Assembly (NCBI RefSeq): GCF_025273675.1
Contig: NZ_CP045809.1
Span: 2,728,001-2,792,000, forward strand
Length of the DNA stretch: 64,000 nt
Reading direction: 5' to 3'
From: Gordonia pseudamarae
GTDB taxonomy: Bacteria; Actinomycetota; Actinomycetes; Mycobacteriales; Mycobacteriaceae
The notes under the pieces are model-generated. The model made no database searches. It worked only from the letters and a program-made list of their open reading frames with translations, and was not told where the DNA came from. This document shows, piece by piece, positions 1 to 64,000 of this stretch. Each line of letters opens with the position of its first letter. The stretch's first letter is position 1. A program made the translations under genes and the position numbers.

Positions 1-1
1 A

Positions 2-64
2 TCCGTCGATCTCGCGCGGGGAGCCCTGGACGAGGATCTCATGCGGCAGGCGTGGGGACACTGA
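2..64 (+). CDS. VapB-like antitoxin, C-terminal end only
   Basis: Reading frame open from the window edge to a TGA at 62-64. It encodes a 20-residue tail (SVDLARGALDEDLMRQAWGH) of the acidic type that ends many small VapB antitoxins. The stop lies one base before the ATG of the vapC-like gene, the usual tight antitoxin-toxin order. The DNA-binding part lies outside the window, so the antitoxin family cannot be assigned. The call rests mainly on position. Confidence 0.6.
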   Translation, partial: SVDLARGALDEDLMRQAWGH

Positions 65-65
65 C

Positions 66-485
66 ATGGGCGACTCCGGGAGGTGGCTGATCGACAAATC
101 GGCCTACGCGCGACTGCGACTATCCCCCGATGAACTGACGTGGGTCGACCGCATCCAGCGCGGGCTTGTATATGTCGCAACACCCACACTCCTGGAGATC
201 GGGTACTCAGTCCGTAGCGGTGATGAATGGGAGCGCTTCCAGAAGCACCCGCCCGTCTCCGAAATGCCTACCGCACTGTTCTCCGAACGCGTGGACAGCA
301 GAGCACTCGAAGTGCAAGGGCTCCTTGCCCGGCGCGGACACCACCGCGCGGCCAAAGTGCCCGACCTGCTCATCGCCGCGATTGCCGAGCTGTCGGATCT
401 GACGGTGCTGCACGCCGACAAGGATTTCGAGCTGATCGCCGACATCACCGGCCAACCGATGGAACGACTGACAGGGGATTTCTGA
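66..485 (+). CDS. vapC: VapC-type PIN-domain toxin ribonuclease
   Basis: A 139-residue protein of usual VapC size. The acidic PIN residues are visible: D10 (LID), E44 (LLEIGY), D100 (VPDLLIAA) and D118/D120 (HADKDF). These coordinate Mg2+ for RNA cleavage in the family; VapC toxins typically cut tRNA or rRNA and are neutralised by VapB. The start is one base after the presumed antitoxin stop, and only three bases separate its stop from the GTG of the restriction subunit, so the three genes look co-transcribed. A toxin-antitoxin pair inside a restriction operon may stabilise it (inference). The RNA target cannot be told from sequence. Confidence 0.88.
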   Translation: MGDSGRWLIDKSAYARLRLSPDELTWVDRIQRGLVYVATPTLLEIGYSVRSGDEWERFQKHPPVSEMPTALFSERVDSRALEVQGLLARRGHHRAAKVPDLLIAAIAELSDLTVLHADKDFELIADITGQPMERLTGDF

Positions 486-488
486 CCC

Positions 489-3400
489 GTGAGCAACTTC
501 GCGTTCGTCCGCCAGACATTGCCGTCGGTCCATGAGGATTGCGCGCGCGCCGAATCGTACCTGCACTCCGATCCGCGGTCGGCCTGCTTCTACTCGCGAC
601 GCGTGGTCGAGGAGGTCGTCGGCTATCTCTACGATGTGCTGTCGCTGCGGATCCCGTACCGGGACGACCTCGCGGCAAAGATCGGCGACGCCTCATTCAG
701 AACGCGGGTACCGCACGGTATTACGGACAAGATGACGCGGATCCGCAAGATCGCGAACACCGCGGTGCACGAGAATCGGCAGATCCGTCCCGATGTGTCG
801 CTGGCCGTGCTGCGAGAAATGTTCAACGTCGTGGTGTGGGCGTCCTACCACCACTCCCCGCACCCGACGGCGGTGCCGCTGCACGCACAGTTCGACCCGA
901 AACTCGCCGCACGGGCCGCACCGTTGTCGCGGGAGCAGTTCGCGCAGATCGCGGCCAGGTTCAGGTCGCAGGACGAAGCGCGGGCCAAGGCGCTCGCCGA
1001 AAAGACCGAACTGCTCGCCGCGCGTGACGCCGAGATCGCGGCATTGCAAGCGCAGATCGCCGCCGCGCAGGCCACCGTCGCACCCGATGACCGCGACTAC
1101 TCCGAATCCGATACCCGCGATGTGTTCATCGACCTGCTGCTGCACGAGGCGGGCTGGCCACTCGATCAGGAACGGGACCGCGAGTACGAGGTCACCGGCA
1201 TGCCGAATGCCACCGGGAAAGGCGTCGTCGACTATGTGCTGTGGGGTGCCGACGGCCGCCCGCTGGCCGTGGTGGAAGCCAAGCGCACCTCCAAATCCCC
1301 GGAGGTCGGGCAGCAGCAAGCCGCGCTGTACGCCGACTGCCTCGAAGAACGGTTCGGCCGGCGGCCGGTGATCTTCTACACCAACGGATACGAACACCGC
1401 ATCTGGGACGACGCGGGCGGCTACCCGCCCCGCGAGATCGACGGCTTCTACACCGCCGATGAACTCGAACTGCTCATCCAGCGCCGCCGCACCCGGCTGC
1501 CGCTGACTACCGCCCCCGCCAACACCGACATCGCCGGGCGTCCCTACCAGGTGCGCGCCATCAAAGCGGTCGGTGATGTGTTCGACCGCAAACAGCGTGA
1601 GGCCCTGCTGGTGATGGCCACCGGCGCGGGTAAGACCCGCACCGTCATCGCGCTCGTCGACCTGTTGCAGAAGGCCAACTGGGTCAAGCGGGTTCTGTTC
1701 CTGGCCGACCGCACCGCACTGGTCAACCAGGCCGCGAGCGCCTTCACGGCGCATCTGCCCGGGTCCACCACCGTCAACCTGGTCACCGAGAAGGTCACCG
1801 ACGGCCGCGTCTTCGTATCCACCTATCCGACGATGATGAACCTCATCGACGACACGGTCAACGGCCAACGACGTTTCGGCCCCGGCTATTTCGATCTCAT
1901 CGTGATCGATGAGGCACACCGGTCGGTGTACGCCAAGTACGGCGTGATCTTCGACTACTTCGACTCATTGCTGGTGGGGCTGACCGCCACCCCCAAGGAC
2001 GAGGTGGACCACAACACCTACCGGCTGTTCCATCTCGAGGACGGTGTGCCCACCGACGCTTACAGTCTCGACGAGGCCGTCGACGCCGGATACCTGGTTC
2101 CGCCGAAAGGAATCAGCGTGAGCACCCAGTTCTTGCGGTCGGGTATCCGCTACGACGACCTGTCCGAGGAGGAAAAAGACCAATGGGACGGGCTCGACTG
2201 GGGCGAGGACGGACCACCCGACGAGGTGGGCGCCGAAGAACTCAACCGGTTCCTGTTCAACGAGGACACCGTCGACAAGGTGCTGTCGACGCTGATGACG
2301 CAGGGCTACAAGGTCGCCGGCGGGGACCGACTCGGTAAAACCATCATCTTCGCGAAAAGCCAGAAACATGCCGAGTTCATCGAAAAGCGTTTCAATCTGG
2401 CCTATCCCGAGTATGCCGGGCAGTTCGCCCGCGTCATCACCCACGGCACCCCGTACGCGCAATCGCTCATCGACGACTTCTCCGTCAAGGACAAGGCACC
2501 GCATATCGCGATCAGCGTCGACATGCTCGACACCGGCATCGACGTACCCGAAGTGCTCAACCTGGTGTTCTTCAAGCAGGTGCGATCCAAGTCGAAGTTC
2601 TGGCAGATGATCGGCCGCGGTACCCGGCTGTGCCCCGAGGTGTTCGGTCCGGGCGAGGACAAGCAGGACTTCGTGGTGTTCGACTTCTGCGGCAACCTCG
2701 AGTACTTCGGCCAAGACCTACCCGGATCCGAAGGCAGTATTCAGAAGTCGTTGGCACAGAGACTATTTGAGACCCGACTGAATCTGGTGACAGCGCTCGG
2801 CGACGCCGAACCCGACCTCAGGGCGGCCACCGTCAACGGGCTGCACGAGATCGTCGCCGGCATGAACCTCGACAATGTCGTGGTGCGCAAACACCGCAAG
2901 ACCGTCGAACGGTTCGCCCAGGCCGACGCATGGGCCGCGCTCACCCCCGACGACGCCGACGCGGCGCTCCCCCTGGCGGGGTTGCCGTCGTCGGTGCGCG
3001 ACGACGACGAAGACGCCAAACGATTCGACCTGGTGGTGTTGCGCCGCCAACTCGCCCAACTCAACGCCGATATGCTTGCCGCCGAACAGCTTCGGGTCCG
3101 CATCCAGGATGTGGCGGCCAGCCTGCTCGGCAAGACCGCGATACCGTCGGTCGCCGCGCAGGCGGAGCTGCTGGAGTCGGTGGCCGGTGACGAATGGTGG
3201 ATCGACGTCACCCTCCCGATGCTCGAAGAAGCCCGCAGAAAGCTCCGCGGACTGGTCCGGTTCATCGAGAAGACCTCCCGCAACCCGGTGTATACCGACT
3301 TCGAGGACACCATCGGCGACGGCGTCGAGGTACATCTGCCCGGTATCACCCCCGGCACCAACTTCGACCGGTTCCGGTCGAAAGCCGAAGCGTACCTGCG

Positions 3401-3824
3401 TGAGCACCTCGACAACCTTGCCCTGCAACGGCTGCGCCGCAACCGGCAGCTCACCGCCGACGACATCACCGAACTCGAGCAGATGCTGCTCGCCGCCGGC
3501 GGGCAGCGAGGCGACATCGTGTTTGCCGGGCAGCAGACCGGTGGGCTGGGAGTGTTCGTGCGCGGCCTCGTCGGACTCGACCGCGCCGCCGCCACCGAAG
3601 CGTTCCAGCATTATCTGGGCGGCACCACGTTCACCGTCGAGCAGGTGCGGTTCGTCAACCACATCGTCGACGAACTGACCCGCAACGGTGTCATGGAACC
3701 CGACCGGCTGTTCGAATCGCCGTACACCGATCACGGCACGCCGTTCGACGACGACGACCTGTTCACCATCGCTGACACCCTGCGCCGAATCACCGCCTCG
3801 GCGATGCCCCAACACGTGGCGTAG
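489..3824 (+). CDS. hsdR: Type I restriction enzyme R subunit (HsdR, EcoEI-like)
   Basis: An 1111-residue motor-nuclease subunit. Order: N-terminal DUF4145-like helical region (about 1-125), short coiled coil (about 150-200), PD-(D/E)xK nuclease with D248, E263 and K265 (VVDYVL then VVEAKR), SF2 helicase with Walker A GAGKT at 379-383 and DEAH at 474-477, second helicase lobe near 600-720 (IGRGTRLC), and a C-terminal domain of the EcoEI R type. HsdR translocates DNA and cuts unmethylated DNA when bound to HsdM/HsdS. Those partner genes are not in the window and probably lie just upstream of vapB. The start is a GTG three bases after vapC. The gene faces the KfrA-like gene with a 27-bp gap. 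Confidence 0.9.
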   Translation: MSNFAFVRQTLPSVHEDCARAESYLHSDPRSACFYSRRVVEEVVGYLYDVLSLRIPYRDDLAAKIGDASFRTRVPHGITDKMTRIRKIANTAVHENRQIRPDVSLAVLREMFNVVVWASYHHSPHPTAVPLHAQFDPKLAARAAPLSREQFAQIAARFRSQDEARAKALAEKTELLAARDAEIAALQAQIAAAQATVAPDDRDYSESDTRDVFIDLLLHEAGWPLDQERDREYEVTGMPNATGKGVVDYVLWGADGRPLAVVEAKRTSKSPEVGQQQAALYADCLEERFGRRPVIFYTNGYEHRIWDDAGGYPPREIDGFYTADELELLIQRRRTRLPLTTAPANTDIAGRPYQVRAIKAVGDVFDRKQREALLVMATGAGKTRTVIALVDLLQKANWVKRVLFLADRTALVNQAASAFTAHLPGSTTVNLVTEKVTDGRVFVSTYPTMMNLIDDTVNGQRRFGPGYFDLIVIDEAHRSVYAKYGVIFDYFDSLLVGLTATPKDEVDHNTYRLFHLEDGVPTDAYSLDEAVDAGYLVPPKGISVSTQFLRSGIRYDDLSEEEKDQWDGLDWGEDGPPDEVGAEELNRFLFNEDTVDKVLSTLMTQGYKVAGGDRLGKTIIFAKSQKHAEFIEKRFNLAYPEYAGQFARVITHGTPYAQSLIDDFSVKDKAPHIAISVDMLDTGIDVPEVLNLVFFKQVRSKSKFWQMIGRGTRLCPEVFGPGEDKQDFVVFDFCGNLEYFGQDLPGSEGSIQKSLAQRLFETRLNLVTALGDAEPDLRAATVNGLHEIVAGMNLDNVVVRKHRKTVERFAQADAWAALTPDDADAALPLAGLPSSVRDDDEDAKRFDLVVLRRQLAQLNADMLAAEQLRVRIQDVAASLLGKTAIPSVAAQAELLESVAGDEWWIDVTLPMLEEARRKLRGLVRFIEKTSRNPVYTDFEDTIGDGVEVHLPGITPGTNFDRFRSKAEAYLREHLDNLALQRLRRNRQLTADDITELEQMLLAAGGQRGDIVFAGQQTGGLGVFVRGLVGLDRAAATEAFQHYLGGTTFTVEQVRFVNHIVDELTRNGVMEPDRLFESPYTDHGTPFDDDDLFTIADTLRRITASAMPQHVA

Positions 3825-3851
3825 TGCGCCGCACGGATCACGGCCGGCGGC

Positions 3852-4910
3852 CTATTTCTGATCGGTGGGGTTCGCCGGCTCGATCCGATCCAGCAGCAGA
3901 CGCAAGGTGGCGGCTTCAGTTCGTGCTGCGGCCAATTCCAGTGTCGTACCGGTGAGCCGACCCTGGGCGTCGCGGCTGGCGGCCGTGAGTTTCTCGATCT
4001 CATCGCGCAGCGTGGCAACCTGGCCGGTCAGGTCGGCCTCGACAGCGGCAGCCCGCTGCTCGGCGAGCGCTGCGCGCTTGTCGCTCTGGACGGCGGCGTC
4101 GCGAGCGGATGCCAGTGCACCGGTGAGCTTGTCGATCTCATCGCGTAGCTCGGTGGCCCGCGCGGTGAGGTCGGTCTCGATGGCCGCTGCCCGCTGCTCG
4201 GCCAGTGCCGTGCGCTTGTCGGAGTCCGCGACGGCGTCCCGTGCCGTTGCCAGTTGTTCGCGGAGCACCTCGGTCTCGAACGTGACGGAGGCCAGCGTCT
4301 TTTCTGCCTTGGCCAGCTCGGCGCGAGCGGCATCGGCCATGGCCAGAGCCTCGGCCCTGTCGGCGGTGGCTACCTGCGCGACCCGCGCAGCGGTGTCCTG
4401 CGCCTTCTGCTGGGCGTCCATGGCCGCCTGATGTCCCTGTGCGGCATTGCGGAGATCCGTCACAGTGTCTTTTATCGCCGCCAACTCCGCCTGGGCCTTC
4501 GCCAACGATGTTTCGGCCTCGGCTTGCCTGGTCTCGGCCCTGGTCTGGGCCGCGACAGCGTCGCCGGCCTCCGTGGCGAGGCGGTTCAGTTCGGCGGCGT
4601 GACGTACCTCCAGCTCAGCCATCGCGGTGACCACGGCCTTCTGCCATACCGGTTGCAGATCGTCCACGATGTCGGCTGGTAGCGCGATGTCGCCGCGTTC
4701 GGCCTGCTGCACCGCCCGGCGCTTGTCGCGCAGCCACGAGGCGACGAGATTGTAGTCCCCCAGACCGCTGTGACCTCGGACTTTGTCATAGAACGCCTTG
4801 TTGACGACCTTCGCGTCGGCCGCGATGGTATCGGCCCAGGTCTGCTCAAGGATGTTCGCCTGATCCGGCGTGAGCGTGGTCGCCACCGTCGTTCTCCGTT
4901 CACCTGCCAT
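3852..4910 (-). CDS. KfrA-like DNA-binding coiled-coil protein
   Basis: A 352-residue protein. Residues 1-110 look like the KfrA N-terminal DNA-binding domain of plasmid and accessory-region proteins (short helices, NKAFYDKVRGHSG, then WLRDKRR). The rest is almost wholly Ala/Glu/Arg-rich coiled coil containing a 46-residue tandem repeat. KfrA of broad-host-range plasmids binds palindromes in its own promoter and forms filaments helping segregation; that is family knowledge, not shown here. Its 5' end faces the recombinase gene across an AT-rich spacer with a clean palindrome, a likely autoregulatory site. No parA/parB lies nearby, so a chromosomal role (element stability or defence) is open. 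Start chosen at the first ATG. Confidence 0.65.
   Translation of the reverse strand: MAGERRTTVATTLTPDQANILEQTWADTIAADAKVVNKAFYDKVRGHSGLGDYNLVASWLRDKRRAVQQAERGDIALPADIVDDLQPVWQKAVVTAMAELEVRHAAELNRLATEAGDAVAAQTRAETRQAEAETSLAKAQAELAAIKDTVTDLRNAAQGHQAAMDAQQKAQDTAARVAQVATADRAEALAMADAARAELAKAEKTLASVTFETEVLREQLATARDAVADSDKRTALAEQRAAAIETDLTARATELRDEIDKLTGALASARDAAVQSDKRAALAEQRAAAVEADLTGQVATLRDEIEKLTAASRDAQGRLTGTTLELAAARTEAATLRLLLDRIEPANPTDQK
3973..4248. repeat. 138-bp tandem repeat (two copies) in the KfrA-like coiled coil
   Basis: Two adjacent 46-residue units in the KfrA-like protein share ARDA, SDKR, ALAEQRAAA, ETDLT/EADLT, LRDEI and KLT in the same order. The nucleotide copies differ at scattered positions, so the duplication is not very recent. 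Boundaries are good to a few bases. Confidence 0.75.
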
Positions 4911-4931
4911 GAATTCATGCGTTCAGAGCAA

Positions 4932-4945
4932 TAATACCAGTATTA
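4932..4945. promoter_or_regulatory. Palindromic operator candidate in an AT-rich divergent promoter
   Basis: TAATAC-CA-GTATTA is a perfect inverted repeat (6+2+6) in the only strikingly AT-rich stretch of this region (about 4915-4960), between the KfrA-like gene and the divergent recombinase gene. Position and symmetry fit an operator for the KfrA-like protein. TATTAATATT, overlapping it, could supply promoter elements for either side. Confidence 0.5.
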
Positions 4946-4973
4946 ATATTGATATGTTCCAGCACATGCCAGG

Positions 4974-6065
4974 ATGGGAGTGTATCGCGATAATGATCCT
5001 TATCACGGTATCGTTATCGTCGTGGACATTGAGCCGTACAACGGGCGCGTGGAAGCCGATCCGACCGCACCGGTACACGTACCGACAGAACTGGTACGCG
5101 CCGCGGTGAACGACGCCCGCTCACCGGTCCCCGTGGAGGTGCATCGGTCGGTGGCGCTGTCGGTGGCACGCGGGTCCGAGAAGACGGCACGGCTGCGGCT
5201 GGAGAGGTTGGCACGCGTGGTGATGGCGACAGGACAGGTGGACTCGCCCGCCGCGGTCTGGTCGACCGATTGGGCCACGCTGCCCGTGGAGGTTTACGAG
5301 TCGCTGGACCGCTCGATCGGTGCGGTGTGGGGCTCCGCGTCGACACGCAATGCCATGCGCGATTCGGTACGTGCGGTGGTACGGGGCTGCCGCGACGCCG
5401 GGTTGATGGAACACGGTCCCGCAATGGTGGCGTTGTCGGCACTGCAGCCGGAGAAGATCGGTCGCGACGAGGACAAGCAGGCACGCGGACATGTGGACGC
5501 GGCCCGGGTCAAGGCCGCGTTCGAGGCACTGGCCGCGGACTCGTCGGCGACGGCCAGGCGCGATAGTGCGCTGATCGCACTGCTGGTCGGGGCGGGCCTG
5601 CGGCGCGGGGAGGCGGTGATGCTGGATCTGTCGGACGTGGACGCGGCGCGGGAAACGCTCGTCGTGACCGGCAAGGGCGGCGTGGTCCGCTCGGTGCCGC
5701 TGGCCCCAGGGGTGCGGCGGGCGCTGACCGCGTGGCTGGCGGTGCGCGGAGACGACGCCGGACCCCTGCTGACACCGATGAGCAAGGCGGTTCCCCGGGT
5801 GGCGGTCGTCGAGACCGGCCGTCGACTGTCGGTGGATGCGGTGGCCGCCGCGGTGCGCCGACGGTTCATCGGCGAGTCGGAGGCGGTGCGGCCCCATGAC
5901 CTGCGGCGCACGTTCGTCGGCGATCTACTGGACTCCGGGGCCGACCTGTCGACGGTGTCGAAAATCGTCGGCCACAGCAATCCGGCGACGACGGCGGGCT
6001 ACGACCGGCGCGGGATCGCCACACGACGAGCGGCGGTCGAACGCCTGTCGGTTCCGTTCGTGTGA
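4974..6065 (+). CDS. Tyrosine recombinase / phage-type integrase
   Basis: A 363-residue site-specific recombinase. The catalytic set is complete: R210 (GLRRGE), Lys in TGKGG, H308 and R311 (PHDLRR), H334 (VGHSNP) and nucleophile Y343 (TAGYDRR). Residues about 45-150 form the core-binding domain. The family cuts and rejoins DNA through a 3'-phosphotyrosine link. The ATG at 4974 has no clear Shine-Dalgarno and the first ~17 residues look non-conserved; a GTG near 5021 is an alternative start. It may have mobilised the neighbouring restriction/VapBC segment, but no attachment repeats or tRNA were seen in the window. It converges on recD with a 34-bp gap. Confidence 0.85.
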   Translation: MGVYRDNDPYHGIVIVVDIEPYNGRVEADPTAPVHVPTELVRAAVNDARSPVPVEVHRSVALSVARGSEKTARLRLERLARVVMATGQVDSPAAVWSTDWATLPVEVYESLDRSIGAVWGSASTRNAMRDSVRAVVRGCRDAGLMEHGPAMVALSALQPEKIGRDEDKQARGHVDAARVKAAFEALAADSSATARRDSALIALLVGAGLRRGEAVMLDLSDVDAARETLVVTGKGGVVRSVPLAPGVRRALTAWLAVRGDDAGPLLTPMSKAVPRVAVVETGRRLSVDAVAAAVRRRFIGESEAVRPHDLRRTFVGDLLDSGADLSTVSKIVGHSNPATTAGYDRRGIATRRAAVERLSVPFV

Positions 6066-6099
6066 ACCGTCGCGGAGCGACAGACCCTGGGAATCGGCC

Positions 6100-8133
6100 T
6101 CAGTCTCCGAGTGCGCGGATCCGGGACCGCAGACCGCTGGCGCGCGCCACGCGCCTGTCGACTGCCGCTGTGAGGACGTCGAGGGTGCCCACTATCCAGA
6201 CTTCGGTCTGCGCGCGGGTGATGGCCGTGTACAAGAGCTCTCGGGTGAGCAGTTCGGAACCGATCGGCGGCAGCACCACCGTCACCGCACCGTACTGGCT
6301 GCCCTGACTGCGGTGGATGGTCATCGCGTACGCGGGCACCACATCCGACAGGCGCGCCGGATGCACCCGGTGCACCCCCGACTCGCCACGAGCGAAAGCG
6401 ACGGTGAGCGGAACCGGATCACCCGGCGCAACGGTTGCCCGGACATCGCGGATCACCACACCGCAGTCGCCGTTGGAGGTGTCGGTTTCCTTGTCGTTGA
6501 CCGTCACCAGGACCGGCCGCCCGGCCTGCGACATGGCGGTCGACGCCGTCAGCGGCAGGTACGAGGCCGTACCGGTCCACTCGGTGATCTGGTCGGTCCA
6601 GCCCTGCACTCCCCAGCGGCCCTCGCGGTGCGCGCACAGCACACGATGGCGGTTGAGCGCGGCCAGCGCCGCCACATCGTCACCGGCCTCGGCGGCGGCC
6701 TGCAGATCCAGGCCCCACTTCGTCACGGCGGTCTGTACCGGATCGAGTCCGGTCGGATCGATGAGCACCACGCCGGGCAGGCCCGACCGGACGAGTTCGG
6801 CGACCCGGTCGGCGTCGCCGTCGTTGATGGCGGCGGCCAGCGTGGCGATGCCGGGACTGTTGCGGTGCCCACGGCGCAACGTGATGACACCAGCACTGAT
6901 CCTGGCCAGATCCGCATCATCGACAACCGAATCAGGGTCGACATCCGGGTCGGGCTCATCGCCCACATCGTCGGCCATCGTCATCCCGGCCGACGCGATC
7001 GCATCGCGGACCCGTGCGCGTCCGGCATCGGTCGTGGTGGCCTCCCCCGCGTCCACCCGGTCGACGAGGTCGGCGAGCACGGCACCGGCGTCGACGGATT
7101 CGAGCTGATGCGGGTCTCCGACGAAAATGATCCGCGCGTCGGGCCGGATCGCGTCGAGCACGTAACTCATCGCCGTCATCGACAGCATCGACGTCTCGTC
7201 CACCACCACCACGTCGTGGGGCAGCGTATTGGTGCGGTTGTAGCGGGGATTGGCGCCGGGCCGCCACCCCAGCAGCGAGTGCACGGTGACCGCCCGGATC
7301 GGCGTGGTGTCGCGCCGGTACGAGGCGACGGACGATTCGAGTTGTGCGGCGGCACGCCCGGTGGGGGCGCACAAGCCGATCCGCAGCCGATGCTCCGACA
7401 GATGTTCCAGGGTCGCGAGAATCCGTGCGACCGTGAAGGTTTTACCGGTTCCGGGACCACCGGCCAGGACGGTGATCCAGCGGCCCGCCGCCACGAACCC
7501 GGCCAGTCGCTGGCGGGCGTCGACCCGCGGCGAACCGGCCTCCGCATCCTTGTCTGGACTGTCCCCGTCCGGACTGTCCCCGTCGGGGCTGCCGAACGCC
7601 GCGTATACGGCCTCGCGCACCGCGTCGGGGTCGACGTCGGGGACCCGGGCGGCCCGCTCGTCGAGCACCGATCTGATGATGTGTTCCTGGCGAAAATACT
7701 TGTGCAGGTACAGCAGTGGGCCGTCCTCGGAGTCGACCAGCACCAGGGGGCGTAGCGGTCCGGCCGGCGAGCCGGTCACCAGTGGGCATACCGCGAGCGC
7801 CTCGAACAGTTCACGCCCCGACGGAATCCGGACGTCGACAACCGATTCTTGGGCAACCGATCCTTGGGCAACCGATTCTGTGGACGCCAGCAGTTCGGTG
7901 ACCTGATCCAGGGCCAGGCAGGTCGATCCGCGGCGGACAGCACGCATCGCCAGCGCCACTCCCACCTTGGCGGTGTCGCTCAGACGCTCACCCGACAACC
8001 GGCCCAGCCGGTCGACGAGGTGCAGATCGGCCGCCGACAGCAGACCCGCCCGGTTCCACGGTTCCAGAACCGGGTCCGCGCCCAGAACCAGGTCATCGGC
8101 GAACCGGTCCCGGCCGGCGATATCCACGGTCAT
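6100..8133 (-). CDS. recD: Exodeoxyribonuclease V alpha chain (RecD helicase)
   Basis: A 677-residue SF1B helicase, longer than the ~575-residue M. tuberculosis protein (from memory). Walker A GGPGTGKT lies at 225-232, followed by CAPTGRAA, DETSMLS, the GDPHQLESV motif and the C-terminal TIHRSQGSQ. RecD is the 5'-3' motor of RecBCD and loads on the opposite strand from RecB. The start ATG overlaps the recB stop by four bases (ATGA), so recB and recD are translationally coupled. Two pentapeptide repeat tracts (ESVAQ and SPDGD) lie in linkers before the motor and probably explain part of the extra length. Confidence 0.93.
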   Translation of the reverse strand: MTVDIAGRDRFADDLVLGADPVLEPWNRAGLLSAADLHLVDRLGRLSGERLSDTAKVGVALAMRAVRRGSTCLALDQVTELLASTESVAQGSVAQESVVDVRIPSGRELFEALAVCPLVTGSPAGPLRPLVLVDSEDGPLLYLHKYFRQEHIIRSVLDERAARVPDVDPDAVREAVYAAFGSPDGDSPDGDSPDKDAEAGSPRVDARQRLAGFVAAGRWITVLAGGPGTGKTFTVARILATLEHLSEHRLRIGLCAPTGRAAAQLESSVASYRRDTTPIRAVTVHSLLGWRPGANPRYNRTNTLPHDVVVVDETSMLSMTAMSYVLDAIRPDARIIFVGDPHQLESVDAGAVLADLVDRVDAGEATTTDAGRARVRDAIASAGMTMADDVGDEPDPDVDPDSVVDDADLARISAGVITLRRGHRNSPGIATLAAAINDGDADRVAELVRSGLPGVVLIDPTGLDPVQTAVTKWGLDLQAAAEAGDDVAALAALNRHRVLCAHREGRWGVQGWTDQITEWTGTASYLPLTASTAMSQAGRPVLVTVNDKETDTSNGDCGVVIRDVRATVAPGDPVPLTVAFARGESGVHRVHPARLSDVVPAYAMTIHRSQGSQYGAVTVVLPPIGSELLTRELLYTAITRAQTEVWIVGTLDVLTAAVDRRVARASGLRSRIRALGD
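7546..7590. repeat. 15-bp in-frame tandem repeat in recD (SPDGD x3)
   Basis: Three pentapeptide units, SPDGD, SPDGD, SPDKD, at RecD residues 182-196, from a 15-bp unit close to ggactgtccccgtcc on the + strand. The tract lies in the linker just before the Walker A domain. Confidence 0.85.
7840..7878. repeat. 15-bp in-frame tandem repeat in recD (ESVAQ type)
   Basis: RecD residues 86-98 read ESVAQ-GSVAQ-ESV. The + strand shows repeated ccttgggcaaccgat-like 15-bp units. It is another linker expansion within the N-terminal domain. Confidence 0.75.
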
Positions 8134-11100
8134 CGCGCCACCTTTCCGGTGTGGTAAGAATCAGACCCGGCGATCAGATCGGACAGGGCCACCACGAGTT
8201 CCACCGGTATCGCCCACTCGAACACCCCGCATCCGGCCGGGGTGTCGGGACCGATCATGGCGCGCACGAAATGGTATTGGGCGGGCGCCAGATAGTCGTG
8301 CGGATCGTACCCGGCGATCCGCCATCGCAAAAACCTGTGTAGTGCAACCGAATACAGGAGCGCCTGCAACGGATAGTGGTTTGCGATCATTTCCGCGGCC
8401 ATCGCCTCGGCGGTGAAGTCCTCGGCCACCAGATCGCCGGGCCGCAGCCGGTTGGTCTTGTAGTCGACGATGGTGAACCGGCCGTCGGGGCGCCGCAGCA
8501 CCGAGTCGATGCTGCCGGTGAGGAACCCGCGATAGCGATGGGCGGGCAGTTCCCGCAGGTGTTCGGCGTACCCGGCCAGCAGGTCGCCGGCGGGCAGGTA
8601 CTCATCGAGCAGGTCGGCGACGGCGGCGACGGTGAACCCGGTGGCCGAATCGTCCGCACCGCCGAGCGGGAACTCGAAGTCGAGCTCGGAGAGCCTGTCA
8701 CGCGGCGGAATCGACCACAGGTCACCGAAGCCGAGCGGCGTGGTCAGCACACCGACGATGGCCCGGGTGAGCACATCGACGTCGATGTCGGCCGCACCCA
8801 CCGATTCTGCGCACAACTCCCGCACATGCGCGGGCATGTCGGGGGCGGAGGTGTCGACGTATTCGAGCGCCTCGTGCACCACGGTGCCGAAGGCCGCGCC
8901 GAAGGGCAGGCCGTTCATCAGCGACGCGGTCGGCGAACCGGCCACCCCCGCCGGTTCGGCCACCGGATCGCCGGTCTCGCCGGTGTCGTCGTCGATGTGC
9001 ACGCGCATCTGGTCGTCCTCGGGTTCGCTGCCGCCGGTGAGCGGGGAGACGGCCGCGCCATGGGCGCCGGCGGTGATCGCCGAATACGATGTGCGGCGCC
9101 AGATCTGGTCGATCTCACGGGTGAATCGTGCCGCCGACAGGGTGCCCGTGAGCTGGTCGCGGGCCGGGTCGGTCCAGGTGGTGAGGTCGGCGCGGGCCGG
9201 TTCGACCGAGATCAGGGAGCCGTCGGCCAGTGCCCGCAACCCGGCCACCACCGAGTTGTCGTCGCGGACGTCCACCGAATCGGGTACCGACCACACCCGC
9301 GCGCCGGTCGCCCCGACCGCCGCCTCGCGGCCGAAGATCAATCGGTGCAACGGACTCGACCGTGTCCCGAACGCTGGTGCCCACCACATCACCACCTGGG
9401 AACGGGCCCGTGTCGCGGCCACGTACAGCAACCGCAACTCCTCGGCGACGGTCTCGGTCTGCGCCTGTGTCCACCGCCCGGCCCGGCCCGGGGCGGTCTT
9501 GCCGCCCACATCGAGATGTCTTCCGCCGTCGGCGTCGTGGTACATGATGGTCGCGTCGTCGGGCGTGTGCAGGCTGTCCCACGCGAACGGCAGGTAGACA
9601 ATCGGGAACTGCAGGCCTTTGCTGGCATGCACCGTCATGATCTGCACCGCCTGCGCATCCGATTCCAGACGTCGGGTCTGATCCTCGCCGCGGGCGTGGG
9701 AGGAGAGGTCGGCGACCCGGTCGGTCAGCCATTCGGTGAGCTCACTGATCCCCCACCCCAGATCCATCACCTGCCGGTTGCAGATCGCCGCCACCTGCAA
9801 CAGGTCGGTCAGGATGCGTTCGCCGGACGGTCCCGCCAGCACCCGGGCGGCCACCCCCGTCTGCTCGACGATCCGCGCCGACATCGCCGAGAAACCGGCG
9901 TCGGCGAACACCCGGCCCCACTCGGCGCAATGCCCGGCGAGCGCGGAGAGTTGCCCGTCGTCGGCGGCGGCGAGATCACCGGCCGACCAGCCGACGAGGG
10001 TGGTGGTCGCGGCCAGCCGCACCGCGTTGGTGCGGGCCGGGGATTCGATCGCGGTCAGCACCCACAGCCAGTGTCTGGCGGCCGCGGTCCGGAACACGCT
10101 GGTCCCGGACCCGACGACGGCCGCGATGCCGCGCTCGGCCAGGGCCCGCCGCAGTGGCTCGACCGTCTTGTTGGCGCGCACCAGCACAGCGATGTCGCCG
10201 GGCCGCACCGGGCGGGCGTCATCGCCCACGGTGACGGGCGAACCGAGCAGCGCGGCGATGTCGTCGGCGGCGTCCTCGATGACCCGCGGCCGGATCTGAT
10301 CGACCGACGGGAACCCGCTGGCACCGAACACCGTGAAGTCTTGGCGGACCAGCGCACGGATCCGCAGCGGCACAGCACCCGACAACTGGCTGCCCGGACG
10401 CGCGGCGGCCACCGCCCGCGCGACGATGTCGGGGTGGCCGAGTTGCGCGCCGCCGTAGATGCGGGCGAGCGCGGCCACCAGATCGCCGTCGGAGCGGTGA
10501 TTGGTGTCCAATGCCAACCGCTGGTCGGCCGTCCCGACCGCCGACAGGTAGCTCAGCACCTCGGCGCCCCGGAAACCGTAGATCGACTGTTTCGGGTCAC
10601 CGACGAGGACCAGCGGCAGATGACCGTGGAAGCAACACCGAACGATCTCCCACTGTTGCGGGTCGGTGTCCTGGAACTCGTCGACGAGCACCACACCGAA
10701 CTGCTCCCTGATCCGCGCGCGCGCCTTCTCGCCGATCTCCTTGTCCCGCACGATCCGGTGCAGGATGGCCTGCAGATCGTCGTAGGTGCGGATACGGGCC
10801 TCACGTTTGCGTCGTTCGACGATCGCCCGCACCCTGCGGGTGAACCGGACCCGGCGCAGCACCGCATGGGCTTCCGGCGACGACGGATCGGCGAGTTCGT
10901 CCTCGGCCGGGGACAGCACCGCCGCCGGGTTGCGCAGCGCTTCCCTGGCGATGGCCTCGGCCGTGCCGAATTCGAATTCGGGCGCCTGCGCGTCCTTGAA
11001 ACCGTCCATGTACAGGTCGCGGGCGGCCTCGGCGACCATCTCGTCCACATTTTCGACGATCGCCGACACCAGTTCACGTTCACCGAGAAAGCCCAGTGCC

Positions 11101-11534
11101 TCCAGCATCCGGTTGCAGAAGGTGTGGGTGGTGGCGATGGTGGACGCGTCGAAATCGGACAGGGCGCGTTGCAGGTTGTCCCGGCGCACCGCCACCTCGG
11201 CCCGATCACCGGTCGCGAGGAAACGCTCGAGCGGGTCCGTCGACCGCAGCGCCGAATCCAGGTCGGCCAGGGCCACGCACAGGCTCTGCACGCGTTCGCG
11301 CATCCGTTCGCGTAGCTCGGCGCTGGCCGCGCGGCTGAACGTGACCAGCAGGACCCGGTCGATCGGCATCCCCTGTGCCACGTGCCGGGCCGCGAGACCG
11401 ACGATCGCGTACGTCTTGCCCGTGCCGGCACTCGCCTCCAGCACCGTGGTGCCCTCCGGCAACGGCGCCGTGATATCAAATGAACCGGGTTCTGTTGCGG
11501 GGGTGCGGTTTCGGATTCCCGATGCGGTGCTCAT
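8130..11534 (-). CDS. recB: Exodeoxyribonuclease V beta chain (RecB helicase-nuclease)
   Basis: A 1134-residue UvrD-type SF1A helicase with C-terminal nuclease. Walker A ASAGTGKT is at 34-41, followed by TTHTFCNRML, VDEFQDTDPQQW, GDPKQSIYGFRGA, TVHASKGLQFP and VAATRAR. The nuclease motif is GSID (D1010) with DYK (D1024, K1026). RecB is the 3'-5' motor and sole nuclease of RecBCD, which processes double-strand ends; in mycobacteria RecBCD serves single-strand annealing. The ATG overlaps the recC stop by four bases and its own stop overlaps recD, giving order recC-recB-recD in one transcript. Confidence 0.94.
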   Translation of the reverse strand: MSTASGIRNRTPATEPGSFDITAPLPEGTTVLEASAGTGKTYAIVGLAARHVAQGMPIDRVLLVTFSRAASAELRERMRERVQSLCVALADLDSALRSTDPLERFLATGDRAEVAVRRDNLQRALSDFDASTIATTHTFCNRMLEALGFLGERELVSAIVENVDEMVAEAARDLYMDGFKDAQAPEFEFGTAEAIAREALRNPAAVLSPAEDELADPSSPEAHAVLRRVRFTRRVRAIVERRKREARIRTYDDLQAILHRIVRDKEIGEKARARIREQFGVVLVDEFQDTDPQQWEIVRCCFHGHLPLVLVGDPKQSIYGFRGAEVLSYLSAVGTADQRLALDTNHRSDGDLVAALARIYGGAQLGHPDIVARAVAAARPGSQLSGAVPLRIRALVRQDFTVFGASGFPSVDQIRPRVIEDAADDIAALLGSPVTVGDDARPVRPGDIAVLVRANKTVEPLRRALAERGIAAVVGSGTSVFRTAAARHWLWVLTAIESPARTNAVRLAATTTLVGWSAGDLAAADDGQLSALAGHCAEWGRVFADAGFSAMSARIVEQTGVAARVLAGPSGERILTDLLQVAAICNRQVMDLGWGISELTEWLTDRVADLSSHARGEDQTRRLESDAQAVQIMTVHASKGLQFPIVYLPFAWDSLHTPDDATIMYHDADGGRHLDVGGKTAPGRAGRWTQAQTETVAEELRLLYVAATRARSQVVMWWAPAFGTRSSPLHRLIFGREAAVGATGARVWSVPDSVDVRDDNSVVAGLRALADGSLISVEPARADLTTWTDPARDQLTGTLSAARFTREIDQIWRRTSYSAITAGAHGAAVSPLTGGSEPEDDQMRVHIDDDTGETGDPVAEPAGVAGSPTASLMNGLPFGAAFGTVVHEALEYVDTSAPDMPAHVRELCAESVGAADIDVDVLTRAIVGVLTTPLGFGDLWSIPPRDRLSELDFEFPLGGADDSATGFTVAAVADLLDEYLPAGDLLAGYAEHLRELPAHRYRGFLTGSIDSVLRRPDGRFTIVDYKTNRLRPGDLVAEDFTAEAMAAEMIANHYPLQALLYSVALHRFLRWRIAGYDPHDYLAPAQYHFVRAMIGPDTPAGCGVFEWAIPVELVVALSDLIAGSDSYHTGKVAR

Positions 11535-14500
11535 GCGGTCACCTCGTGCGCCAGCAACGGATTCCAGAGCCTGCGGGCCAGCGCACAGAACACCGATTCG
11601 GCATAGTCACCGAGTTCGAGGTCCGGTTCCAGGCCCAGCGCACGCCAATCGACCGGACCGCTCGCGCCGATCGAATCCACCAGCAGATCGTCGAAGGTGA
11701 CATCGGCCGACACATCACCACCGAAGGCCATCCGCACAAACCTGTTGTTGGCCTCACCGTAGGCGTGGTGGAAGGACCGCCGGGCCGACGTCAACGCCAC
11801 TCGGCCACCCGACCGATGTTCGGATTCGACGAACTCGGCAGCCAGGTCCGCGGTCACCGGAAGAATCTTGCGCATCCCCAGATCACGCACCGCGACAAGT
11901 TCTTCCAGAATCGCCACCGGATTCTCCGGCACGCGAAACCGGCACAGGGAGACCCCGCCCGAGCGTCGTGTGCTGCGGCCGACGGTCACCGCCGACGTCA
12001 CCGGCACCGCGGCACCCGAGCCGGACGGGATGGTCGCGGCGAGCGCGAGCAGACCGATCCACAGGGCCAGCCGCTGCTTGGATCGAAGTTTGGAAAACGT
12101 TGCCGAGACCACACTTTCGCCGTACACGTCGGCGATGGTGCCGTGGATGCGGCGGCCGTCGGCCAGCGGCACCAACACATCGGCGGTGCGGGGGTCCGCC
12201 GCCGCACCGAGTGCCTGCCCGCGCAGCGGGGTCACCGCGGCGTGCACCTCCGTCACGGCATTCGCGATCCTGCGCAACTGCCGCGAACCGAACATCCTGG
12301 GCGGCAGCGTTCCTCGTCGCAGCTCGGCAGCCTGACAGTCCAGCATCGACACTCCGGCGAGCATCCGGCCGAGGAGCCTGTCACCGACGCCCCACTCGTC
12401 GAGCCCGCCCAGGTCGATGTCCAGCTCGTCGGCGTGCGCCTGTTCCTCCTGTGGAATCCAGATCTGCAACCGCTGCCGGAAGAACGCCTCGATCGGTGAG
12501 GTGTGGAAGGCGATCAGCTCCGCCAGATCGATATCGCGAGGACCCTCACCCACGTCGGTGTCGTCGTCGGGTACCGGGAACACGCACCGCGCGGGCACCC
12601 GTGCCGCCGGCTCCCGCGGGCCGGACCACAGTGCCCGCGCACCGTCGAGCAGTGCGGTGTCGTGGCTGAACGGGCCGCCGACCCCGGCCACCGCGCCGTC
12701 GATGAAGTTGCGGACATCGAAGGCGTGCAAGGTGTGTGAACGCAGCACGCTCGGGGTGGCGGAACCGGTCGGGGTCGCTCCGGTGAGGGTGTCGACCGCA
12801 TCGATGAGTTCGGTCACCACCACCGCAGGCGGGACGGGCCTGCCGGTGATCGGGTCGGCGCCGGTGAAATACACGTGCAGTGTTTCGGTCGCCGCACAGA
12901 TCGCATCCAGGAACGCCTGCCGGTCCTCGTCGCGTGGATTGCGTTCACCGACCAGCGGACGCACACCACACACATCGTCACCGTCGACCCGGGTGACGCG
13001 GGGAAAGGTGTCGGCGTCGATGCCGAGCAGAATGATCACCCGGTGCGGCACCGAACGCATCGGCACCATGGAGCACACGGTGAGCTCACCGGTGCGGAAG
13101 TTCGAGCGGCCCGCACGGCTCACCAGCAGGCCGGCCATCAGGTCGCGTACGTCGGCCAGACGCAGGACGGTCCCGGTCACGCTCGCTGATGACGCAACGC
13201 GCTCGGGCCGGTCATCGTCCAGGACCCGGCCGATCGTGCGCAGTGCCGCGGCCGTGGTCCATTCCTCGCCGGGAACCGCGGCGGTCAGCGACCGTAGACC
13301 GTCGGACAGGATCGCCGCCCAGCGGGCCGGCGAGGCCGGCGTATCCATCTGCACCAAGACATGTTCCAGACGATTGACGAATTCGGTGAACCTGCCGAAC
13401 AGGTCGATGGACGTGCTTTCGACCGCGTCGAGCGGCAACGCCACACCCAACCACTGCCCGTCGGCCTCGTCGGCCACCGCGCCGAGCGCGATCCGGTCCA
13501 GGCCCGCGGTGAACGTACCCTGCCCGAACGCGCCCATCCCGAATCGGCGCCGGTCCCGCTCGCCCAGACCCCAGCGAACACCGCTGCAACCCACCCATTC
13601 GCGGATCGAGTCGAGGTCCGAGTCGGAGAACCCGAACCGGATGCGTACCGGTTCGGCCGCCGCCAGGTCGAGCACCTCACCGGCGGTGAGTCGCCCGGCG
13701 GCCAGCCCCACCACGTGCGCGATCACCTCAAGGACCGGATTGAGTTGACGCACACCACGATCAGCCAGCCGCACGCGCAGCGAGAAGGCCGGGTGGTCGA
13801 GTCCGGTCTGGCCGAACGCGCCGCGGATCAACGGACTGAAGGTTTCCACGTCCGGGCACATGATCAGCACATCGCGCGGTTGCAGGGTGGGATCGGCCGA
13901 GAACAGGTGCAGTAACCGGTCCCGTAGCACCTCCACCTGTCGCTGCGGCCCGTGACAGGCATGCACCTCGACGCTGCCGTCTGGGACACTGCCGTCCGGG
14001 ACACTACTGTCCGGGACACTGCCGTCTGGGACATCGTGCCCGAACGCGCCCGGACGCAGCCGATCCTCGCGCAGCCCCGCCTGCAAGGAGGCAAGCACCG
14101 TGCCCGGCACTCCGGGCGACGCGTCATGGTGCAGATCCTCGTCGGCGAGCCCGGTGAGCCGTTCCTGCAACTCCCCCGCATCGCGTGCCAGGCTCGCCAA
14201 CAGCGGATGCGCCGGGATGCGACGCCGCCAGTGCTGCCGGGACACCGGCGGCGCGGGTGTGCGGGCGGCACCCTCGGCGCGCACCGGCGACGGACCGGCC
14301 GCCCACAGCGTCGGACTCGGATGCGGCAGATAGAGGTGGACGTCGTGATGTTCGGCGGCCGCGGCCAGCAGCAGCCGGAACGACTCGGTGATCCGGGTGG
14401 GACCGAACACCGACAGCCGGTCGGGCAGACCGCCGACCGCCGGATCCTCGCGCAGCCGGGCGCACACCGCGTCGAGGTACTCGGCCGGATGCGGCGCCCC

Positions 14501-15184
14501 GACCTCGGCGCGTACCGCCCGGAAGAACCCCGGCTGCCATCCGAGCCCGTCGGCAACCGGCGCCGACGCCCCGTCGAGATCGCGACCGTCGGGTCCGGGG
14601 CCGGCGGCCCACGCCGCGAGCATCGACGGGCGGGCCGCCGCGTACTGCGCGAACAGGTCCGCGATCTGCCGTGCGGTGGCGTACCTGCGGCCCCTGCGGT
14701 AGTCGGCTTCGTCCCTGGCATCCTGTTCGGTCATCCCGCCGGCGATCAGCGCCGGCAGTGAACCCACGTGCCGGGACGTCGCCTCGAACTCGGAAAGGGC
14801 GTGCTCGACACCGGCGTCGAGCACCCGCAGGACCGGCCACACCAGCCGAGGGCCGTGCCAGGGATTGTCGGCGCGGCCCGCTCCGGCACCGGCGAACGGC
14901 GCACCCGAATGCACCGACGCGACAATCCGGTCGGCGAGCTCGGCCGGTGACGGAAAGTCGATGTTCGCCGAGATCCCGTCACGGCCGCCGGGCGTGCCCG
15001 TTCCGAGCCGGCACGCCAAGTGCTGCTGCAGCCAGCGCTCCACACCGCGCGCGGGTACGCACACGATCTCCGGCGCGAACGGGTCGGCCCGCCCGCCGCC
15101 GTCGACCGTCAGCGGCGTCGACAGGACCTCGGCCAGAACGTCGGCCAACACATCGGTACGTTCGGAGCGATGGACGATCAGCAT
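11531..15184 (-). CDS. recC: Exodeoxyribonuclease V gamma chain (RecC)
   Basis: A 1217-residue inactive-helicase scaffold that splits duplex ends and recognises Chi in well-studied RecBCD enzymes. The frame is open to 15205, but the start at 15184 is preferred. It gives MLIVHRSERTDVLADVL, matching the usual RecC opening, and its ATG overlaps the upstream thioesterase stop (TGATG). Recognisable segments include SANIDFPSPAELA, PDVETFSPLIRGAF and the C-terminal nuclease-like fold near RDLG/FVESEHRS. Residues ~385-404 hold a VPDGS pentapeptide tandem repeat. The 3' end overlaps recB by four bases. Confidence 0.92.
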   Translation of the reverse strand: MLIVHRSERTDVLADVLAEVLSTPLTVDGGGRADPFAPEIVCVPARGVERWLQQHLACRLGTGTPGGRDGISANIDFPSPAELADRIVASVHSGAPFAGAGAGRADNPWHGPRLVWPVLRVLDAGVEHALSEFEATSRHVGSLPALIAGGMTEQDARDEADYRRGRRYATARQIADLFAQYAAARPSMLAAWAAGPGPDGRDLDGASAPVADGLGWQPGFFRAVRAEVGAPHPAEYLDAVCARLREDPAVGGLPDRLSVFGPTRITESFRLLLAAAAEHHDVHLYLPHPSPTLWAAGPSPVRAEGAARTPAPPVSRQHWRRRIPAHPLLASLARDAGELQERLTGLADEDLHHDASPGVPGTVLASLQAGLREDRLRPGAFGHDVPDGSVPDSSVPDGSVPDGSVEVHACHGPQRQVEVLRDRLLHLFSADPTLQPRDVLIMCPDVETFSPLIRGAFGQTGLDHPAFSLRVRLADRGVRQLNPVLEVIAHVVGLAAGRLTAGEVLDLAAAEPVRIRFGFSDSDLDSIREWVGCSGVRWGLGERDRRRFGMGAFGQGTFTAGLDRIALGAVADEADGQWLGVALPLDAVESTSIDLFGRFTEFVNRLEHVLVQMDTPASPARWAAILSDGLRSLTAAVPGEEWTTAAALRTIGRVLDDDRPERVASSASVTGTVLRLADVRDLMAGLLVSRAGRSNFRTGELTVCSMVPMRSVPHRVIILLGIDADTFPRVTRVDGDDVCGVRPLVGERNPRDEDRQAFLDAICAATETLHVYFTGADPITGRPVPPAVVVTELIDAVDTLTGATPTGSATPSVLRSHTLHAFDVRNFIDGAVAGVGGPFSHDTALLDGARALWSGPREPAARVPARCVFPVPDDDTDVGEGPRDIDLAELIAFHTSPIEAFFRQRLQIWIPQEEQAHADELDIDLGGLDEWGVGDRLLGRMLAGVSMLDCQAAELRRGTLPPRMFGSRQLRRIANAVTEVHAAVTPLRGQALGAAADPRTADVLVPLADGRRIHGTIADVYGESVVSATFSKLRSKQRLALWIGLLALAATIPSGSGAAVPVTSAVTVGRSTRRSGGVSLCRFRVPENPVAILEELVAVRDLGMRKILPVTADLAAEFVESEHRSGGRVALTSARRSFHHAYGEANNRFVRMAFGGDVSADVTFDDLLVDSIGASGPVDWRALGLEPDLELGDYAESVFCALARRLWNPLLAHEVTA
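13971..14030. repeat. 15-bp tandem repeat in recC (VPDGS x4)
   Basis: Four consecutive 15-bp units, acactgccgtccggg with one or two base changes each, encode VPDGS/VPDSS in RecC. Unit boundaries are 13971-13985, 13986-14000, 14001-14015 and 14016-14030. In-frame length means copy-number change would not break the gene. Confidence 0.9.
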
Positions 15185-15807
15185 CAGGTCGTCGGCCCGC
15201 TCCACGCCTCGAAGACGGCCCGCACCTGGTCAGGCAGCGGCAACGACCGGCCGGTCTCCCTGTCGACGCTGACCAGCACCGTCGTGGCCACGGCACACAA
15301 TTGGCCGTGCGGCGAACGCAGCTCGCAGCCCAGGGTCACCGACTTGCCGCCGATCCGGCCGACCGAGACGACCACCCGGACCGGCGCGAAGCTGTACATG
15401 AGCGGTGCACGGAACTCGATGTCCTGCCTGGCAACCACCGTGGTCGGCCGGGAGGAACCGACGTCCCTGCCGAACCAGGTGGCCAGCGCACGAACCCGGG
15501 ACTCCTCGAAGATCTGCGCGATCACCACGTTGTTGACATGGTTGTTCAGGTCCATGTCGCCCCAGCGCAGCCACACCGGGACATCGACACCGCCACCGGG
15601 GGCCCGCCGGATCACCACCAGCTGCTCGCTGAGAACCTCACCGGGCCGCACGCCGTCCGCTGTCACACCGCTGTCCGTCGCATCACCGGTACCGTCCACC
15701 TGTGAGGGGCTGTCTTCTCGCACACGGCAAACCCTAACCGCTCGGTACGACGCGGCGGCGACGACGTACACCCGATCGGGCCGGACGCACCCCGCACGCG
15801 ATCGCAC
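15184..15807 (-). CDS. 4HBT hot-dog acyl-CoA thioesterase
   Basis: The open frame is 207 residues. The hot-dog signature WLRWGDMDLNNHVNN carries the aspartate expected for 4-hydroxybenzoyl-CoA-type thioesterases, and ARQDIEFRAPL and VGRIGGKSV complete the fold. It probably hydrolyses an acyl-CoA; the substrate is unknown. The first ~35 residues look unlike a conserved domain, so the true start may be an internal GTG or ATG. Its TGA overlaps the recC ATG by one base (TGATG), making it the first gene of the recCBD transcript. A thioesterase has no obvious role in RecBCD work, so co-transcription may be incidental. Confidence 0.82.
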   Translation of the reverse strand: MRSRAGCVRPDRVYVVAAASYRAVRVCRVREDSPSQVDGTGDATDSGVTADGVRPGEVLSEQLVVIRRAPGGGVDVPVWLRWGDMDLNNHVNNVVIAQIFEESRVRALATWFGRDVGSSRPTTVVARQDIEFRAPLMYSFAPVRVVVSVGRIGGKSVTLGCELRSPHGQLCAVATTVLVSVDRETGRSLPLPDQVRAVFEAWSGPTT

Positions 15808-15888
15808 CCGCGACGGGCGGCGCGACGTCGTAGAATCACTCGAAGTCCATCAGCGGAAGGGACCGCCCTGATCATCGAGACTCCCCGT

Positions 15889-16518
15889 ATGCGCCTGCAC
15901 CCGGTCTCGGCCTCGGACATCGACGACCTGGTGCTGCTCGACAGCGACCCCGAGGTGATGCGCCACGTCAGCGGCGGGCTGCCCACCGCACGCGCCGAGA
16001 TCACCGACTGGGTGCTGCCGCGTGCGCAATCGCATCTGCGTTCGGCCCGCGGCGGGCTGTGGGTGGCCCGGCACCGCCAGAGCGGCCGTTTCCTGGGCTG
16101 GGTGTCGCTGCGCCACCCCAGGCACAGTTCGCGCTCCGAACTCGAACTGAGCTATCGGCTGGCGCGGCGATGGTGGGGCCGGGGACTGGCCACCGAGGCG
16201 GCCGACGCGCTGATCGCGGTGGCGTTCGGCACGATGGGGGCCGAACGGATCTTCGCCACCACGACGGCCGCCAACATCGGATCGCGACGGGTGATGGAGA
16301 AACTCGGGATGTTCGTGACCTGGGTGGCCGTTCCCGCCGACGACGCCGACCCCGACCTGGCCGAGGTGGAGTACGAACTGGCCCGCGTCCACTGGGAACT
16401 CGGGCAGGCCCCGACCATTCCGATCCGCCGGATCGTGACCGACCGGCGTGCCCCGGGTGGACGGCACCGCCTGGCGACGACCTCTGAGTTCACCTTCATC
16501 GCGACCGGAGCCGGATGA
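15889..16518 (+). CDS. GNAT-family N-acetyltransferase
   Basis: A protein of about 210 residues of the RimJ/RimL-like GNAT group: FLGWVSLRH, LELSYRLARRWWGRGLATEAADAL (acetyl-CoA binding loop) and AANIGSRRVMEKLGM. These enzymes move acetyl from acetyl-CoA to an amine; the acceptor is unknown. The ATG at 15889 gives MRLHPVSASD. However, GGAAGGGA at 15855-15862 lies close before an in-frame CTG at 15868, which would give the common family opening IIETPRMRL, so initiation may use CTG. It is divergent from the thioesterase gene. Confidence 0.85.
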   Translation: MRLHPVSASDIDDLVLLDSDPEVMRHVSGGLPTARAEITDWVLPRAQSHLRSARGGLWVARHRQSGRFLGWVSLRHPRHSSRSELELSYRLARRWWGRGLATEAADALIAVAFGTMGAERIFATTTAANIGSRRVMEKLGMFVTWVAVPADDADPDLAEVEYELARVHWELGQAPTIPIRRIVTDRRAPGGRHRLATTSEFTFIATGAG

Positions 16519-16613
16519 GCGACTACCGTGACGATTATGCGGGTTGGTACATTCGCGCCCGTTCTCGGTGACACCACGACCGCCACGCACCATCTGACAG
16601 GAGACGTCCACAC

Positions 16614-18002
16614 ATGAGCCGCCCGCACGTCGTCATCATCGGTTCAGGATTCGGCGGACTGTTCGCTGCCCAGCGCCTGCGCAAGACCGACGTCGACATC
16701 ACGCTGATCGCCCGCACCACCCACCACCTGTTCCAGCCGATGCTGTACCAGGTGGCCACGGGCATCGTCTCCGAAGGCGAAATCGCCCCCGCCACCAGGG
16801 TCATCCTGCGCAAACAACGCAACGTCCGGGTTGTGCTGGGCGATGTCACCACCATCGACCTGACCACCCGCACGGTGACCTCGCGGCTGCTCGAACGCAT
16901 CACCGAGACGCCGTACGACAAGCTCATCATCGCCGCCGGCGCCGACCAGTCCTATTTCGGCAACGACTATTTCGCCAAGTACGCGCCCGGCATGAAGACC
17001 ATCGATCACGCCCTCGAACTACGCGGGCGCATCCTCGGCGCGTTCGAGCAGGCAGAACTGTCCGATGATCCCGAAGAACGCGAACGTCTGCTCACCTTCG
17101 TGGTCGTCGGGGCTGGTCCCACCGGTGTGGAGCTGGCCGGGCAGATCGCCGAGATGAGCGACAAGACCCTCAAGGGCACCTTCCGCAACATCGACCCGAC
17201 GCTGGCGCGGGTGATCCTGCTCGACGCCGCGCCGGCGGTGCTCCCCCCGTTCGGCGAAAAGCTGGGCAAGAAGGCCGCCGCACGGCTGGAGAAGATGGGT
17301 GTGGAGATTCAGCTCGGCGCAATGGTGGTCGACCTCGACTACGACGGTCTGGTGGTCAAGGAGAAGGACGGTTCGACCCGGCGGATCGAATCGCAGTGCA
17401 AGGTGTGGTCGGCCGGTGTACAGGCCAGCCCGCTGGGCAAGCAACTGTCCGAACAGTCCGGGGTCGAACTCGACCGGGCGGGCCGCGTCAAGGTGCAGCC
17501 GGACCTGTCGATCCCCGGCCACCCCGACGTATTCGTCGTCGGCGACATGATGTTCGTCGAGGGGGTTCCCGGCGTCGCCCAGGGCGCGATCCAGGGGGGC
17601 CGGTACGCCGCCGACGCCATCAAGGCCGAACTGACCGACGGCCAGACGCCCGAGCAACGCAAGCCGTTCAGCTACTACGACAAGGGGTCGATGGCCACCA
17701 TCTCGCGGTTCAGCGCGGTGATGCAGGTGCCCATCCCCGGCACCAAGAAGAAGTTCGAGACCGAAGGCTACATCGCATGGCTCGGCTGGCTGGCGCTGCA
17801 CCTGGTGTACCTGGTGGGCTTCCGCAACCGGCTCAACACCCTCATCAACTGGTTCTTCGCCTTCACCACCCGCGGCCGGTCGCAGCTCGCGGTCACCGAG
17901 CAGCAGGTGTACGCGCGCACCGCGCTCGACCACCTCAGCGAGATCGACGCGGCCGTCGACCCCGCACCGGACAAGGTGACGCCCGAGTCCGAGGCAGGCT
18001 GA
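16614..18002 (+). CDS. ndh: Type II NADH dehydrogenase (NDH-2)
   Basis: A 462-residue single-subunit flavoprotein that passes electrons from NADH to menaquinone without pumping protons. The FAD-binding GSGFGG is at 10-15 and the NADH-binding GAGPTG at 166-171. Other family motifs are HHLFQPMLYQVATG, DVFVVGDMM and GVAQGAIQGG. The C-terminal part (IAWLGWLALHLVYLVGFRN, then LINWFFAF) forms the amphipathic membrane anchor. A GGAGAC Shine-Dalgarno precedes the ATG. It corresponds by position and type to M. tuberculosis Rv1854c ndh, which there lies next to ureD. Confidence 0.95.
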   Translation: MSRPHVVIIGSGFGGLFAAQRLRKTDVDITLIARTTHHLFQPMLYQVATGIVSEGEIAPATRVILRKQRNVRVVLGDVTTIDLTTRTVTSRLLERITETPYDKLIIAAGADQSYFGNDYFAKYAPGMKTIDHALELRGRILGAFEQAELSDDPEERERLLTFVVVGAGPTGVELAGQIAEMSDKTLKGTFRNIDPTLARVILLDAAPAVLPPFGEKLGKKAAARLEKMGVEIQLGAMVVDLDYDGLVVKEKDGSTRRIESQCKVWSAGVQASPLGKQLSEQSGVELDRAGRVKVQPDLSIPGHPDVFVVGDMMFVEGVPGVAQGAIQGGRYAADAIKAELTDGQTPEQRKPFSYYDKGSMATISRFSAVMQVPIPGTKKKFETEGYIAWLGWLALHLVYLVGFRNRLNTLINWFFAFTTRGRSQLAVTEQQVYARTALDHLSEIDAAVDPAPDKVTPESEAG

Positions 18003-18097
18003 CCGCCGGTCGCGAACACCCACCCCGTCGGTGAGGATTCATCTCGCCCGGCGAGGGAGGACACCGCCCGTTCACACATGACCGCGACGCTCGATGC

Positions 18098-19216
18098 GTG
18101 AAGATCGCGATCATCACCGAGTCATTCCTGCCCCAGGTGAACGGTGTCACCAACACAGTCACCCGGATCGTCCGGCGGCTCATCGAGACCGGGCATCAGC
18201 CGCTCGTCATCGCTCCCGGGCCCGGACCGTCGTCGTACGAGGGCTGCCCGGTCGTCCGGGTGCGGTCGGTCGCGATGCCGCGCTACCGAACCTTCCGGGT
18301 CGGACTGCCCGACCCGGAGGTCGAGCGTGCGCTTGCACGGTTCCGTCCCGACGTCGTCCATCTGGCCTCACCCATCGCGCTCGGCGCCGTCGGGCTGGCC
18401 GCCGCCCGGCGGCAGGGGCTCCCCGTCGTCGCCGTCTTCCAGACCGACATCGCCGGCTTCGCACGCCAGTACGGCGTGGGCGCCGGCACCGTGGTGGATC
18501 GCTGGGTGGGCCGCCTGCACCGCCGGTGCGACCGGACCCTGGTCCCCTCCGGTGCGTCGTTCGCCCACCTCGACGCACTCGGGGTGGGCGACCTGCACTA
18601 CTGGCGTCGCGGGGTGGACGGCGAACTGTTCCGGCCGGGGCGGCGTGAGGATCGACTTCGACGCACCTGGAGCCCCGACCCCTCCCACCCGATCGTCGGG
18701 TACGTCGGCCGGCTCGCCCACGAGAAAGAGGTTCACCGGCTGCGGGAGATCGCCGACCTGCCGGGCATCTCGCTGGTGATCGTGGGCGACGGCCCGGCCC
18801 GGGCGAGCCTGGAACGCGTGTTGCCCGGCGCGAGGTTCACCGGCATGCTGCACGGCCCCCCACTGGCGGCGGCGTACGCGAGTCTGGACGTCTTCGTCCA
18901 CACCGGCACCACCGAGACCTTCTGCCAAACCGTTCAGGAGGCGCAGGCCAGCGGCGTGGCGGTCGTCGCACCCGCGGCGGGCGGCCCGCTGGACCTCGTC
19001 GACCACGACCACACCGGTCTGTTGTTCGACCCGACCACGCCCCAGGCTCTCCGGGACGCCGTCGCATCGCTGACGCGCGACCAGATCAGGCGGCGACGAC
19101 TCTCGTCGGCCGCCGGCGCCGCGGTCGCCGGCCGTTCCTGGGCGCGGGTCGTGGATGAGCTGACCGACGAGCACTACCCCGCTGTCATCGGTGGACCGGC
19201 CGCGGCCGCCGCCTGA
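18098..19216 (+). CDS. mgtA: GT4 glycosyltransferase, MgtA-like alpha-mannosyltransferase
   Basis: A 372-residue GT-B retaining glycosyltransferase starting at GTG. The N-terminal lobe opens MKIAIITESFLPQVNGVTN, followed by FQTDIAGFARQYG and VGYVGRLAHEKEV. The E-x7-E motif is in GTTETFCQTVQEA, where the glutamates bind the nucleotide-sugar. It resembles mycobacterial/corynebacterial MgtA (Rv0557), which mannosylates glucuronosyl diacylglycerol using GDP-mannose. The next gene makes UDP-glucuronate, which supports that reading. The gene is 15 bp upstream of ugd and probably in one operon. PimB-like activity is the main alternative. Confidence 0.78.
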   Translation: MKIAIITESFLPQVNGVTNTVTRIVRRLIETGHQPLVIAPGPGPSSYEGCPVVRVRSVAMPRYRTFRVGLPDPEVERALARFRPDVVHLASPIALGAVGLAAARRQGLPVVAVFQTDIAGFARQYGVGAGTVVDRWVGRLHRRCDRTLVPSGASFAHLDALGVGDLHYWRRGVDGELFRPGRREDRLRRTWSPDPSHPIVGYVGRLAHEKEVHRLREIADLPGISLVIVGDGPARASLERVLPGARFTGMLHGPPLAAAYASLDVFVHTGTTETFCQTVQEAQASGVAVVAPAAGGPLDLVDHDHTGLLFDPTTPQALRDAVASLTRDQIRRRRLSSAAGAAVAGRSWARVVDELTDEHYPAVIGGPAAAAA

Positions 19217-19230
19217 GAGAAGGACTACCC

Positions 19231-20631
19231 ATGCGCATCAGCGTTATCGGCACCGGCTATCTCGGCGCCACCCATGCCGCCTGTCTGGCGTCGCTCGGCT
19301 TCGAGGTCGTCGGCATCGACACGAGCGCCGACAAGGTCGCCGCACTCTCACGCGGCGAACTCCCCTTCCGCGAACCGGGACTGCCGGCGATGCTCGCAGC
19401 CGGACTGGCCTCCGGGCGCCTCCGGTTCTCGACCGGACTGTCGGCCGCCGCGGACTGTGATGTCCACTTCATCTGTGTGGGCACGCCCCAGTCCCGGACC
19501 GGGCTTTCGGCCGACCTCACCGCGGTCTTCGGCGTAGCCCGCGGACTCGGCGACATCATCGAGCGGGACTGCCTGATCGTCGGTAAATCGACGGTCCCGG
19601 TCGGTACCGCCGCCGCCATCGCCGACGTGGTGCGTTCGACGTGTGCGGGCCATGAGGTGGCCGTCGCCTGGAACCCCGAATTCCTTCGCGAGGGTCATGC
19701 CGTCGCGGACACACTGCGCCCGGACCGCCTGGTGTTCGGCGTCGAACACCGGGACGGGTCCGCCGTACCCCTGTTGCGGCAGGTGTACGCCGAGGCGCTG
19801 GCCTCCGGCGTACCGCTGCACATCACCGACCTGCCCACCGCGGAGCTCGCGAAGACCGCCGCGAACGCGTTCCTGGCAACCAAGATCTCCTTCATCAACG
19901 CGATGGCGGAGCTGAGCGACCTGGCGGGCGCCGACGTGGTCGCGCTGGCCGACGTCCTGGGCGACGACACGCGGATCGGCCGGCGCTTCCTCGACGCGGG
20001 TGTCGGATTCGGCGGAGGCTGCCTACCCAAGGACATCCGAGCGCTCGGTGCGCGGGCGCTCGAACTGGGCGCCCCCGCCACGGCGCGGCTGCTGGGCGAG
20101 GTGGACGACATCAACCAGCAGGCGCGCACCCGGGTCGTCGACGCCGTCCTGGCCCGGCTGCGGGCCGTGGACGGCAACCGCGTCGCGGTCCTGGGCGCCA
20201 CCTTCAAGCCCATGTCCGACGACGTCCGCGACTCCCCCGCACTGGCGGTCGCCGGCCGGTTGCTCGGCCGGGGTTGCGATCTGCGGGTCTTCGACCCCGA
20301 GGGTGCGCGCAATGCCCGCGCGCAGCGGCCCGACCTCACGTTCGCGGCGAGCATCGACGCCGCGCTGGCCGATGCCGATGTCGTCGTCCACCTCACCGAG
20401 TGGCCGCAGTTCCGTGAGATCGATCCTGCCGCGGCCGCGGGCCGGGTGCGGCATCCGATCCTCGTCGATGCGCGCAACACGCTCGACCAGGTCCGGTGGC
20501 GGGCCGCCGGCTGGACGGTGCAGGGCGTCGGGCGCGGTGCATGCGCACCCGCGGCGGGTGTCGCCGTGGCCGGGTGGCTGATGCAGGACCCCGTCCCCGC
20601 CACATCGTCCGACGACCTCGCCCGGCGGTGA
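19231..20631 (+). CDS. ugd: UDP-glucose 6-dehydrogenase
   Basis: A 466-residue enzyme that oxidises UDP-glucose twice with NAD+ to UDP-glucuronate. The N-terminal Rossmann motif is VIGTGYLG. The catalytic cysteine is C264 in GVGFGGGCLPKD. Also visible are the central helix motif NPEFLREGHAV with the catalytic Glu, LAKTAANAFLATKISFINA, and LGATFKPMSDDVRDSPAL in the UDP-binding domain. GAGAAGGA lies before the ATG. It sits between the MgtA-like gene and an SGNH hydrolase. Its stop overlaps the next gene's GTG (GTGA), indicating coupling. Confidence 0.92.
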   Translation: MRISVIGTGYLGATHAACLASLGFEVVGIDTSADKVAALSRGELPFREPGLPAMLAAGLASGRLRFSTGLSAAADCDVHFICVGTPQSRTGLSADLTAVFGVARGLGDIIERDCLIVGKSTVPVGTAAAIADVVRSTCAGHEVAVAWNPEFLREGHAVADTLRPDRLVFGVEHRDGSAVPLLRQVYAEALASGVPLHITDLPTAELAKTAANAFLATKISFINAMAELSDLAGADVVALADVLGDDTRIGRRFLDAGVGFGGGCLPKDIRALGARALELGAPATARLLGEVDDINQQARTRVVDAVLARLRAVDGNRVAVLGATFKPMSDDVRDSPALAVAGRLLGRGCDLRVFDPEGARNARAQRPDLTFAASIDAALADADVVVHLTEWPQFREIDPAAAAGRVRHPILVDARNTLDQVRWRAAGWTVQGVGRGACAPAAGVAVAGWLMQDPVPATSSDDLARR

Positions 20632-21452
20632 GCAGAACACACCTGCGTGTCGCCGCCGCGGCCGGGCTGGTCGCGGCGGCCGCGCTGTCCGCACGGGCAT
20701 CGCTGAGGGCTCAGGCGGCCGCGGCCCGGCGCACCATCGGGAAACCGTTCGGCGAGCACCCGCACGCCTCCGACGGCGTCTTCAAGAAGAAGTACGGCGA
20801 TCGGCTGCACCTGCTCCTGGTCGGCGACTCAATCGCCGCGGGACTCGGCGCGACGGACAAGAACGAGACGCTCGGCGCCCATCTGGCCCGGCGGATCGCA
20901 CAACGAACCCGTCGGTCGGTGGCACTGCGCACGGTCGCGGTCGTGGGGTCGGAGACCACCATGCTGGCAGGCCAGTTGGCGACCCTGGAAACGGCATACC
21001 GTCCGGACGTCGCGGTGATCGTCGTCGGCGGCAACGACGTCATCCACCGGGTTCCGGTGTCGACGTCGATCGAGCACCTGGGCCGGACCATCGAGGCCCT
21101 GCAGGAACTCGGCGCGGTGGTCGTGGTCGGAACGTGTCCCGACCTGAGTGCGCTGACCGCGGTCCCCCGGCCGTTGCGCACACTCGGGGCAATCGCATCG
21201 CGCCAATTGGCCGCCGCCCAGTTCGCCGAAACCGAACGCCGGGGGGCGATCCCGGTGCCACTGGCCCGGGTGGTGGGCCCGTTCTTCGCCGCCCAACCCG
21301 ACAAGATGTTCGCCGAGGACCGGTTCCATCCGTCGGGTGCGGGCTATCGACGTACCGCCAAGGCGCTGGTCGGGCCGATCGCGGCGGCACTGGGGGCCGA
21401 GGGCTCGGACAGCTCTGCCGGGATCGGGCCCATGGCCGAGCAGAGCGGCTAG
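20628..21452 (+). CDS. SGNH/GDSL hydrolase, membrane-anchored or exported
   Basis: The start at GTG 20628 overlaps the ugd stop by four bases and gives 274 residues. The N-terminus has a hydrophobic Ala-rich segment (about 7-25), a signal or anchor. Block I is VGDSIAAGLG with nucleophile S68, block III is VVGGND, and D231 and H234 lie in EDRFHPS. The family removes acyl or acetyl groups from lipids, glycans or peptides. Placed after the MgtA-like and Ugd genes, it may act on a cell-envelope glycolipid (inference). Its TAG overlaps head-to-head with the stop of the convergent AprA-like gene. Confidence 0.85.
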   Translation: MSRTHLRVAAAAGLVAAAALSARASLRAQAAAARRTIGKPFGEHPHASDGVFKKKYGDRLHLLLVGDSIAAGLGATDKNETLGAHLARRIAQRTRRSVALRTVAVVGSETTMLAGQLATLETAYRPDVAVIVVGGNDVIHRVPVSTSIEHLGRTIEALQELGAVVVVGTCPDLSALTAVPRPLRTLGAIASRQLAAAQFAETERRGAIPVPLARVVGPFFAAQPDKMFAEDRFHPSGAGYRRTAKALVGPIAAALGAEGSDSSAGIGPMAEQSG

Positions 21453-24217
21453 ACCCGTTGGGCACCAACAACATCGGACCGGACCGGACCACTGTGACCG
21501 CCGAGCGACCGCCGGACCGCGGCACGCACATCGGCATCGGCGTCGTCGGCCGCCGAGGCGAGGACGTCCCGGACATCGGCGTCGTCGGCCCACTGCTCCA
21601 GTGTCAGCGCCGCCGCTTTGCGAACGTCGCCGTGCACATCATCCAGGGCCGTCGCCAGCGCCCGCACCGTGGCCTCACCACGCCCGATCACCAGACCGTG
21701 CGCCGCCCCCACCCGCACCTGCCATGCGAAGTCTCCCAACGCCTTCCGCAACTGCGGGGCATCAGTATCGCCGTCGCCGAGGACGGCCATCGCCTCGAAT
21801 GCCGCGGCTCGCACGAGCGGGTCGTGGTCGGCCGCGAGGATGCGCACCGCGTCTATCCCGAAGGTGCCGACGGTGGCCAGTCCCGTCGCTACCGCCACCC
21901 TCACCTCACGGTTGGGGTCGGCGGCGAGCGCGGCAATCGGCCGCGGGCAGTCCAGCGAGACCAGACCACGGGTCGCCTCGATCCGCACCCGGTGATGCTC
22001 GTCGCCCAGTCCCGCCTCGAACATCTTCACCGAACCGATCTTCAGAGCGCGCACCAGATCGAGGGCCGTCGCACGGACCGTCGAGTCACCGGACTCCTCG
22101 CAGGCATGCAGCTCTGCCACGAACCCGGTCGTCAATGTCACCATTTCGACAAGCTCGCGCAGACCTCTGATCGCCTCGTGCCGCACCGACGAATCGTCGT
22201 CGCCCAAGGCCCGCACGAGTGCCCGCTCCCACCCGTCCGGGGTTGTCTCGGTGACCACCGACACCGCCGTCCGGCGCACCGTCGGATCGTCATCGCGCAG
22301 GAAGGTTGCCAGATCATCGACCGAACCGGCCTCCGGTAGGGACAGCAACTCGACAACCTTCGGCGCGCCCGACGACGCCGCGGCGGTCTCTGCCCGAGAC
22401 TGCCGTACCGGGCTGTCCATCCCACGGAGTTCGGGTCCCACATCCACCTGTGGTTGTTCGACGGCGATCACACGCCGATCCGCGGGTGGAATATGGTCAA
22501 GCCCTTCGACACCGACCAGGTACGGTTCGACCGGCCTGCCCAGGAACCGCATCGAACCGTCGGCGGCCTTGTGGACGTTCAGGTGGTATCCCCACTCCGC
22601 GTCACGGCGCTCGGGAATGTCCGCGCGTTCGTGGTAAAGGCCCCACCGGCTCTCCGTTCGGGCCAGCGAACTGCGGGCGGCCAGCTCGGCGCAATCGCGG
22701 ATGAAGGTGACCTCGGCGCACCGCATCAGCTCGTGCGGGGTACGTGCGCCCATCTCGGCGATCTCCGCACGCATCCGCTCGAACGTCTCGATGGCGATGG
22801 CCAATTTGCTCGATGTCTTGGGCGGTGCCACATAGTCGTTGACGAAGCGGCGCAGTTTGTACTCGACCTGGGGTTGCGGCGGGCCGTCGGGATTGCGCAG
22901 AGGACGGTAGATCAACGCATGTGCCTCGGCGAGCTGGTCGAACGGCAATTCGTCCGGCATCGGAATCTCGCGTGCCACTCCGCTGGCGTGGGTACCGGTC
23001 AGCTCCCCGTAGACGAACGCACCGATCATGTAGTTGTGGGGAACACATGCCAGGTCACCGGCCGCGTACAATCGGTCCACGGTAGTGCGGCCATGTTCGT
23101 CGACCCACACCCCTGATGCTGAATGTCCACTGCACAAACCGATTTCGGAGATGTGCATTTCTATGTCATGCGTTCGGTAGTCATGGCCGCGATTCTGGTG
23201 AAACGTTCCCCGGGTGGGGCGTTCGGTGGTGTGCAGAATCGATTCGAGCGCATCGACGGTTTCGTCGGGCAGGTGACTGACTTTCAGGTAGATCGGGCCG
23301 CGCGCGGATTCGATCTCCGATTTCACCTCCGACATCATGTCCCCGGACCAGTAGTCCGAGTCGACGAACCGCTCACCTTGGGAGTTGACCTGGTAGCCGC
23401 CGAAAGGATTGGCGACATAGGCGCACGCCGGCCCGTTGTAGTCCTTGATGAGCGGGTTGATCTGGAAGCATTCGATGCCGCTCAGCTCCGCGCCCGCGTG
23501 ATATGCCATGGAGTAGCCGTCGCCGGCGTTGGTCGGGTTCTCGTATGTGCCGTACAGGTAGCCCGAGGCCGGCAGACCGAGACGTCCGCAGGGGCCGGTC
23601 GCGAGGATGACGGTCTTGGCCGCGATCTCGATGAACGCACCGGTCCGAGTGTTGAATGCGGCCGCGCCGACCGCACGTCGCCCTTCGGTGAGCACCCGTA
23701 CCGGCATGATGCGGTTGTCGATGGTGATCTTTTCGCGCATATCACGTTTGCGCAGCACTCGGTACAGAGCCTTCTTGATGTCCTTGCCCTCGGGCATCGG
23801 CAGCACATAGGACCCGGAACGATGGACTCGCCGCACCGCGTACTCGCCGTACTCGTCCTTCTCGAATTTGACCCCGTACCGCTCGAGCCGTCCGATCATC
23901 GCGAACCCGCGGGTGGCCGTCTGGTACACGGTCTTCTGGTTGACGATCCCGTCGTTGGCCCGGGTGATCTCGGCGACATAGTCCTCGGGGGTGGCCTTGC
24001 CCGGTATCACCGCGTTGTTGACCCCGTCCATCCCCATCGCGAGCGCGCCCGAATGCCGCACATGTGCTTTCTCCAGGAGCAGGACGTCCGCGCCGTTCTC
24101 GGCGGCGGTCAGCGCCGCCATCGTGCCCGCGGTACCGCCGCCGATCACCAGGACGTCGCATTCGCGGCGCTCGCGTGTTCCGATGTCCGGTATGGCCATG
24201 GTTTCTGGTTGTGTCAT
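21449..24217 (-). CDS. AprA-like FAD flavoprotein fused to C-terminal HEAT repeats
   Basis: A 922-residue fusion. Residues 1 to about 600 belong to the fumarate reductase/AprA flavoprotein superfamily with FAD motif GGGTAG at 26-31. They carry stretches I associate with adenylylsulfate reductase alpha subunits: AYHAGAELSGIECFQINPL, KDYNGPACAYV, FHQNRGHDYR, HISEIGLCSGHSASG, VPHNYMIGAF. Residues ~630-910 are about eight HEAT-like (PBS-lyase type) helical repeats such as LRDDDPTVRRTAV and LGDDDSSVRHEAI. AprA works with an iron-sulfur partner, and a 2[4Fe-4S] ferredoxin gene lies in the same operon. Its ATG overlaps the ATPase stop (ATGA). The substrate is unknown; a role in organosulfur or related metabolism is inferred. 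No dissimilatory sulfate genes are nearby. Confidence 0.82.
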   Translation of the reverse strand: MTQPETMAIPDIGTRERRECDVLVIGGGTAGTMAALTAAENGADVLLLEKAHVRHSGALAMGMDGVNNAVIPGKATPEDYVAEITRANDGIVNQKTVYQTATRGFAMIGRLERYGVKFEKDEYGEYAVRRVHRSGSYVLPMPEGKDIKKALYRVLRKRDMREKITIDNRIMPVRVLTEGRRAVGAAAFNTRTGAFIEIAAKTVILATGPCGRLGLPASGYLYGTYENPTNAGDGYSMAYHAGAELSGIECFQINPLIKDYNGPACAYVANPFGGYQVNSQGERFVDSDYWSGDMMSEVKSEIESARGPIYLKVSHLPDETVDALESILHTTERPTRGTFHQNRGHDYRTHDIEMHISEIGLCSGHSASGVWVDEHGRTTVDRLYAAGDLACVPHNYMIGAFVYGELTGTHASGVAREIPMPDELPFDQLAEAHALIYRPLRNPDGPPQPQVEYKLRRFVNDYVAPPKTSSKLAIAIETFERMRAEIAEMGARTPHELMRCAEVTFIRDCAELAARSSLARTESRWGLYHERADIPERRDAEWGYHLNVHKAADGSMRFLGRPVEPYLVGVEGLDHIPPADRRVIAVEQPQVDVGPELRGMDSPVRQSRAETAAASSGAPKVVELLSLPEAGSVDDLATFLRDDDPTVRRTAVSVVTETTPDGWERALVRALGDDDSSVRHEAIRGLRELVEMVTLTTGFVAELHACEESGDSTVRATALDLVRALKIGSVKMFEAGLGDEHHRVRIEATRGLVSLDCPRPIAALAADPNREVRVAVATGLATVGTFGIDAVRILAADHDPLVRAAAFEAMAVLGDGDTDAPQLRKALGDFAWQVRVGAAHGLVIGRGEATVRALATALDDVHGDVRKAAALTLEQWADDADVRDVLASAADDADADVRAAVRRSLGGHSGPVRSDVVGAQRV

Positions 24218-25089
24218 GCGTTCGTCCCCTGACTGTGAAGTGTCGTCTCGTCCGGAGACGTGGCCTGCGCACCCGGTGTCGGTCCCGGTGGCCGTGTGCC
24301 GCCCGCGATTGTCGGCGGCGGGCCGAGCGCGTCGGTGATCCGTCGGCGTAACCCGTCGGTGACCGCGACCGAACGGCTGTGCGGTGCGCGCGGATTCGGA
24401 ATGTCGATGACCGCCTGCACCGGCGCTCCGGCGCGACCGAGAACAATCACCCGATCACCCAGCAGCAGCGCCTCGTCCACATCGTGGGTGACGAACACGA
24501 CGGTCGCCGAATGTCGGGCGAGTGTGTCGATCAGCAAGGTCTGCATGGTGTGCCGGGTCTGCGCGTCCAGTGCGCCGAACGGCTCGTCCATCATGATCGC
24601 GCGCGGGGCGCCGGCCAGTCCCCGGGCCAGTTGCACCCGTTGGCGCATCCCCCCGGACAGCGACTTGGGCAGGTAGTCGGCAAATCCGGTCAGACCGATC
24701 TCGGCGATCCAGCGGTCGGCCTCGGCACGGCGTTCGGCGCGCGGCACACCCCGCAGCCGCAGCGCCAGCAGAATGTTCTTGCGGACGGTTCGCCAAGGAT
24801 GCAGGGCATCATCCTGAAACACCATAGCCCGGTCCCGGGAGGGGCCGGTGACCACCTCGCCATCGGCGATGATGTCGCCGCCGGACACCGGCGACAGACC
24901 TGTGATCGCCCGCAGAAGTGTCGACTTGCCACAGCCCGACGGTCCGGTCAGGACCACGATCTCGCCCGGTTCGACAACCACATCAATGTTGTCGATGACG
25001 GTCGTCGCGCCGTATCCGATGCTGACGGTGTCCAGTTCGATACGCATCGCCGTCGACGATGCCGAAGCTCTGCCGGGACCGGTGGTCAT
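24214..25089 (-). CDS. ABC transporter ATPase, SsuB/TauB (sulfonate/nitrate) type
   Basis: A 291-residue nucleotide-binding subunit: Walker A GPSGCGKST at 49-57, Q-loop FQDDALHPW, signature LSGGMRQRVQLARGL, Walker B IMMDEPFGALD and switch HD. The short family loop and the W after the Q-loop place it with the nitrate/sulfonate/taurine importer ATPases. The last ~45 residues are a Pro/Gly-rich tail. AAGGTAAGGA lies before the ATG at 25089 on the minus strand. The IS110 element begins 13 bases upstream, cutting the gene off from its permease and probably from the operon promoter. Confidence 0.9.
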   Translation of the reverse strand: MTTGPGRASASSTAMRIELDTVSIGYGATTVIDNIDVVVEPGEIVVLTGPSGCGKSTLLRAITGLSPVSGGDIIADGEVVTGPSRDRAMVFQDDALHPWRTVRKNILLALRLRGVPRAERRAEADRWIAEIGLTGFADYLPKSLSGGMRQRVQLARGLAGAPRAIMMDEPFGALDAQTRHTMQTLLIDTLARHSATVVFVTHDVDEALLLGDRVIVLGRAGAPVQAVIDIPNPRAPHSRSVAVTDGLRRRITDALGPPPTIAGGTRPPGPTPGAQATSPDETTLHSQGTNA

Positions 25090-25149
25090 CGTGTCCTTAC
25101 CTTTCTAGATGGGGTGACCGGAGACCTGTGGTTTCGTAGGCTGTGAGTT

Positions 25150-25285
25150 GCCCTGGGGCTCCGGGTATGGCTGTCATCGTGTTGCTGGTGGGTACAGCTG
25201 AAGGAGAATGGCCGCCCGGTGTCCTGCGACGACTCGACCGCTGATTGAGAGACGCGATGCGATCGCTGTGTAAGGACACGCCGGG
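25150..25285. ncRNA. Candidate IS110 bridge (seek) RNA region
   Basis: This non-coding stretch before the transposase holds two signals. First, gtaaggacacg at 25270-25280 is the exact reverse complement of the left flank 25090-25100, directly beside the presumed CT core, and aggacac within it can pair with gtgtcct at 25219-25225 to form a 7-bp stem with a 47-nt loop. Second, ctggggct at 25153-25160 repeats the element's right terminus including core CT (26581-26588). Such matches to target and donor are what bridge-RNA loops show in the IS110 family. The transcript strand and ends are not determined. Confidence 0.5.
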
Positions 25286-25340
25286 GATGTCGTCTGCAGG
25301 GATTCCTACTGTTCACCAACGACTCCGGAGGTAGGCACGA

Positions 25341-26555
25341 ATGGCGAGACAAGTATGGGCCGGTGTCGACGCCGGTAAGACCGCGCATCACTGCGTTGTA
25401 ATCGATACCGATGGGGAGCAACTTTTGTCGCGGCGGATCGACAACGACGAACCCGCCTTGACTGACCTGATCGCCACGGTCGGCGACATTGCCGCCGGTG
25501 GCGAGGTCACCTGGGCGATGGACCTCAACGCCGGCGGCGGGGCACTGCTGATCGCTTTGCTGATCGACGCGCAACAGAGGCTGCTTTATCTGCCCGGCAG
25601 GACCGTGCACCACGCATCGAAGGGCTACCGAGGTGACGGTAAGTCCGACGCTAAGGATGCGGCAGTCATCGCCGATCAGGCGCGGATGCGCCGCGACCTG
25701 CAACCCCTGCGCCCGGGTGACGACATCGCGGTCGACCTCAGGATCCTGACCGCCCGCCGGGCAGACCTGGTCGCCGACCGCACCCGTGCAATCAACCGGA
25801 TGCGCGCCACCTTGCTGGAGTTCTTCCCTGCGCTCGAGCGAGCCATCGACTACAGCAGTTCCAAGGCCGGGTTGACCTTGTTGACCGGCTACCAGACCCC
25901 CGATTCGATTCGCCGTATGGGCCACGCACGACTGGAGGCCTGGTTGCGTAACCGCAAGGTGCGCAATGCAGCCGCGGTCGCGCAGACCGCCATGGACGCG
26001 GCGCATCAGCAGCACGTCACGGTCCGCGGTCAGCAGGTCGCCGCGCAGATCGTGGCTCGGTTGGCCAAGGAGGTGATGACCCTCAACAGCGAAATCAGCG
26101 ACACCGAAGCGCTGATCGAGGACCGATTTCGCCGCCACCCGCACGCCGAAATCCTGACCAGCATGCCCGGCTTCGGGACCATCCTGGCCGCAGAGTTCCT
26201 CGCCGCCACCGGCGGCGACATGACCGTCTTCGGCACCGTCGACCGCCTCGCTGGCGTCGCGGGCCTGGCACCAGTTCCCCGCGACTCCGGCCGGATCAGC
26301 GGCAACCTGCACCGGCCGCGGCACTACAGCCGCCGACTGCTGCGTTCCTGTTATCTCTCCGCGCAGGTTGCAGTACACCGCGATCCCGTCTCGCAGGTCT
26401 ACTACCAACGCAAACGCCGCGAGGGCAAGACACACGTGCAAGCAGTCATCGCGCTCGCACGCCGTCGTCTCAACGTTCAATGGGCCATGCTCCGCGACCA
26501 GAAGCCCTACACCACAACCGATTCCGCAACCCACGTCCACGGCGCGGCCGCCTGA
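25341..26555 (+). CDS. IS110-family transposase (DEDD recombinase)
   Basis: A 404-residue intact transposase. The N-terminal RuvC-like DEDD domain has WAGVDAGKTAHH, WAMDL and GDGKSDAKDAAVIADQ. The C-terminal Tnp domain has SMPGFGTILAAEFLA with the serine used in IS110 chemistry, then FAGVAGLAPVP-like and RSCYLSAQ segments. GGAGGT lies ahead of the ATG. The enzyme works with a bridge RNA to join the element to a short core in the target. Nothing suggests decay, so the copy may be active. Confidence 0.93.
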   Translation: MARQVWAGVDAGKTAHHCVVIDTDGEQLLSRRIDNDEPALTDLIATVGDIAAGGEVTWAMDLNAGGGALLIALLIDAQQRLLYLPGRTVHHASKGYRGDGKSDAKDAAVIADQARMRRDLQPLRPGDDIAVDLRILTARRADLVADRTRAINRMRATLLEFFPALERAIDYSSSKAGLTLLTGYQTPDSIRRMGHARLEAWLRNRKVRNAAAVAQTAMDAAHQQHVTVRGQQVAAQIVARLAKEVMTLNSEISDTEALIEDRFRRHPHAEILTSMPGFGTILAAEFLAATGGDMTVFGTVDRLAGVAGLAPVPRDSGRISGNLHRPRHYSRRLLRSCYLSAQVAVHRDPVSQVYYQRKRREGKTHVQAVIALARRRLNVQWAMLRDQKPYTTTDSATHVHGAAA

Positions 26556-26571
26556 CAACACCCTCCGATTC

Positions 26572-27486
26572 TCACCCCCTCTGGGGCTTGACAACTTCAT
26601 TGAGATTCTCCTCCGCCCTCGGCAGCCAGTGGGTGATGCGGCGGCCGAGCAGTTCGATGCCGCCGGAGGTGAGGGCGCCGAGGACGCCGATGGTGATCAT
26701 CCCGACGAACACCTGCCGGTAATCCACGACCGTGTACGCCTGCCATGTGCGGTATCCGATTCCGAATTGGCCGGAGATCATTTCCGCCGAGATCAGGCAG
26801 ATCCATGACACACCGATACCGACGGATACGCCGCTGAATACCCCGGGCGCGATTCCCGGCAGCACCACCCGGGTGATGACGTCCGATCGTGTTCCGCCCA
26901 TGGTGCGTACCGAGTCCTCCCAGATCGTGGGCAGGGCACGTACCGCGTGCCGGGTTGCCACCAGGATCGGGAAGAAGGCGGCGATGAACGTGATGAACAC
27001 GATGCCCACCTCGTCGGTCGGCAGAATCAGAATCGCGATGGGTACCAGTGCGATCGCCGGAATCGGCCGGACGACTTCGGTGAGCGTCCCCAGCGACAGC
27101 GACGCCGCCTGGGACCGCCCCAGCGCGATCCCCAGCGGCACGCCGACGGCCACGGCCAGCACGAAGCCCGAGGCAATCCGGATCACCGACTGCGCCACGT
27201 CTTTGTAGTAGGTGGCCGACGACAGGCTCGCCCCGAACGCGTCGGCGATCTCGGTCACCGAGGGCACTGTGCTGAATTTGGCCCACAGCTCCACGTCGTT
27301 GGCGGTGAGGAACTGCCAGACACCGGCCGCCGCGGCGAGCACAGCGACCCGGATACCCCATTCCCGCAGCCGTCCCGGACGGCGCCGGGTGTTGCCGCGA
27401 TAGACCGTCGGGGGCGTACCTGGTGTATCGGAGCTGCCGGCGACAACGACATCGACGGTGGGCGACTGTACGGTCGGGGCGCTCAT
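26572..27486 (-). CDS. ABC transporter permease, SsuC/TauC type, 3' end altered by IS110
   Basis: The ATG at 27486 overlaps the binding-protein stop (ATGA) and gives 304 residues. There are about six membrane segments and the BPD_transp_1 loop EDSVRTMGGTRSDVITRVVLP. The final residues KPQRG and the stop come from the insertion sequence. The reconstructed original ended ...EVVKVRTR with its stop overlapping the ATPase start. The change affects only a few terminal residues, so the protein may still fold, but coupling to the ATPase is lost. The family imports sulfonates, nitrate, taurine or related small anions. Confidence 0.88.
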   Translation of the reverse strand: MSAPTVQSPTVDVVVAGSSDTPGTPPTVYRGNTRRRPGRLREWGIRVAVLAAAAGVWQFLTANDVELWAKFSTVPSVTEIADAFGASLSSATYYKDVAQSVIRIASGFVLAVAVGVPLGIALGRSQAASLSLGTLTEVVRPIPAIALVPIAILILPTDEVGIVFITFIAAFFPILVATRHAVRALPTIWEDSVRTMGGTRSDVITRVVLPGIAPGVFSGVSVGIGVSWICLISAEMISGQFGIGYRTWQAYTVVDYRQVFVGMITIGVLGALTSGGIELLGRRITHWLPRAEENLNEVVKPQRG

Positions 27487-28934
27487 CGGGCGACCTGCCC
27501 GATTGCGGCCTCGTAGGTCACCGGGACCGCCCCGGGATGTTCCGAGCCGTAGGCGGCCGCGCTGTCGGCGGTGGTGAAGGCGAAGAATCGGTCGCCCTCG
27601 CGCAACCAAACCGCCTTGTCGGCGAACCAGCGGGTGCCCAGGCGCGGGTCGACGATGTATGCCGCGCGCACCGTATGCCCGTTGTCACGGGCTGCTCTGA
27701 CCGCCTTCAGCAGGCAGGTCGGGTCGGCGGCGGGTTGGGTGCGCGCATCGCCGGCAAGCCACAGTTCGGCCGCCGAGGAAGAGTTCACTTCTCTGTTGCA
27801 CAACGAGTCTCGTCCCTTGATGGTGAGTTCGTTCGTTCTCGCGACCAGTGCCGCCTCGTAGTCCTGGCCCGAGTCGGCGACCGCCCTGCGCAGCGGTTCG
27901 TCGTTGACAAACTCATCGATGTCCAGGTCGCGTTCGAAGCTGCCGATCGACTTCAGATACGGCTTGTCGCCTTTCAGCGCGGCGATGAGCGATGGTTTGA
28001 GCGCGGGATTGAAGTCGGTCCCGGCCGGCCCGTTGTACATGTACACCACCTCCGGGGGCAGTCCACTTCCGTCGGCCACCTTCTGTGCCGCCCCCAGCGG
28101 ATCGGCGACCAAGGACTGTGTGGCGTCCAGTTGTGCGCGCAGAAATGACTCGACCACGTCGGGGTGCCGGGCGGCGAATCGCGATCCGGCGACAACACCG
28201 TGCAGCGTCGGCACACCCAGTTCGGCACCGTCGTACAGCAGACGCGCCTTGTTCTGGAAGACCAGCAGACCGGGCCACGCGACAAACTGGGCCAGTGCGT
28301 CGACCTTGCCCGATTCCAGCGCGGACGCGCCGACCTGCGGCTGCTGATTGGTCACCGACACCCCGGCGACCGGGTCGATGCCGATGCGGTCCAATGCCTG
28401 GACCAAAGTGCCGTGGCCGGCCGACCCGACACTCGCCGAGATCTGCTTCCCACGCAGATCCGCCAGCGTGGTGAAGGACGAATCCTTGGGCACCACAACC
28501 ATGTTCAGCGCGCCCCGGGGACTGGATCCGGTGATGGACAGCATCTCGGTGCGGGTGCTGTCGTTCGCCGAAGCCCGGGAACCGTTGATCAGCAGCGGAT
28601 AGTCACCCATCGAACCGATGTCGATCTTCCCCGCGATCATTCCGGTGGTGATCGGCGCGCCGGTGTCGTAATCCTGCCAGGTCACGGTGTAGCGCTTGCC
28701 CGTTTTCGATGACAGTTCATCGAGCCGCTTCTCAAAATGTCCTTCGGCCCGCAGCAGTGTTCCTGCTGTCACGGTGTTGATCGTTTTCGACTGATAGCCG
28801 ACGACGACGGTGATCGCGTCACCGCCGTCGTCGCCGGTGCTCTCGAGTGAACATCCGGCGACGGTGCCGGACAGAACAGCGCTCACCGCGGCCACCACGG
28901 CGAAACGGGCATGACGAAACTTCGTAGGAGCCAT
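27483..28934 (-). CDS. ABC transporter substrate-binding lipoprotein with extra C-terminal NosL-like domain
   Basis: A 483-residue lipoprotein with signal peptide and lipobox VAGC (C28). Residues ~40-360 resemble periplasmic binding proteins of the SsuA/TauA/NMT1 type (VVGYQSKTINT, GDYPLLINGSR, LADLRGKQISASVGSAGHG, AGSRFAARHPDVVESFLRAQ). Residues ~385-483 form an added domain (SLCNREVN, AAYIVDPRLGTRWFADKAVWL, FFAFTTADSAAAYGSEHPG) that looks like the NosL/metal-chaperone fold, though this is from memory only. Two Cys there could form a disulfide or bind metal. It lies 75 bp after the ferredoxin gene. Ligand unknown. Confidence 0.83.
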   Translation of the reverse strand: MAPTKFRHARFAVVAAVSAVLSGTVAGCSLESTGDDGGDAITVVVGYQSKTINTVTAGTLLRAEGHFEKRLDELSSKTGKRYTVTWQDYDTGAPITTGMIAGKIDIGSMGDYPLLINGSRASANDSTRTEMLSITGSSPRGALNMVVVPKDSSFTTLADLRGKQISASVGSAGHGTLVQALDRIGIDPVAGVSVTNQQPQVGASALESGKVDALAQFVAWPGLLVFQNKARLLYDGAELGVPTLHGVVAGSRFAARHPDVVESFLRAQLDATQSLVADPLGAAQKVADGSGLPPEVVYMYNGPAGTDFNPALKPSLIAALKGDKPYLKSIGSFERDLDIDEFVNDEPLRRAVADSGQDYEAALVARTNELTIKGRDSLCNREVNSSSAAELWLAGDARTQPAADPTCLLKAVRAARDNGHTVRAAYIVDPRLGTRWFADKAVWLREGDRFFAFTTADSAAAYGSEHPGAVPVTYEAAIGQVAR

Positions 28935-29009
28935 CGTGATTCCTTGAGTAGGGCGAAAGAACAGGTGAGCTGTCGGCCGAGCCGGCGACGGGCTGTGTCG
29001 CGGGAACTG

Positions 29010-29237
29010 TCAGCGCAGCAGATAGGGCATGTTGATCGTCACCGCGCCGGTCGGGCAGCGCAGCGCGCACGGTCCGCAGTACCAGCATTCGTCGACGTGC
29101 ATGAAGGCCTTGCCATTGTCGGGATTGATGGCCAGCGAATCGAGCGGACACACTTCGACGCAGAGTGTGCACCCGGTAATACAGAGGGACTCGTCGATCG
29201 TGACAGGCACGTCGACACGTGAATTCACCTGGGCCAT
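29010..29237 (-). CDS. 2[4Fe-4S] ferredoxin, AprB-like partner
   Basis: A 75-residue protein with two iron-sulfur binding sets: C19-x3-C23-x2-C26-x3-C30-P and C51-x2-C54-x2-C57-x3-C61-P. The first set has three rather than the usual two residues between Cys 1 and 2. It resembles the ferredoxin core of AprB but lacks the long C-terminal tail that wraps AprA. Sharing an operon with the AprA-like flavoprotein, it is the likely electron donor or acceptor. The start ATG lies inside the GntR gene (13-bp overlap), so the two are co-transcribed. Confidence 0.9.
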   Translation of the reverse strand: MAQVNSRVDVPVTIDESLCITGCTLCVEVCPLDSLAINPDNGKAFMHVDECWYCGPCALRCPTGAVTINMPYLLR

Positions 29238-29977
29238 TGGTTCTCCGTACGTCGTTGGGCTGTGCTGCGCAGGCAGATCCGGTCGCTGCGCATGCGGATA
29301 TATTCGAGATCGACGGGCCGCCGCGCGGCACCGAGATGGGTGAGGCGTTCCAGGAGCAACAGCGGCGATCCGGAACCGACCTCCAGCTGGGCGGCGGTGT
29401 GCGGATCGGCGGCGATGGCCTCCACGGTCATCGAGGCGTGGTGCAGTGTTTCGCCCGCGATCATTTCCAGGAGCACGAACACGTCGTTGGCCTCCAGGTC
29501 GTGGTCGAGAAGCGGGATCCCCAGATCCGGAACGAGGTAGGTGACATCGAGGCTGATCGGTTCGTCGTCGAGATGGCGGATCCGTTCGATGTACACCGCC
29601 TGCGTGGTGCCGAGGCCGAGCTTGCCGGCCACCGCCCGCGGCGGGTCGACCAAGGTGGCCACGCGGACCACGTTGTGGACCTCCCCCACGTGTACGAAAG
29701 TCTCCTGGAGCCCTTGCAGGGCGTCGAGACCATGATCGAGTTTTCGGGCGACGACGTGCGTGCCGACGCGCGGTGCCCGATCTATGAGCCCTTCACCGCT
29801 CAGGATCGCCAACGCCTCCCGAATCGTGTTCCGGGAGACGTTGAAGTCGACGATGAGTGCGCGTTCGTCGAGGGATCCGGCGATGTCCCCGTCGTGGATT
29901 CCCCGACGCAGAACATCGGCCACCATGCGCGCATTGGCCGCGCGCGGCCTGCCGGTCCCCGTTGTTCTCATCTGCAT
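29225..29977 (-). CDS. GntR-family regulator, HutC/UTRA type
   Basis: A 250-residue protein. The winged helix-turn-helix occupies about 15-80 (LIVDFNVSRNTIREALAILSGEGLIDR), followed by a UTRA ligand-binding domain (AVYIERIRHLDDEPISLDVTYLVPDLG, SPLLLLERLTH). HutC-type regulators sense a small metabolite and usually control the operon they head. This gene is first in the ferredoxin/transporter/AprA-like operon and overlaps the ferredoxin gene, so it probably regulates it. The 252-bp region upstream (29978-30229) has no gene and must hold the promoter and operator; I did not find a clear GntR palindrome there. Confidence 0.88.
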   Translation of the reverse strand: MQMRTTGTGRPRAANARMVADVLRRGIHDGDIAGSLDERALIVDFNVSRNTIREALAILSGEGLIDRAPRVGTHVVARKLDHGLDALQGLQETFVHVGEVHNVVRVATLVDPPRAVAGKLGLGTTQAVYIERIRHLDDEPISLDVTYLVPDLGIPLLDHDLEANDVFVLLEMIAGETLHHASMTVEAIAADPHTAAQLEVGSGSPLLLLERLTHLGAARRPVDLEYIRMRSDRICLRSTAQRRTENQWPR

Positions 29978-30229
29978 GACTGGGACATTAGCGAGGGTTT
30001 TACATCCTCCGCCCGACCGCGGAAACCGGCGGCCGGACCTCCCGGCAATGCGCCATCGCGAGACCGCCGGGAATGATGTTGACCTGTGCGTTCAGCCGTC
30101 GGCAATCCCATTGCGCCACCGCAATGACCCGGTGCCCGAATAGAATCACGGCGCGCAAATTGTCCGCGGCGGACGGCCTGACCGATGCAGGGTCTGCGCA
30201 CCGGTCGAGCGGCACACCGCGCGCCGAAA

Positions 30230-30934
30230 TCAGCCGAGGGCCGCGGTGACTTGTCTGGCAGCCGAAACACCGTCGGCCAGCACTGTGGTCAGTGTCGGTG
30301 TCCGCACCCGCTCCGACGGCCCGGGGACCTCGGCCAGGCACAGTCGGGCCGCATACTCCTTGGCCGAGACCACGTCGGGCCGGTCGTCGGGGTAGGTGAA
30401 CGTCGAGGTCAGTCCACGATGTCCGCGGCCGGTCTCCTCCGGCCCCAGCACCAGCCTGTGCCGGAGCACCGGATGGTCACCGGCGTCCACCCGCAGCGAG
30501 CCCGACCACCTGCCCTCGGCCCCGGCGTCGAGGGTGCCCCGGCCGATCTGCACGTGCTCGGCGACAACGATCCGCGAGTCGGGATGCAGGTGCGCGCGGG
30601 TCGTGGTGGTGTGGTGGGCACCACCGGCGACGATGGTCGGTTCCGGCGCGCACACGAGGTCGCCACCCTCCTCGACCTCGATCACCCACCGCGCCACGGA
30701 ATCGGCCCGGTGTGCCGCGGGCAGCGCGATGGTCGCGGCCACCGAATGGAGACGGAGAACCGCTCCGGCCTCCACCACCACCCGGACCCGGATCTCATCG
30801 CCGCCCAGAGGTGTTGCCGCGGTGGAGATCAGGTGTATCCGAGACGGGCCGGTGCGGCGTACCGCGAACCCGCCGACGGACTCGGTGTAGATAGAGGCGT
30901 CGGAACGGGCGACGATCGTGACGTCAGTGAGCAT
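30230..30934 (-). CDS. ureD: Urease accessory protein UreD
   Basis: A 234-residue UreD/UreH-family scaffold that binds apo-urease and, with UreF and UreG, guides nickel into the active site. Family segments: [35 protein letters not shown] and EHVQIGRG. It overlaps the ureG 3' end by 11 bases and is the last gene of the urease operon. The spacer before the GntR-led operon is 252 bp. In M. tuberculosis ureD is also last and lies next to ndh. Confidence 0.9.
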
Positions 30935-31649
30935 CGGCCGTTCGTGCCTCGACCGGCCGGGTGTCTGCCGTCGGGGCGTACTCGGCGAGCTGGGTACGCA
31001 CCCACGCCAGCACCTCGCCCGCCGACGGATCGTCGGTCAGCGAGATCAGTGCCGTCGGACGCCCGTCCCGGACCTTCGCCGAATCCCGGCGCATCACATC
31101 GAGATCGGCGTTGACACGCTCGGCCAGATCGGTCTTGTTGACCACCAGCAGGTCCGAATAGGTGACGCCCGGTCCGCCCTTGCGCGGCACCTTGTCACCA
31201 CCGGCCACGTCGATCACGAAGATCTGCACGTCGATCAGCCCGGTCGAGAAGGTCGCGGTGAGGTTGTCGCCACCGGACTCCACAAGGATCAGATCCAGCG
31301 GCGGATTCGCGGCGATCAGGTCGTCGATGGCGTCGAGGTTGGCGGTGATGTCGTCACGGATCGCGGTGTGCGGACAGCCGCCGGTCTGCACCGCGGTGAT
31401 GCGATTGTCGGGCAGCACGGCGTGCCGGCGCAGGAAGTCGGCATCCTCGGTGGTGTAGATGTCGTTGGTCACCACCGCCAGCGACAACTCGTCCCGAAGT
31501 TCCCGGCACAGCGCCGCCACCAGCGCGGTCTTTCCCGAACCGACCGGTCCGCCCACGCCGATTCGCAGCGCCTCCCCCGGTTCGCGGCGACGACGGGGGC
31601 GGTCATGGTCGTGGCTGTGTGGCTCACCGTCGATCAGATGGGGTGGCAT
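30924..31649 (-). CDS. ureG: Urease accessory GTPase UreG with His-rich N-terminus
   Basis: A 241-residue SIMIBI-class GTPase that delivers Ni2+ to urease. P-loop GGPVGSGKT at 33-41, metal-binding C92-P-H94 motif, the [12 protein letters not shown] segment and base-recognition NKTD. The N-terminal extension ([13 protein letters not shown]) is rich in His and Asp and may store or hand over nickel, helpful because no ureE gene is present. It lies 37 bp after ureF and overlaps ureD. Confidence 0.95.
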
Positions 31650-31686
31650 GGGCGTTCGGACTCCTTCGGATGTTGACGAATGCGGG

Positions 31687-32337
31687 TCATGACATGAACA
31701 GCGGCATATCGCGGCGCGCGTGCCGTTCGGCGAAGATATCGAACACCGGGTCGGACAGGTCGGCGAGACCGGCGCATGCCTCGCGGGCGACCCGCTCGCA
31801 CAACGGCGACAGTTCGGCGATCGTGATGGCGACGTCGGCGGGGTCGAGCGCCAACAGCCGCTGACCGGCGGTCGCCGAACCGCTCATCGTCGTGTACACC
31901 AACACCAGCGCCGTCCGCAGCGGCGACAGACCGGCCACCGCCCCCACCGATCCACTGATCACCGGAAGGTGACTGGCCGGACTGTGCTGTGACCAATCAT
32001 GCTGCGAATAAAGCCTTTTTGCCAGACGCACCATGCCCCTCCCCTGCGCATAGGACGCCGCGCGGGCGGCACCCGACGGGGTGCGCGCATCCATCTCGCG
32101 CTGTGCGCCCGGCACATCCAGGTCACCGCCGGCAACCTGGGCGGCCACCGATGCCGCCACCAGGCCCGTGGACTCCACCCGCCGGCGCAGAAAATCGGCG
32201 AGCGTGGCCACCGAACGCACATCGCCGTCGGCGACGGCCTGCTCCACGCCGCCCGAATGCACGTGTCCGCCCACCGGCAGCCGCGAATCCGCCAGGCTCA
32301 GCATCATCGCCAGCGGCGCCTGCTCGGAATCGACCAT
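31687..32337 (-). CDS. ureF: Urease accessory protein UreF
   Basis: A longer frame runs upstream, but the start at 32337 is clear: its ATG overlaps the ureC TGA by one base (TGATG), giving 216 residues. Family segments: [37 protein letters not shown] and [14 protein letters not shown]. UreF is helical and works with UreD and UreG to activate urease, enforcing the fidelity of nickel loading. It ends 37 bp before ureG. Confidence 0.93.
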
Positions 32338-34055
32338 CAGAACAAGAAGTACCGTTGCGCCATGGGCAGTTCGGCCACGGGCTCGGACTCCCACACCTGG
32401 CCGTCCACCCGGACGGTGAAGGTGTCCGGATCGACCTCGATACGCGGGCAGGCATCGTTGCCGGGCATATCGGCCTTGCCGACACTCCGGGTGTTCTTGA
32501 CCGGCACCAGCTTCCGGTCCACCCCGATCCGCCCCGCGAGGTCGCCGGGCGCACCGGGGGCGACGAAACTGATCGAGGTGGCCGCCGCGGCGTTGGGCGC
32601 CGCACCGAACATCGGCCGCGGCAGCACCGGTTGCGGGGTGGGAATCGAGGCGTTGGCGTCGCCCATCGCCGCCCACGCGATCGCGCCGCCCTTGATGACC
32701 AGATCGGGACGCACCCCGAAGAACGCCGGATCCCACAACACCAGATCGGCCAGCTTGCCCTCCTCCACCGAACCGATCTCGTCGTCGAAGCCGTGCGCGA
32801 CGGCCGGACAGATCGTGTACTTGGCGACGTAACGCCGGGCGCGGACATTGTCGGCGCGGCCGTCGCCGGGCAGCGAACCACGCTTGACCTTCATCACGTG
32901 GGCGGTCTGCCAGGTGCGCAGCACCACCTCGCCGATACGGCCCATCGCCTGCGAATCCGAGCCGATCATCGAGATCGCACCCAGGTCGTGCAGCAGATCT
33001 TCCGCGGCGATCGTCGACGGCCGGATACGGCTCTCGGCGAACGCCAGATCCTCGGGCACCGTCGGATTGAGGTGATGGCACACCATCAGCATGTCGAGAT
33101 GTTCGTCGAGGGTGTTGACGGTATGCGGACGCGTCGGATTGGTCGAGGAGGGCAGCACATTCGGGTAGCCGGCGACGGTGATGATATCCGGCGCGTGCCC
33201 GCCGCCGGCTCCCTCGGTGTGATAGGCGTGGATGCCGCGCCCGGCGATGGCGCCGAGCGTCGCCTCCACGAAACCGGCCTCGTTGAGGGTGTCCGAATGC
33301 AGGGCCACCTGCACACCCGTCTCGTCGGCCACCCGCAGGCAGGCGTCGATCGCGGCGGGTGTGGACCCCCAGTCCTCGTGCAGTTTGAAGCCGGAGGCGC
33401 CGGCCAGGATCTGCTCGTGCATCGCCGCGGCGCTGACGGTGTTGCCCTTGCCGAGCAGCGCGATGTTCATCGGCCAGTGATCGGTGGCCGCGAGGATCGA
33501 CGCCAGGTGCCAGGCGCCCGGGGTGACGGTGGTGGCCTTGCTACCCTCGGCCGGGCCGGTGCCGCCGCCGATGAGAGTGGTGATGCCGTTACCCAGTGCC
33601 TCGTCCATGATCTGCGGGCAGATGAAATGCACGTGGCAGTCGATGGCACCGGCGGTGATGATCTTGCCGTTGCCGGCGATCACCTCGGTCGAAGGGCCGA
33701 TGACCAGCTTCGGATGCACCCCGGTCATCGTGTCCGGATTACCCGCTTTGCCCATCGCGACGATCCGGCCGTCCCGAATGCCCAGGTCGGCCTTGATGAT
33801 CCCCCAGTGGTCGAGGATCACCACACCGGTGATGACGGTGTCGGGGGAACCGTCGGCCCGGGTGGCCCGGCTCTGGCCCATCGACTCGCGGATCACCTTG
33901 CCGCCGCCGAACACCGCCTCCTCGCCGGCCAGCCCGGGGCCACCGGAACGGTCCTCGGTGACCTCGATCAGCAGGTCGGTGTCGGCGAGCCTGATCCGGT
34001 CGCCGGTGGTCGGCCCGAACAGTTGCGCGTAGCGGTCGCGTCCGAGAAGTGCCAT
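32337..34055 (-). CDS. ureC: Urease alpha subunit
   Basis: A 572-residue catalytic subunit that hydrolyses urea to ammonia and carbamate. All nickel ligands are present: H141, H143, carbamylated-lysine site K224 (GFKLHEDWG), H253, H279 and D367. The flap residues C326 and H327 (MVCHH) are also there. Numbering is offset by seven from the Klebsiella enzyme throughout, so no deletion affects the core. It starts one base after the ureAB stop and overlaps ureF by one base. Confidence 0.97.
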
Positions 34056-34056
34056 G

Positions 34057-34716
34057 TCAGATCTCCTCGCTGATACCGGAGCTGGTGGGTGCGTCGAGCC
34101 GTCCGGGTGCGTCGAGCGAGATGCCGTAGACCTCGCGGGTACCGCCGAGCGGGACCAGCGTCACCGTCATCTCGATGCCCGGTTCGAACCGCACCGCGGT
34201 GCCCGCGGGGATGTCGAGGCGCCGGCCGTATGCGGCGGTCCGGTCGAAGTCGAGTGCGCCGTTGGCCTGCGGGAAATGCACGTGGCTGCCGACCTGGACC
34301 GGCCGATCACCGGTGTTGGTGACGGTGATCGGCACCGGCTCGGCACCGACGTTCAACTCGATGTCGCCGTCCTCGGCGATCACCTGACCCGGAATCACCG
34401 CCGACCCCGGCCCGGGGTCGATCGGACGGTGCACGGTGACCAGTTTGGTGCCGTCGGGGAATGTCGCCTCCACCTGCACGTCGTGCAGCATCTCGGGGAT
34501 CCCGTCGAGGACGTCGTCGCGGGTCAGCACGCCGCGGCCCGAGGTCATCAGTTCGGCCACCGAACGTCCGTCGCGGGCTCCTTCCAGGACGTGCTCGGTG
34601 ATCAGCGCGACGGCCTCGGGATGGTTGAGTGCGAGCCCGCGGGCCCGTCGTCGCCGGGCCACGTCCGCGGCGTAGGAAACCAGCAGCCGCTCTTGCTCAT
34701 GTGGCGACAGGCGCAC
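34057..34716 (-). CDS. ureAB: Fused urease gamma-beta subunit (UreA-UreB)
   Basis: A 219-residue fusion. Residues 1-100 are the gamma subunit ([62 protein letters not shown]). Residues ~103-205 are the beta subunit ([51 protein letters not shown]). Most actinobacteria, including M. tuberculosis, encode these separately; fusions occur in some other lineages. It is first in the urease operon ureAB-C-F-G-D. The 148-bp spacer upstream should contain the promoter. Confidence 0.95.
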
Positions 34717-34864
34717 AGATCCATCTCCTCAACATCATCGTGTGGCCCAGGACGTGTGCCATCGTGGGCGATCGGCGTGTGGGGCCGTCTTCGGTCCCGC
34801 CATCCTGCCACGGGTCGACGGTATCGGCGCGGCGAGCCGGTGACCCCGGCTCGCTCCGCGCCGG

Positions 34865-36118
34865 TCAGCCGGTGAGCGCCCCCCCGCCGGCGCGCAGCGA
34901 TCCGAGCGCCGGTGCGGTGACCAGCGGTGCGATCGCGGTGACCTCGCCGAAGGTGAAGGCGCCCGCGGCGATGCCGCGTTCGATCACCAGCGACAACGAC
35001 ATCGCGGTCGCCGGCTCGTCGGCGACATCACCGCCGGAGCGTTCGAAGTAGGCCTGCAGCCGGGTGGCCGCACCCGGCATGGCGTCGCGGAAGAACCCGA
35101 CGACCGCGAGCCAGCGGGTCACCAGGTGCCCTGGGTGCATGTCCCAGCCCTGGTAGATGCCGCGTTCGAGGGAACGAACCACCAGCCCGTGGTGGCGGCG
35201 CAGCGCGGCGGCGATATTGTCCGGCGATCCGGTGGGCAGCACCTGTGTGGAGCCGTCACTGAGCCATACCCCGGTCTGCGCGGCCGCCGCCTGCATCACC
35301 GCCTTGGCGTGATCGGCGGCCGGGTGGGCCGGCGACTGGTGGGCCGAGACAATGCCGCAGGCCGCGCTGTAGTCGTAGGTGCCGTAGTGCAGCCCGGACA
35401 ATCGGGGCCGGCCGCGGTGTATCGCGCGGGCCAGCGTCGCGGTGCCGTCGGGCCCGAGTACCGCCTGCGGGATCTCGATCTGCAGCTCGAAGCGAAGCGT
35501 GCCCGCGGGAACGCCGTGGACCCGTTCGAACTCCTCGCACAGCACGATGACGGCGTCGACCTGCCGGACGTCGCGCAGCTTGGGCACGGTGAACACGAAG
35601 CCGTCCGGGATACCGCCGGCCGCGTCGAGCACCAGTTCCAGGGTCCGCAGCCCCCGGTCGCGTTCGGCGGCGCCCAGGCCCTTGGCACGTACGCCGAAGC
35701 TGCGCGGGGCGTGCGCATCGTCCGCCGACCACGCGCGCAGGGTGTGTCCCGCGGCACGGGCATGGGCGTCCTCGACGTCGTCGGGCCGCCATCCGTAGCC
35801 GTCCTCGAGGTCGATGCGCAGGTCCTCGATGGGATTGGTGCGCAATCTGGCCAGCGCGATGTCGACGGCCTGTTCGCCGGCGAGCTCGGCCAGCACGTGC
35901 GCGGAGTCGGCGGCGAGCACGAGCGCCCGCTCCCCCCACTCGCGTGCGGTGCCGGCACCCGCGTCGGCTGCGCTCACGTAGACCGTGTGCGCGGGCTGAC
36001 CCACCGGATCATCTCCCGGATACCACGCGGCCAGGTCGGCATCGACGGGGCCGAGCAGATCATCGATGCGCCCACGCACCGCCGGGGCGAGGATGCGCAG
36101 GCTGTCGCCGGCGCTCAT
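34865..36118 (-). CDS. HpcH/HpaI aldolase/citrate-lyase superfamily protein (DUF6986-like)
   Basis: A 417-residue protein with TIM-barrel aldolase features: DLRIDLEDGYGW (acidic metal ligand), SFGVRAKGL, VFTVPKLRDVRQVDAV, LRFELQIEIPQAVLG, GLHYGTYDYSAACG and the C-terminal YQGWDMHPGHLVTRW. Related enzymes cleave or join CoA-linked or free acids and act near malate synthase and citrate lyase. Its exact reaction is not known to me. Its ATG overlaps the PaaI-like gene by four bases. It lies upstream of the urease operon in the same direction, which may hint at ureide or purine breakdown (inference). Confidence 0.72.
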   Translation of the reverse strand: MSAGDSLRILAPAVRGRIDDLLGPVDADLAAWYPGDDPVGQPAHTVYVSAADAGAGTAREWGERALVLAADSAHVLAELAGEQAVDIALARLRTNPIEDLRIDLEDGYGWRPDDVEDAHARAAGHTLRAWSADDAHAPRSFGVRAKGLGAAERDRGLRTLELVLDAAGGIPDGFVFTVPKLRDVRQVDAVIVLCEEFERVHGVPAGTLRFELQIEIPQAVLGPDGTATLARAIHRGRPRLSGLHYGTYDYSAACGIVSAHQSPAHPAADHAKAVMQAAAAQTGVWLSDGSTQVLPTGSPDNIAAALRRHHGLVVRSLERGIYQGWDMHPGHLVTRWLAVVGFFRDAMPGAATRLQAYFERSGGDVADEPATAMSLSLVIERGIAAGAFTFGEVTAIAPLVTAPALGSLRAGGGALTG

Positions 36119-36555
36119 TCACCACCGTCGGCGGGCAGCTCGATGTTCTGCAGCCGCACCTGCGAATGTGCGAGGGGCCGGCCGTCGGCGTCGGTGAAAT
36201 CAACGGCCCACAGCTGCTGGCGCCGGCCGCGGTGGATGGGGCTGGTGCGGACGGTGATGGTTCCCTCGCTCACCGACCGCAGGAAGTCGGTGTTGTTGTT
36301 GACCCCGACGGCCGTACCGCCGATGCCGGTGTGGTGCAGCCAGACCGCGCCGCTCATACTGGCCGCCGACTCGGCGACCGCGCAGTAGACACCGCCATGG
36401 ACAATCCCGAACGGCTGGTGGTGCCTGCCCGACAACTCCAGCGTCGCGGTCAGGCCGTCGGCGTCGACCGAGGTGATCTGTTGACCGATCTGTGCGTCGA
36501 AACCGACGCTCGCCGCGGGGTTGTTCAGGAAGTCGTCCACAGTTTGTTCACTCAT
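36115..36555 (-). CDS. PaaI-family hot-dog thioesterase
   Basis: A 146-residue acyl-CoA thioesterase of the PaaI/YdiI type. The catalytic motif HGGVYCAVAESAAS is clear, with NNNTDFLRSV downstream. It resembles M. tuberculosis Rv1847, which also sits between urease and blaI genes. Such enzymes hydrolyse aromatic or medium-chain acyl-CoA thioesters. Its stop overlaps the following aldolase-like start (ATGA), so both are translated together. Confidence 0.88.
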   Translation of the reverse strand: MSEQTVDDFLNNPAASVGFDAQIGQQITSVDADGLTATLELSGRHHQPFGIVHGGVYCAVAESAASMSGAVWLHHTGIGGTAVGVNNNTDFLRSVSEGTITVRTSPIHRGRRQQLWAVDFTDADGRPLAHSQVRLQNIELPADGGE

Positions 36556-36649
36556 GACCCCAGGTTGTCACGGCTCCCCGCAGGTGTCATCACGGCGCCC
36601 CGGCGCTCGCCGCGCGTCGCGGGACGCGGCTGAACTCGCAGGCTGCCCG

Positions 36650-37240
36650 TCAGTCGGCGTCGATCACGCGCTGCAGGTGCGGCCCCCACAGTGCGATGAC
36701 CTCGTCGCGGCTCAGTTCGACGAACAGCGGGACCCCGATGAGGTAGCGCATCGTCGCCATGCCGAACAGCATGCTGACGGCCACGCGCGCGGTCTCCAGA
36801 GAGACCCCGGTCAACTCGGCGACGAGCGGCACCATCTCGGTGGACATGAACTCGGCGTATGCACTCGACTCGCTCTCGTCGGTGATCACCGAACGCAGCA
36901 GACCACGCATCGCGCTGCTGGTGTCGGGGTGCTCCCAGACGGCGGTGAACTCGGCGGCCATCCGCTCGCCGAGGCGTTCGCGTGGTCCCTGGGTGGCGCG
37001 GACCACCTGCGCGACGGGGTCGACCGGCACCTCGAGGGCAGCGACGAACAGGCCCCGCTTGCTCCCGAAGTAGTACGGGACCAGGGCGACGTCGACGCCT
37101 GCCTCCGCGGCGACGGCCCGCATCGAAGTGTTCTTGAATCCGTTGCTGCCGAACAGACTCTGGGCGGCTCGGAGAATGTCGTCGCGGGTCGTCGAGTCGC
37201 CGGTGCGGCGACCGGGACGGCGGGGATTCGTCGAACTCAT
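36650..37240 (-). CDS. TetR-family transcriptional repressor
   Basis: A 196-residue regulator. The helix-turn-helix is at about 20-65 (RDDILRAAQSLFGSNGFKNTSMRAVAAEAGVDVALVPYYF split over two helices). The C-terminal ligand domain resembles the TetR_C group with VRATQGPRERLGERM. It is divergent from a membrane-protein gene with a 98-bp spacer holding two near-identical palindromes, so it almost certainly represses itself and its neighbour. The inducer is unknown. Confidence 0.9.
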   Translation of the reverse strand: MSSTNPRRPGRRTGDSTTRDDILRAAQSLFGSNGFKNTSMRAVAAEAGVDVALVPYYFGSKRGLFVAALEVPVDPVAQVVRATQGPRERLGERMAAEFTAVWEHPDTSSAMRGLLRSVITDESESSAYAEFMSTEMVPLVAELTGVSLETARVAVSMLFGMATMRYLIGVPLFVELSRDEVIALWGPHLQRVIDAD

Positions 37241-37261
37241 GCCGACGATTCTACTCCTATT

Positions 37262-37275
37262 TCAACGTATGTTGA
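37262..37275. promoter_or_regulatory. TetR operator, copy 1
   Basis: TCAAC-GTAT-GTTGA, a perfect 5+4+5 inverted repeat close to the TetR start codon. It matches the second copy at 9 of 10 or more arm bases and is spaced 45 bp centre to centre from it. Confidence 0.75.
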
Positions 37276-37306
37276 CTTCCTTTCGTCCTCCTCGTACCCT
37301 TGGCAC

Positions 37307-37320
37307 TCAACGAATGTTGA
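37307..37320. promoter_or_regulatory. TetR operator, copy 2
   Basis: TCAAC-GAAT-GTTGA, same arms as copy 1, 19 bases before the ATG of the membrane-protein gene and next to its AAGGAGG ribosome-binding site. Binding here would block transcription of that gene. Confidence 0.75.
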
Positions 37321-37338
37321 AATGTAAGGAGGATCGGC

Positions 37339-38316
37339 ATGTCATCGACTGTCCGCAAATTGGTCGGAATCGGGATCGGCCTCACGATCGCCATCCCGCT
37401 CGTGGTGCTGATGTTCATCACGCCCGCGGCGAAGGGAAGTCCGCACGACCTGCCGGTCGGTGTGGTCGGCTCACAGCAGGTCGTCGAACGCGTCGCTGCC
37501 GCGCTCGATGAGCAGCAGCCCGGCGGATTCGACGTCACCGCATACCCGACCGCGGACGACCTGCGCCGCGCGATCGAGAACCGCGACGTCTACGGCGGAT
37601 TCGTCGTCGGCCCCCAGCCTCAGACTCTGATCGCGACCGGCGGAAGCCCCGTTGTGGCGACCATGCTCACCCAGATCGGCGAACGCGTCGCCGCGAGCAG
37701 CGGTACCACGCCGACGACCGTCGACATCGCGCCGGCGACCGACGGCGACCCGCGCGGTATGGGTTTCGGATCGATGCTGATGCCGGTGTTCCTCGCGGGC
37801 GTCGCGGTCGGTACCGTCTCCGTCCTCGTCGGGCGTCGCCGGCGGATCATCGCGGCAGCGCTGCCCATCGGCGCGGCGGCGGTGGCGGCGAGCACAATCG
37901 GCGTCGCGACCTGGGTCGGTGTGCTGTCGGGCAATTTCGTACTCGAATGGCTCGCGCTGGCGCTCGGCATCCTCGCGATCGCCGCGCCGATCGCCGGACT
38001 CGTCTCGGTCTTCGGCCCGCCCGGGATCGGTATCGCCGCACCCGTGTTCATGCTGGTCGGAATGCCACTCGCCGGAGTGTCCGCGCCCAAGGAGTACCTG
38101 CCGTGGCTGTGGGGCGATCTCGGTCAGCTGCTGCCGCTCGGGGCGGCAGGCACCGCATCCCGGAGCGCGGCGTTCTTCGACGGCGCGGGATCGACGGCCG
38201 CATACGTCGTGCTGGTTGCGTGGGCGGTGCTCGGCTTCGCCCTCCTCCTACTGCACGGTCGCGCACCCGAACCCGAGGAGGAGTCGGTCCCGATCACCGA
38301 GCACGTCCCCGCCTGA
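37339..38316 (+). CDS. Multi-pass membrane protein, ABC-2/YhgE-like
   Basis: A 325-residue protein with one N-terminal membrane segment (about 7-28), an extracytoplasmic domain (about 30-130: LPVGVVGSQQVVERV, GGFVVGPQPQTLIATGG) and five or six further segments (about 150-310). This layout resembles YhgE/Pip and DUF3533 ABC-2-type permease-like proteins, often linked to drug tolerance or secretion. AAGGAGG precedes the ATG. It is divergent from TetR and surely under its control. No ATPase gene is adjacent. Substrate unknown. Confidence 0.75.
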   Translation: MSSTVRKLVGIGIGLTIAIPLVVLMFITPAAKGSPHDLPVGVVGSQQVVERVAAALDEQQPGGFDVTAYPTADDLRRAIENRDVYGGFVVGPQPQTLIATGGSPVVATMLTQIGERVAASSGTTPTTVDIAPATDGDPRGMGFGSMLMPVFLAGVAVGTVSVLVGRRRRIIAAALPIGAAAVAASTIGVATWVGVLSGNFVLEWLALALGILAIAAPIAGLVSVFGPPGIGIAAPVFMLVGMPLAGVSAPKEYLPWLWGDLGQLLPLGAAGTASRSAAFFDGAGSTAAYVVLVAWAVLGFALLLLHGRAPEPEEESVPITEHVPA

Positions 38317-38452
38317 CCGTTCAGACGGACCGGCCCCCGATACATGTGGCGCAAGTCACCGAATCGAAGGTTCGCACCGGCGTAGCGGCGTCGCGGACAC
38401 TCCGGCGAGTGGTATTTCGCACAGCGCGGGAGAAAAACACTTCGTGGGGAAC

Positions 38453-38492
38453 CGAAAGGCCCTACCTCTCGTTGGAGAGGTAGGGCCTTTCG
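38453..38492 (+). terminator. Strong hairpin, probable transcription terminator
   Basis: An 18-bp perfect stem (CGAAAGGCCCTACCTCTC with its exact complement) around a GTTG loop. There is no long U tract after it, which is common in actinobacteria. It lies 137 bp after the membrane-protein gene and could end that transcript. The near-perfect symmetry would also allow termination from the other strand. Confidence 0.75.
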
Positions 38493-38550
38493 TGACGTGG
38501 ACCGGGGGTCTCTGCAGCCCTCAGGACTCTCGCGCGGTCCGACGTTGTAG

Positions 38551-38569
38551 TTAACGTAGGCTACCCTTA
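38551..38569. promoter_or_regulatory. IdeR/DtxR iron-box-like sequence
   Basis: TTAACGTAGGCTACCCTTA matches the degenerate IdeR consensus TWAGGTWAGSCTWACCTWA at 15 of 19 positions, with the central TAGGCTA intact. It lies about 155 bp before the BlaI-like start. It could be an iron-responsive site or an accidental overlap with a BlaI operator. Confidence 0.4.
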
Positions 38570-38722
38570 CCGTGGTTGTCAAGCCCACGGACAAGATCGC
38601 TCGAAAGGCCGACTGACCAGCAACAACAACACGGTGCACCGTCCCCCGTCGCGCACCATCCGGACCGCGCGCAGGACAACCACCGCGGGCACACCAAAGC
38701 TTCAAGGGAGGAACGCAGTAAC

Positions 38723-39121
38723 ATGAGAAAGATGAATGGTTTGGGTGACTTGGAGCGAGCGGTGATGGATGCCCTCTGGGGCAGCCCTCAGCCGCAGACC
38801 GTTCGCCAGGTTCACGCCTCGCTGTCACGCAATCGCTCCCTCGCCTACACCACGGTGATGACCGTGCTGCAGCGTCTGGCGAAGAAGAACCTGGTCACCC
38901 AGATCCGCGATGACCGGGCCCACAAGTACGTGCCCACCCATCCGCGCGAAGACCTCGTGGCCAGCCTCATGGTGGATGCGCTCAGTGAGGCAGACGCCCC
39001 CGGATCGCGGCACGCGGCACTGGTGTCGTTCGTCGGGCGGGTCGGTGCCGAGGAGGCCGCCGCGCTCCGGGACGCGCTCGATGCGCTCGAAGCCGCACGC
39101 GATCACGATCACACAGGCTAG
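38723..39121 (+). CDS. blaI: BlaI/MecI-family transcriptional repressor
   Basis: The start at 38723 (AAGGGAGG upstream) gives 132 residues; ATG 38732 is a close alternative. Winged helix: LGDLERAVMDALWGSPQPQTVRQV, then RSLAYTTVMTVLQRLAKKNLV. The C-terminal helices dimerise. M. tuberculosis BlaI (Rv1846c) represses blaC and respiratory genes. The gene is paired with an M56 peptidase, the usual sensor partner that cleaves BlaI upon antibiotic binding, although the mycobacterial-type partner lacks a penicillin-sensor domain. Confidence 0.9.
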   Translation: MRKMNGLGDLERAVMDALWGSPQPQTVRQVHASLSRNRSLAYTTVMTVLQRLAKKNLVTQIRDDRAHKYVPTHPREDLVASLMVDALSEADAPGSRHAALVSFVGRVGAEEAAALRDALDALEAARDHDHTG

Positions 39122-39204
39122 ATTTGTGCACACGGACGTCCCGGTGACATAACTGACGTGACCGGCCGACCGTGCCCTCCCTTACACAGCTCAAGGATGA
39201 CCCG

Positions 39205-40152
39205 ATGACCGCCCTGATCTTCGGTGTCGTGACCGTGATCCTGATCTGTCCCGCCGCGGAACTACTTTCCCGTGCACGCTGGCAGATCAAGGCGCCACGT
39301 GCCGCGATGACTCTGTGGCAGGCAATAGCCCTGGCCGCGGTGCTGTCTACGTTCAGTTGTGGCCTCGCGATCGCGTCCAACCTTCTCGAGCCCGGTCCCG
39401 ACGGTGCCCCCACGACCAATCCGCTCAAGGAGATCGACCGTATCGGATTGCCGCTGTGGGTCGTCTCGGTCACCGTCCTGGCCATCACCCTGGTCATCGG
39501 TGTGCGGTTGTTCTACACCACCATCCGGGTCGGCGTCCGTACGCGCGCCCGCCGGGCCGCCCATCGGCACCTGATCGATCTGCTCGACCGCTGCGACCAT
39601 TCGGCGGCCAACTCGCTGTTCGACCGCGATGTGCGCATGATCGACGTCGACACGCCCCTGGCCTACTGTCTGCCGGGCCTGCGTCAGCGCGTCGTCATCA
39701 GCGAGGGCGTGATCGCCCGGCTATCCGAGGACGAGCTGCGCGCGGTCCTCGCCCACGAACGCGCCCACCTGCGGGCGCGCCACGACCTCGTCCTGGAGGC
39801 GTTCATCGCCCTCCACGAGGCGTTTCCCCGCTTCGTGCGCAGCAAGTCGGCACTCGGATCGGTCGAACTGCTGGTCGAGGCCCTCGCCGACGACCAGGCC
39901 GTCGCCGCCACCACCCCCACCACCCTCGGGCGCGCGCTGGTCGCCTGCGCCGATGCCGTCGCCCCGCGCGGCGCGATGGCCGTCGGCGGACCCACCACCC
40001 TCACGCGGGTGCATCGTCTGCGTGATCGGCAGTCCCCGCGCTGGGTGTCCGCGGCCGCGTACACCGCCGCGGCGGCCATCCTGGTGGTGCCGACACTCGC
40101 CGTCGCGATTCCCTGGCTCACCGAGCTGTCACGGCTGTTCGCCGCAGCCTGA
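39205..40152 (+). CDS. M56-family membrane zinc metalloprotease (BlaR1-like without sensor)
   Basis: The preferred start is ATG 39205, eight bases after AAGGA, giving 315 residues; a GTG at 39172 is possible. There are four membrane segments (two near the N-terminus, one near 100-120, one at the C-terminus). The zinc site is HERAH in LAHERAHLRARHD, with Glu in the following ALADDQA region. The family cleaves regulators such as BlaI. No extracellular penicillin-binding domain is present, so what it senses is unclear. It matches Rv1845c by position. Confidence 0.88.
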   Translation: MTALIFGVVTVILICPAAELLSRARWQIKAPRAAMTLWQAIALAAVLSTFSCGLAIASNLLEPGPDGAPTTNPLKEIDRIGLPLWVVSVTVLAITLVIGVRLFYTTIRVGVRTRARRAAHRHLIDLLDRCDHSAANSLFDRDVRMIDVDTPLAYCLPGLRQRVVISEGVIARLSEDELRAVLAHERAHLRARHDLVLEAFIALHEAFPRFVRSKSALGSVELLVEALADDQAVAATTPTTLGRALVACADAVAPRGAMAVGGPTTLTRVHRLRDRQSPRWVSAAAYTAAAAILVVPTLAVAIPWLTELSRLFAAA

Positions 40153-40198
40153 ACGGGCCACGGCACACCGTACCGGGTGACCCCATAGGATTGTGTCC

Positions 40199-41668
40199 AT
40201 GACCACTCCTGAAACCGCTGCCAGCACCGACACCGCGACGCCACAAGCTCAGATCGGCGTCACCGGGCTGGCCGTCATGGGCTCCAACATCGCCCGTAAC
40301 TTCGCTCGCAACGGATACACGGTTGCCCTGCACAACCGCAGCGTCGCCAAGACCGACGCCCTGCTCGCCGAACACGGGGATGAGGGCAGCTTTATCCGCA
40401 GCGAAACCATCGAGGAGTTCGTCGCCGCACTCGAACGTCCCCGCCGCGCCCTGATCATGGTGCAGGCCGGAGCGGCCACCGACGCGGTCATCGACAGTCT
40501 CGCCGACGCGATGGAGCCCGGCGACGTGATCATCGACGGCGGCAACGCGCTGTACACCGACACCATCCGCCGCGAGAAGGCCCTGGCCGAACGCGGACTG
40601 CACTTCGTCGGTGCCGGCATCTCCGGCGGCGAGGAGGGCGCGCTGAACGGACCGGCGATCATGCCCGGCGGTCCGGCAGAGTCCTACAAGTCGCTGGGCC
40701 CACTTCTGGAGTCGGTGGCCGCCGAGGTCGACGGCGTGCCCTGCTGCACCCATATCGGCCCCGACGGCAGTGGCCACTTCGTCAAGATGGTGCACAACGG
40801 CATCGAGTACGCCGACATGCAGCTCATCGGCGAGGCCTACGACCTGCTGCGCCGGGTCCTGGGCCTGCCCACCGCCGAGATCGCCGACGTGTTCGCACGC
40901 TGGAACACCGGTGCACTGGAGAGCTACCTGGTGGAGATCACCGCCGAGGTTCTCGCGCAGGTCGACGCCGAGACCGGCAAGCCGCTGGTCGACGTGATCG
41001 TCGATGAGGCGGGCCAGAAGGGCACCGGACGCTGGACCGTGAAGTCCGCGCTCGATCTGGGCATCCCCACCACCGGTATCGCCGAGGCCGTGTTCGCCCG
41101 CGCGCTGTCGAGCTCCACCGAGCAGCGCAAGGCCGCCGCCGGGCTGTCGGCGGGCACCCTCGCCGCGGCACCCACCGACAAGGACACCTTCATCGACGAC
41201 ATCCACGCGGCGCTGTACGCCTCGAAGGTCGTGGCCTACGCCCAGGGCTTCGACCAGATCGCGGCCGGCAGCAAGGAGTACGGCTGGGACGTCGACCCGG
41301 GCGCCCTGGCCACCATCTGGCGTGGCGGCTGCATCATCCGGGCACAGTTCCTCAACCGCATCCGCGAGGCGTACGCCGAGGACCCGCAGCTTCCGAGCCT
41401 GCTACTGGCCCCGTACTTCCGCGAGGCCGTCGAGGCGGGCGTGGACAGCTGGCGCCGGGTGGTCGCCACCGCCGCGGCCACCGGCATTCCGGTGCCCGCC
41501 TTCGGCTCGTCCCTGTCGTACTACGACGCCCTGCGCAGCGATCGCCTGCCGGCGGCGCTGACCCAGGGTCTGCGGGACTACTTCGGCGCGCACACCTACC
41601 GCCGCACCGACAAGCCCGGCTCGTTCCACACTCTGTGGGGCGGGGACCGGTCGGAGGTCACCGCGTAG
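40199..41668 (+). CDS. gnd: 6-phosphogluconate dehydrogenase, decarboxylating (GndA type)
   Basis: A protein of 489 residues. It oxidises 6-phosphogluconate to ribulose 5-phosphate and CO2 with NADP+ in the pentose phosphate pathway. NADP-binding GLAVMGSNIARN with NRS at the second strand, IIDGGNALYTDT, GAGISGGEEGALNGPAIMPGG, the catalytic HIGPDGSGHFVKMVHNGIEYADMQ region split by K and N, and C-terminal SSLSYYDALRSDRLPAALTQ. AGGA lies eight bases before ATG 40199; a GTG six bases earlier is less likely. Confidence 0.96.
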   Translation: MTTPETAASTDTATPQAQIGVTGLAVMGSNIARNFARNGYTVALHNRSVAKTDALLAEHGDEGSFIRSETIEEFVAALERPRRALIMVQAGAATDAVIDSLADAMEPGDVIIDGGNALYTDTIRREKALAERGLHFVGAGISGGEEGALNGPAIMPGGPAESYKSLGPLLESVAAEVDGVPCCTHIGPDGSGHFVKMVHNGIEYADMQLIGEAYDLLRRVLGLPTAEIADVFARWNTGALESYLVEITAEVLAQVDAETGKPLVDVIVDEAGQKGTGRWTVKSALDLGIPTTGIAEAVFARALSSSTEQRKAAAGLSAGTLAAAPTDKDTFIDDIHAALYASKVVAYAQGFDQIAAGSKEYGWDVDPGALATIWRGGCIIRAQFLNRIREAYAEDPQLPSLLLAPYFREAVEAGVDSWRRVVATAAATGIPVPAFGSSLSYYDALRSDRLPAALTQGLRDYFGAHTYRRTDKPGSFHTLWGGDRSEVTA

Positions 41669-41690
41669 TGCGCCGGACCGCCTCGACGCA

Positions 41691-42659
41691 GTGATGCCGA
41701 CGGTGACGACCACCCTGGCCGGCGAGCGGTGGCGGGCGTCGCGCGCCGCGCACACCGGCCGGGTGGACGCACTGATCGGCCCCTATCTGCGGGAACGACG
41801 ATCGGGCCGCAAACACCCGGTCGTCGACTTCCTGTTCACCTACTACGGGTCGCGGCCGGCCCACGTCACCCGGTGGCATCCGGGTCTGGGCGTCGCCCTC
41901 GACGATGCCGACGAGTACCTGCGGTTGCCCGGCTACGTTCGCGGCCCCGAGGGCGTGCAGGCCGATCCGGCACTGGTGGTCGAGCGTGCCGAGGCCCTGC
42001 GGACGGCCGTCGACCTGCTGTCGGCCACCAATGCCCGGCCCGCCCGGCTCGGCTGTTTCGGGCTGCACGAGTGGGCGATGGTGTTCCGCACCGACCGTCC
42101 CCGGCACAGTCTCCCGCTGCGGCTGGGCGCGGCCGGCACCGACGCCGTGGTTGAGTCGATGCCGTTGCGGTGCACCCACTTCGACGCCTTCCGGTTTTTC
42201 ACCCCGGCTGCCGAACCGCTCAACGAACGCCCGTTGTCACGTGCGTCACAATTGCGGGACGAGCAGCCCGGCTGCCTGCACACCACGATGGATCTGTACC
42301 GGACGTGTCTGCGTATGATTCCCCTTATCGAGTCCGATCTGACATTCGAGGCCTTCCGACTGGCCCTGAATGCCCGCGAACTCGACATGTGCGCGAGTCC
42401 GTACGACCTGACCGCGCTCGGTTACGACCCCGTCTGCGTGGAAACCCCGGCAGGCCGGGCCGAGTATGTGCGCCGCCAATCGGATATCGCCGATCGAGGC
42501 AGGCTTCTGCGAGAATCAATTCTGGATCGACTACGCGGAATTGCGACCACCACACACTGCGCCGACACCACTAAATTACCGGCGAGTAGCATTGTGGCGG
42601 TCAGTTCCGCCCCACCCACCACCCGCGTCGGGTACCGCCGAAGGACCCGCCCGCGGTGA
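41691..42659 (+). CDS. Conserved actinobacterial protein, possibly 3-methyladenine DNA glycosylase-related
   Basis: A 322-residue soluble protein, GTG at 41691 or ATG at 41694. Distinct segments: PVVDFLFTYYGSRPAHVTRWHPG, EYLRLPGYV, GCFGLHEWAMVF, CTHFDAFRFFTPAA, DLYRTCLRMIPLIESDL, CASPYDLTALGYDPVCVETPAGRAEYVRRQ. I recall relatives in Mycobacteriales labelled 3-methyladenine DNA glycosylase, but I see no helix-hairpin-helix or other glycosylase signature, so the function is uncertain. The conserved His, Trp, Tyr and Cys suggest an enzyme. It is downstream of gnd in the same direction, 18 bp before glcB. Confidence 0.55.
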   Translation: MMPTVTTTLAGERWRASRAAHTGRVDALIGPYLRERRSGRKHPVVDFLFTYYGSRPAHVTRWHPGLGVALDDADEYLRLPGYVRGPEGVQADPALVVERAEALRTAVDLLSATNARPARLGCFGLHEWAMVFRTDRPRHSLPLRLGAAGTDAVVESMPLRCTHFDAFRFFTPAAEPLNERPLSRASQLRDEQPGCLHTTMDLYRTCLRMIPLIESDLTFEAFRLALNARELDMCASPYDLTALGYDPVCVETPAGRAEYVRRQSDIADRGRLLRESILDRLRGIATTTHCADTTKLPASSIVAVSSAPPTTRVGYRRRTRPR

Positions 42660-42677
42660 CATCGAAGAGAGGCAGCC

Positions 42678-44843
42678 ATGTCCGACCGGATCAACGTCCA
42701 CGGCTTGCAGGTCGAACCCGTCCTGTACGACTTCATCAATAACGAGGCGTTGCCGGGCAGCGGGGTAGAGCAGGATGCGTTCTGGTCGGGCGCGGCCGGC
42801 GTGATCAACGATCTGGCTCCCCGCAACCGCGAACTGCTCGCCATCCGCGACGACCTGCAGGCCAAGATCGACCAGTGGCACCGCGATCACCCCGGCGCCG
42901 TCGACTTCCCCGCCTACAAGGCATTCCTCACCGAGATCGGCTACCTGGTCGATGTCCCCGCGGACTTCCAGATCTCCACCCGCGGCGTCGACTCGGAGAT
43001 CGCCGAGACCGCCGGACCGCAGCTGGTCGTGCCGATCCTCAACGCCCGGTTCGCGCTGAACGCCGCCAACGCCCGCTGGGGTTCGCTCTACGACGCGCTC
43101 TACGGCACCGATGTGATCCCTGAGACCGACGGTGCGGAGAAGGTCGGCGCCTACAACAAGGTGCGCGGCGACAAGGTCATCGCCTACGCGAAAAACTTCC
43201 TCGACCAGGCGGTTCCGCTCGAATCGGGCAGCTATGCCGACGTCACCGGCCTGGCCGTCGTCGACGGCGCACTGCAGGTCACCACCGGCGACCAGGTCAC
43301 CGCGCTCGCCAACCCGGCGGCCTTCGCCGGCTATCGCGGCGACGCCGCCGACCCCACCTCGGTGCTGCTGCGCAACAACGGCCTGTACATCGACATCGAG
43401 ATCGACCCGGCCTCCCCGATCGGCCGGACGGACCCGGCCGGAATCAAGGACGTCGTCCTGGAGTCCGCCATCACCACGATCATGGACTTCGAGGACTCGG
43501 TCGCCGCCGTCGACGCCGAGGACAAGGTGGTCGGCTACCGCAACTGGCTCGGCCTCAACAGGGGCGATCTGGCCGAAGAGGTCAGCAAGGGCGGCAAGAG
43601 CTTCACCCGCGTGCTCGCCGACAACCGCGAGTACACCGCCCCCGACGGCTCCGGATTCAACCTGCACGGCCGGTCGCTGCTGTTCGTCCGCAACGTCGGC
43701 CACCTGATGACCAACCCGGCGATCCTCGATGCCGACGGCAACGAAGTCCCCGAGGGCATCCAGGATGCGCTCTTCACCGCCCTGATCGGCAAGCACGGAC
43801 TGGCCCCGGAGGGCAAGCAGAACTCGCGGACCGGTTCCATCTACATCGTCAAGCCGAAGATGCACGGCCCCGACGAGGTCGCGTTCACCGCCCAGCTGTT
43901 CGGTCGTGTCGAGCAGGTCCTGGGCCTGCCCGAGAACACCCTCAAGGTGGGCATCATGGACGAGGAGCGCCGCACCACGGTCAACCTCAAGGCCGCGATC
44001 AAGGCCGCCGAGAGCCGGGTCGTGTTCATCAACACCGGTTTCCTCGACCGCACCGGCGACGAGATCCACACGTCGATGGAGGCGGGTGCGGTGATCCGCA
44101 AGGGCGAGATGAAGCAGCAGAAGTGGATCAACGCCTACGAGGACTTCAACGTCGACACCGGCCTGCACGCGGGCCTGCAGCACAAGGCCCAGATCGGAAA
44201 GGGCATGTGGGCGATGACCGATCTCATGGCGCAGATGGTGGAGACCAAGATCGGTCAGCCGCGCGCCGGTGCCACCACGGCATGGGTGCCCTCGCCCACC
44301 GCCGCGACGCTGCACGCCATGCACTACCACCAGGTGGACGTGTTCGAACGCCAGGACGAGATCGCCAAGCGTGATCCCGCGTCGGTGGACGACATCCTGA
44401 CCATCCCGCTGGCCCCGAACACCAACTGGTCGGATGCGGAGAAGAAGGAAGAGCTCGACAACAACTGCCAGTCGATCCTGGGTTACGTGGTCCGCTGGAT
44501 CGACCACGGCGTCGGCTGCTCCAAGGTGCCCGACATCCACGATGTCGCGCTCATGGAAGATCGCGCCACCCTGCGCATCTCCAGCCAGCTGCTGGCCAAC
44601 TGGATTCGGCACGACGTGGTGACCGCCGACGATGTCGTCGCCGCCCTCGAGCGGATGGCGCCCGTCGTCGACCGGCAGAACGCCGACGACCCGGACTACC
44701 GGCCGATGGCACCGGACTTCGCGTCGAATATCGCTTTCCAGGCCGCGAAGGAGCTTATCCTCGAAGGTACGAAGCAGCCCAGCGGCTACACCGAGCCGAT
44801 CCTGCATCGCAAGCGGAGGGAATACAAGGCAGCCAACGCCTGA
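42678..44843 (+). CDS. glcB: Malate synthase G
   Basis: A 721-residue enzyme condensing glyoxylate with acetyl-CoA to malate in the glyoxylate shunt. Family signatures: [65 protein letters not shown] and [23 protein letters not shown] lies before the ATG. It is the analogue of Rv1837c. The glycine cleavage genes nearby link glycine, glyoxylate and one-carbon metabolism. Its transcript probably ends at the hairpin 44889-44928. Confidence 0.97.
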
Positions 44844-44888
44844 TTCGTGACTGCCAGGTCATGAACGGGCCGCAGTCGTGATTCCGCC

Positions 44889-44928
44889 GGGCCGGCCACC
44901 AGTCGTACTGTCGACAGGTGGTCGGCCC
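44889..44928. terminator. Long hairpin downstream of glcB
   Basis: GGGCCGGCCACC pairs with GGTGGTCGGCCC (one G-T mismatch) around a 16-base loop, 45 bases after the malate synthase stop. It could be its terminator or a leader structure for the next gene. Confidence 0.6.
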
Positions 44929-44997
44929 GGTCCCGTAACCGATGGGAACACATGAGTGGTAACCCGGTGTTGGGCACGAACGCGAAAGGCACGGTAG

Positions 44998-46176
44998 TTG
45001 GCACAGCACCGGAGAGACCGCGACGGGGACGATTCGGCACCGCAGCGGCGCGGCGTGAGCCGAGGCCTGCTATTCGGCATCATCACGGTGATGATCATCG
45101 TCGCAATGGTCGTGGCCTGGCAGCATTTCGCCGGCAGATCCGACGACGAGGGAAACTCCGCGGCACGCTCGTGCGTCAAAGGTGAACTGCCCGTCGCGGT
45201 CGTCGTCTCCCCCGACATCGCGCCGGCCCTGACGGCCGCGGCCACCGAATTCGCCGGCACCAACCCCGTCGTGCGAGACCGGTGCATCCGGATCAACGTG
45301 CGCGCCGGTGATGCCAGGGTGACTCTGAACGGACTCGCCGGCACCTGGGACACGGCGTCGATGGGCGCCCGGCCCGCGGCCTGGATTCCCCAGTCCACCA
45401 TCTGGTCGGCCGAGCTGGCGACGGCCCGTTCCGGCGCGATCGAGGGCACCCCCGCCTCGCTGGTCACCACACCCGTGGTGCTGGCGGTGCAGCCGCAACT
45501 CGGCGACGCCGTCAAGAACGGTCTGCAGTGGAGTCAGCTGCCCACGCTGCAGGAAACCGACGGCAGCCTGTCGTCGGTCGGGCTGCCCGGTATCGGTTCG
45601 CTGCGCATGGCGATGCCGCGGGGCGCGCAATCGGATGCCACCAGTCTGGCCGCACAGGCTGTCACCTCGTCGATCACCCAGTCCACCGGACCGTTGACGG
45701 CCGCCGACGCCGCCCTCCCCCGGACCACCTCGGTCGTCAACGCCCTCATCAACGGCGCCCCCGACACCCCGGACGGGACGGCGGCCTCGGCGCTCACGGC
45801 GATCGGATCGGATCTGACGACGTCCCGGATCCGGGCGGTCCCGATCACCGAGCAGGAGCTGTATCAGCTGACCAAGGACGACACGACCGCCAGGGTGACC
45901 CAGATCGTCCCCGACGGCCCCACCCCGATCGCCGACTATCCGCTGATCAGACTTGCCGGTGAGCAGGTGCCGACGGAGGCATCCGAAGGGGTCGCCGAGT
46001 TCTTCGACTTTGTGACCACCCCCCGGCAGCTCGGCCGACTCACCGCGCTCGGATTCCGCGGCGACGCCCCCCTCCCAGCGGCGACCGCGACGGTGAGCTT
46101 CCCCCGCACCCCCAACCCCATGCCCGCCCCGGAGAACGCCGCCGCCGTCACCGTCAACAAGCTGGTCTACCGCTAG
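44998..46176 (+). CDS. Membrane-anchored substrate-binding-like protein (Rv1836c-like)
   Basis: A 392-residue protein starting at TTG with AAAGG upstream. A short basic cytoplasmic part, one membrane helix (about 22-42) and an exported domain that looks like a type II periplasmic binding fold (GELPVAVVVSPDIAPALTAAATEF, DTASMGARPAAWIPQSTIW, TTPVVLAVQPQLGDAV). In the M. tuberculosis order the counterpart Rv1836c is, as I recall, longer with a von Willebrand A domain, not seen here. It may bind a small ligand or an envelope partner; function unknown. It converges on gcvP with a 23-bp gap. Confidence 0.7.
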   Translation: MAQHRRDRDGDDSAPQRRGVSRGLLFGIITVMIIVAMVVAWQHFAGRSDDEGNSAARSCVKGELPVAVVVSPDIAPALTAAATEFAGTNPVVRDRCIRINVRAGDARVTLNGLAGTWDTASMGARPAAWIPQSTIWSAELATARSGAIEGTPASLVTTPVVLAVQPQLGDAVKNGLQWSQLPTLQETDGSLSSVGLPGIGSLRMAMPRGAQSDATSLAAQAVTSSITQSTGPLTAADAALPRTTSVVNALINGAPDTPDGTAASALTAIGSDLTTSRIRAVPITEQELYQLTKDDTTARVTQIVPDGPTPIADYPLIRLAGEQVPTEASEGVAEFFDFVTTPRQLGRLTALGFRGDAPLPAATATVSFPRTPNPMPAPENAAAVTVNKLVYR

Positions 46177-46199
46177 TTCGGCGGCGGGCCGGCCGAATC

Positions 46200-49112
46200 C
46201 TAGTTGTCGGCGAAGGCCTCGATCGGCGGGCAACTGCACACCAGGTTCCGATCGCCGTAGGTGCCGTCGATCCGGCGGGAACCCGGCCACACCTTGGCCC
46301 TGGCACCCGCGGACGGCAGACCCAGCGGGTACACGGCCTCCTCGCGCGAGTACGGGTGTTCCCACTCGGCGACCAGGCATTCGGCCGTGTGCGGGGCACC
46401 GCGCAACGGATTGTCGTCGGCGGACCATTCGCCGGCACCGATCCGGGTGATCTCGCCGCGGATCGCGATCATCGCCTCGCAGAACGCGTCGAGTTCGGCC
46501 AGGTTCTCGCTCTCGGTGGGCTCCACCATCAGGGTTCCGGCCACCGGGAAACTCATCGTCGGGGCGTGGAACCCGTAGTCGGCCAGTCGTTTGGCCACAT
46601 CATCGACCGTCACGCCGGTCTCCTTGGTGAGCGGGCGCAGATCGAGGATGCACTCGTGCGCCACGAAGCCCTGCGCGTCGGCTCCCTGTGCCCCGTCCGA
46701 GTCGCCACCGCCGTCGGTGAACAGCACCGGGTAGTGCTCGCCCAGTCGGCGCGCGATGTAGTTGGCAGAGGCGATCGCGGTCAGCGTGGCCCGGCGCAAC
46801 CCGTCCGCACCGGTCATCGCGATGTATGCGTAGGTGATGGGCAGGATCGAGGCCGAACCGTACGGCGCCGCCGACACCGTCGAGGTGCCCGGCAGCTCGT
46901 CGGCCAGCGGATGGCCCGGCACGAACTCCGCCAGATGGGAGCGGACCGCGACCGGGCCGACACCCGGACCACCGCCGCCGTGTGGGATGCAGAACGTCTT
47001 GTGCAGGTTCAGATGGCTCACGTCGCCGCCGAAACGACCCGGCCGGGCCACCCCGACCAGTGCGTTCAGGTTGGCGCCGTCGACGTACACCTGCCCACCC
47101 GCGTCGTGCACAAGGGCGCAGATCTCGGCGATGTCGTGCTCGAACACCCCGTGGGTGGACGGGTAGGTGATCATGATCGCGGCCAGCGACTCGCGGTGTG
47201 CCTCGATCTTGACCCGCAGATCATCGACGTCCACATCGCCGTTCTCCCGGCAGGCCACCACCACCACACGCATGCCGGCCATCACCGCCGACGCCGCGTT
47301 GGTGCCGTGCGCACTCGACGGGATGAGGCAGACATCGCGCCCGTGGTCACCACGGCTGCGGTGATAGCCGCGGATCGCCAGCAGTCCGGCGTACTCGCCC
47401 TGCGACCCGGCGTTGGGTTGCAGGCTGACCTTGTCGTAGCCGGTGATCGCGACCAGCCACTTCTCCAGTGTCGCGATGAGTTCGCGGATGCCCTCGGTGT
47501 CGGCCCAGGGCGCGAACGGATGCAGCCGCGCGAAACCCGGCCAGGTGATGGCCTCCATCTCGGCGACGGCGTTCAGTTTCATGGTGCACGATCCGAGCGG
47601 GATCATGCTCCGGTCCAGCGCGATGTCCTTGTCGGACAGCGCGCGCAGATAGCGCATCATCGCGGTCTCGGTGTGATACCGGTGAAACGCGGGGTGCGTG
47701 AGGTATTCGCTGGTCCGGGTCTCGACGGGCTGCGCGAAGGCACCCACGTCGTCACGTCTGAGCACACCTTCGGCGTCGAAGGCCCGCAACACCGCGGCCA
47801 CGTCGTCGAGTGTGGTGGTCTCGTCGCACGAGATGGCCACCAGGTCACCGGAGACCAACCGCAGGTTCACGTTGTCGTGGCGTTTGGCGCGCGCCACGAT
47901 GGCCCGTGCCTGAGCGGGGGTCCGGACGGTGATGGTGTCGAAGAATCGCGCGTTCTGCACCTGGTAGCCGGCGGTGGTCAGGCCGTTGGCCAATTTCTCC
48001 GCGTATCCGTGGGTGCGGCGGGCGATCTCGCGCAGGCCGGCGGGGCCGTGGTAGGAGGCGTACATCGCGGCGACGATGGCCAACAGCACCTGCGCGGTGC
48101 AGATATTGCTGGTGGCCTTCTCCCGGCGGATGTGCTGTTCACGGGTCTGCAACGCCAACCGGTAGGCGGGGTTGCCATCGGCGTCCTTGGATACCCCGAC
48201 CAGCCGCCCGGGCAGCTGGCGCGCGTGGGTGGTGTGGACCGCCAGATAACCGGCGTGCGGTCCGCCGAAGCCCATCGGCACACCGAAACGTTGCGTGGTG
48301 CCGAAGCACACGTCGGCGCCCTGTTCGCCGGGCGGCGTGATCAGTGTCAGCGCCAGCAGGTCGGCGCCCACCGACACCAGCGCCCCGCGCTCGTGTGCCT
48401 CGGCGATGATCGGTGCCGCGTCGACGATCCGGCCCGATGCGCCCGGCACCTGCATGATCACGCCGAAGAAGTCACCTTCGGGCAGGCCGCGTCCCGGCAG
48501 ATCCGGCAGCAGACGGGCCTCGACCAGCTCGATGCCCAGCGGTTCGGCCCGCGTCGCGATGACGGCCCGGGTCTGCGGAAACAGGTCGGCGTCGACGACC
48601 AGGCGCGGGGACCGCGACCGGTTGACGCGGCGCATGAGCGTCATCGCCTCGGCCGCTGCGGTTCCCTCGTCGAGCATCGACGCGTTCGCCACCTCCAGCC
48701 CCGTCAGGTCGGCCACCATCGTCTGGAAGTTCAGCAGTGCTTCCAGCCGGCCCTGACTGATCTCGGGCTGGTAGGGGGTGTACGCGGTGTACCAGGCGGG
48801 ATTCTCCAGCACGTTGCGCACGATCACCGGCGGGGTGTGTGTGTCGTAGTAGCCCAGGCCGACCATCGACCGGGCGACCACGTTGCGATGCGCGAGCTCG
48901 GCCAGGTGCGCCAGCACCTGATCCTCGGTCATGGGGGCCGCGAGCGCATCGAGGCCGTTGTCGTCGTGGCTGTCGGCTATCACCGCGGGGACCACGCGGG
49001 CGGCCAGCTCGTCCAGGGACGCCAGTCCGAGCGTGGCGAGAATCGTGTCGGTTTCGGACGCGTCCGGTCCTACGTGGCGATCGATGAACGGCTGGGACAT
49101 CGGTGACGGCAC
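46200..49112 (-). CDS. gcvP: Glycine dehydrogenase (decarboxylating), P protein
   Basis: A 970-residue PLP enzyme of the fused P1P2 form. It decarboxylates glycine and loads the aminomethyl group onto lipoyl-GcvH. The PLP lysine is K705 in [20 protein letters not shown]-terminal [18 protein letters not shown] and [12 protein letters not shown] are typical. A tandem glycine riboswitch about 70-260 bases upstream should switch expression on with glycine. gcvH lies 3.4 kb away on the same strand. No gcvT was found in this window. Confidence 0.97.
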
Positions 49113-49179
49113 CCTTCGGCTGCGGTCGACGCGGCGGTCGACCGATGGGCCCTCCCCCTCTGTCGTGTCCTGACCGGTA

Positions 49180-49372
49180 CACTCCGGTTCTCGGACGCCT
49201 GAGAGTTTCAGGCCGGCAGACCGGCCCTTTCACCATGGGCGGACGGCTTCACCGTCACTTTCCAGAGACATCGTCATCCCCCACGGTCCTGGTGCCTGAG
49301 AGTTTGACGAGGAGGTGTTGCTCCTTCGGCGGCCGCCCTCACCCTGAGGTGGGCGACGCTCTCCCGTGACGG
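49180..49372 (-). promoter_or_regulatory. Tandem glycine riboswitch upstream of gcvP
   Basis: On the minus strand two aptamers occur in series. The first starts GGGAGAGCG and runs through GCCGAAGGAGCAA to ACTCTCAGGCACC. The second starts TGTCTCTGG, with GTGACGGTGAAGCCGTC and TGAAAGGGCC, and ends ACTCTCAGGCGTCC. The repeated CTCTCAGGC after each aptamer and the GGAGAG/TCTCTGG openings are hallmarks of the gcvT-type glycine element. It lies directly before gcvP. Ends are good to about ten bases. Confidence 0.93.
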
Positions 49373-49451
49373 TGCGACGTCCGATCAGTTTAACGGGATC
49401 ATCGCGTCAGCTCACAAGCAAGCGACCCCCGTCACACCGGCCGGTACGTCC

Positions 49452-50129
49452 TCAGCCGGTGCGGCGGGTCCGATTCTTGCGGCGGGCCGCGAGCTCGTCC
49501 TCCGGGGCGGGATCGCTGATACCTCCGTCGGCACGCTCACCCGGGAAGTCGGCGATAGTGCCGGTCAGCTCACGCATGGCGCCGCTGACGGCTATGCCGA
49601 ACACACCCTGACCGCCCTGCAACAGGTCGACGACCTCCTCGGCCGAGGTGCACTCGTAGACCGTCGTCCCGTCGGAGAACAAGGTGATCTTGGCCAGGTC
49701 CTCGACTCCGCGCTGACGCAGATGGTCGACGGCGACCCGGATGTTCTGCAACGAGATCCCGGTGTCGAGAAGCCGTTTGACGATCTTGAGGACGAGGATG
49801 TCCTTGAAGGAGTACAAGCGCTGGCTGCCCGAACCGGCGGCGCTGCGGATGGACGGCACCACCAGTGACGTACGGGCCCAGTAGTCCAGTTGCCGGTAGG
49901 TGATCCCGGCGATCTGGCAGGCGGTGGGAACCCGGTAGCCGACCAGGTCGTCGGGAATCACGTCATTGGGGAACAGACCCGGCGCCACATCACTCAAACG
50001 TCCCTGGCCCGGCGTCAGCGGACGGGCCTCCACCGCCGACGATTCATCCGTGGCTCCGGAAACACCGGACCCGACGACCTCGGAGGCCGTCGCCTCATCA
50101 TCATCCCGACCGAACTGCTGATCGCGCAC
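49452..50129 (-). CDS. MerR-family regulator (Rv1830/ResR-like)
   Basis: A 225-residue protein with an acidic N-terminal extension (~1-55), then a MerR helix-turn-helix (YRVPTACQIAGITYRQLDYWARTSLV, RLYSFKDILVLKIVKRLLDTGISLQNIRVAVDHL). The C-terminal domain contains ITLFSDGTTVYECTSAEEVVDLLQGGQGVFGIAVS. It matches M. tuberculosis Rv1830, reported as a growth and antibiotic-resilience regulator. It lacks the cysteines of metal-sensing MerR proteins. The upstream 238-bp spacer (50130-50367) holds its promoter. Confidence 0.88.
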   Translation of the reverse strand: MRDQQFGRDDDEATASEVVGSGVSGATDESSAVEARPLTPGQGRLSDVAPGLFPNDVIPDDLVGYRVPTACQIAGITYRQLDYWARTSLVVPSIRSAAGSGSQRLYSFKDILVLKIVKRLLDTGISLQNIRVAVDHLRQRGVEDLAKITLFSDGTTVYECTSAEEVVDLLQGGQGVFGIAVSGAMRELTGTIADFPGERADGGISDPAPEDELAARRKNRTRRTG

Positions 50130-50367
50130 TTCAGACTCCTCGCAACGCTCAGATCGGCCTCATCCGGGTACCTGTCCGGGTGAGGTCCGGCATACTGGAC
50201 TACAGAGTACGCCCGGGGTCACCGATCTCGGGGACGACACGTCATGGTGTCGCGACTCCGACGGTAGCCGCCCAACACGCCCGGAGCGGCGCGGCACGCC
50301 GAACGGGAAATATCACAATTTCACAAATAGATCTTAGCGTTATCCCAGAGGGACTGATTCGTGATCT

Positions 50368-50868
50368 TCAGGCTCCGCCGCTGGCCTTGAAGTCGTCCGG
50401 TGACACGCTGTCGAGGAACTCGCGGAACTTCTCGACCTCGTCCTCCTTGGCCGGGGCCTCGTCGGTGCCGTCCTCCTCCGGGATCAGCAGACCGGCATGC
50501 GCCAGGACCTCCTCGTCGGCGACGATCGGCACACCGACGCGCAACGCGACGGCGATCGAATCGGACGGTCGCGCGGACACCCGGACATCGTCATCGAACA
50601 CCATCTCGGCGTAGAACGTACCCTCTTGCATGTCGATGATCCGGACTTCAAGCAGTTGGCGCTCAAAAGCGCTGACGAGGTTCACGATCAGATCATGTGT
50701 CAACGGCCGGGGTGGCTCGATCCCCTTCTGCCGCAATGCGATGGACGCCGCCTCGCTCTGCCCGATCCAGATGGGGAGGTATCGCTGCCCGTCGATCTCA
50801 CGCAGCAGCAGCACCGGCTGGCTGTTCGGCGGCTCAACCCGGATGCCGACGACCCGCATCTCGCCCAT
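50368..50868 (-). CDS. Bifunctional nuclease-domain protein (DUF151, Rv1829-like)
   Basis: The frame is open to 50967, but the start at 50868 is preferred. AGGAGG lies just upstream and the protein then opens MGEMRVVGIRVEPP like its relatives, 166 residues. Conserved: QPVLLLREIDGQRYLPIWIGQSEAASIAL, RPLTHDLIVNLVSAF and the DDDVRVSARPSDSIAVALR segment with acidic residues. Plant and bacterial members were described as having RNase/DNase activity. It is conserved beside MerR genes and garA throughout Mycobacteriales. The acidic C-terminal tail (EEDGTDEAPAKEDEVEKF) is less conserved. Confidence 0.88.
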   Translation of the reverse strand: MGEMRVVGIRVEPPNSQPVLLLREIDGQRYLPIWIGQSEAASIALRQKGIEPPRPLTHDLIVNLVSAFERQLLEVRIIDMQEGTFYAEMVFDDDVRVSARPSDSIAVALRVGVPIVADEEVLAHAGLLIPEEDGTDEAPAKEDEVEKFREFLDSVSPDDFKASGGA

Positions 50869-50932
50869 TTCGGGACCTCCTGGGATTAGGTGCTTGTCTT
50901 TGACGCTACACCGTGTTCGGCCGCCGGTCGTG

Positions 50933-51673
50933 TCAGTCGAGGGCGCCTCGTAGCGCGGCCTTGACAAGCTGGGTGTGCAGTGTCACCGACAGTGCGGCGA
51001 TCTCGCGCACGAGTTCTTCGGCCCGGTCGCGGGCACCGGTACCCCGGCCCTTGGCGATCGGACTGGCGATCTGCGCGACCAGACCGGCCTCGCGATCGGC
51101 CGACAATTTGAACGCACGCAGATGCCTGGTCTCGATGCCGTAGCTGACCAGGGCCGCGGCCGCCTCGACAAGACGCACCGCGTCCTCGTCGTAGTAGCCG
51201 GCCGGGCCCACCGCCAGCAGACCGTTGCGTTGCAGTTCGGTGATGAACGCGGCATCGGCGCCGGTCCGGTCGATGAGTTCTTCACGCGAGACCCGACCGC
51301 CCCGGGCACCGAAGTCCGTCGCCGGGGCGACGGCACTACGAGCCGACGACAACAGCCGCGTACCGCCGTGTCCCACCCCGCCGACACCGGTGTCCATGGC
51401 ATCGAGCTGCTCCTTGATCACTTTCAAGGGCAGGTAGCGGTCGCGCTGGGCGGTCAGGACGAAGCGCAGCCGGTCGCAGTCCGCCTGCGAGAAACGCCGG
51501 TAACCGGACGGTGCCCGCTCCGGGGTGATCAGACCCTCGGACTCCAGGAAACGAATCTTGGAGATCGATACCTCGGGGAAGTCCTCACGCAGAAGCGCAA
51601 GGACCGCCCCGATCGACATCGAATGCTCGCCGGACGGTGCCTGCTCGCTCCGAAATCCCGAACCCGGGGTCAT
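50933..51673 (-). CDS. ftsR: MerR-family cell-division regulator FtsR (Rv1828-like)
   Basis: The start at 51673 gives 246 residues; an internal ATG (MSIGAVLALL) is possible. The helix-turn-helix is SISKIRFLESEGLITPERAPSGYRRFSQ, followed by FVLTAQRDRYLPLKVIKEQLDAMD. The C-terminal domain has TGADAAFITELQRNGLLAVGPAGYYDEDAVRLVEAA. Corynebacterium glutamicum FtsR activates ftsZ; M. tuberculosis Rv1828 is the same type. It lies 38 bp after garA and likely shares its transcript. Confidence 0.88.
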   Translation of the reverse strand: MTPGSGFRSEQAPSGEHSMSIGAVLALLREDFPEVSISKIRFLESEGLITPERAPSGYRRFSQADCDRLRFVLTAQRDRYLPLKVIKEQLDAMDTGVGGVGHGGTRLLSSARSAVAPATDFGARGGRVSREELIDRTGADAAFITELQRNGLLAVGPAGYYDEDAVRLVEAAAALVSYGIETRHLRAFKLSADREAGLVAQIASPIAKGRGTGARDRAEELVREIAALSVTLHTQLVKAALRGALD

Positions 51674-51711
51674 CTCGCCCCGGTGCCCTGCCGCCGATGC
51701 CGTCACGACGA

Positions 51712-52170
51712 CTATGCGCCTGTGTCGCCGGACCGGGAAGCGCTCAGGAACACCAGCCGGAACTTGCCGATCTGAACCTCGTCGCCGTTGCTCAGCGATG
51801 CCGTGTCCACCGGTTCCCGGTTGACGTAGGTGCCGTTCAGGCTGCCCACGTCGACCACCTGGAACTCGTTGTCGCCCAGCCGGAACTCGGCGTGGCGACG
51901 GCTGACGGTCACGTCGTCGAGGAAGATGTCGCTGTCGGGGTGCCGACCGGCGGAGGTGGTCGCCTGGTCGAGCAGGAATCGCGATCCCGCGTTGGGTCCC
52001 CGCTTGACGACAAGCAGTGCGGTACCGGGCGAAAGACGCTCCACCGCGGTGTCGGCGCTTTCGCCCGACGCACCCGCACCCGCACCCGCGTCGAGTTCCT
52101 TGATGAACTCCTCGCGGAAGACCGACGTGGTCTCCACAGGTGCTTCGAGTTCCTTGTCGTAGTCGCTCAC
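51712..52170 (-). CDS. garA: FHA-domain regulator GarA/OdhI
   Basis: The GTG start at 52170, preceded by AGAAGGAGA, gives 152 residues. The N-terminal phospho-switch ETTSVFREEF has T14 and T15, the sites for PknG/PknB kinases. The FHA domain runs about 60-140 (SAGRHPDSDIFLDDVTVSRRHAEF, GSLNGTYVN). Unphosphorylated GarA/OdhI inhibits 2-oxoglutarate dehydrogenase and glutamate dehydrogenase and stimulates glutamate synthase, so it sets carbon flow at 2-oxoglutarate. A Gly/Ala linker separates the switch from the FHA domain. Confidence 0.93.
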   Translation of the reverse strand: MSDYDKELEAPVETTSVFREEFIKELDAGAGAGASGESADTAVERLSPGTALLVVKRGPNAGSRFLLDQATTSAGRHPDSDIFLDDVTVSRRHAEFRLGDNEFQVVDVGSLNGTYVNREPVDTASLSNGDEVQIGKFRLVFLSASRSGDTGA

Positions 52171-52552
52171 GATTCTCCTTCTCTGTGTTCGGCCTGCTCG
52201 CATAACACCCGGGAGTCCCCCTGACCGGACGTGCCGCGCGTAGCCGCCTCTGTGTCGGTGACGGATGTGCTCCGCGAAACCGCTTAGCCAACCTACAGTG
52301 GCGCCCCACCCGGCCGGTACACCGACCTCGGAGACGTCCACATCGGCCATTCGATGTCGTGACCACACCGCGGACCAGCCCCCATCGTGACGCCGGTGAC
52401 GGAGTCCCGACGGGGATAGGGACGATCATAGCGTGCCCGGACGTGTGTCCTGTGTGGTTACGGAGTCCGGAGTGACCGATTCCCGATCGTCCACGAGCCG
52501 GCCGGAGAGCCCCGGACCTGTTCTGACGGACAGGACTTGTCCGGTCCGGCGC
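52171..52552. other. 382-bp non-coding region between garA and gcvH
   Basis: No gene is supported. Next to garA it must hold its promoter, and TGTAGGTT on the minus strand around 52296-52303 is a possible -10. At the gcvH end it has a hairpin (52527-52543). Confidence 0.6.
52527..52543 (-). terminator. Hairpin downstream of gcvH
   Basis: CGGACA and TGTCCG pair around GGACT, 10 bases after the gcvH stop. It is a short stem without a U tract; a weak terminator candidate. Confidence 0.45.
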
Positions 52553-52957
52553 TCAACCCTCGATGACGGCGCGGTACCCATCGGCGTCGAGCAGCGCGTC
52601 GACCAGCGTCTGCGCGGTGGTGTCGGCGCCGACGGTGATATCGATGAGCCAGCCGGCACCGTACGGGTCGGAGTTGACCAGGTCGGGCGCGGCGTCGAGG
52701 TCGGAGTTCACCGCGGCCACGGAACCGGCGAACGGGCCGTAGATATCGGACACACTCTTGGTCGACTCGACCTCGGCGAACGACTCACCCGATTCGACGG
52801 CATCGCCGACGGTGGGCAGCTGTACGAAGACCACATCTCCGAGTTGTCCCTGCGCGTAGTCGGTGATACCCACCCGCACGGTGTCGGGAGCGGTAATCAG
52901 CACCCATTCGTGTTCGGCCGTATAACGAAGGTTGTCGGGGACGATGCTCTCACTCAC
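52553..52957 (-). CDS. gcvH: Glycine cleavage system H protein
   Basis: The GTG start at 52957 follows AAAGGTG and gives 134 residues, the usual size; the frame extends further upstream without family sequence. The lipoyl-lysine is in ESTKSVSDIYGP. YTAEHEWV, VRVGITDYAQGQLGDVVFVQLP and VNSDPYGAGWLIDI are typical. It shuttles aminomethyl and electrons between P, T and L proteins. In M. tuberculosis gcvH also lies beside garA. Confidence 0.96.
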   Translation of the reverse strand: MSESIVPDNLRYTAEHEWVLITAPDTVRVGITDYAQGQLGDVVFVQLPTVGDAVESGESFAEVESTKSVSDIYGPFAGSVAAVNSDLDAAPDLVNSDPYGAGWLIDITVGADTTAQTLVDALLDADGYRAVIEG

Positions 52958-53077
52958 CGGATCTGCACCTTTCTCGTTGTTCGTCTCGCTTGTCTCGTGC
53001 GGCATCGGCCGCGCGAGACGTCGGGTTGGACATTAGGCCATCGGCGGCGACCGCGTGGGCCGGTATGCGTACTCGAC

Positions 53078-53680
53078 TCACGCGATACGGGGCGCTCGCA
53101 CCACCAGGATCGTCTGATACCAGTACAGGAGGAAGGTCCACAGGTACATTCCGACGCCCCAGATCAGGAACGCCCAGCCGATCGGGTAGGCCACGGTACC
53201 CACCACCGAGTCGAGTTGCCCGGCCAGCAGCCACGGGAACGCGCTCATCAGGGCGAAGGTCGCCGCCTTGCCGATGTACAGGGTGGGCAGCGCCAGATGG
53301 CCACGACTTCGCAGCAGCGGCGCCGTCGCGAACAACAGCACATCGCGCGCCAGGATGACACCGATGAGCCACCACGGCAGGATCTCCCGGAACCCGAAGG
53401 CCAGCGGGATGATCACCACGTACAGCCGGTCGGCCGCGGGATCGAGCAACTCCCCCAGCCGCGAGGACTGATCGAGCAGCCGCGCGAGCTTTCCGTCGAG
53501 CCAGTCGCTGGCACCGGAGACGACCAGGATCGCCAACGCCCACCCGTCGGCCTCCTCCGCCAGCAACAGCCACACGAACACCGGGATCAGCGCCAGGCGC
53601 AGCACGCTGAGCGCGTTGGGCACCGTCACGATCCGGGATCGGTCGATACTCCCGGACGACGCGCCGGTGTGCTCGGTCAC
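53078..53680 (-). CDS. pgsA2: CDP-alcohol phosphatidyltransferase (PgsA2-like)
   Basis: A 200-residue membrane enzyme with about six helices. The CDP-alcohol phosphatidyltransferase motif is complete: D59, D62, G63, A66, R67, G76, D80, D84. It attaches a head-group alcohol to CDP-diacylglycerol. The mycobacterial counterpart Rv1822 is called PgsA2; its product (phosphatidylglycerophosphate or cardiolipin-type) is not settled by sequence. Its ATG overlaps the secA2 stop (ATGA). Its stop is 120 bp from gcvH, whereas mycobacteria have three DUF881/Sbp genes in between. Confidence 0.9.
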
Positions 53681-56070
53681 CGGAAGATACCGATGATGCC
53701 CTGCAACGCTTTCGCACCTCCCGACGAAAATAGGTTGTCGTGCACCATGTACGTCCAGGTGGACGTCGACCTGTGCAGACCGAGATCGTCGAGTTCGACG
53801 CCGTCCTCGGTGATGGTGGCCTCACGGAAGGTCTTGCGGGCCGCGTCGACGGCCTCGGCCGGCAGCGAGGCGAACTCGTCGAGGATCAGCTTGTGGAACT
53901 CATCGAGCGGGCTCTGCTTGCCGATGGCGCGCAGATGGATGCTGGCCCGCACATCGGAGACGAAGGCCAGATGATCGGTCCATGCCCGGTCGAGGTGGAA
54001 GAGCACGATCTCCCGGCACGCCTGCGACAGCACCTCCGTGGACACCGGTGCCGGTTTGTCGGCGGCCCCGGCGTCCGTGTCCGTGCTGTCGGTGTCTGTG
54101 CTGTCGGTGTCCGTGCTGTCGGTGTCCGTGCTGTCCGGGGCCGTCCCGTCGACGAGTTGCTTGTACCGGTCCGATTCGAGTTCGGCGAGTTCCTCGGCGG
54201 CGGTATCGGTGGTCAGCACCTGCATGCGGCGGTGCACGACGATGTCACGTTGCTGATTGACCAGGTTGTTGTAGCGCCAGGTGTTGGCATGCAGCTCGAG
54301 CATCACGCCCTCGGCGATCCGCTGGGCCTGCTTGATCAGTTCAACACCCTTGGCCCCCATAGACCCGTCCTCGGACTGGGCCACCGGGTCACGTTTGAAC
54401 GCCAGATTGCGGGTGACCACCGGATCTTCGAGGCTGGAGAAGAACACCGAACGGCCGGGATCGCCCTGACGGCCCGCGCGGCCGCGCAACTGATCGTCAA
54501 GACGTTCGGTGTCGTGACGGCCGGTACCGACCACACACAGCCCACCGAGCTCGATCACCTCCTCGCGCGCGGTGTCGTCCCCGGTCGAACCGCCGAGCCG
54601 GATGTCGGTGCCGCGGCCGGCCATCTGCGTCGACACCGTGACCGCGCCGAGCTTGCCCGCTTCCGCGATGATCGCCGCCTCCTGGGCGTCGTTCTTGGCG
54701 TTGAGCACCACCGACGGCACCCCCGCCTTGTCCAGGAAGTAGGCCAGCTCCTCCGATTCGGCGACGTCGTGCGTACCGATCAGGATCGGCTGACCCGTCT
54801 CGTGCACCTCCTTCACGTACGCCACGATCGCCTCGACCTTGTTGGCCTTGGAGTCATACACGCGGTCGACCTCGTCGACGCGGACGTTGGGGGTGTTGGG
54901 TGGGATCTGCGAGACCAGCAACGAATAGAACTGACGGAACTGTTCACCTGCGGCCAGCGCGGTGCCCGTCATACCGCACACCCGCGGGTAGCGGCCGATG
55001 AGCGCCTGGACCGTGATCGTGTCGATCATCTCGCCCGGGTCGGTCTGCGCCAGACCCTCCTTGACCTCCACCGCGGCCTGTACGCCGTCGGGCCAGCGCT
55101 GCAGCTGCGCCACCCGGCCGCGTGAGGCGTTGATCAGATGCACACCGCCGTCGCGGACGATGTAGTGGACGTCGCGCTCAAGCAGGTAGTAGGCGTGCAA
55201 GGCGATGTTCACGTGGACCAGGGTGGTGCCGACGTGCGCCTCGCTGTACAGGTCGATACCGCCGAGTTCATCCTCCACGAACGCGGCACCCTCATCGGTG
55301 AGGGTCACGTTGCGGCCGTCGGTCTCGATCTCGTAGTGCTTGGTCTTGAGCCGGGCGACGACATCGTGGATGGCCTGGTCGGGCACGTGTGCCGTCGTCG
55401 ATCCGGCCAGCACGAGCGGGATCAGCGCCTCATCGACGAGCACCGAGTCCGCCTCGTCGATGATCGCGACGTCGGGTACGGGCGAGACGAGGGCATCCTC
55501 GGTGACGGCGAGCTGATCGCGCAGGACGTCGAAACCGATCTCGTTGACCGAGGCGTAGGTGACGTCGGCGGCGTACGCGCTGCGGCGTTCGTCGGAGGTC
55601 GAGTTCTCCGATACCGCGCTCAGTTCGATACCGAAGGCCTCGAACAGCGGCCGCATCCACTCGGCGTCACGGGTGGCCAGATAGTCGTTGACCGATATGA
55701 CGTGCACCCGGTGACCGGACAGGACGTATCCGATGGCCGCGATCGCACCCGAGAGCGTCTTGCCCTCGCCGGTCGCCATCTCCACCACGTCGCCCTCCAG
55801 AAGGCGCAACGCACCCTGCAACTGGACGTCGAAGGCACGCATGTCGAGCGCACGCCCGGACACCTCGCGGACCAGTGCCAGGAACTGTGCCCGGCCGGTC
55901 TTGTCCGCCATGTCCAGCGACCGCGCGGTCTCGGCGACATCTGCTTCGGCGATGCCCTCGGCCCACGAGGACTGCGTGTTCGCCTCGGCGATCAGCGACA
56001 GCGACTTGGACTGGTTGCGTGTGCTCTGCGATCCCAACAACCGCCACATGCTGTTTGTCAGCTTTCCCAC
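53677..56070 (-). CDS. secA2: Accessory preprotein translocase ATPase SecA2
   Basis: The GTG start at 56070 follows GAGGAGA and gives 797 residues; the open frame continues upstream without SecA sequence. Walker A MATGEGKT ends at 105, DEAD at 205-208, with [26 protein letters not shown] and [10 protein letters not shown]. The C-terminal zinc/SecB-binding tail of SecA1 is absent, as expected for SecA2. It powers export of a small set of proteins, often needed for envelope function or virulence. A (STDTD)n tract lies before the helical scaffold region. Coupled to pgsA2. Confidence 0.94.
54079..54138. repeat. 15-bp tandem repeat in secA2 (STDTD x4)
   Basis: Four units of gtccgtgctgtcggt (one base change in unit 2, two in unit 4) encode Asp/Ser/Thr pentapeptides in SecA2. 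They lie in a linker between the motor and the C-terminal scaffold. Units begin at 54079, 54094, 54109 and 54124. Confidence 0.9.
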
Positions 56071-56285
56071 CGAGAAAATCTCCTCCACACGTGCACCGCC
56101 CGCTCCGGCGGTGCCCCGGCCCAATGTTCGGGGTCCACGGTACCGTTCGACGTGGCTCGCACTCCGCGGGTACGCACAGCGCGATCCGGCGCGGCATCTG
56201 CCCGGGGCACTATTACACTCAGTCGACCAGGGCATCCGCCCTGCGCAGGACGCACACCCGGAAGGTGCCCGATGATCATCGCGAC

Positions 56286-57836
56286 ATGTGTCACGGGGCG
56301 TACGGCCGGGTGAACCCGCGCACCGGCCGGATCGTCCGGAGTCTTCTCGCCGGGATCCTGATCGCCTGCGGAGTCGGGATCGGAGCCGCGAACCCCTGGT
56401 GGGCCGCCGTCGTGTTCGGCACGCCGCCGATCGTCGGCGGTGTGCTACTGGTACCCGCGGCCACCGGGCGTTCGGAACTGCCACGCTTCCGCCGCGCCTT
56501 CGATCGGGTGTCGGTACCGGTCCGTGTGGACGCGATGACCAGAAGCAGCCTGCGCACCGGCGCCGATCAGCCCACACTGGTGTCCGCGCTCGTCGCCCCA
56601 CCCGGCGACACCCCGTACCAGGCCCGCTGGATCACGTCGATGCATGAGCGCGACGCCCGGGCACTGGTCGCCGACCCCGTCACCGCGATCCCTCCGCACG
56701 ATCTGCCCCGGAGATCGGCCACGACCCCCGAGTTCGACGACTATCCCGGCCCGAGCGCCCTCCTGTACGCCTCGATCGCCGTGGTCACCGCACTCGTCGC
56801 GGTGTTCGCCGTGCCGGAAGACGTGTGGCGGGTCGACGGGCCGGACCTGTCGCTGCCCCGAACCGTGGGCGCCGGCAGTTCACCCGCCGGGGACGACGCG
56901 GACCGCACGCTCGGATATCCGGAGCGGCGCCGGCGCCTGGCCGACCGGATCGGCACCGTCGGCCCCTCGGCAGGGGCCAATCTGCTGGGCGTGTGGTTCG
57001 ACCGGGGAGGATCCGACCGCGCCGAGATCTACGATCCGGCGACCGGTCAGGCGGTGACCGTCCACTACATCAACGGTGTCGGCTGGGCCGACCCACGCCG
57101 CGAGGCGACCGACAAACGCGGTCGGGACACCTTCGACCTGTCCGAGCTCATGTCGGCCGATATCGGCACGATGGCCGCGGCGATGGAGACCGAGGCCGTC
57201 AAGGTCGATCCCGCGGCGACGATCGCGGATCTGGACATGCGCAGACCCGACAGGGACGGCGATCCACGCTGGCAGGCGCGGTTCACCGGCAGCAACCTGA
57301 ACACGATCGAGGCCACCGCCGACGGAATCGTCGCGCAGATCTTCGATCCGGGCGATCTCGCCGTGTCGTTCGACCTGATCCACCGGGCGCTGCGCAGCGC
57401 GAAGGTTCCGTTCGGGAGCACAGCGCTCACCAGGTTCGAGATCCGCGGCACCGCCAAGGGCACCCCGATCCTGTTCGCCGGAAGCATCCAGAACAGTGGC
57501 GGGGTGTATGTCGAGTACCGGTTGCCACGACGCAGCGGATCGATAGTGCTGGCCCCGGGCGAGTTGCCGCGGATCACCTCTCGTGCCACCACCTCGACCG
57601 CACCGGGAGACTTCTCCGTCGACGACGTGTCCCGCGCGCGTTTCGAGGCGGTCCGCGACGACGCGATGAGACGTGGCCGTGTCGACGCGTTCGACCGCAA
57701 CGCCGTCAACTTGTTGATGTGGTCCACATTCCAGCGCGACGGGTCCGTCCGGATCCTGGTCCAGCTCACCAGGGACGACGCGTCGGCCGGAACGTACAGC
57801 CCCGACGGCCGCTTCCTCCGGGCCGGCGTGCGCTGA
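56286..57836 (+). CDS. Membrane protein of unknown function
   Basis: The ATG at 56286 gives 516 residues; GTG 56310 is a close alternative. Two membrane segments form a hairpin (about 17-60), a third lies near 155-180, and a long exported or cytoplasmic domain (about 200-516) follows. In it are [44 protein letters not shown] and [14 protein letters not shown] segments. I do not recognise a family. It is divergent from secA2 across a 215-bp spacer, and convergent with the next hypothetical gene. Confidence 0.65.
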
Positions 57837-57881
57837 CCCGTCCCGGCCGCCGCGCGTGGGTACGGGCAGCCGGTGCGGGCA

Positions 57882-59087
57882 TCAGCCGCCGGGTGTGCCC
57901 CCCTCGAGCGCACGGCGGGTGACCGAGTTGAGTTCGTCGATCACCGTCCGGGGCGGATGGATCTGGGCCTGCTCGGTCAGCGTCGTCACGATGTCGCGCA
58001 CCCGCCCGTAGTAGGTGGCCTGTTCGGCCGCGACCGGGCTGGCCTCGGCGTGCCGGTAGAGCTTGAGCGCGGTCCCCAGGTCCTTGCGGGTGGGCGCGTC
58101 TAGGTAGCCGGTCCCCGCGGCCCGGCCGGCGCTCTCGCACGCCACCCACGCGCGGCGCAGCCCGCGCACCGCCGTCTGGTAGGCCTCGGCGCGGGCACGA
58201 TCGGCCGGATACTCGTCGCTGCGCAGCGCGTTCGCGTCATCGAGCGCGTCGTGAAAGGTCTGCACCTCGTCGCGGGTGACGTCGGTGACCGCCGGAAACC
58301 GCAGGAGCGATTCGGTGTCGAGTTCGTAGCGGCCGTAGGCGATGAGCACCGCGTCGTGCCGGCGGACCGAATCCTCCCACAGCCGGATCGCGGCGGCATC
58401 GCTTCCGGCGTCGCCGATCCGCGGCCCGTCCGAGTCCGGTGACGGTGCACCGTCGGCGGGCGTCGGGTCGGACGGCTCCGCACGCCAGGGGTCGGCCGGT
58501 GCCGCCGAGCCACCCCGCGGCACCACCGCACCGAGCCGCGAAACGATCTCCGCGGCCACCGGATCGGCCGGATCGAGGGCGACGTCCCACACCTCTTCGA
58601 CCGGTTGCGCCGGGCGGACCCAGCCCGCCGGTATGCCGTCGGCCGACTCTTCGGGTGCCCGTACGAATATCAGCCGCAGCACCGGATGGCCGGCCACCCT
58701 CAGATCGCGTGCACGGTCGGTGGACATCGTCGAGGTCGTGGTGGCAATCGGCCGGAAGTCGACGGCGGCGAGCTCGGACAGCGGCCTGCTGACGAGGTGG
58801 TGGTGCTCGTTGCCGAAATAGACGGTGTCGCTGTCGACGGTGACGAGTACCGCGTGCCTGCGGCGGTAGCGCCCAGCCGCCCCGGCGAGCAGGCCGACGC
58901 CGATCAGCCCGCCGACGACGGCCGTCGAGACAACCGGTTCGGTGCCCAGGATATTGAGCGTCACCAGGGTGGCGACCGCGAGTCCGGTGAGGACCAGCTG
59001 CGCGAACAGCAGGGCGCGATGTGTCCTGTCGAGGTACTCGGTCCTCGCGGTCACCGCGATCGGCGGGGTGCGTGTCCTGGTCATCAT
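57882..59087 (-). CDS. Hypothetical protein with two membrane segments
   Basis: A 401-residue protein with two N-terminal helices (about 25-70), a PH-like segment (VTVDSDTVYFGNEHHHLVSRPLSELAAV), then a helical C-terminal half (LWEDSVRRHDAVLIAYGRYELDTESLLRFPAVTDV, AVRGLRRAWVACESAGRAAGTGYL). The C-terminal half resembles proteins that measure or scaffold, but no family is clear. A Pro/Ser/Asp-rich linker separates the parts. Its 5' end is divergent from the META lipoprotein gene. Confidence 0.6.
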   Translation of the reverse strand: MMTRTRTPPIAVTARTEYLDRTHRALLFAQLVLTGLAVATLVTLNILGTEPVVSTAVVGGLIGVGLLAGAAGRYRRRHAVLVTVDSDTVYFGNEHHHLVSRPLSELAAVDFRPIATTTSTMSTDRARDLRVAGHPVLRLIFVRAPEESADGIPAGWVRPAQPVEEVWDVALDPADPVAAEIVSRLGAVVPRGGSAAPADPWRAEPSDPTPADGAPSPDSDGPRIGDAGSDAAAIRLWEDSVRRHDAVLIAYGRYELDTESLLRFPAVTDVTRDEVQTFHDALDDANALRSDEYPADRARAEAYQTAVRGLRRAWVACESAGRAAGTGYLDAPTRKDLGTALKLYRHAEASPVAAEQATYYGRVRDIVTTLTEQAQIHPPRTVIDELNSVTRRALEGGTPGG

Positions 59088-59177
59088 GCGGTCCTGTGCG
59101 GAAGTGTCGTACCGGATCGGAACGTCGCCGTCCCGAGTGGCACCGAGGCGTGGGTGCGCTGGTCTACCTTAGTCCCT

Positions 59178-59666
59178 ATGGTGCATTTGACCCGATCGCT
59201 CGGCACACTCCTGGCCACCGGTTTTGTCGTGCTCGGCGCGGCTGCGTGCGGCAATTCATCGACGGTCACCAGTTCGGACTCGAGCACCACGCAGGTCGTC
59301 GTGCACACTGCCACGTCGAACTCGTTGGTGGGCAAGCGGTTTACCTCAACGTCGGTCGACGGTGCCGCGATCCCCGGCGACGGCCCGCTGGTGATCACCT
59401 TTCCCGAGGAAGGCCGGGTGAGCCTGACAGCCGGGTGCAATCAGCACATCGGAACGGTGACGGTCGACCCGACGAGGCTGACGTTCGGGACGCTGGCCTC
59501 CACGCAAATGGCCTGTCCGCCACCGCGCGACGGCGCGGACGCCTGGCTCGCCGACTTCACCGACAAGCCCCTCACGTGGTCGTTGGACGGCCCCGAGCTG
59601 ACCTTGAAGGACGGACCCCGGACCGTGGTCCTGATTGAGGGCACGGACGCCGCGGGTTTGCCCTAA
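59178..59666 (+). CDS. META-domain lipoprotein
   Basis: The ATG at 59178 gives 162 residues. Lipoprotein signal with Cys24 in GAAAC, followed by a Ser/Thr-rich spacer. The META domain (about 48-155) shows LVGKRFTSTSVDG, ITFPEEGRVSLTAGCNQHIG, TLASTQMACPPP and LTWSLDGPELTL, including the conserved GCN. It resembles HslJ-type heat-inducible proteins and mycobacterial lipoproteins; function unknown. It ends 9 bases before ppk2 and may share its transcript. Confidence 0.82.
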   Translation: MVHLTRSLGTLLATGFVVLGAAACGNSSTVTSSDSSTTQVVVHTATSNSLVGKRFTSTSVDGAAIPGDGPLVITFPEEGRVSLTAGCNQHIGTVTVDPTRLTFGTLASTQMACPPPRDGADAWLADFTDKPLTWSLDGPELTLKDGPRTVVLIEGTDAAGLP

Positions 59667-59675
59667 GCTCGATGG

Positions 59676-60512
59676 ATGGGCTCGAAATCGCGTAAGAAGT
59701 CGAAGGAATCCAAGATCTCCAACAAGGTGTATGAGGCCGAACTGTTTCGCCTGCAAACGGAATTGGTCTCATTGCAGGAGTGGGTCAAGTCCACCGGTGC
59801 CCGGATCGTGGTCATCTTCGAGGGCCGCGACGCAGCAGGCAAGGGCGGCACCATCAAACGGATCACCGAATACCTGAGTCCGCGTATCTGCCGGGTCGCC
59901 GCGCTGCCCGCCCCCACCGACCGCGAGAAGGGCCAGTGGTACTACCAGCGCTATGTGGCGCACCTGCCCGCACCGGGTGAGATCGTGCTCCTCGACCGGT
60001 CCTGGTACAACCGGGCCGGCGTGGAGAAGGTCATGGGGTTCTGCACACCCGAGGAGCACACCCGATTCCTGCGCCAGACACCGATTTTCGAGCAGATGCT
60101 GCTCGACGACGGCATCATCCTGCGCAAGTATTGGTTCTCGGTGTCCGACGACGAGCAACTGCGCCGATTCCGGGCGCGGATGAACGACCCCGTGCGCCAA
60201 TGGAAGCTCAGCCCGATGGATCTGGAATCGGTGTACCGCTGGGAGGAGTACTCGCGCGCCAAGGACGAGATGATGGTCCACACCGACACCGCGATGAGCC
60301 CCTGGTACGTCGTCGAGTCCGACATCAAGAAGCACGCACGGCTCAACATGATCTCGCATCTGCTTTCCACCATCGACTACACCGACGTTCCCCGGCCGAA
60401 GGTCACCTTGCCCAAGCACCCGATCGAGACCGGTAACTATCATCGCCCGCCGCGGTCGCTGTCGAAGTACGTTCCCGATCATGTGGCGGTGCTGGTCGGC
60501 GGTGATCACTGA
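59676..60512 (+). CDS. ppk2: Polyphosphate kinase 2
   Basis: A 278-residue PPK2-family kinase that transfers phosphate between polyphosphate and nucleotides, favouring GDP or ADP phosphorylation. Walker A GRDAAGKGGT at 50-59, Walker B with D107 in VLLDRSWYNRAG, lid region KYWFSVSDDEQLRRFRARM. The Lys-rich N-terminus (KSRKKSKESK) is common in the class I single-domain type. A 17-bp tandem duplication covers its stop codon. Confidence 0.95.
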   Translation: MGSKSRKKSKESKISNKVYEAELFRLQTELVSLQEWVKSTGARIVVIFEGRDAAGKGGTIKRITEYLSPRICRVAALPAPTDREKGQWYYQRYVAHLPAPGEIVLLDRSWYNRAGVEKVMGFCTPEEHTRFLRQTPIFEQMLLDDGIILRKYWFSVSDDEQLRRFRARMNDPVRQWKLSPMDLESVYRWEEYSRAKDEMMVHTDTAMSPWYVVESDIKKHARLNMISHLLSTIDYTDVPRPKVTLPKHPIETGNYHRPPRSLSKYVPDHVAVLVGGDH

Positions 60513-60529
60513 TCGGCGGTGATCACTGA
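60496..60529. repeat. 17-bp tandem duplication over the ppk2 stop codon
   Basis: Two identical copies, 60496-60512 and 60513-60529 (tcggcggtgatcactga). The first copy contains the ppk2 TGA at 60510-60512. The duplication adds an in-line hairpin beyond the stop rather than changing the protein. Confidence 0.85.
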
Positions 60530-60536
60530 GCCGCCG
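60514..60536 (+). terminator. Possible terminator after ppk2
   Basis: CGGCGG pairs with CCGCCG around an 11-base loop directly after ppk2. No U tract follows, so it is only a weak candidate. Confidence 0.4.
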
Positions 60537-60610
60537 GTGATCGTGCCCCGGTCATCGACCGGGGAGTGATGGCTCGGGGCGGGACTCGGCTGAGACTAGG
60601 ATCGGCTGTC

Positions 60611-61519
60611 ATGCCTGCCCACACCGATAGCTTCCCCGTCGACATCGGCCGCTACCTGCGGCGTATCGGACTGCTCACCGGCGCCGGGCCCACCGATCCT
60701 GCCCTGCCGCCGCCCACGTTCGAGACGTTGTCGGCCATCGTGGCCGCCCATGTGCGTTCCATCGCGTTCGAGGGCCTGGACCCGTACGTCGGGATACCCG
60801 TGGCCGACCTCGATCCACCGGCGTTGGCACGCAAGATGATCGACCGTCGGCGCGGTGGTTTCTGTTTCGAGCAGAACGGGCTGCTCGACGCGGTCCTGAC
60901 CTCGCTCGGCTTTGACGTGGTGCCGCTGGCCGGGCGGGTGGTGTGGATGCGTGAGCCGGGACCGATGCCCGCCGAAACCCACAAGCTCCTCGCCGTCGCG
61001 GTTCCGGGCGACGAGGAACGCTATCTCGTCGACGTGGGTTTCGGTGGCTGCACGCCACCCAACCCGCTGCGGTTCGTGCTCGACGAACCGCAGGCCACCG
61101 AACTGGAAGACTTCCGCATCGTCGCCATCGACCCCGCCGACAACCATCCGGTCGACCCGGAGGTGCCGGGCCAGCTGAGCATGCAGGTACGGATCGGCGG
61201 GCAGTGGCGGCCGCTGTACCTGTTCACACCCGTTCCGCGACCACCGGTCGACGCCCTGGTCGGAGCCTGGTACGCCTCGACCCATCCGGGTTCGCGCTTC
61301 GTGGCCGGCGCGACCGTTGCCATCGTGACGGCGACGAGCAGGCTGAACCTGGCAGGTGACCAGCTGACCGAACATCACCGCGACGGCCACAGCGTCAAGA
61401 CCACCCTCGGCTCGGCCGGCGAGATCCTGGAGGTGCTCGACAGCCGCTTCGGCATCGACGTCGGCGACTGTCCCGGCCTGGCCGAGCGGCTCACCGCATC
61501 CCTGGCCGCGCAGCGGTGA
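60611..61519 (+). CDS. nat: Arylamine N-acetyltransferase
   Basis: The start at 60611 gives 302 residues (the frame opens earlier without family sequence). The catalytic triad is C85 (RRGGFCFEQNG), H124 (ETHKLLAV) and D141 (LVDVGFGG). NAT moves acetyl from acetyl-CoA to aromatic amines or hydrazines such as isoniazid; in mycobacteria it is tied to sterol breakdown and lipid synthesis. The third, C-terminal domain is present. No sterol genes are nearby. Confidence 0.94.
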   Translation: MPAHTDSFPVDIGRYLRRIGLLTGAGPTDPALPPPTFETLSAIVAAHVRSIAFEGLDPYVGIPVADLDPPALARKMIDRRRGGFCFEQNGLLDAVLTSLGFDVVPLAGRVVWMREPGPMPAETHKLLAVAVPGDEERYLVDVGFGGCTPPNPLRFVLDEPQATELEDFRIVAIDPADNHPVDPEVPGQLSMQVRIGGQWRPLYLFTPVPRPPVDALVGAWYASTHPGSRFVAGATVAIVTATSRLNLAGDQLTEHHRDGHSVKTTLGSAGEILEVLDSRFGIDVGDCPGLAERLTASLAAQR

Positions 61520-61582
61520 CCAGGTCTGGGCACATAATTCGGGTGCCGAGCGGTCTGCCGACACGGTAGGGTTCAGCACGCT

Positions 61583-61882
61583 ATGTGGATCGGCTGGATC
61601 GAATTCGACTATCTCCTCGGCGACGTGCACTCACTGAAGCAGAAGCGTTCGGTGACCAAACCGCTCCTCGCCGAGATCCGACGCAGGTTCGCGGTAACCG
61701 CCGCCGAGGTGGACCATCTCGACCTGCACCGCCGCGCCGCGATCGGGGTGGCCGCGGTGAGCCCCGACGCGGGTCATCTGGTGGAACTGCTCGACAGCGT
61801 CGAGCGGTTCGGGGCCGATCGCCCCGACATTGCGTTGGTGGCCACCCGGCGACGGCTACTCAACTCATCTGACATCGACTGA
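61583..61882 (+). CDS. DUF503 (YlxP-like) small protein
   Basis: A 99-residue protein with the DUF503 pattern: WIGWIEFDYLLGDVHSLKQKRSV, LLAEIRRRFAVTAAEVDHLDLHRRAAIGVAAVSPD. The members are small dimeric proteins found near ribosome-biogenesis genes; function is unknown. It converges with tex across 61 bp. Confidence 0.85.
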   Translation: MWIGWIEFDYLLGDVHSLKQKRSVTKPLLAEIRRRFAVTAAEVDHLDLHRRAAIGVAAVSPDAGHLVELLDSVERFGADRPDIALVATRRRLLNSSDID

Positions 61883-61943
61883 CGCCGAGGCGGTCCCGGC
61901 GGCGGGCATCGATCGCTCTCCCCCGTCGCCGGTACCGCCGGGC

Positions 61944-64000
61944 TCAGCGGCCGAACCCGGCATCGCGGAGCGCCTGCGCCATCGAACCGCCGGGTTCGCT
62001 CCGGCGATTACCTCCCGAACGGTCACCACGCCTGTCCGCGCCGTTCTTGGCACCGCCGCGTCTGTCACCGCCGCGGCCTCCTTGACCACCCTGTCCACGC
62101 TGTCCACCCTGGCCACGCTGGCCGCCCTGATCGCTGTCCGCACCGCGACCACCCGAACCCGATCCGCGACGGCCGCGTTGCTCCTGGTTCGGCGAACCCC
62201 CGCGGTTGCGGGGCTTGGCCCCACCCTTACCGCCGGACTCCACCTCGTCGTCCAGGCGCAACGACAAACCGATCCGCTGTCGGTCGATGTCGACGTCGAT
62301 CACCTTGACGCGCACCACTTCTCCGGACCTGACCACCTCGTGCGGGTCGGACACGAACTTGTCGGCCATCGCCGAGACGTGCACCAGCCCGTCCTGGTGG
62401 ACGCCGATATCGATGAACGCGCCGAACGCGGCGACATTGGTGACCACGCCTTCGAGCACCATGCCCGGCTTGAGGTCGGCCACCTTCTCCACACCGGCGG
62501 CGAACGTGGCGGTGGTGAACGCCGGTCGCGGGTCACGGCCCGGCTTCTCCAACTCACCGAAGATGTCGGTCACCGTCGGCACGCCGAAGGTGTCGTCGGC
62601 GAACTCGGCCGGGGTGAGACCGCGCAGTGCCCGCTCGTTGCCGATCAGTTCGGCCAGGGTGATACCCGAACGGTCGAGAATCTTGCGGACCACCGGGTAG
62701 GACTCCGGATGTACGCCCGAGGCATCGAGGGGATCTTGTCCGTCACGGATCCGCAGGAACCCGGCGCACTGCTCGAACGCCTTGGGTCCCAGACGGGAGA
62801 CGTCGAGCAGCGCCGACCGGCTCCGGAACGGGCCGTTGCTGTCACGATGGGACACGATCGACTCGGCGAGGGTCCGGGTGACCCCGGAGACCCGCGACAG
62901 CAGCGGCACCGACGCGGTGTTCAGGTCGACGCCGACAGCGTTGACCGCGTCCTCGACGACGGCGTCGAGGCTGCGCGCGAGCGTTCCGGGGGTGATGTCG
63001 TGCTGGTACTGACCGACGCCGATCGACTTGGGGTCGATCTTGACCAGCTCGGCCAGCGGATCCTGCAACCGGCGCGCGATCGAGACGGCGCCGCGGATCG
63101 ACACGTCGAGGTCGGGCAACTCCCGTGAGGCGTACTCGGACGCCGAGTACACCGAGGCCCCAGCCTCACTCACCATCACCTTGGCCGGGGCCCGGTGGCC
63201 GGCGGCGGCGATTTCCTTGACGAGTTCGGTTGCCAGGGCGTCGGTCTCGCGGGAGGCGGTGCCGTTGCCGATGGCGATCAGTTCTACCCCGTGCCGGGCG
63301 ACGAGCGCGGCGAGGGCGGCCTTGGACTGATCCCACTGATTGCGCGGTTGATGCGGGAAGACGGCCCCGGTGTCGACGACCTTGCCGGTGCCGTCGACGA
63401 CGGCCACCTTGACGCCGGTACGGAATCCGGGATCGAGTCCGAGGGTGGCCTTGGCGCCGGCCGGTGCGGCCAGCAGCAGATCCTTGAGGTTGCGGGCGAA
63501 AACGGTGACGGCCTCATCCTCGGCGCGCTGGCGCAACTGCGTACGGGCGTCGATGGACGCGGTGACCATGAGCTTGGTGCGCCACGCCCAGCGCACGGCC
63601 TGAGTCAGCCACGGCGTGGCCGGGGCGCCCGCCGCGAGGTCGACACCGAGCGCGTCGGCGATCATCACCTGGTACTCGGCATCCTCACCGCCGTCGAGTG
63701 TCACCGACAGGATGTCTTCCTTCTCCCCGCGCAGGACCGCCAGCACCCGGTGCGACGGTGCCTCGGTGAGCGGTTCGGAGAATTCGAAGTAGTCCCGGAA
63801 CTTCTGCGCGGCGGCGCTCGCGGCGACCTCCTCCGATCGCGGCTCGGTGCGCAGCGCACCCTGCCCCCAGAACCTGGTGCGCACCGCGCCGACCAGTTCG
63901 GCGTCCTCTGCGGCACGTTCGATGACGATGTGCCGGGCGCCTTCGAGCGCGGCGGCCGGGTCGGCGACCGCCTCGCCGACGTATGCCGCCGCCGCGACGG
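61944..64000 (-). CDS. tex: Tex-family RNA-binding transcription accessory protein, N-terminus outside window
   Basis: The frame stays open to the window edge, and the extra sequence (YVGEAVADPAAALEGARHIVIERAAEDAEL) is Tex-like, so the gene continues beyond 64000. YqgF-like domain LGLDPGFRTGVKVAVVDGTG, helix-hairpin-helix with LLSRVSGVTRTLAESIV, and S1 domain with GMVLEGVVTNVAAFGAFIDIGVHQDGLVHVSAM. Tex binds RNA and aids transcription and stress survival. The last ~110 residues form a Gly/Arg/Gln-rich RGG-like tail, longer than usual. Confidence 0.93.
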   Translation of the reverse strand, partial: VAAAAYVGEAVADPAAALEGARHIVIERAAEDAELVGAVRTRFWGQGALRTEPRSEEVAASAAAQKFRDYFEFSEPLTEAPSHRVLAVLRGEKEDILSVTLDGGEDAEYQVMIADALGVDLAAGAPATPWLTQAVRWAWRTKLMVTASIDARTQLRQRAEDEAVTVFARNLKDLLLAAPAGAKATLGLDPGFRTGVKVAVVDGTGKVVDTGAVFPHQPRNQWDQSKAALAALVARHGVELIAIGNGTASRETDALATELVKEIAAAGHRAPAKVMVSEAGASVYSASEYASRELPDLDVSIRGAVSIARRLQDPLAELVKIDPKSIGVGQYQHDITPGTLARSLDAVVEDAVNAVGVDLNTASVPLLSRVSGVTRTLAESIVSHRDSNGPFRSRSALLDVSRLGPKAFEQCAGFLRIRDGQDPLDASGVHPESYPVVRKILDRSGITLAELIGNERALRGLTPAEFADDTFGVPTVTDIFGELEKPGRDPRPAFTTATFAAGVEKVADLKPGMVLEGVVTNVAAFGAFIDIGVHQDGLVHVSAMADKFVSDPHEVVRSGEVVRVKVIDVDIDRQRIGLSLRLDDEVESGGKGGAKPRNRGGSPNQEQRGRRGSGSGGRGADSDQGGQRGQGGQRGQGGQGGRGGDRRGGAKNGADRRGDRSGGNRRSEPGGSMAQALRDAGFGR

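Follow-up and report, generated by a model that had tools for sequence, protein, structure and literature searches.

An IS110-group insertion sequence lies in the window (the whole stretch of 64,000 nucleotides of Gordonia pseudamarae DNA that was analysed), flanked by a permease-like gene on one side and the gene for an ABC-transporter ATPase on the other, both on the minus strand. A sequence-only reading of this locus had pointed out that GTAAGGACACG at 25270-25280, in the left non-coding end of the element, is the exact reverse complement of CGTGTCCTTAC at 25090-25100, and the sequence agrees; the segment was then proposed as a possible guide with which the bridge RNA of this copy had found its target. 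This raises the question of which part of the element recognizes the target, and of what that target is. We are highly confident of the answer in outline: this is an IS110 element that encodes a bridge RNA in its left end, whose donor loop corresponds to the element's own ends and whose target loop corresponds to a translation-start signal. In kind the element is an ordinary one, an IS110 member with a bridge RNA and a TC core. Unlike ordinary members, it has a target loop that, as predicted from its sequence, spells a start codon and a Shine-Dalgarno sequence.

The features that define the element and its immediate neighbour are as follows.

25094 to 26608, plus strand: IS110-group insertion sequence, both cores included (1513 bp core to core)
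25094 to 25095, plus strand: left core, TC (from the empty site and restored frames)
26607 to 26608, plus strand: right core, TC (from the empty site and restored frames)
25341 to 26555, plus strand: IS110 transposase, 404 aa (Pfam and PDB matches)
25089 to 24214, minus strand: ABC-transporter ATPase gene (Pfam ABC_tran, 7.4e-30)

Six identical copies of the element, each with different flanks, are present in this genome (a single contig of 5.15 Mb). Comparison of the copies by itself left the core position ambiguous by a few bases, and the ends were set by an orthologous empty site together with restored reading frames. The uninterrupted form of the site occupied by copy L003 is present in a genome of the same genus, where the alignment across the junction is free of gaps. 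When the flanks are joined with the first TC of the right end as the core, a stop-to-stop frame of 305 aa comes back in L003 and one of 548 aa in L004; with the second TC, neither frame is restored. Because the L003 empty site aligns without gaps and the two frames are restored only in this way, the core is TC at 25094-25095 and 26607-26608. The same two observations rule out the other TC of the right end (the second, in TTCTCC) as the core and overturn the CT core of the sequence-only reading. No orthologous empty site was obtained for L002 from four aligned relatives, which are too distant around the junction and align only at the gene start.

Where the site is empty, the permease-like frame runs to ...RAEETR and its stop overlaps the start of the ATPase gene (CGATGACC). 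Where the element is inserted, the ending of this frame is ...RAEENLNEVVKPQRG: its last two residues are lost, eleven others are gained, and the overlap with the ATPase gene is gone. The element splits an ABC-transporter-like operon (24214-29237, minus strand), of which the ATPase is confirmed by Pfam, while a putative permease, a binding protein, a flavoprotein next to them and a ferredoxin-like gene are assignments read from the translations. Elsewhere, the window holds a glycine riboswitch aptamer (Rfam RF00504, 49274-49376, minus strand, 61.3 bits) and a match to 5_ureB_sRNA (Rfam RF02514, 33602-33890, plus strand, 49.5 bits against a gathering score of 40).

The transposase has both domains of the IS110 group (the PF01548 and PF02371 pair was tested), with E values of 2.7e-48 for DEDD_Tnp_IS110 and 1e-17 for Transposase_20. 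Its sequence also matches ISCro4 and IS621 in the PDB, the match to the solved IS621 transposase spanning only residues 241-392. As regards the catalytic D-E-D-D and C-terminal serine of the IS110 group, all 54 aligned transposases have D10, D103 and D106, and 50 have S316. The putative DEDD Glu position is Asp61 (25521-25523), likewise Asp in all 54, the correspondence with IS621 having been judged by eye.

Upstream of the transposase gene, 247 nt of non-coding sequence separate the core from the ATG, and it is here that the bridge RNA is found.

25153 to 25296, plus strand: target- and donor-loop region of the bridge RNA (covariance model match; a range for the loops, exclusive of transcript ends)
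25155 to 25225, plus strand: hairpin with the target-binding loop (consensus fold)
25184 to 25198, plus strand: inner stem-loop of the target-binding loop (consensus fold)
25228 to 25294, plus strand: hairpin with the donor-binding loop (consensus fold)

The consensus fold, derived from an alignment of 40 left ends, consists of two hairpins with large internal loops, the first of which contains an inner stem-loop; it is thus a structured RNA with two guide-bearing internal loops, as in the IS110 group. Compensatory change supports it, in that 15 of its 31 pairs are changed on both sides (pairs of the 40-end consensus, tested on 30 relatives). On these 30 relatives, the window being left out, 97.6% of cells are paired, against 27-56% in slid controls, and none of 500 shuffles reaches the fold on any of five measures. 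Folded as a single sequence, the target hairpin stands out from shuffles (z -2.69), while the donor hairpin (z -0.60) and the whole left end (z 0.33) do no better than shuffles.

A covariance model built from the 30 relatives, again without the window, matches 25153-25296 on the plus strand with 142.6 bits and an E value of 2.7e-29, the next match having an E value of 0.068. Run against the whole genome at E 0.001, it retrieves the six copies of the element and nothing else. There are 19 relatives in the same genus with 35-45% transposase identity, and 12 were run against the model; the 11 that match (E at most 7e-9) have 41-45% identity, and L085, at 35%, gave no match. Rfam at its gathering thresholds has no match at the element. 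Among the matching same-genus elements of 41-45% transposase identity (L066-L084), those inspected carry ACAATCACC-like guides and adjoining flanks with similar final letters, as judged by eye, and represent another target class. Two earlier proposals from sequence, that the element belongs to IS110 and that its left non-coding end holds a bridge RNA, are borne out by the two Pfam domains and by a model that had never seen the window.

Two segments of the target-binding loop, about 90 nt upstream of where the sequence-only reading had placed the target guide, were found to correspond to the flanks.

25175 to 25183, plus strand: left target guide, CATCGTGTT (follows its own flank, 40 distinct guides)
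25200 to 25207, plus strand: right target guide, GAAGGAGA (follows its own right flank, 16 distinct guides)
25208 to 25209, plus strand: candidate handshake nucleotides of the target loop, AT, which can pair with the AT that precedes the right core (role as in IS621 by analogy, PMC11208158)
25087 to 25093, plus strand: left target of the window copy, CATCGTG (antisense of the ATPase start codon plus spacer)
26609 to 26616, plus strand: right target, TCCTCCGC (antisense of the Shine-Dalgarno side of the target)

The core complement is the last GA of the right guide, which spells the Shine-Dalgarno sequence, and the two guides together spell the antisense start codon and the Shine-Dalgarno sequence. 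Across 61 elements with 40 distinct left guides, the guide agrees with its own left target at 5.42 of 7 positions and with foreign targets at 3.40 (best of four offsets for own and foreign pairs alike). Across 39 elements with 16 distinct right guides, the corresponding values are 4.19 and 1.45 of 5. In neither case did any of 20000 permutations reach the observed fit; the permutations shuffle distinct guides and ignore the descent of the elements, so that these figures are not exact probabilities. Two right-hand pairs, L028 and L111, fit poorly (2 of 5 each). Since the guides differ greatly between relatives and the flanks differ along with them, the guide has been reprogrammed in nature.

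As to the rows behind these tests, loci below 50% identity or cut near the N-terminus had been excluded earlier; six loci without a recognised left core and three without the loop pattern (L027, L032 and L038) were dropped, as were L011, L045 and L097 from the left-guide test. Usable right ends were available for 39 of 64 rows, and L009 and L096, which share a flank, are probably one site. Another candidate for the right target guide, CTGCAGGGA near 25293, was rejected: it lies outside both consensus loops, and TGCAG is found only in L003 and L004.

In this element, then, the target loop pairs with the bottom strand of the left target and the top strand of the right target, as in the IS110 group, the left pairing being uneven among its own copies. 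In a fixed register, the left guide fits the six copies at 7, 4, 2, 5, 5 and 0 of 7 positions; with four offsets allowed, the values become 7, 4, 5, 5, 5 and 5 (foreign average, 3.40). CATCG is present in five of the six flanks, at a variable distance from the core. It may be that the left guide is read loosely, or that it tolerates shifts, or that some insertions are off-target.

Read on the opposite strand, the target is AAGGAGA-N4-7-ATG, that is, a Shine-Dalgarno sequence and a start codon. Four of the six copies lie between the Shine-Dalgarno sequence and the start codon of a gene, the empty sites reading, on the coding strand, GGAGGAGA-CACG-ATG in L001, AAGGAGA-CACCCCG-ATG in L002, AAGGAGA-TCCG-ATG in L005 and AAGGAGA-ACAACG-ATG in L006. 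By Pfam, the proteins that start there belong to ABC_tran, AMP-binding, LapA_dom (a marginal match, 28.8 bits with a cut-off of 28) and SBP_bac_11. The other two copies are intragenic: L004 has AAGGAGA-TGCG-ATG, and L003 has AAGGAGA without an ATG at a distance of 4-7 nt. CGATG is read in all four AAGGAGA copies that have the ATG, and in L001. Because L003 and L004 sit inside genes, the guide matches the motif and not the gene start as such.

AAGGAGA occurs 430 times in this genome (reversed-pattern control, 164) and AAGGAGAN4-7ATG 54 times (control, 11); of the 54, five come from right ends of the element itself, and nine of the 49 that remain read CGATG. The pattern TCTCCTTACC has no match in this genome. 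An ATG at 4-7 nt accompanies four of the five AAGGAGA insertions, compared with 49 of 425 sites (binomial 0.0008, for a small sample and a comparison chosen post hoc). A target loop that reads both the ribosome-binding site and the start codon may explain why the element lands just before genes.

One alternative is that the preference for translation starts comes from the host or from selection, insertions at gene starts being those that survive, and not from an RNA guide. We consider this improbable, although it is the best placed of the alternatives. Insertion before genes may well be tolerated, two copies are intragenic, and the left guide fits weakly in some of the element's own copies. 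However, elements with a CAT guide face the start of an open reading frame in 23 of 29 cases, whereas those of the same family with other guides do so in only 7 of 32, the flanks follow the guides of each individual element, and L004, although intragenic, keeps AAGGAGA-N4-ATG. (A start was scored when a frame of at least 80 aa, or one open to the end of the locus, began 2-10 nt from the core; the test is imperfect, in that L004 passes though intragenic, and the 29 elements include the six copies and one site counted twice.)

A second alternative, also improbable and slightly more so, is that the site is chosen to supply translation signals to an antisense open reading frame, as proposed for IS900, going by the title of the 1997 report by Doran; here the right junction places AAGGAGAATCTCAATG ahead of an antisense frame of 504 aa. 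The genome does have five occurrences of the junction motif, at right ends of the element itself, and the frame (26600 to 25086, minus strand) is open. Against this, codon use predicts an open frame by itself (0 stops expected), the nearest relative, L064, has just 30 aa from the junction ATG, and a full-length frame from that ATG is found in only 9 of 29 elements. On the other strand, the right junctions of L002-L006 read AAGGAGAATCTCAATG, a good translation start made half of target and half of element.

We return, then, to an RNA guide directed at the motif itself, and to the 11-nt segment, which belongs to the second loop.

25270 to 25276, plus strand: right donor guide, GTAAG, with the core complement GA, the first 7 nt of the 11-mer (follows its own left end)
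25096 to 25100, plus strand: right donor, CTTAC (pairs with the right donor guide)
25244 to 25250, plus strand: left donor guide, ATTGAGA (varies together with the left donor in relatives)
26599 to 26606, plus strand: left donor, ATTGAGAT (matches the left donor guide)
25277 to 25278, plus strand: candidate handshake nucleotides of the donor loop, CA (role as in IS621 by analogy, PMC11208158)

In all six copies, the pairing partner of GTAAG-GA is TC-CTTAC, the left end of the element itself. Over 24 distinct guides, the right donor guide agrees with its own core and right donor at 6.62 of 7 positions, with a permutation mean of 5.66 (0 of 20000 permutations reaching the observed value); the junctions of L012 and L021 do not fit. 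The left donor guide is identical to the left donor in 34 of 39 rows (ATTGAGA in 23, our six copies among these, ATTGGGA in 10 and ATTAGGA in 1), and the ATTGAGA match between 25244-25250 and 26599-26605, which had been thought possibly due to chance, is this pair. The donor loop thus pairs with the bottom strand of the left donor and the top strand of the right donor, as expected of the IS110 group.

The 11-mer is accordingly made up of the right donor guide (5 nt), the core complement (2), two handshake nucleotides and two more. The sequence-only reading was right that a segment of a guide loop is complementary to the insertion junction and that chance is an unlikely source of the match (when the 30-nt flank was shuffled 20000 times, 22 shuffles reached 11 nt), and the covariance-model fit that it had proposed put 25270-25280 in the donor-binding loop, where it pairs with the left end. 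That this segment is a target guide, with 25090-25100 as its target in the window copy, we regard as very nearly out of the question: exact as the complement adjoining the core is, and rarely as shuffled flanks equal it, TCCTTAC, which makes up 7 of the 11 nt, consists of the core and the end of the element itself and is present in every one of the six copies. The remaining nucleotides match completely in a single copy and in part in two others. The fold places the segment in the second (donor) loop, the right donor guide follows the right donor across 24 distinct guides, and another segment accounts for the target flanks. The refuting condition that the sequence-only reading had set for itself also goes against it, since the 11-mer is kept in all six copies while the match to the flank runs to 11, 10, 8, 7, 7 and 7 nt, or just 7-8 nt in four of the six.

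In IS621, handshake nucleotides beside the right donor guide pair with the target after strand exchange (PMC11208158). By analogy, the handshake CA, set against the target's TG, can account for two of the four extra matches in the window copy, and a TG before the core is present only in L001 and L002; the other two extra matches are probably due to chance. Two smaller claims of the sequence-only reading stood in part. CTGGGGCT at 25153-25160 is indeed repeated at 26581-26588, but the repeat stops 18 nt short of the right core, without including it, and a search for a role found none. GTGTCCT is present at 25219-25225, but the stem GTGTCC/GGACAC that it was said to form with the 11-mer is absent from the consensus fold of 40 left ends, in which GTGTCC pairs in the target-loop stem.

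The ends of the element, once joined, also suggest how the RNA might be made.

26588 to 26593, plus strand: -35 half (TTGACA) of a putative circle-junction promoter (joined ends)
25098 to 25103, plus strand: -10 half (TACCTT) of the same putative promoter (joined ends)

Joining of the right and left ends gives TTGACA, 17 nt and TACCTT, and TTGACA-17 or 18 nt-TA(N3)T is found at the joined ends of 33 of 34 elements, the 34th being masked by N. Such a promoter at the joined ends, seen here at the level of sequence, is a property of the IS110 group, and the order TTGACA-N17-TACCTT predicts that the RNA is read from the plus strand. The computation establishes the boundaries, the core, the fold and four guide segments, as well as the way in which these follow their flanks, and one can propose how they might work together. 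Excision would join the right end with the left end in a putative circular intermediate, and the joint promoter would then transcribe the bridge RNA on the plus strand. Once expressed and assembled into a ribonucleoprotein, the RNA would recognize the element's own joined ends through its donor loop (ATTGAGA and GTAAG-GA), while the target loop would read AAGGAGA-N4-7-ATG on the other strand; strand exchange at TC would place the element between the two halves of the target.

In several respects, this element resembles the IS621 bridge RNA system (PMC11208160, PMC11208158): both have a DEDD/Transposase_20 recombinase and a long left non-coding end, two internal loops with the bottom-strand guide 5' and the top-strand guide 3' and the core included, and a promoter formed by joined ends. 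However, the core is CT in IS621 and TC here, which places our element outside the CT-core subgroup, and the target of IS621 is a REP element, whereas ours is a translation-start signal with a variably offset left target guide. The seekRNA of IS110/IS1111 (PMC11187229) shares the IS110 order, in which the bottom-strand match lies 5' of the top-strand match, although its targets differ; in IS1111 members, that source places the RNA downstream of the transposase gene, whereas here it lies upstream.

A further likeness is to IS900. The target class is not new, since the IS900 motif is nearly the same and, going by its title, a report by Doran in 1997 is said to have named translation initiation signals as the target of IS900. 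CAT-N4..7-TC-TCCTT, a near match to the IS900-type target, is found in L002, L004, L005 and L006, with TCCTC in L001 and without the CAT in L003. The motif published for IS900 of Mycobacterium avium subsp. paratuberculosis, CATGNNNNNNTCTCCTT, is nearly the CAT-N4-7-TC-TCCTT of our element, the comparison being with the published motif alone (PMC8141618). In detail, IS900 has CATG-N6-TCTCCTT, whereas our own sites read CATC and vary in spacing, and many relatives read CATG. The antisense frame hed of IS900 (same source) has a counterpart in our element, but a long antisense frame is not conserved in the element's family. Among the open-licence papers listed in our searches, none connects a bridge RNA with IS900 or with the targeting of Shine-Dalgarno sequences. 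In the main texts, "bridge" is absent from PMC8141618 and "IS900" from PMC11208160 and PMC11187229.

On balance, we favour a broader reading, in which the target guides of a branch of IS110 that includes IS900 spell the antisense start codon and the Shine-Dalgarno sequence, so that these elements would be RNA-guided to translation starts across the genome and not to one repeat, relatives with reprogrammed guides would have left this niche, and insertion would swap the signals. If this is true, the right junction of the element acquires the Shine-Dalgarno sequence of the target, and the host gene is served by the left end of the element (GGTAAGGA) instead. Such a reading supplies a testable mechanism for the 1997 observation on IS900: a bridge RNA may carry the translation initiation signals spelled out in its target loop. 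More generally, comparison of copies allows donor and target guides to be separated in raw sequence, and a guide aimed at a short motif common to many genes, its natural reprogramming within one family and a TC core may be useful for understanding and choosing bridge recombinases.
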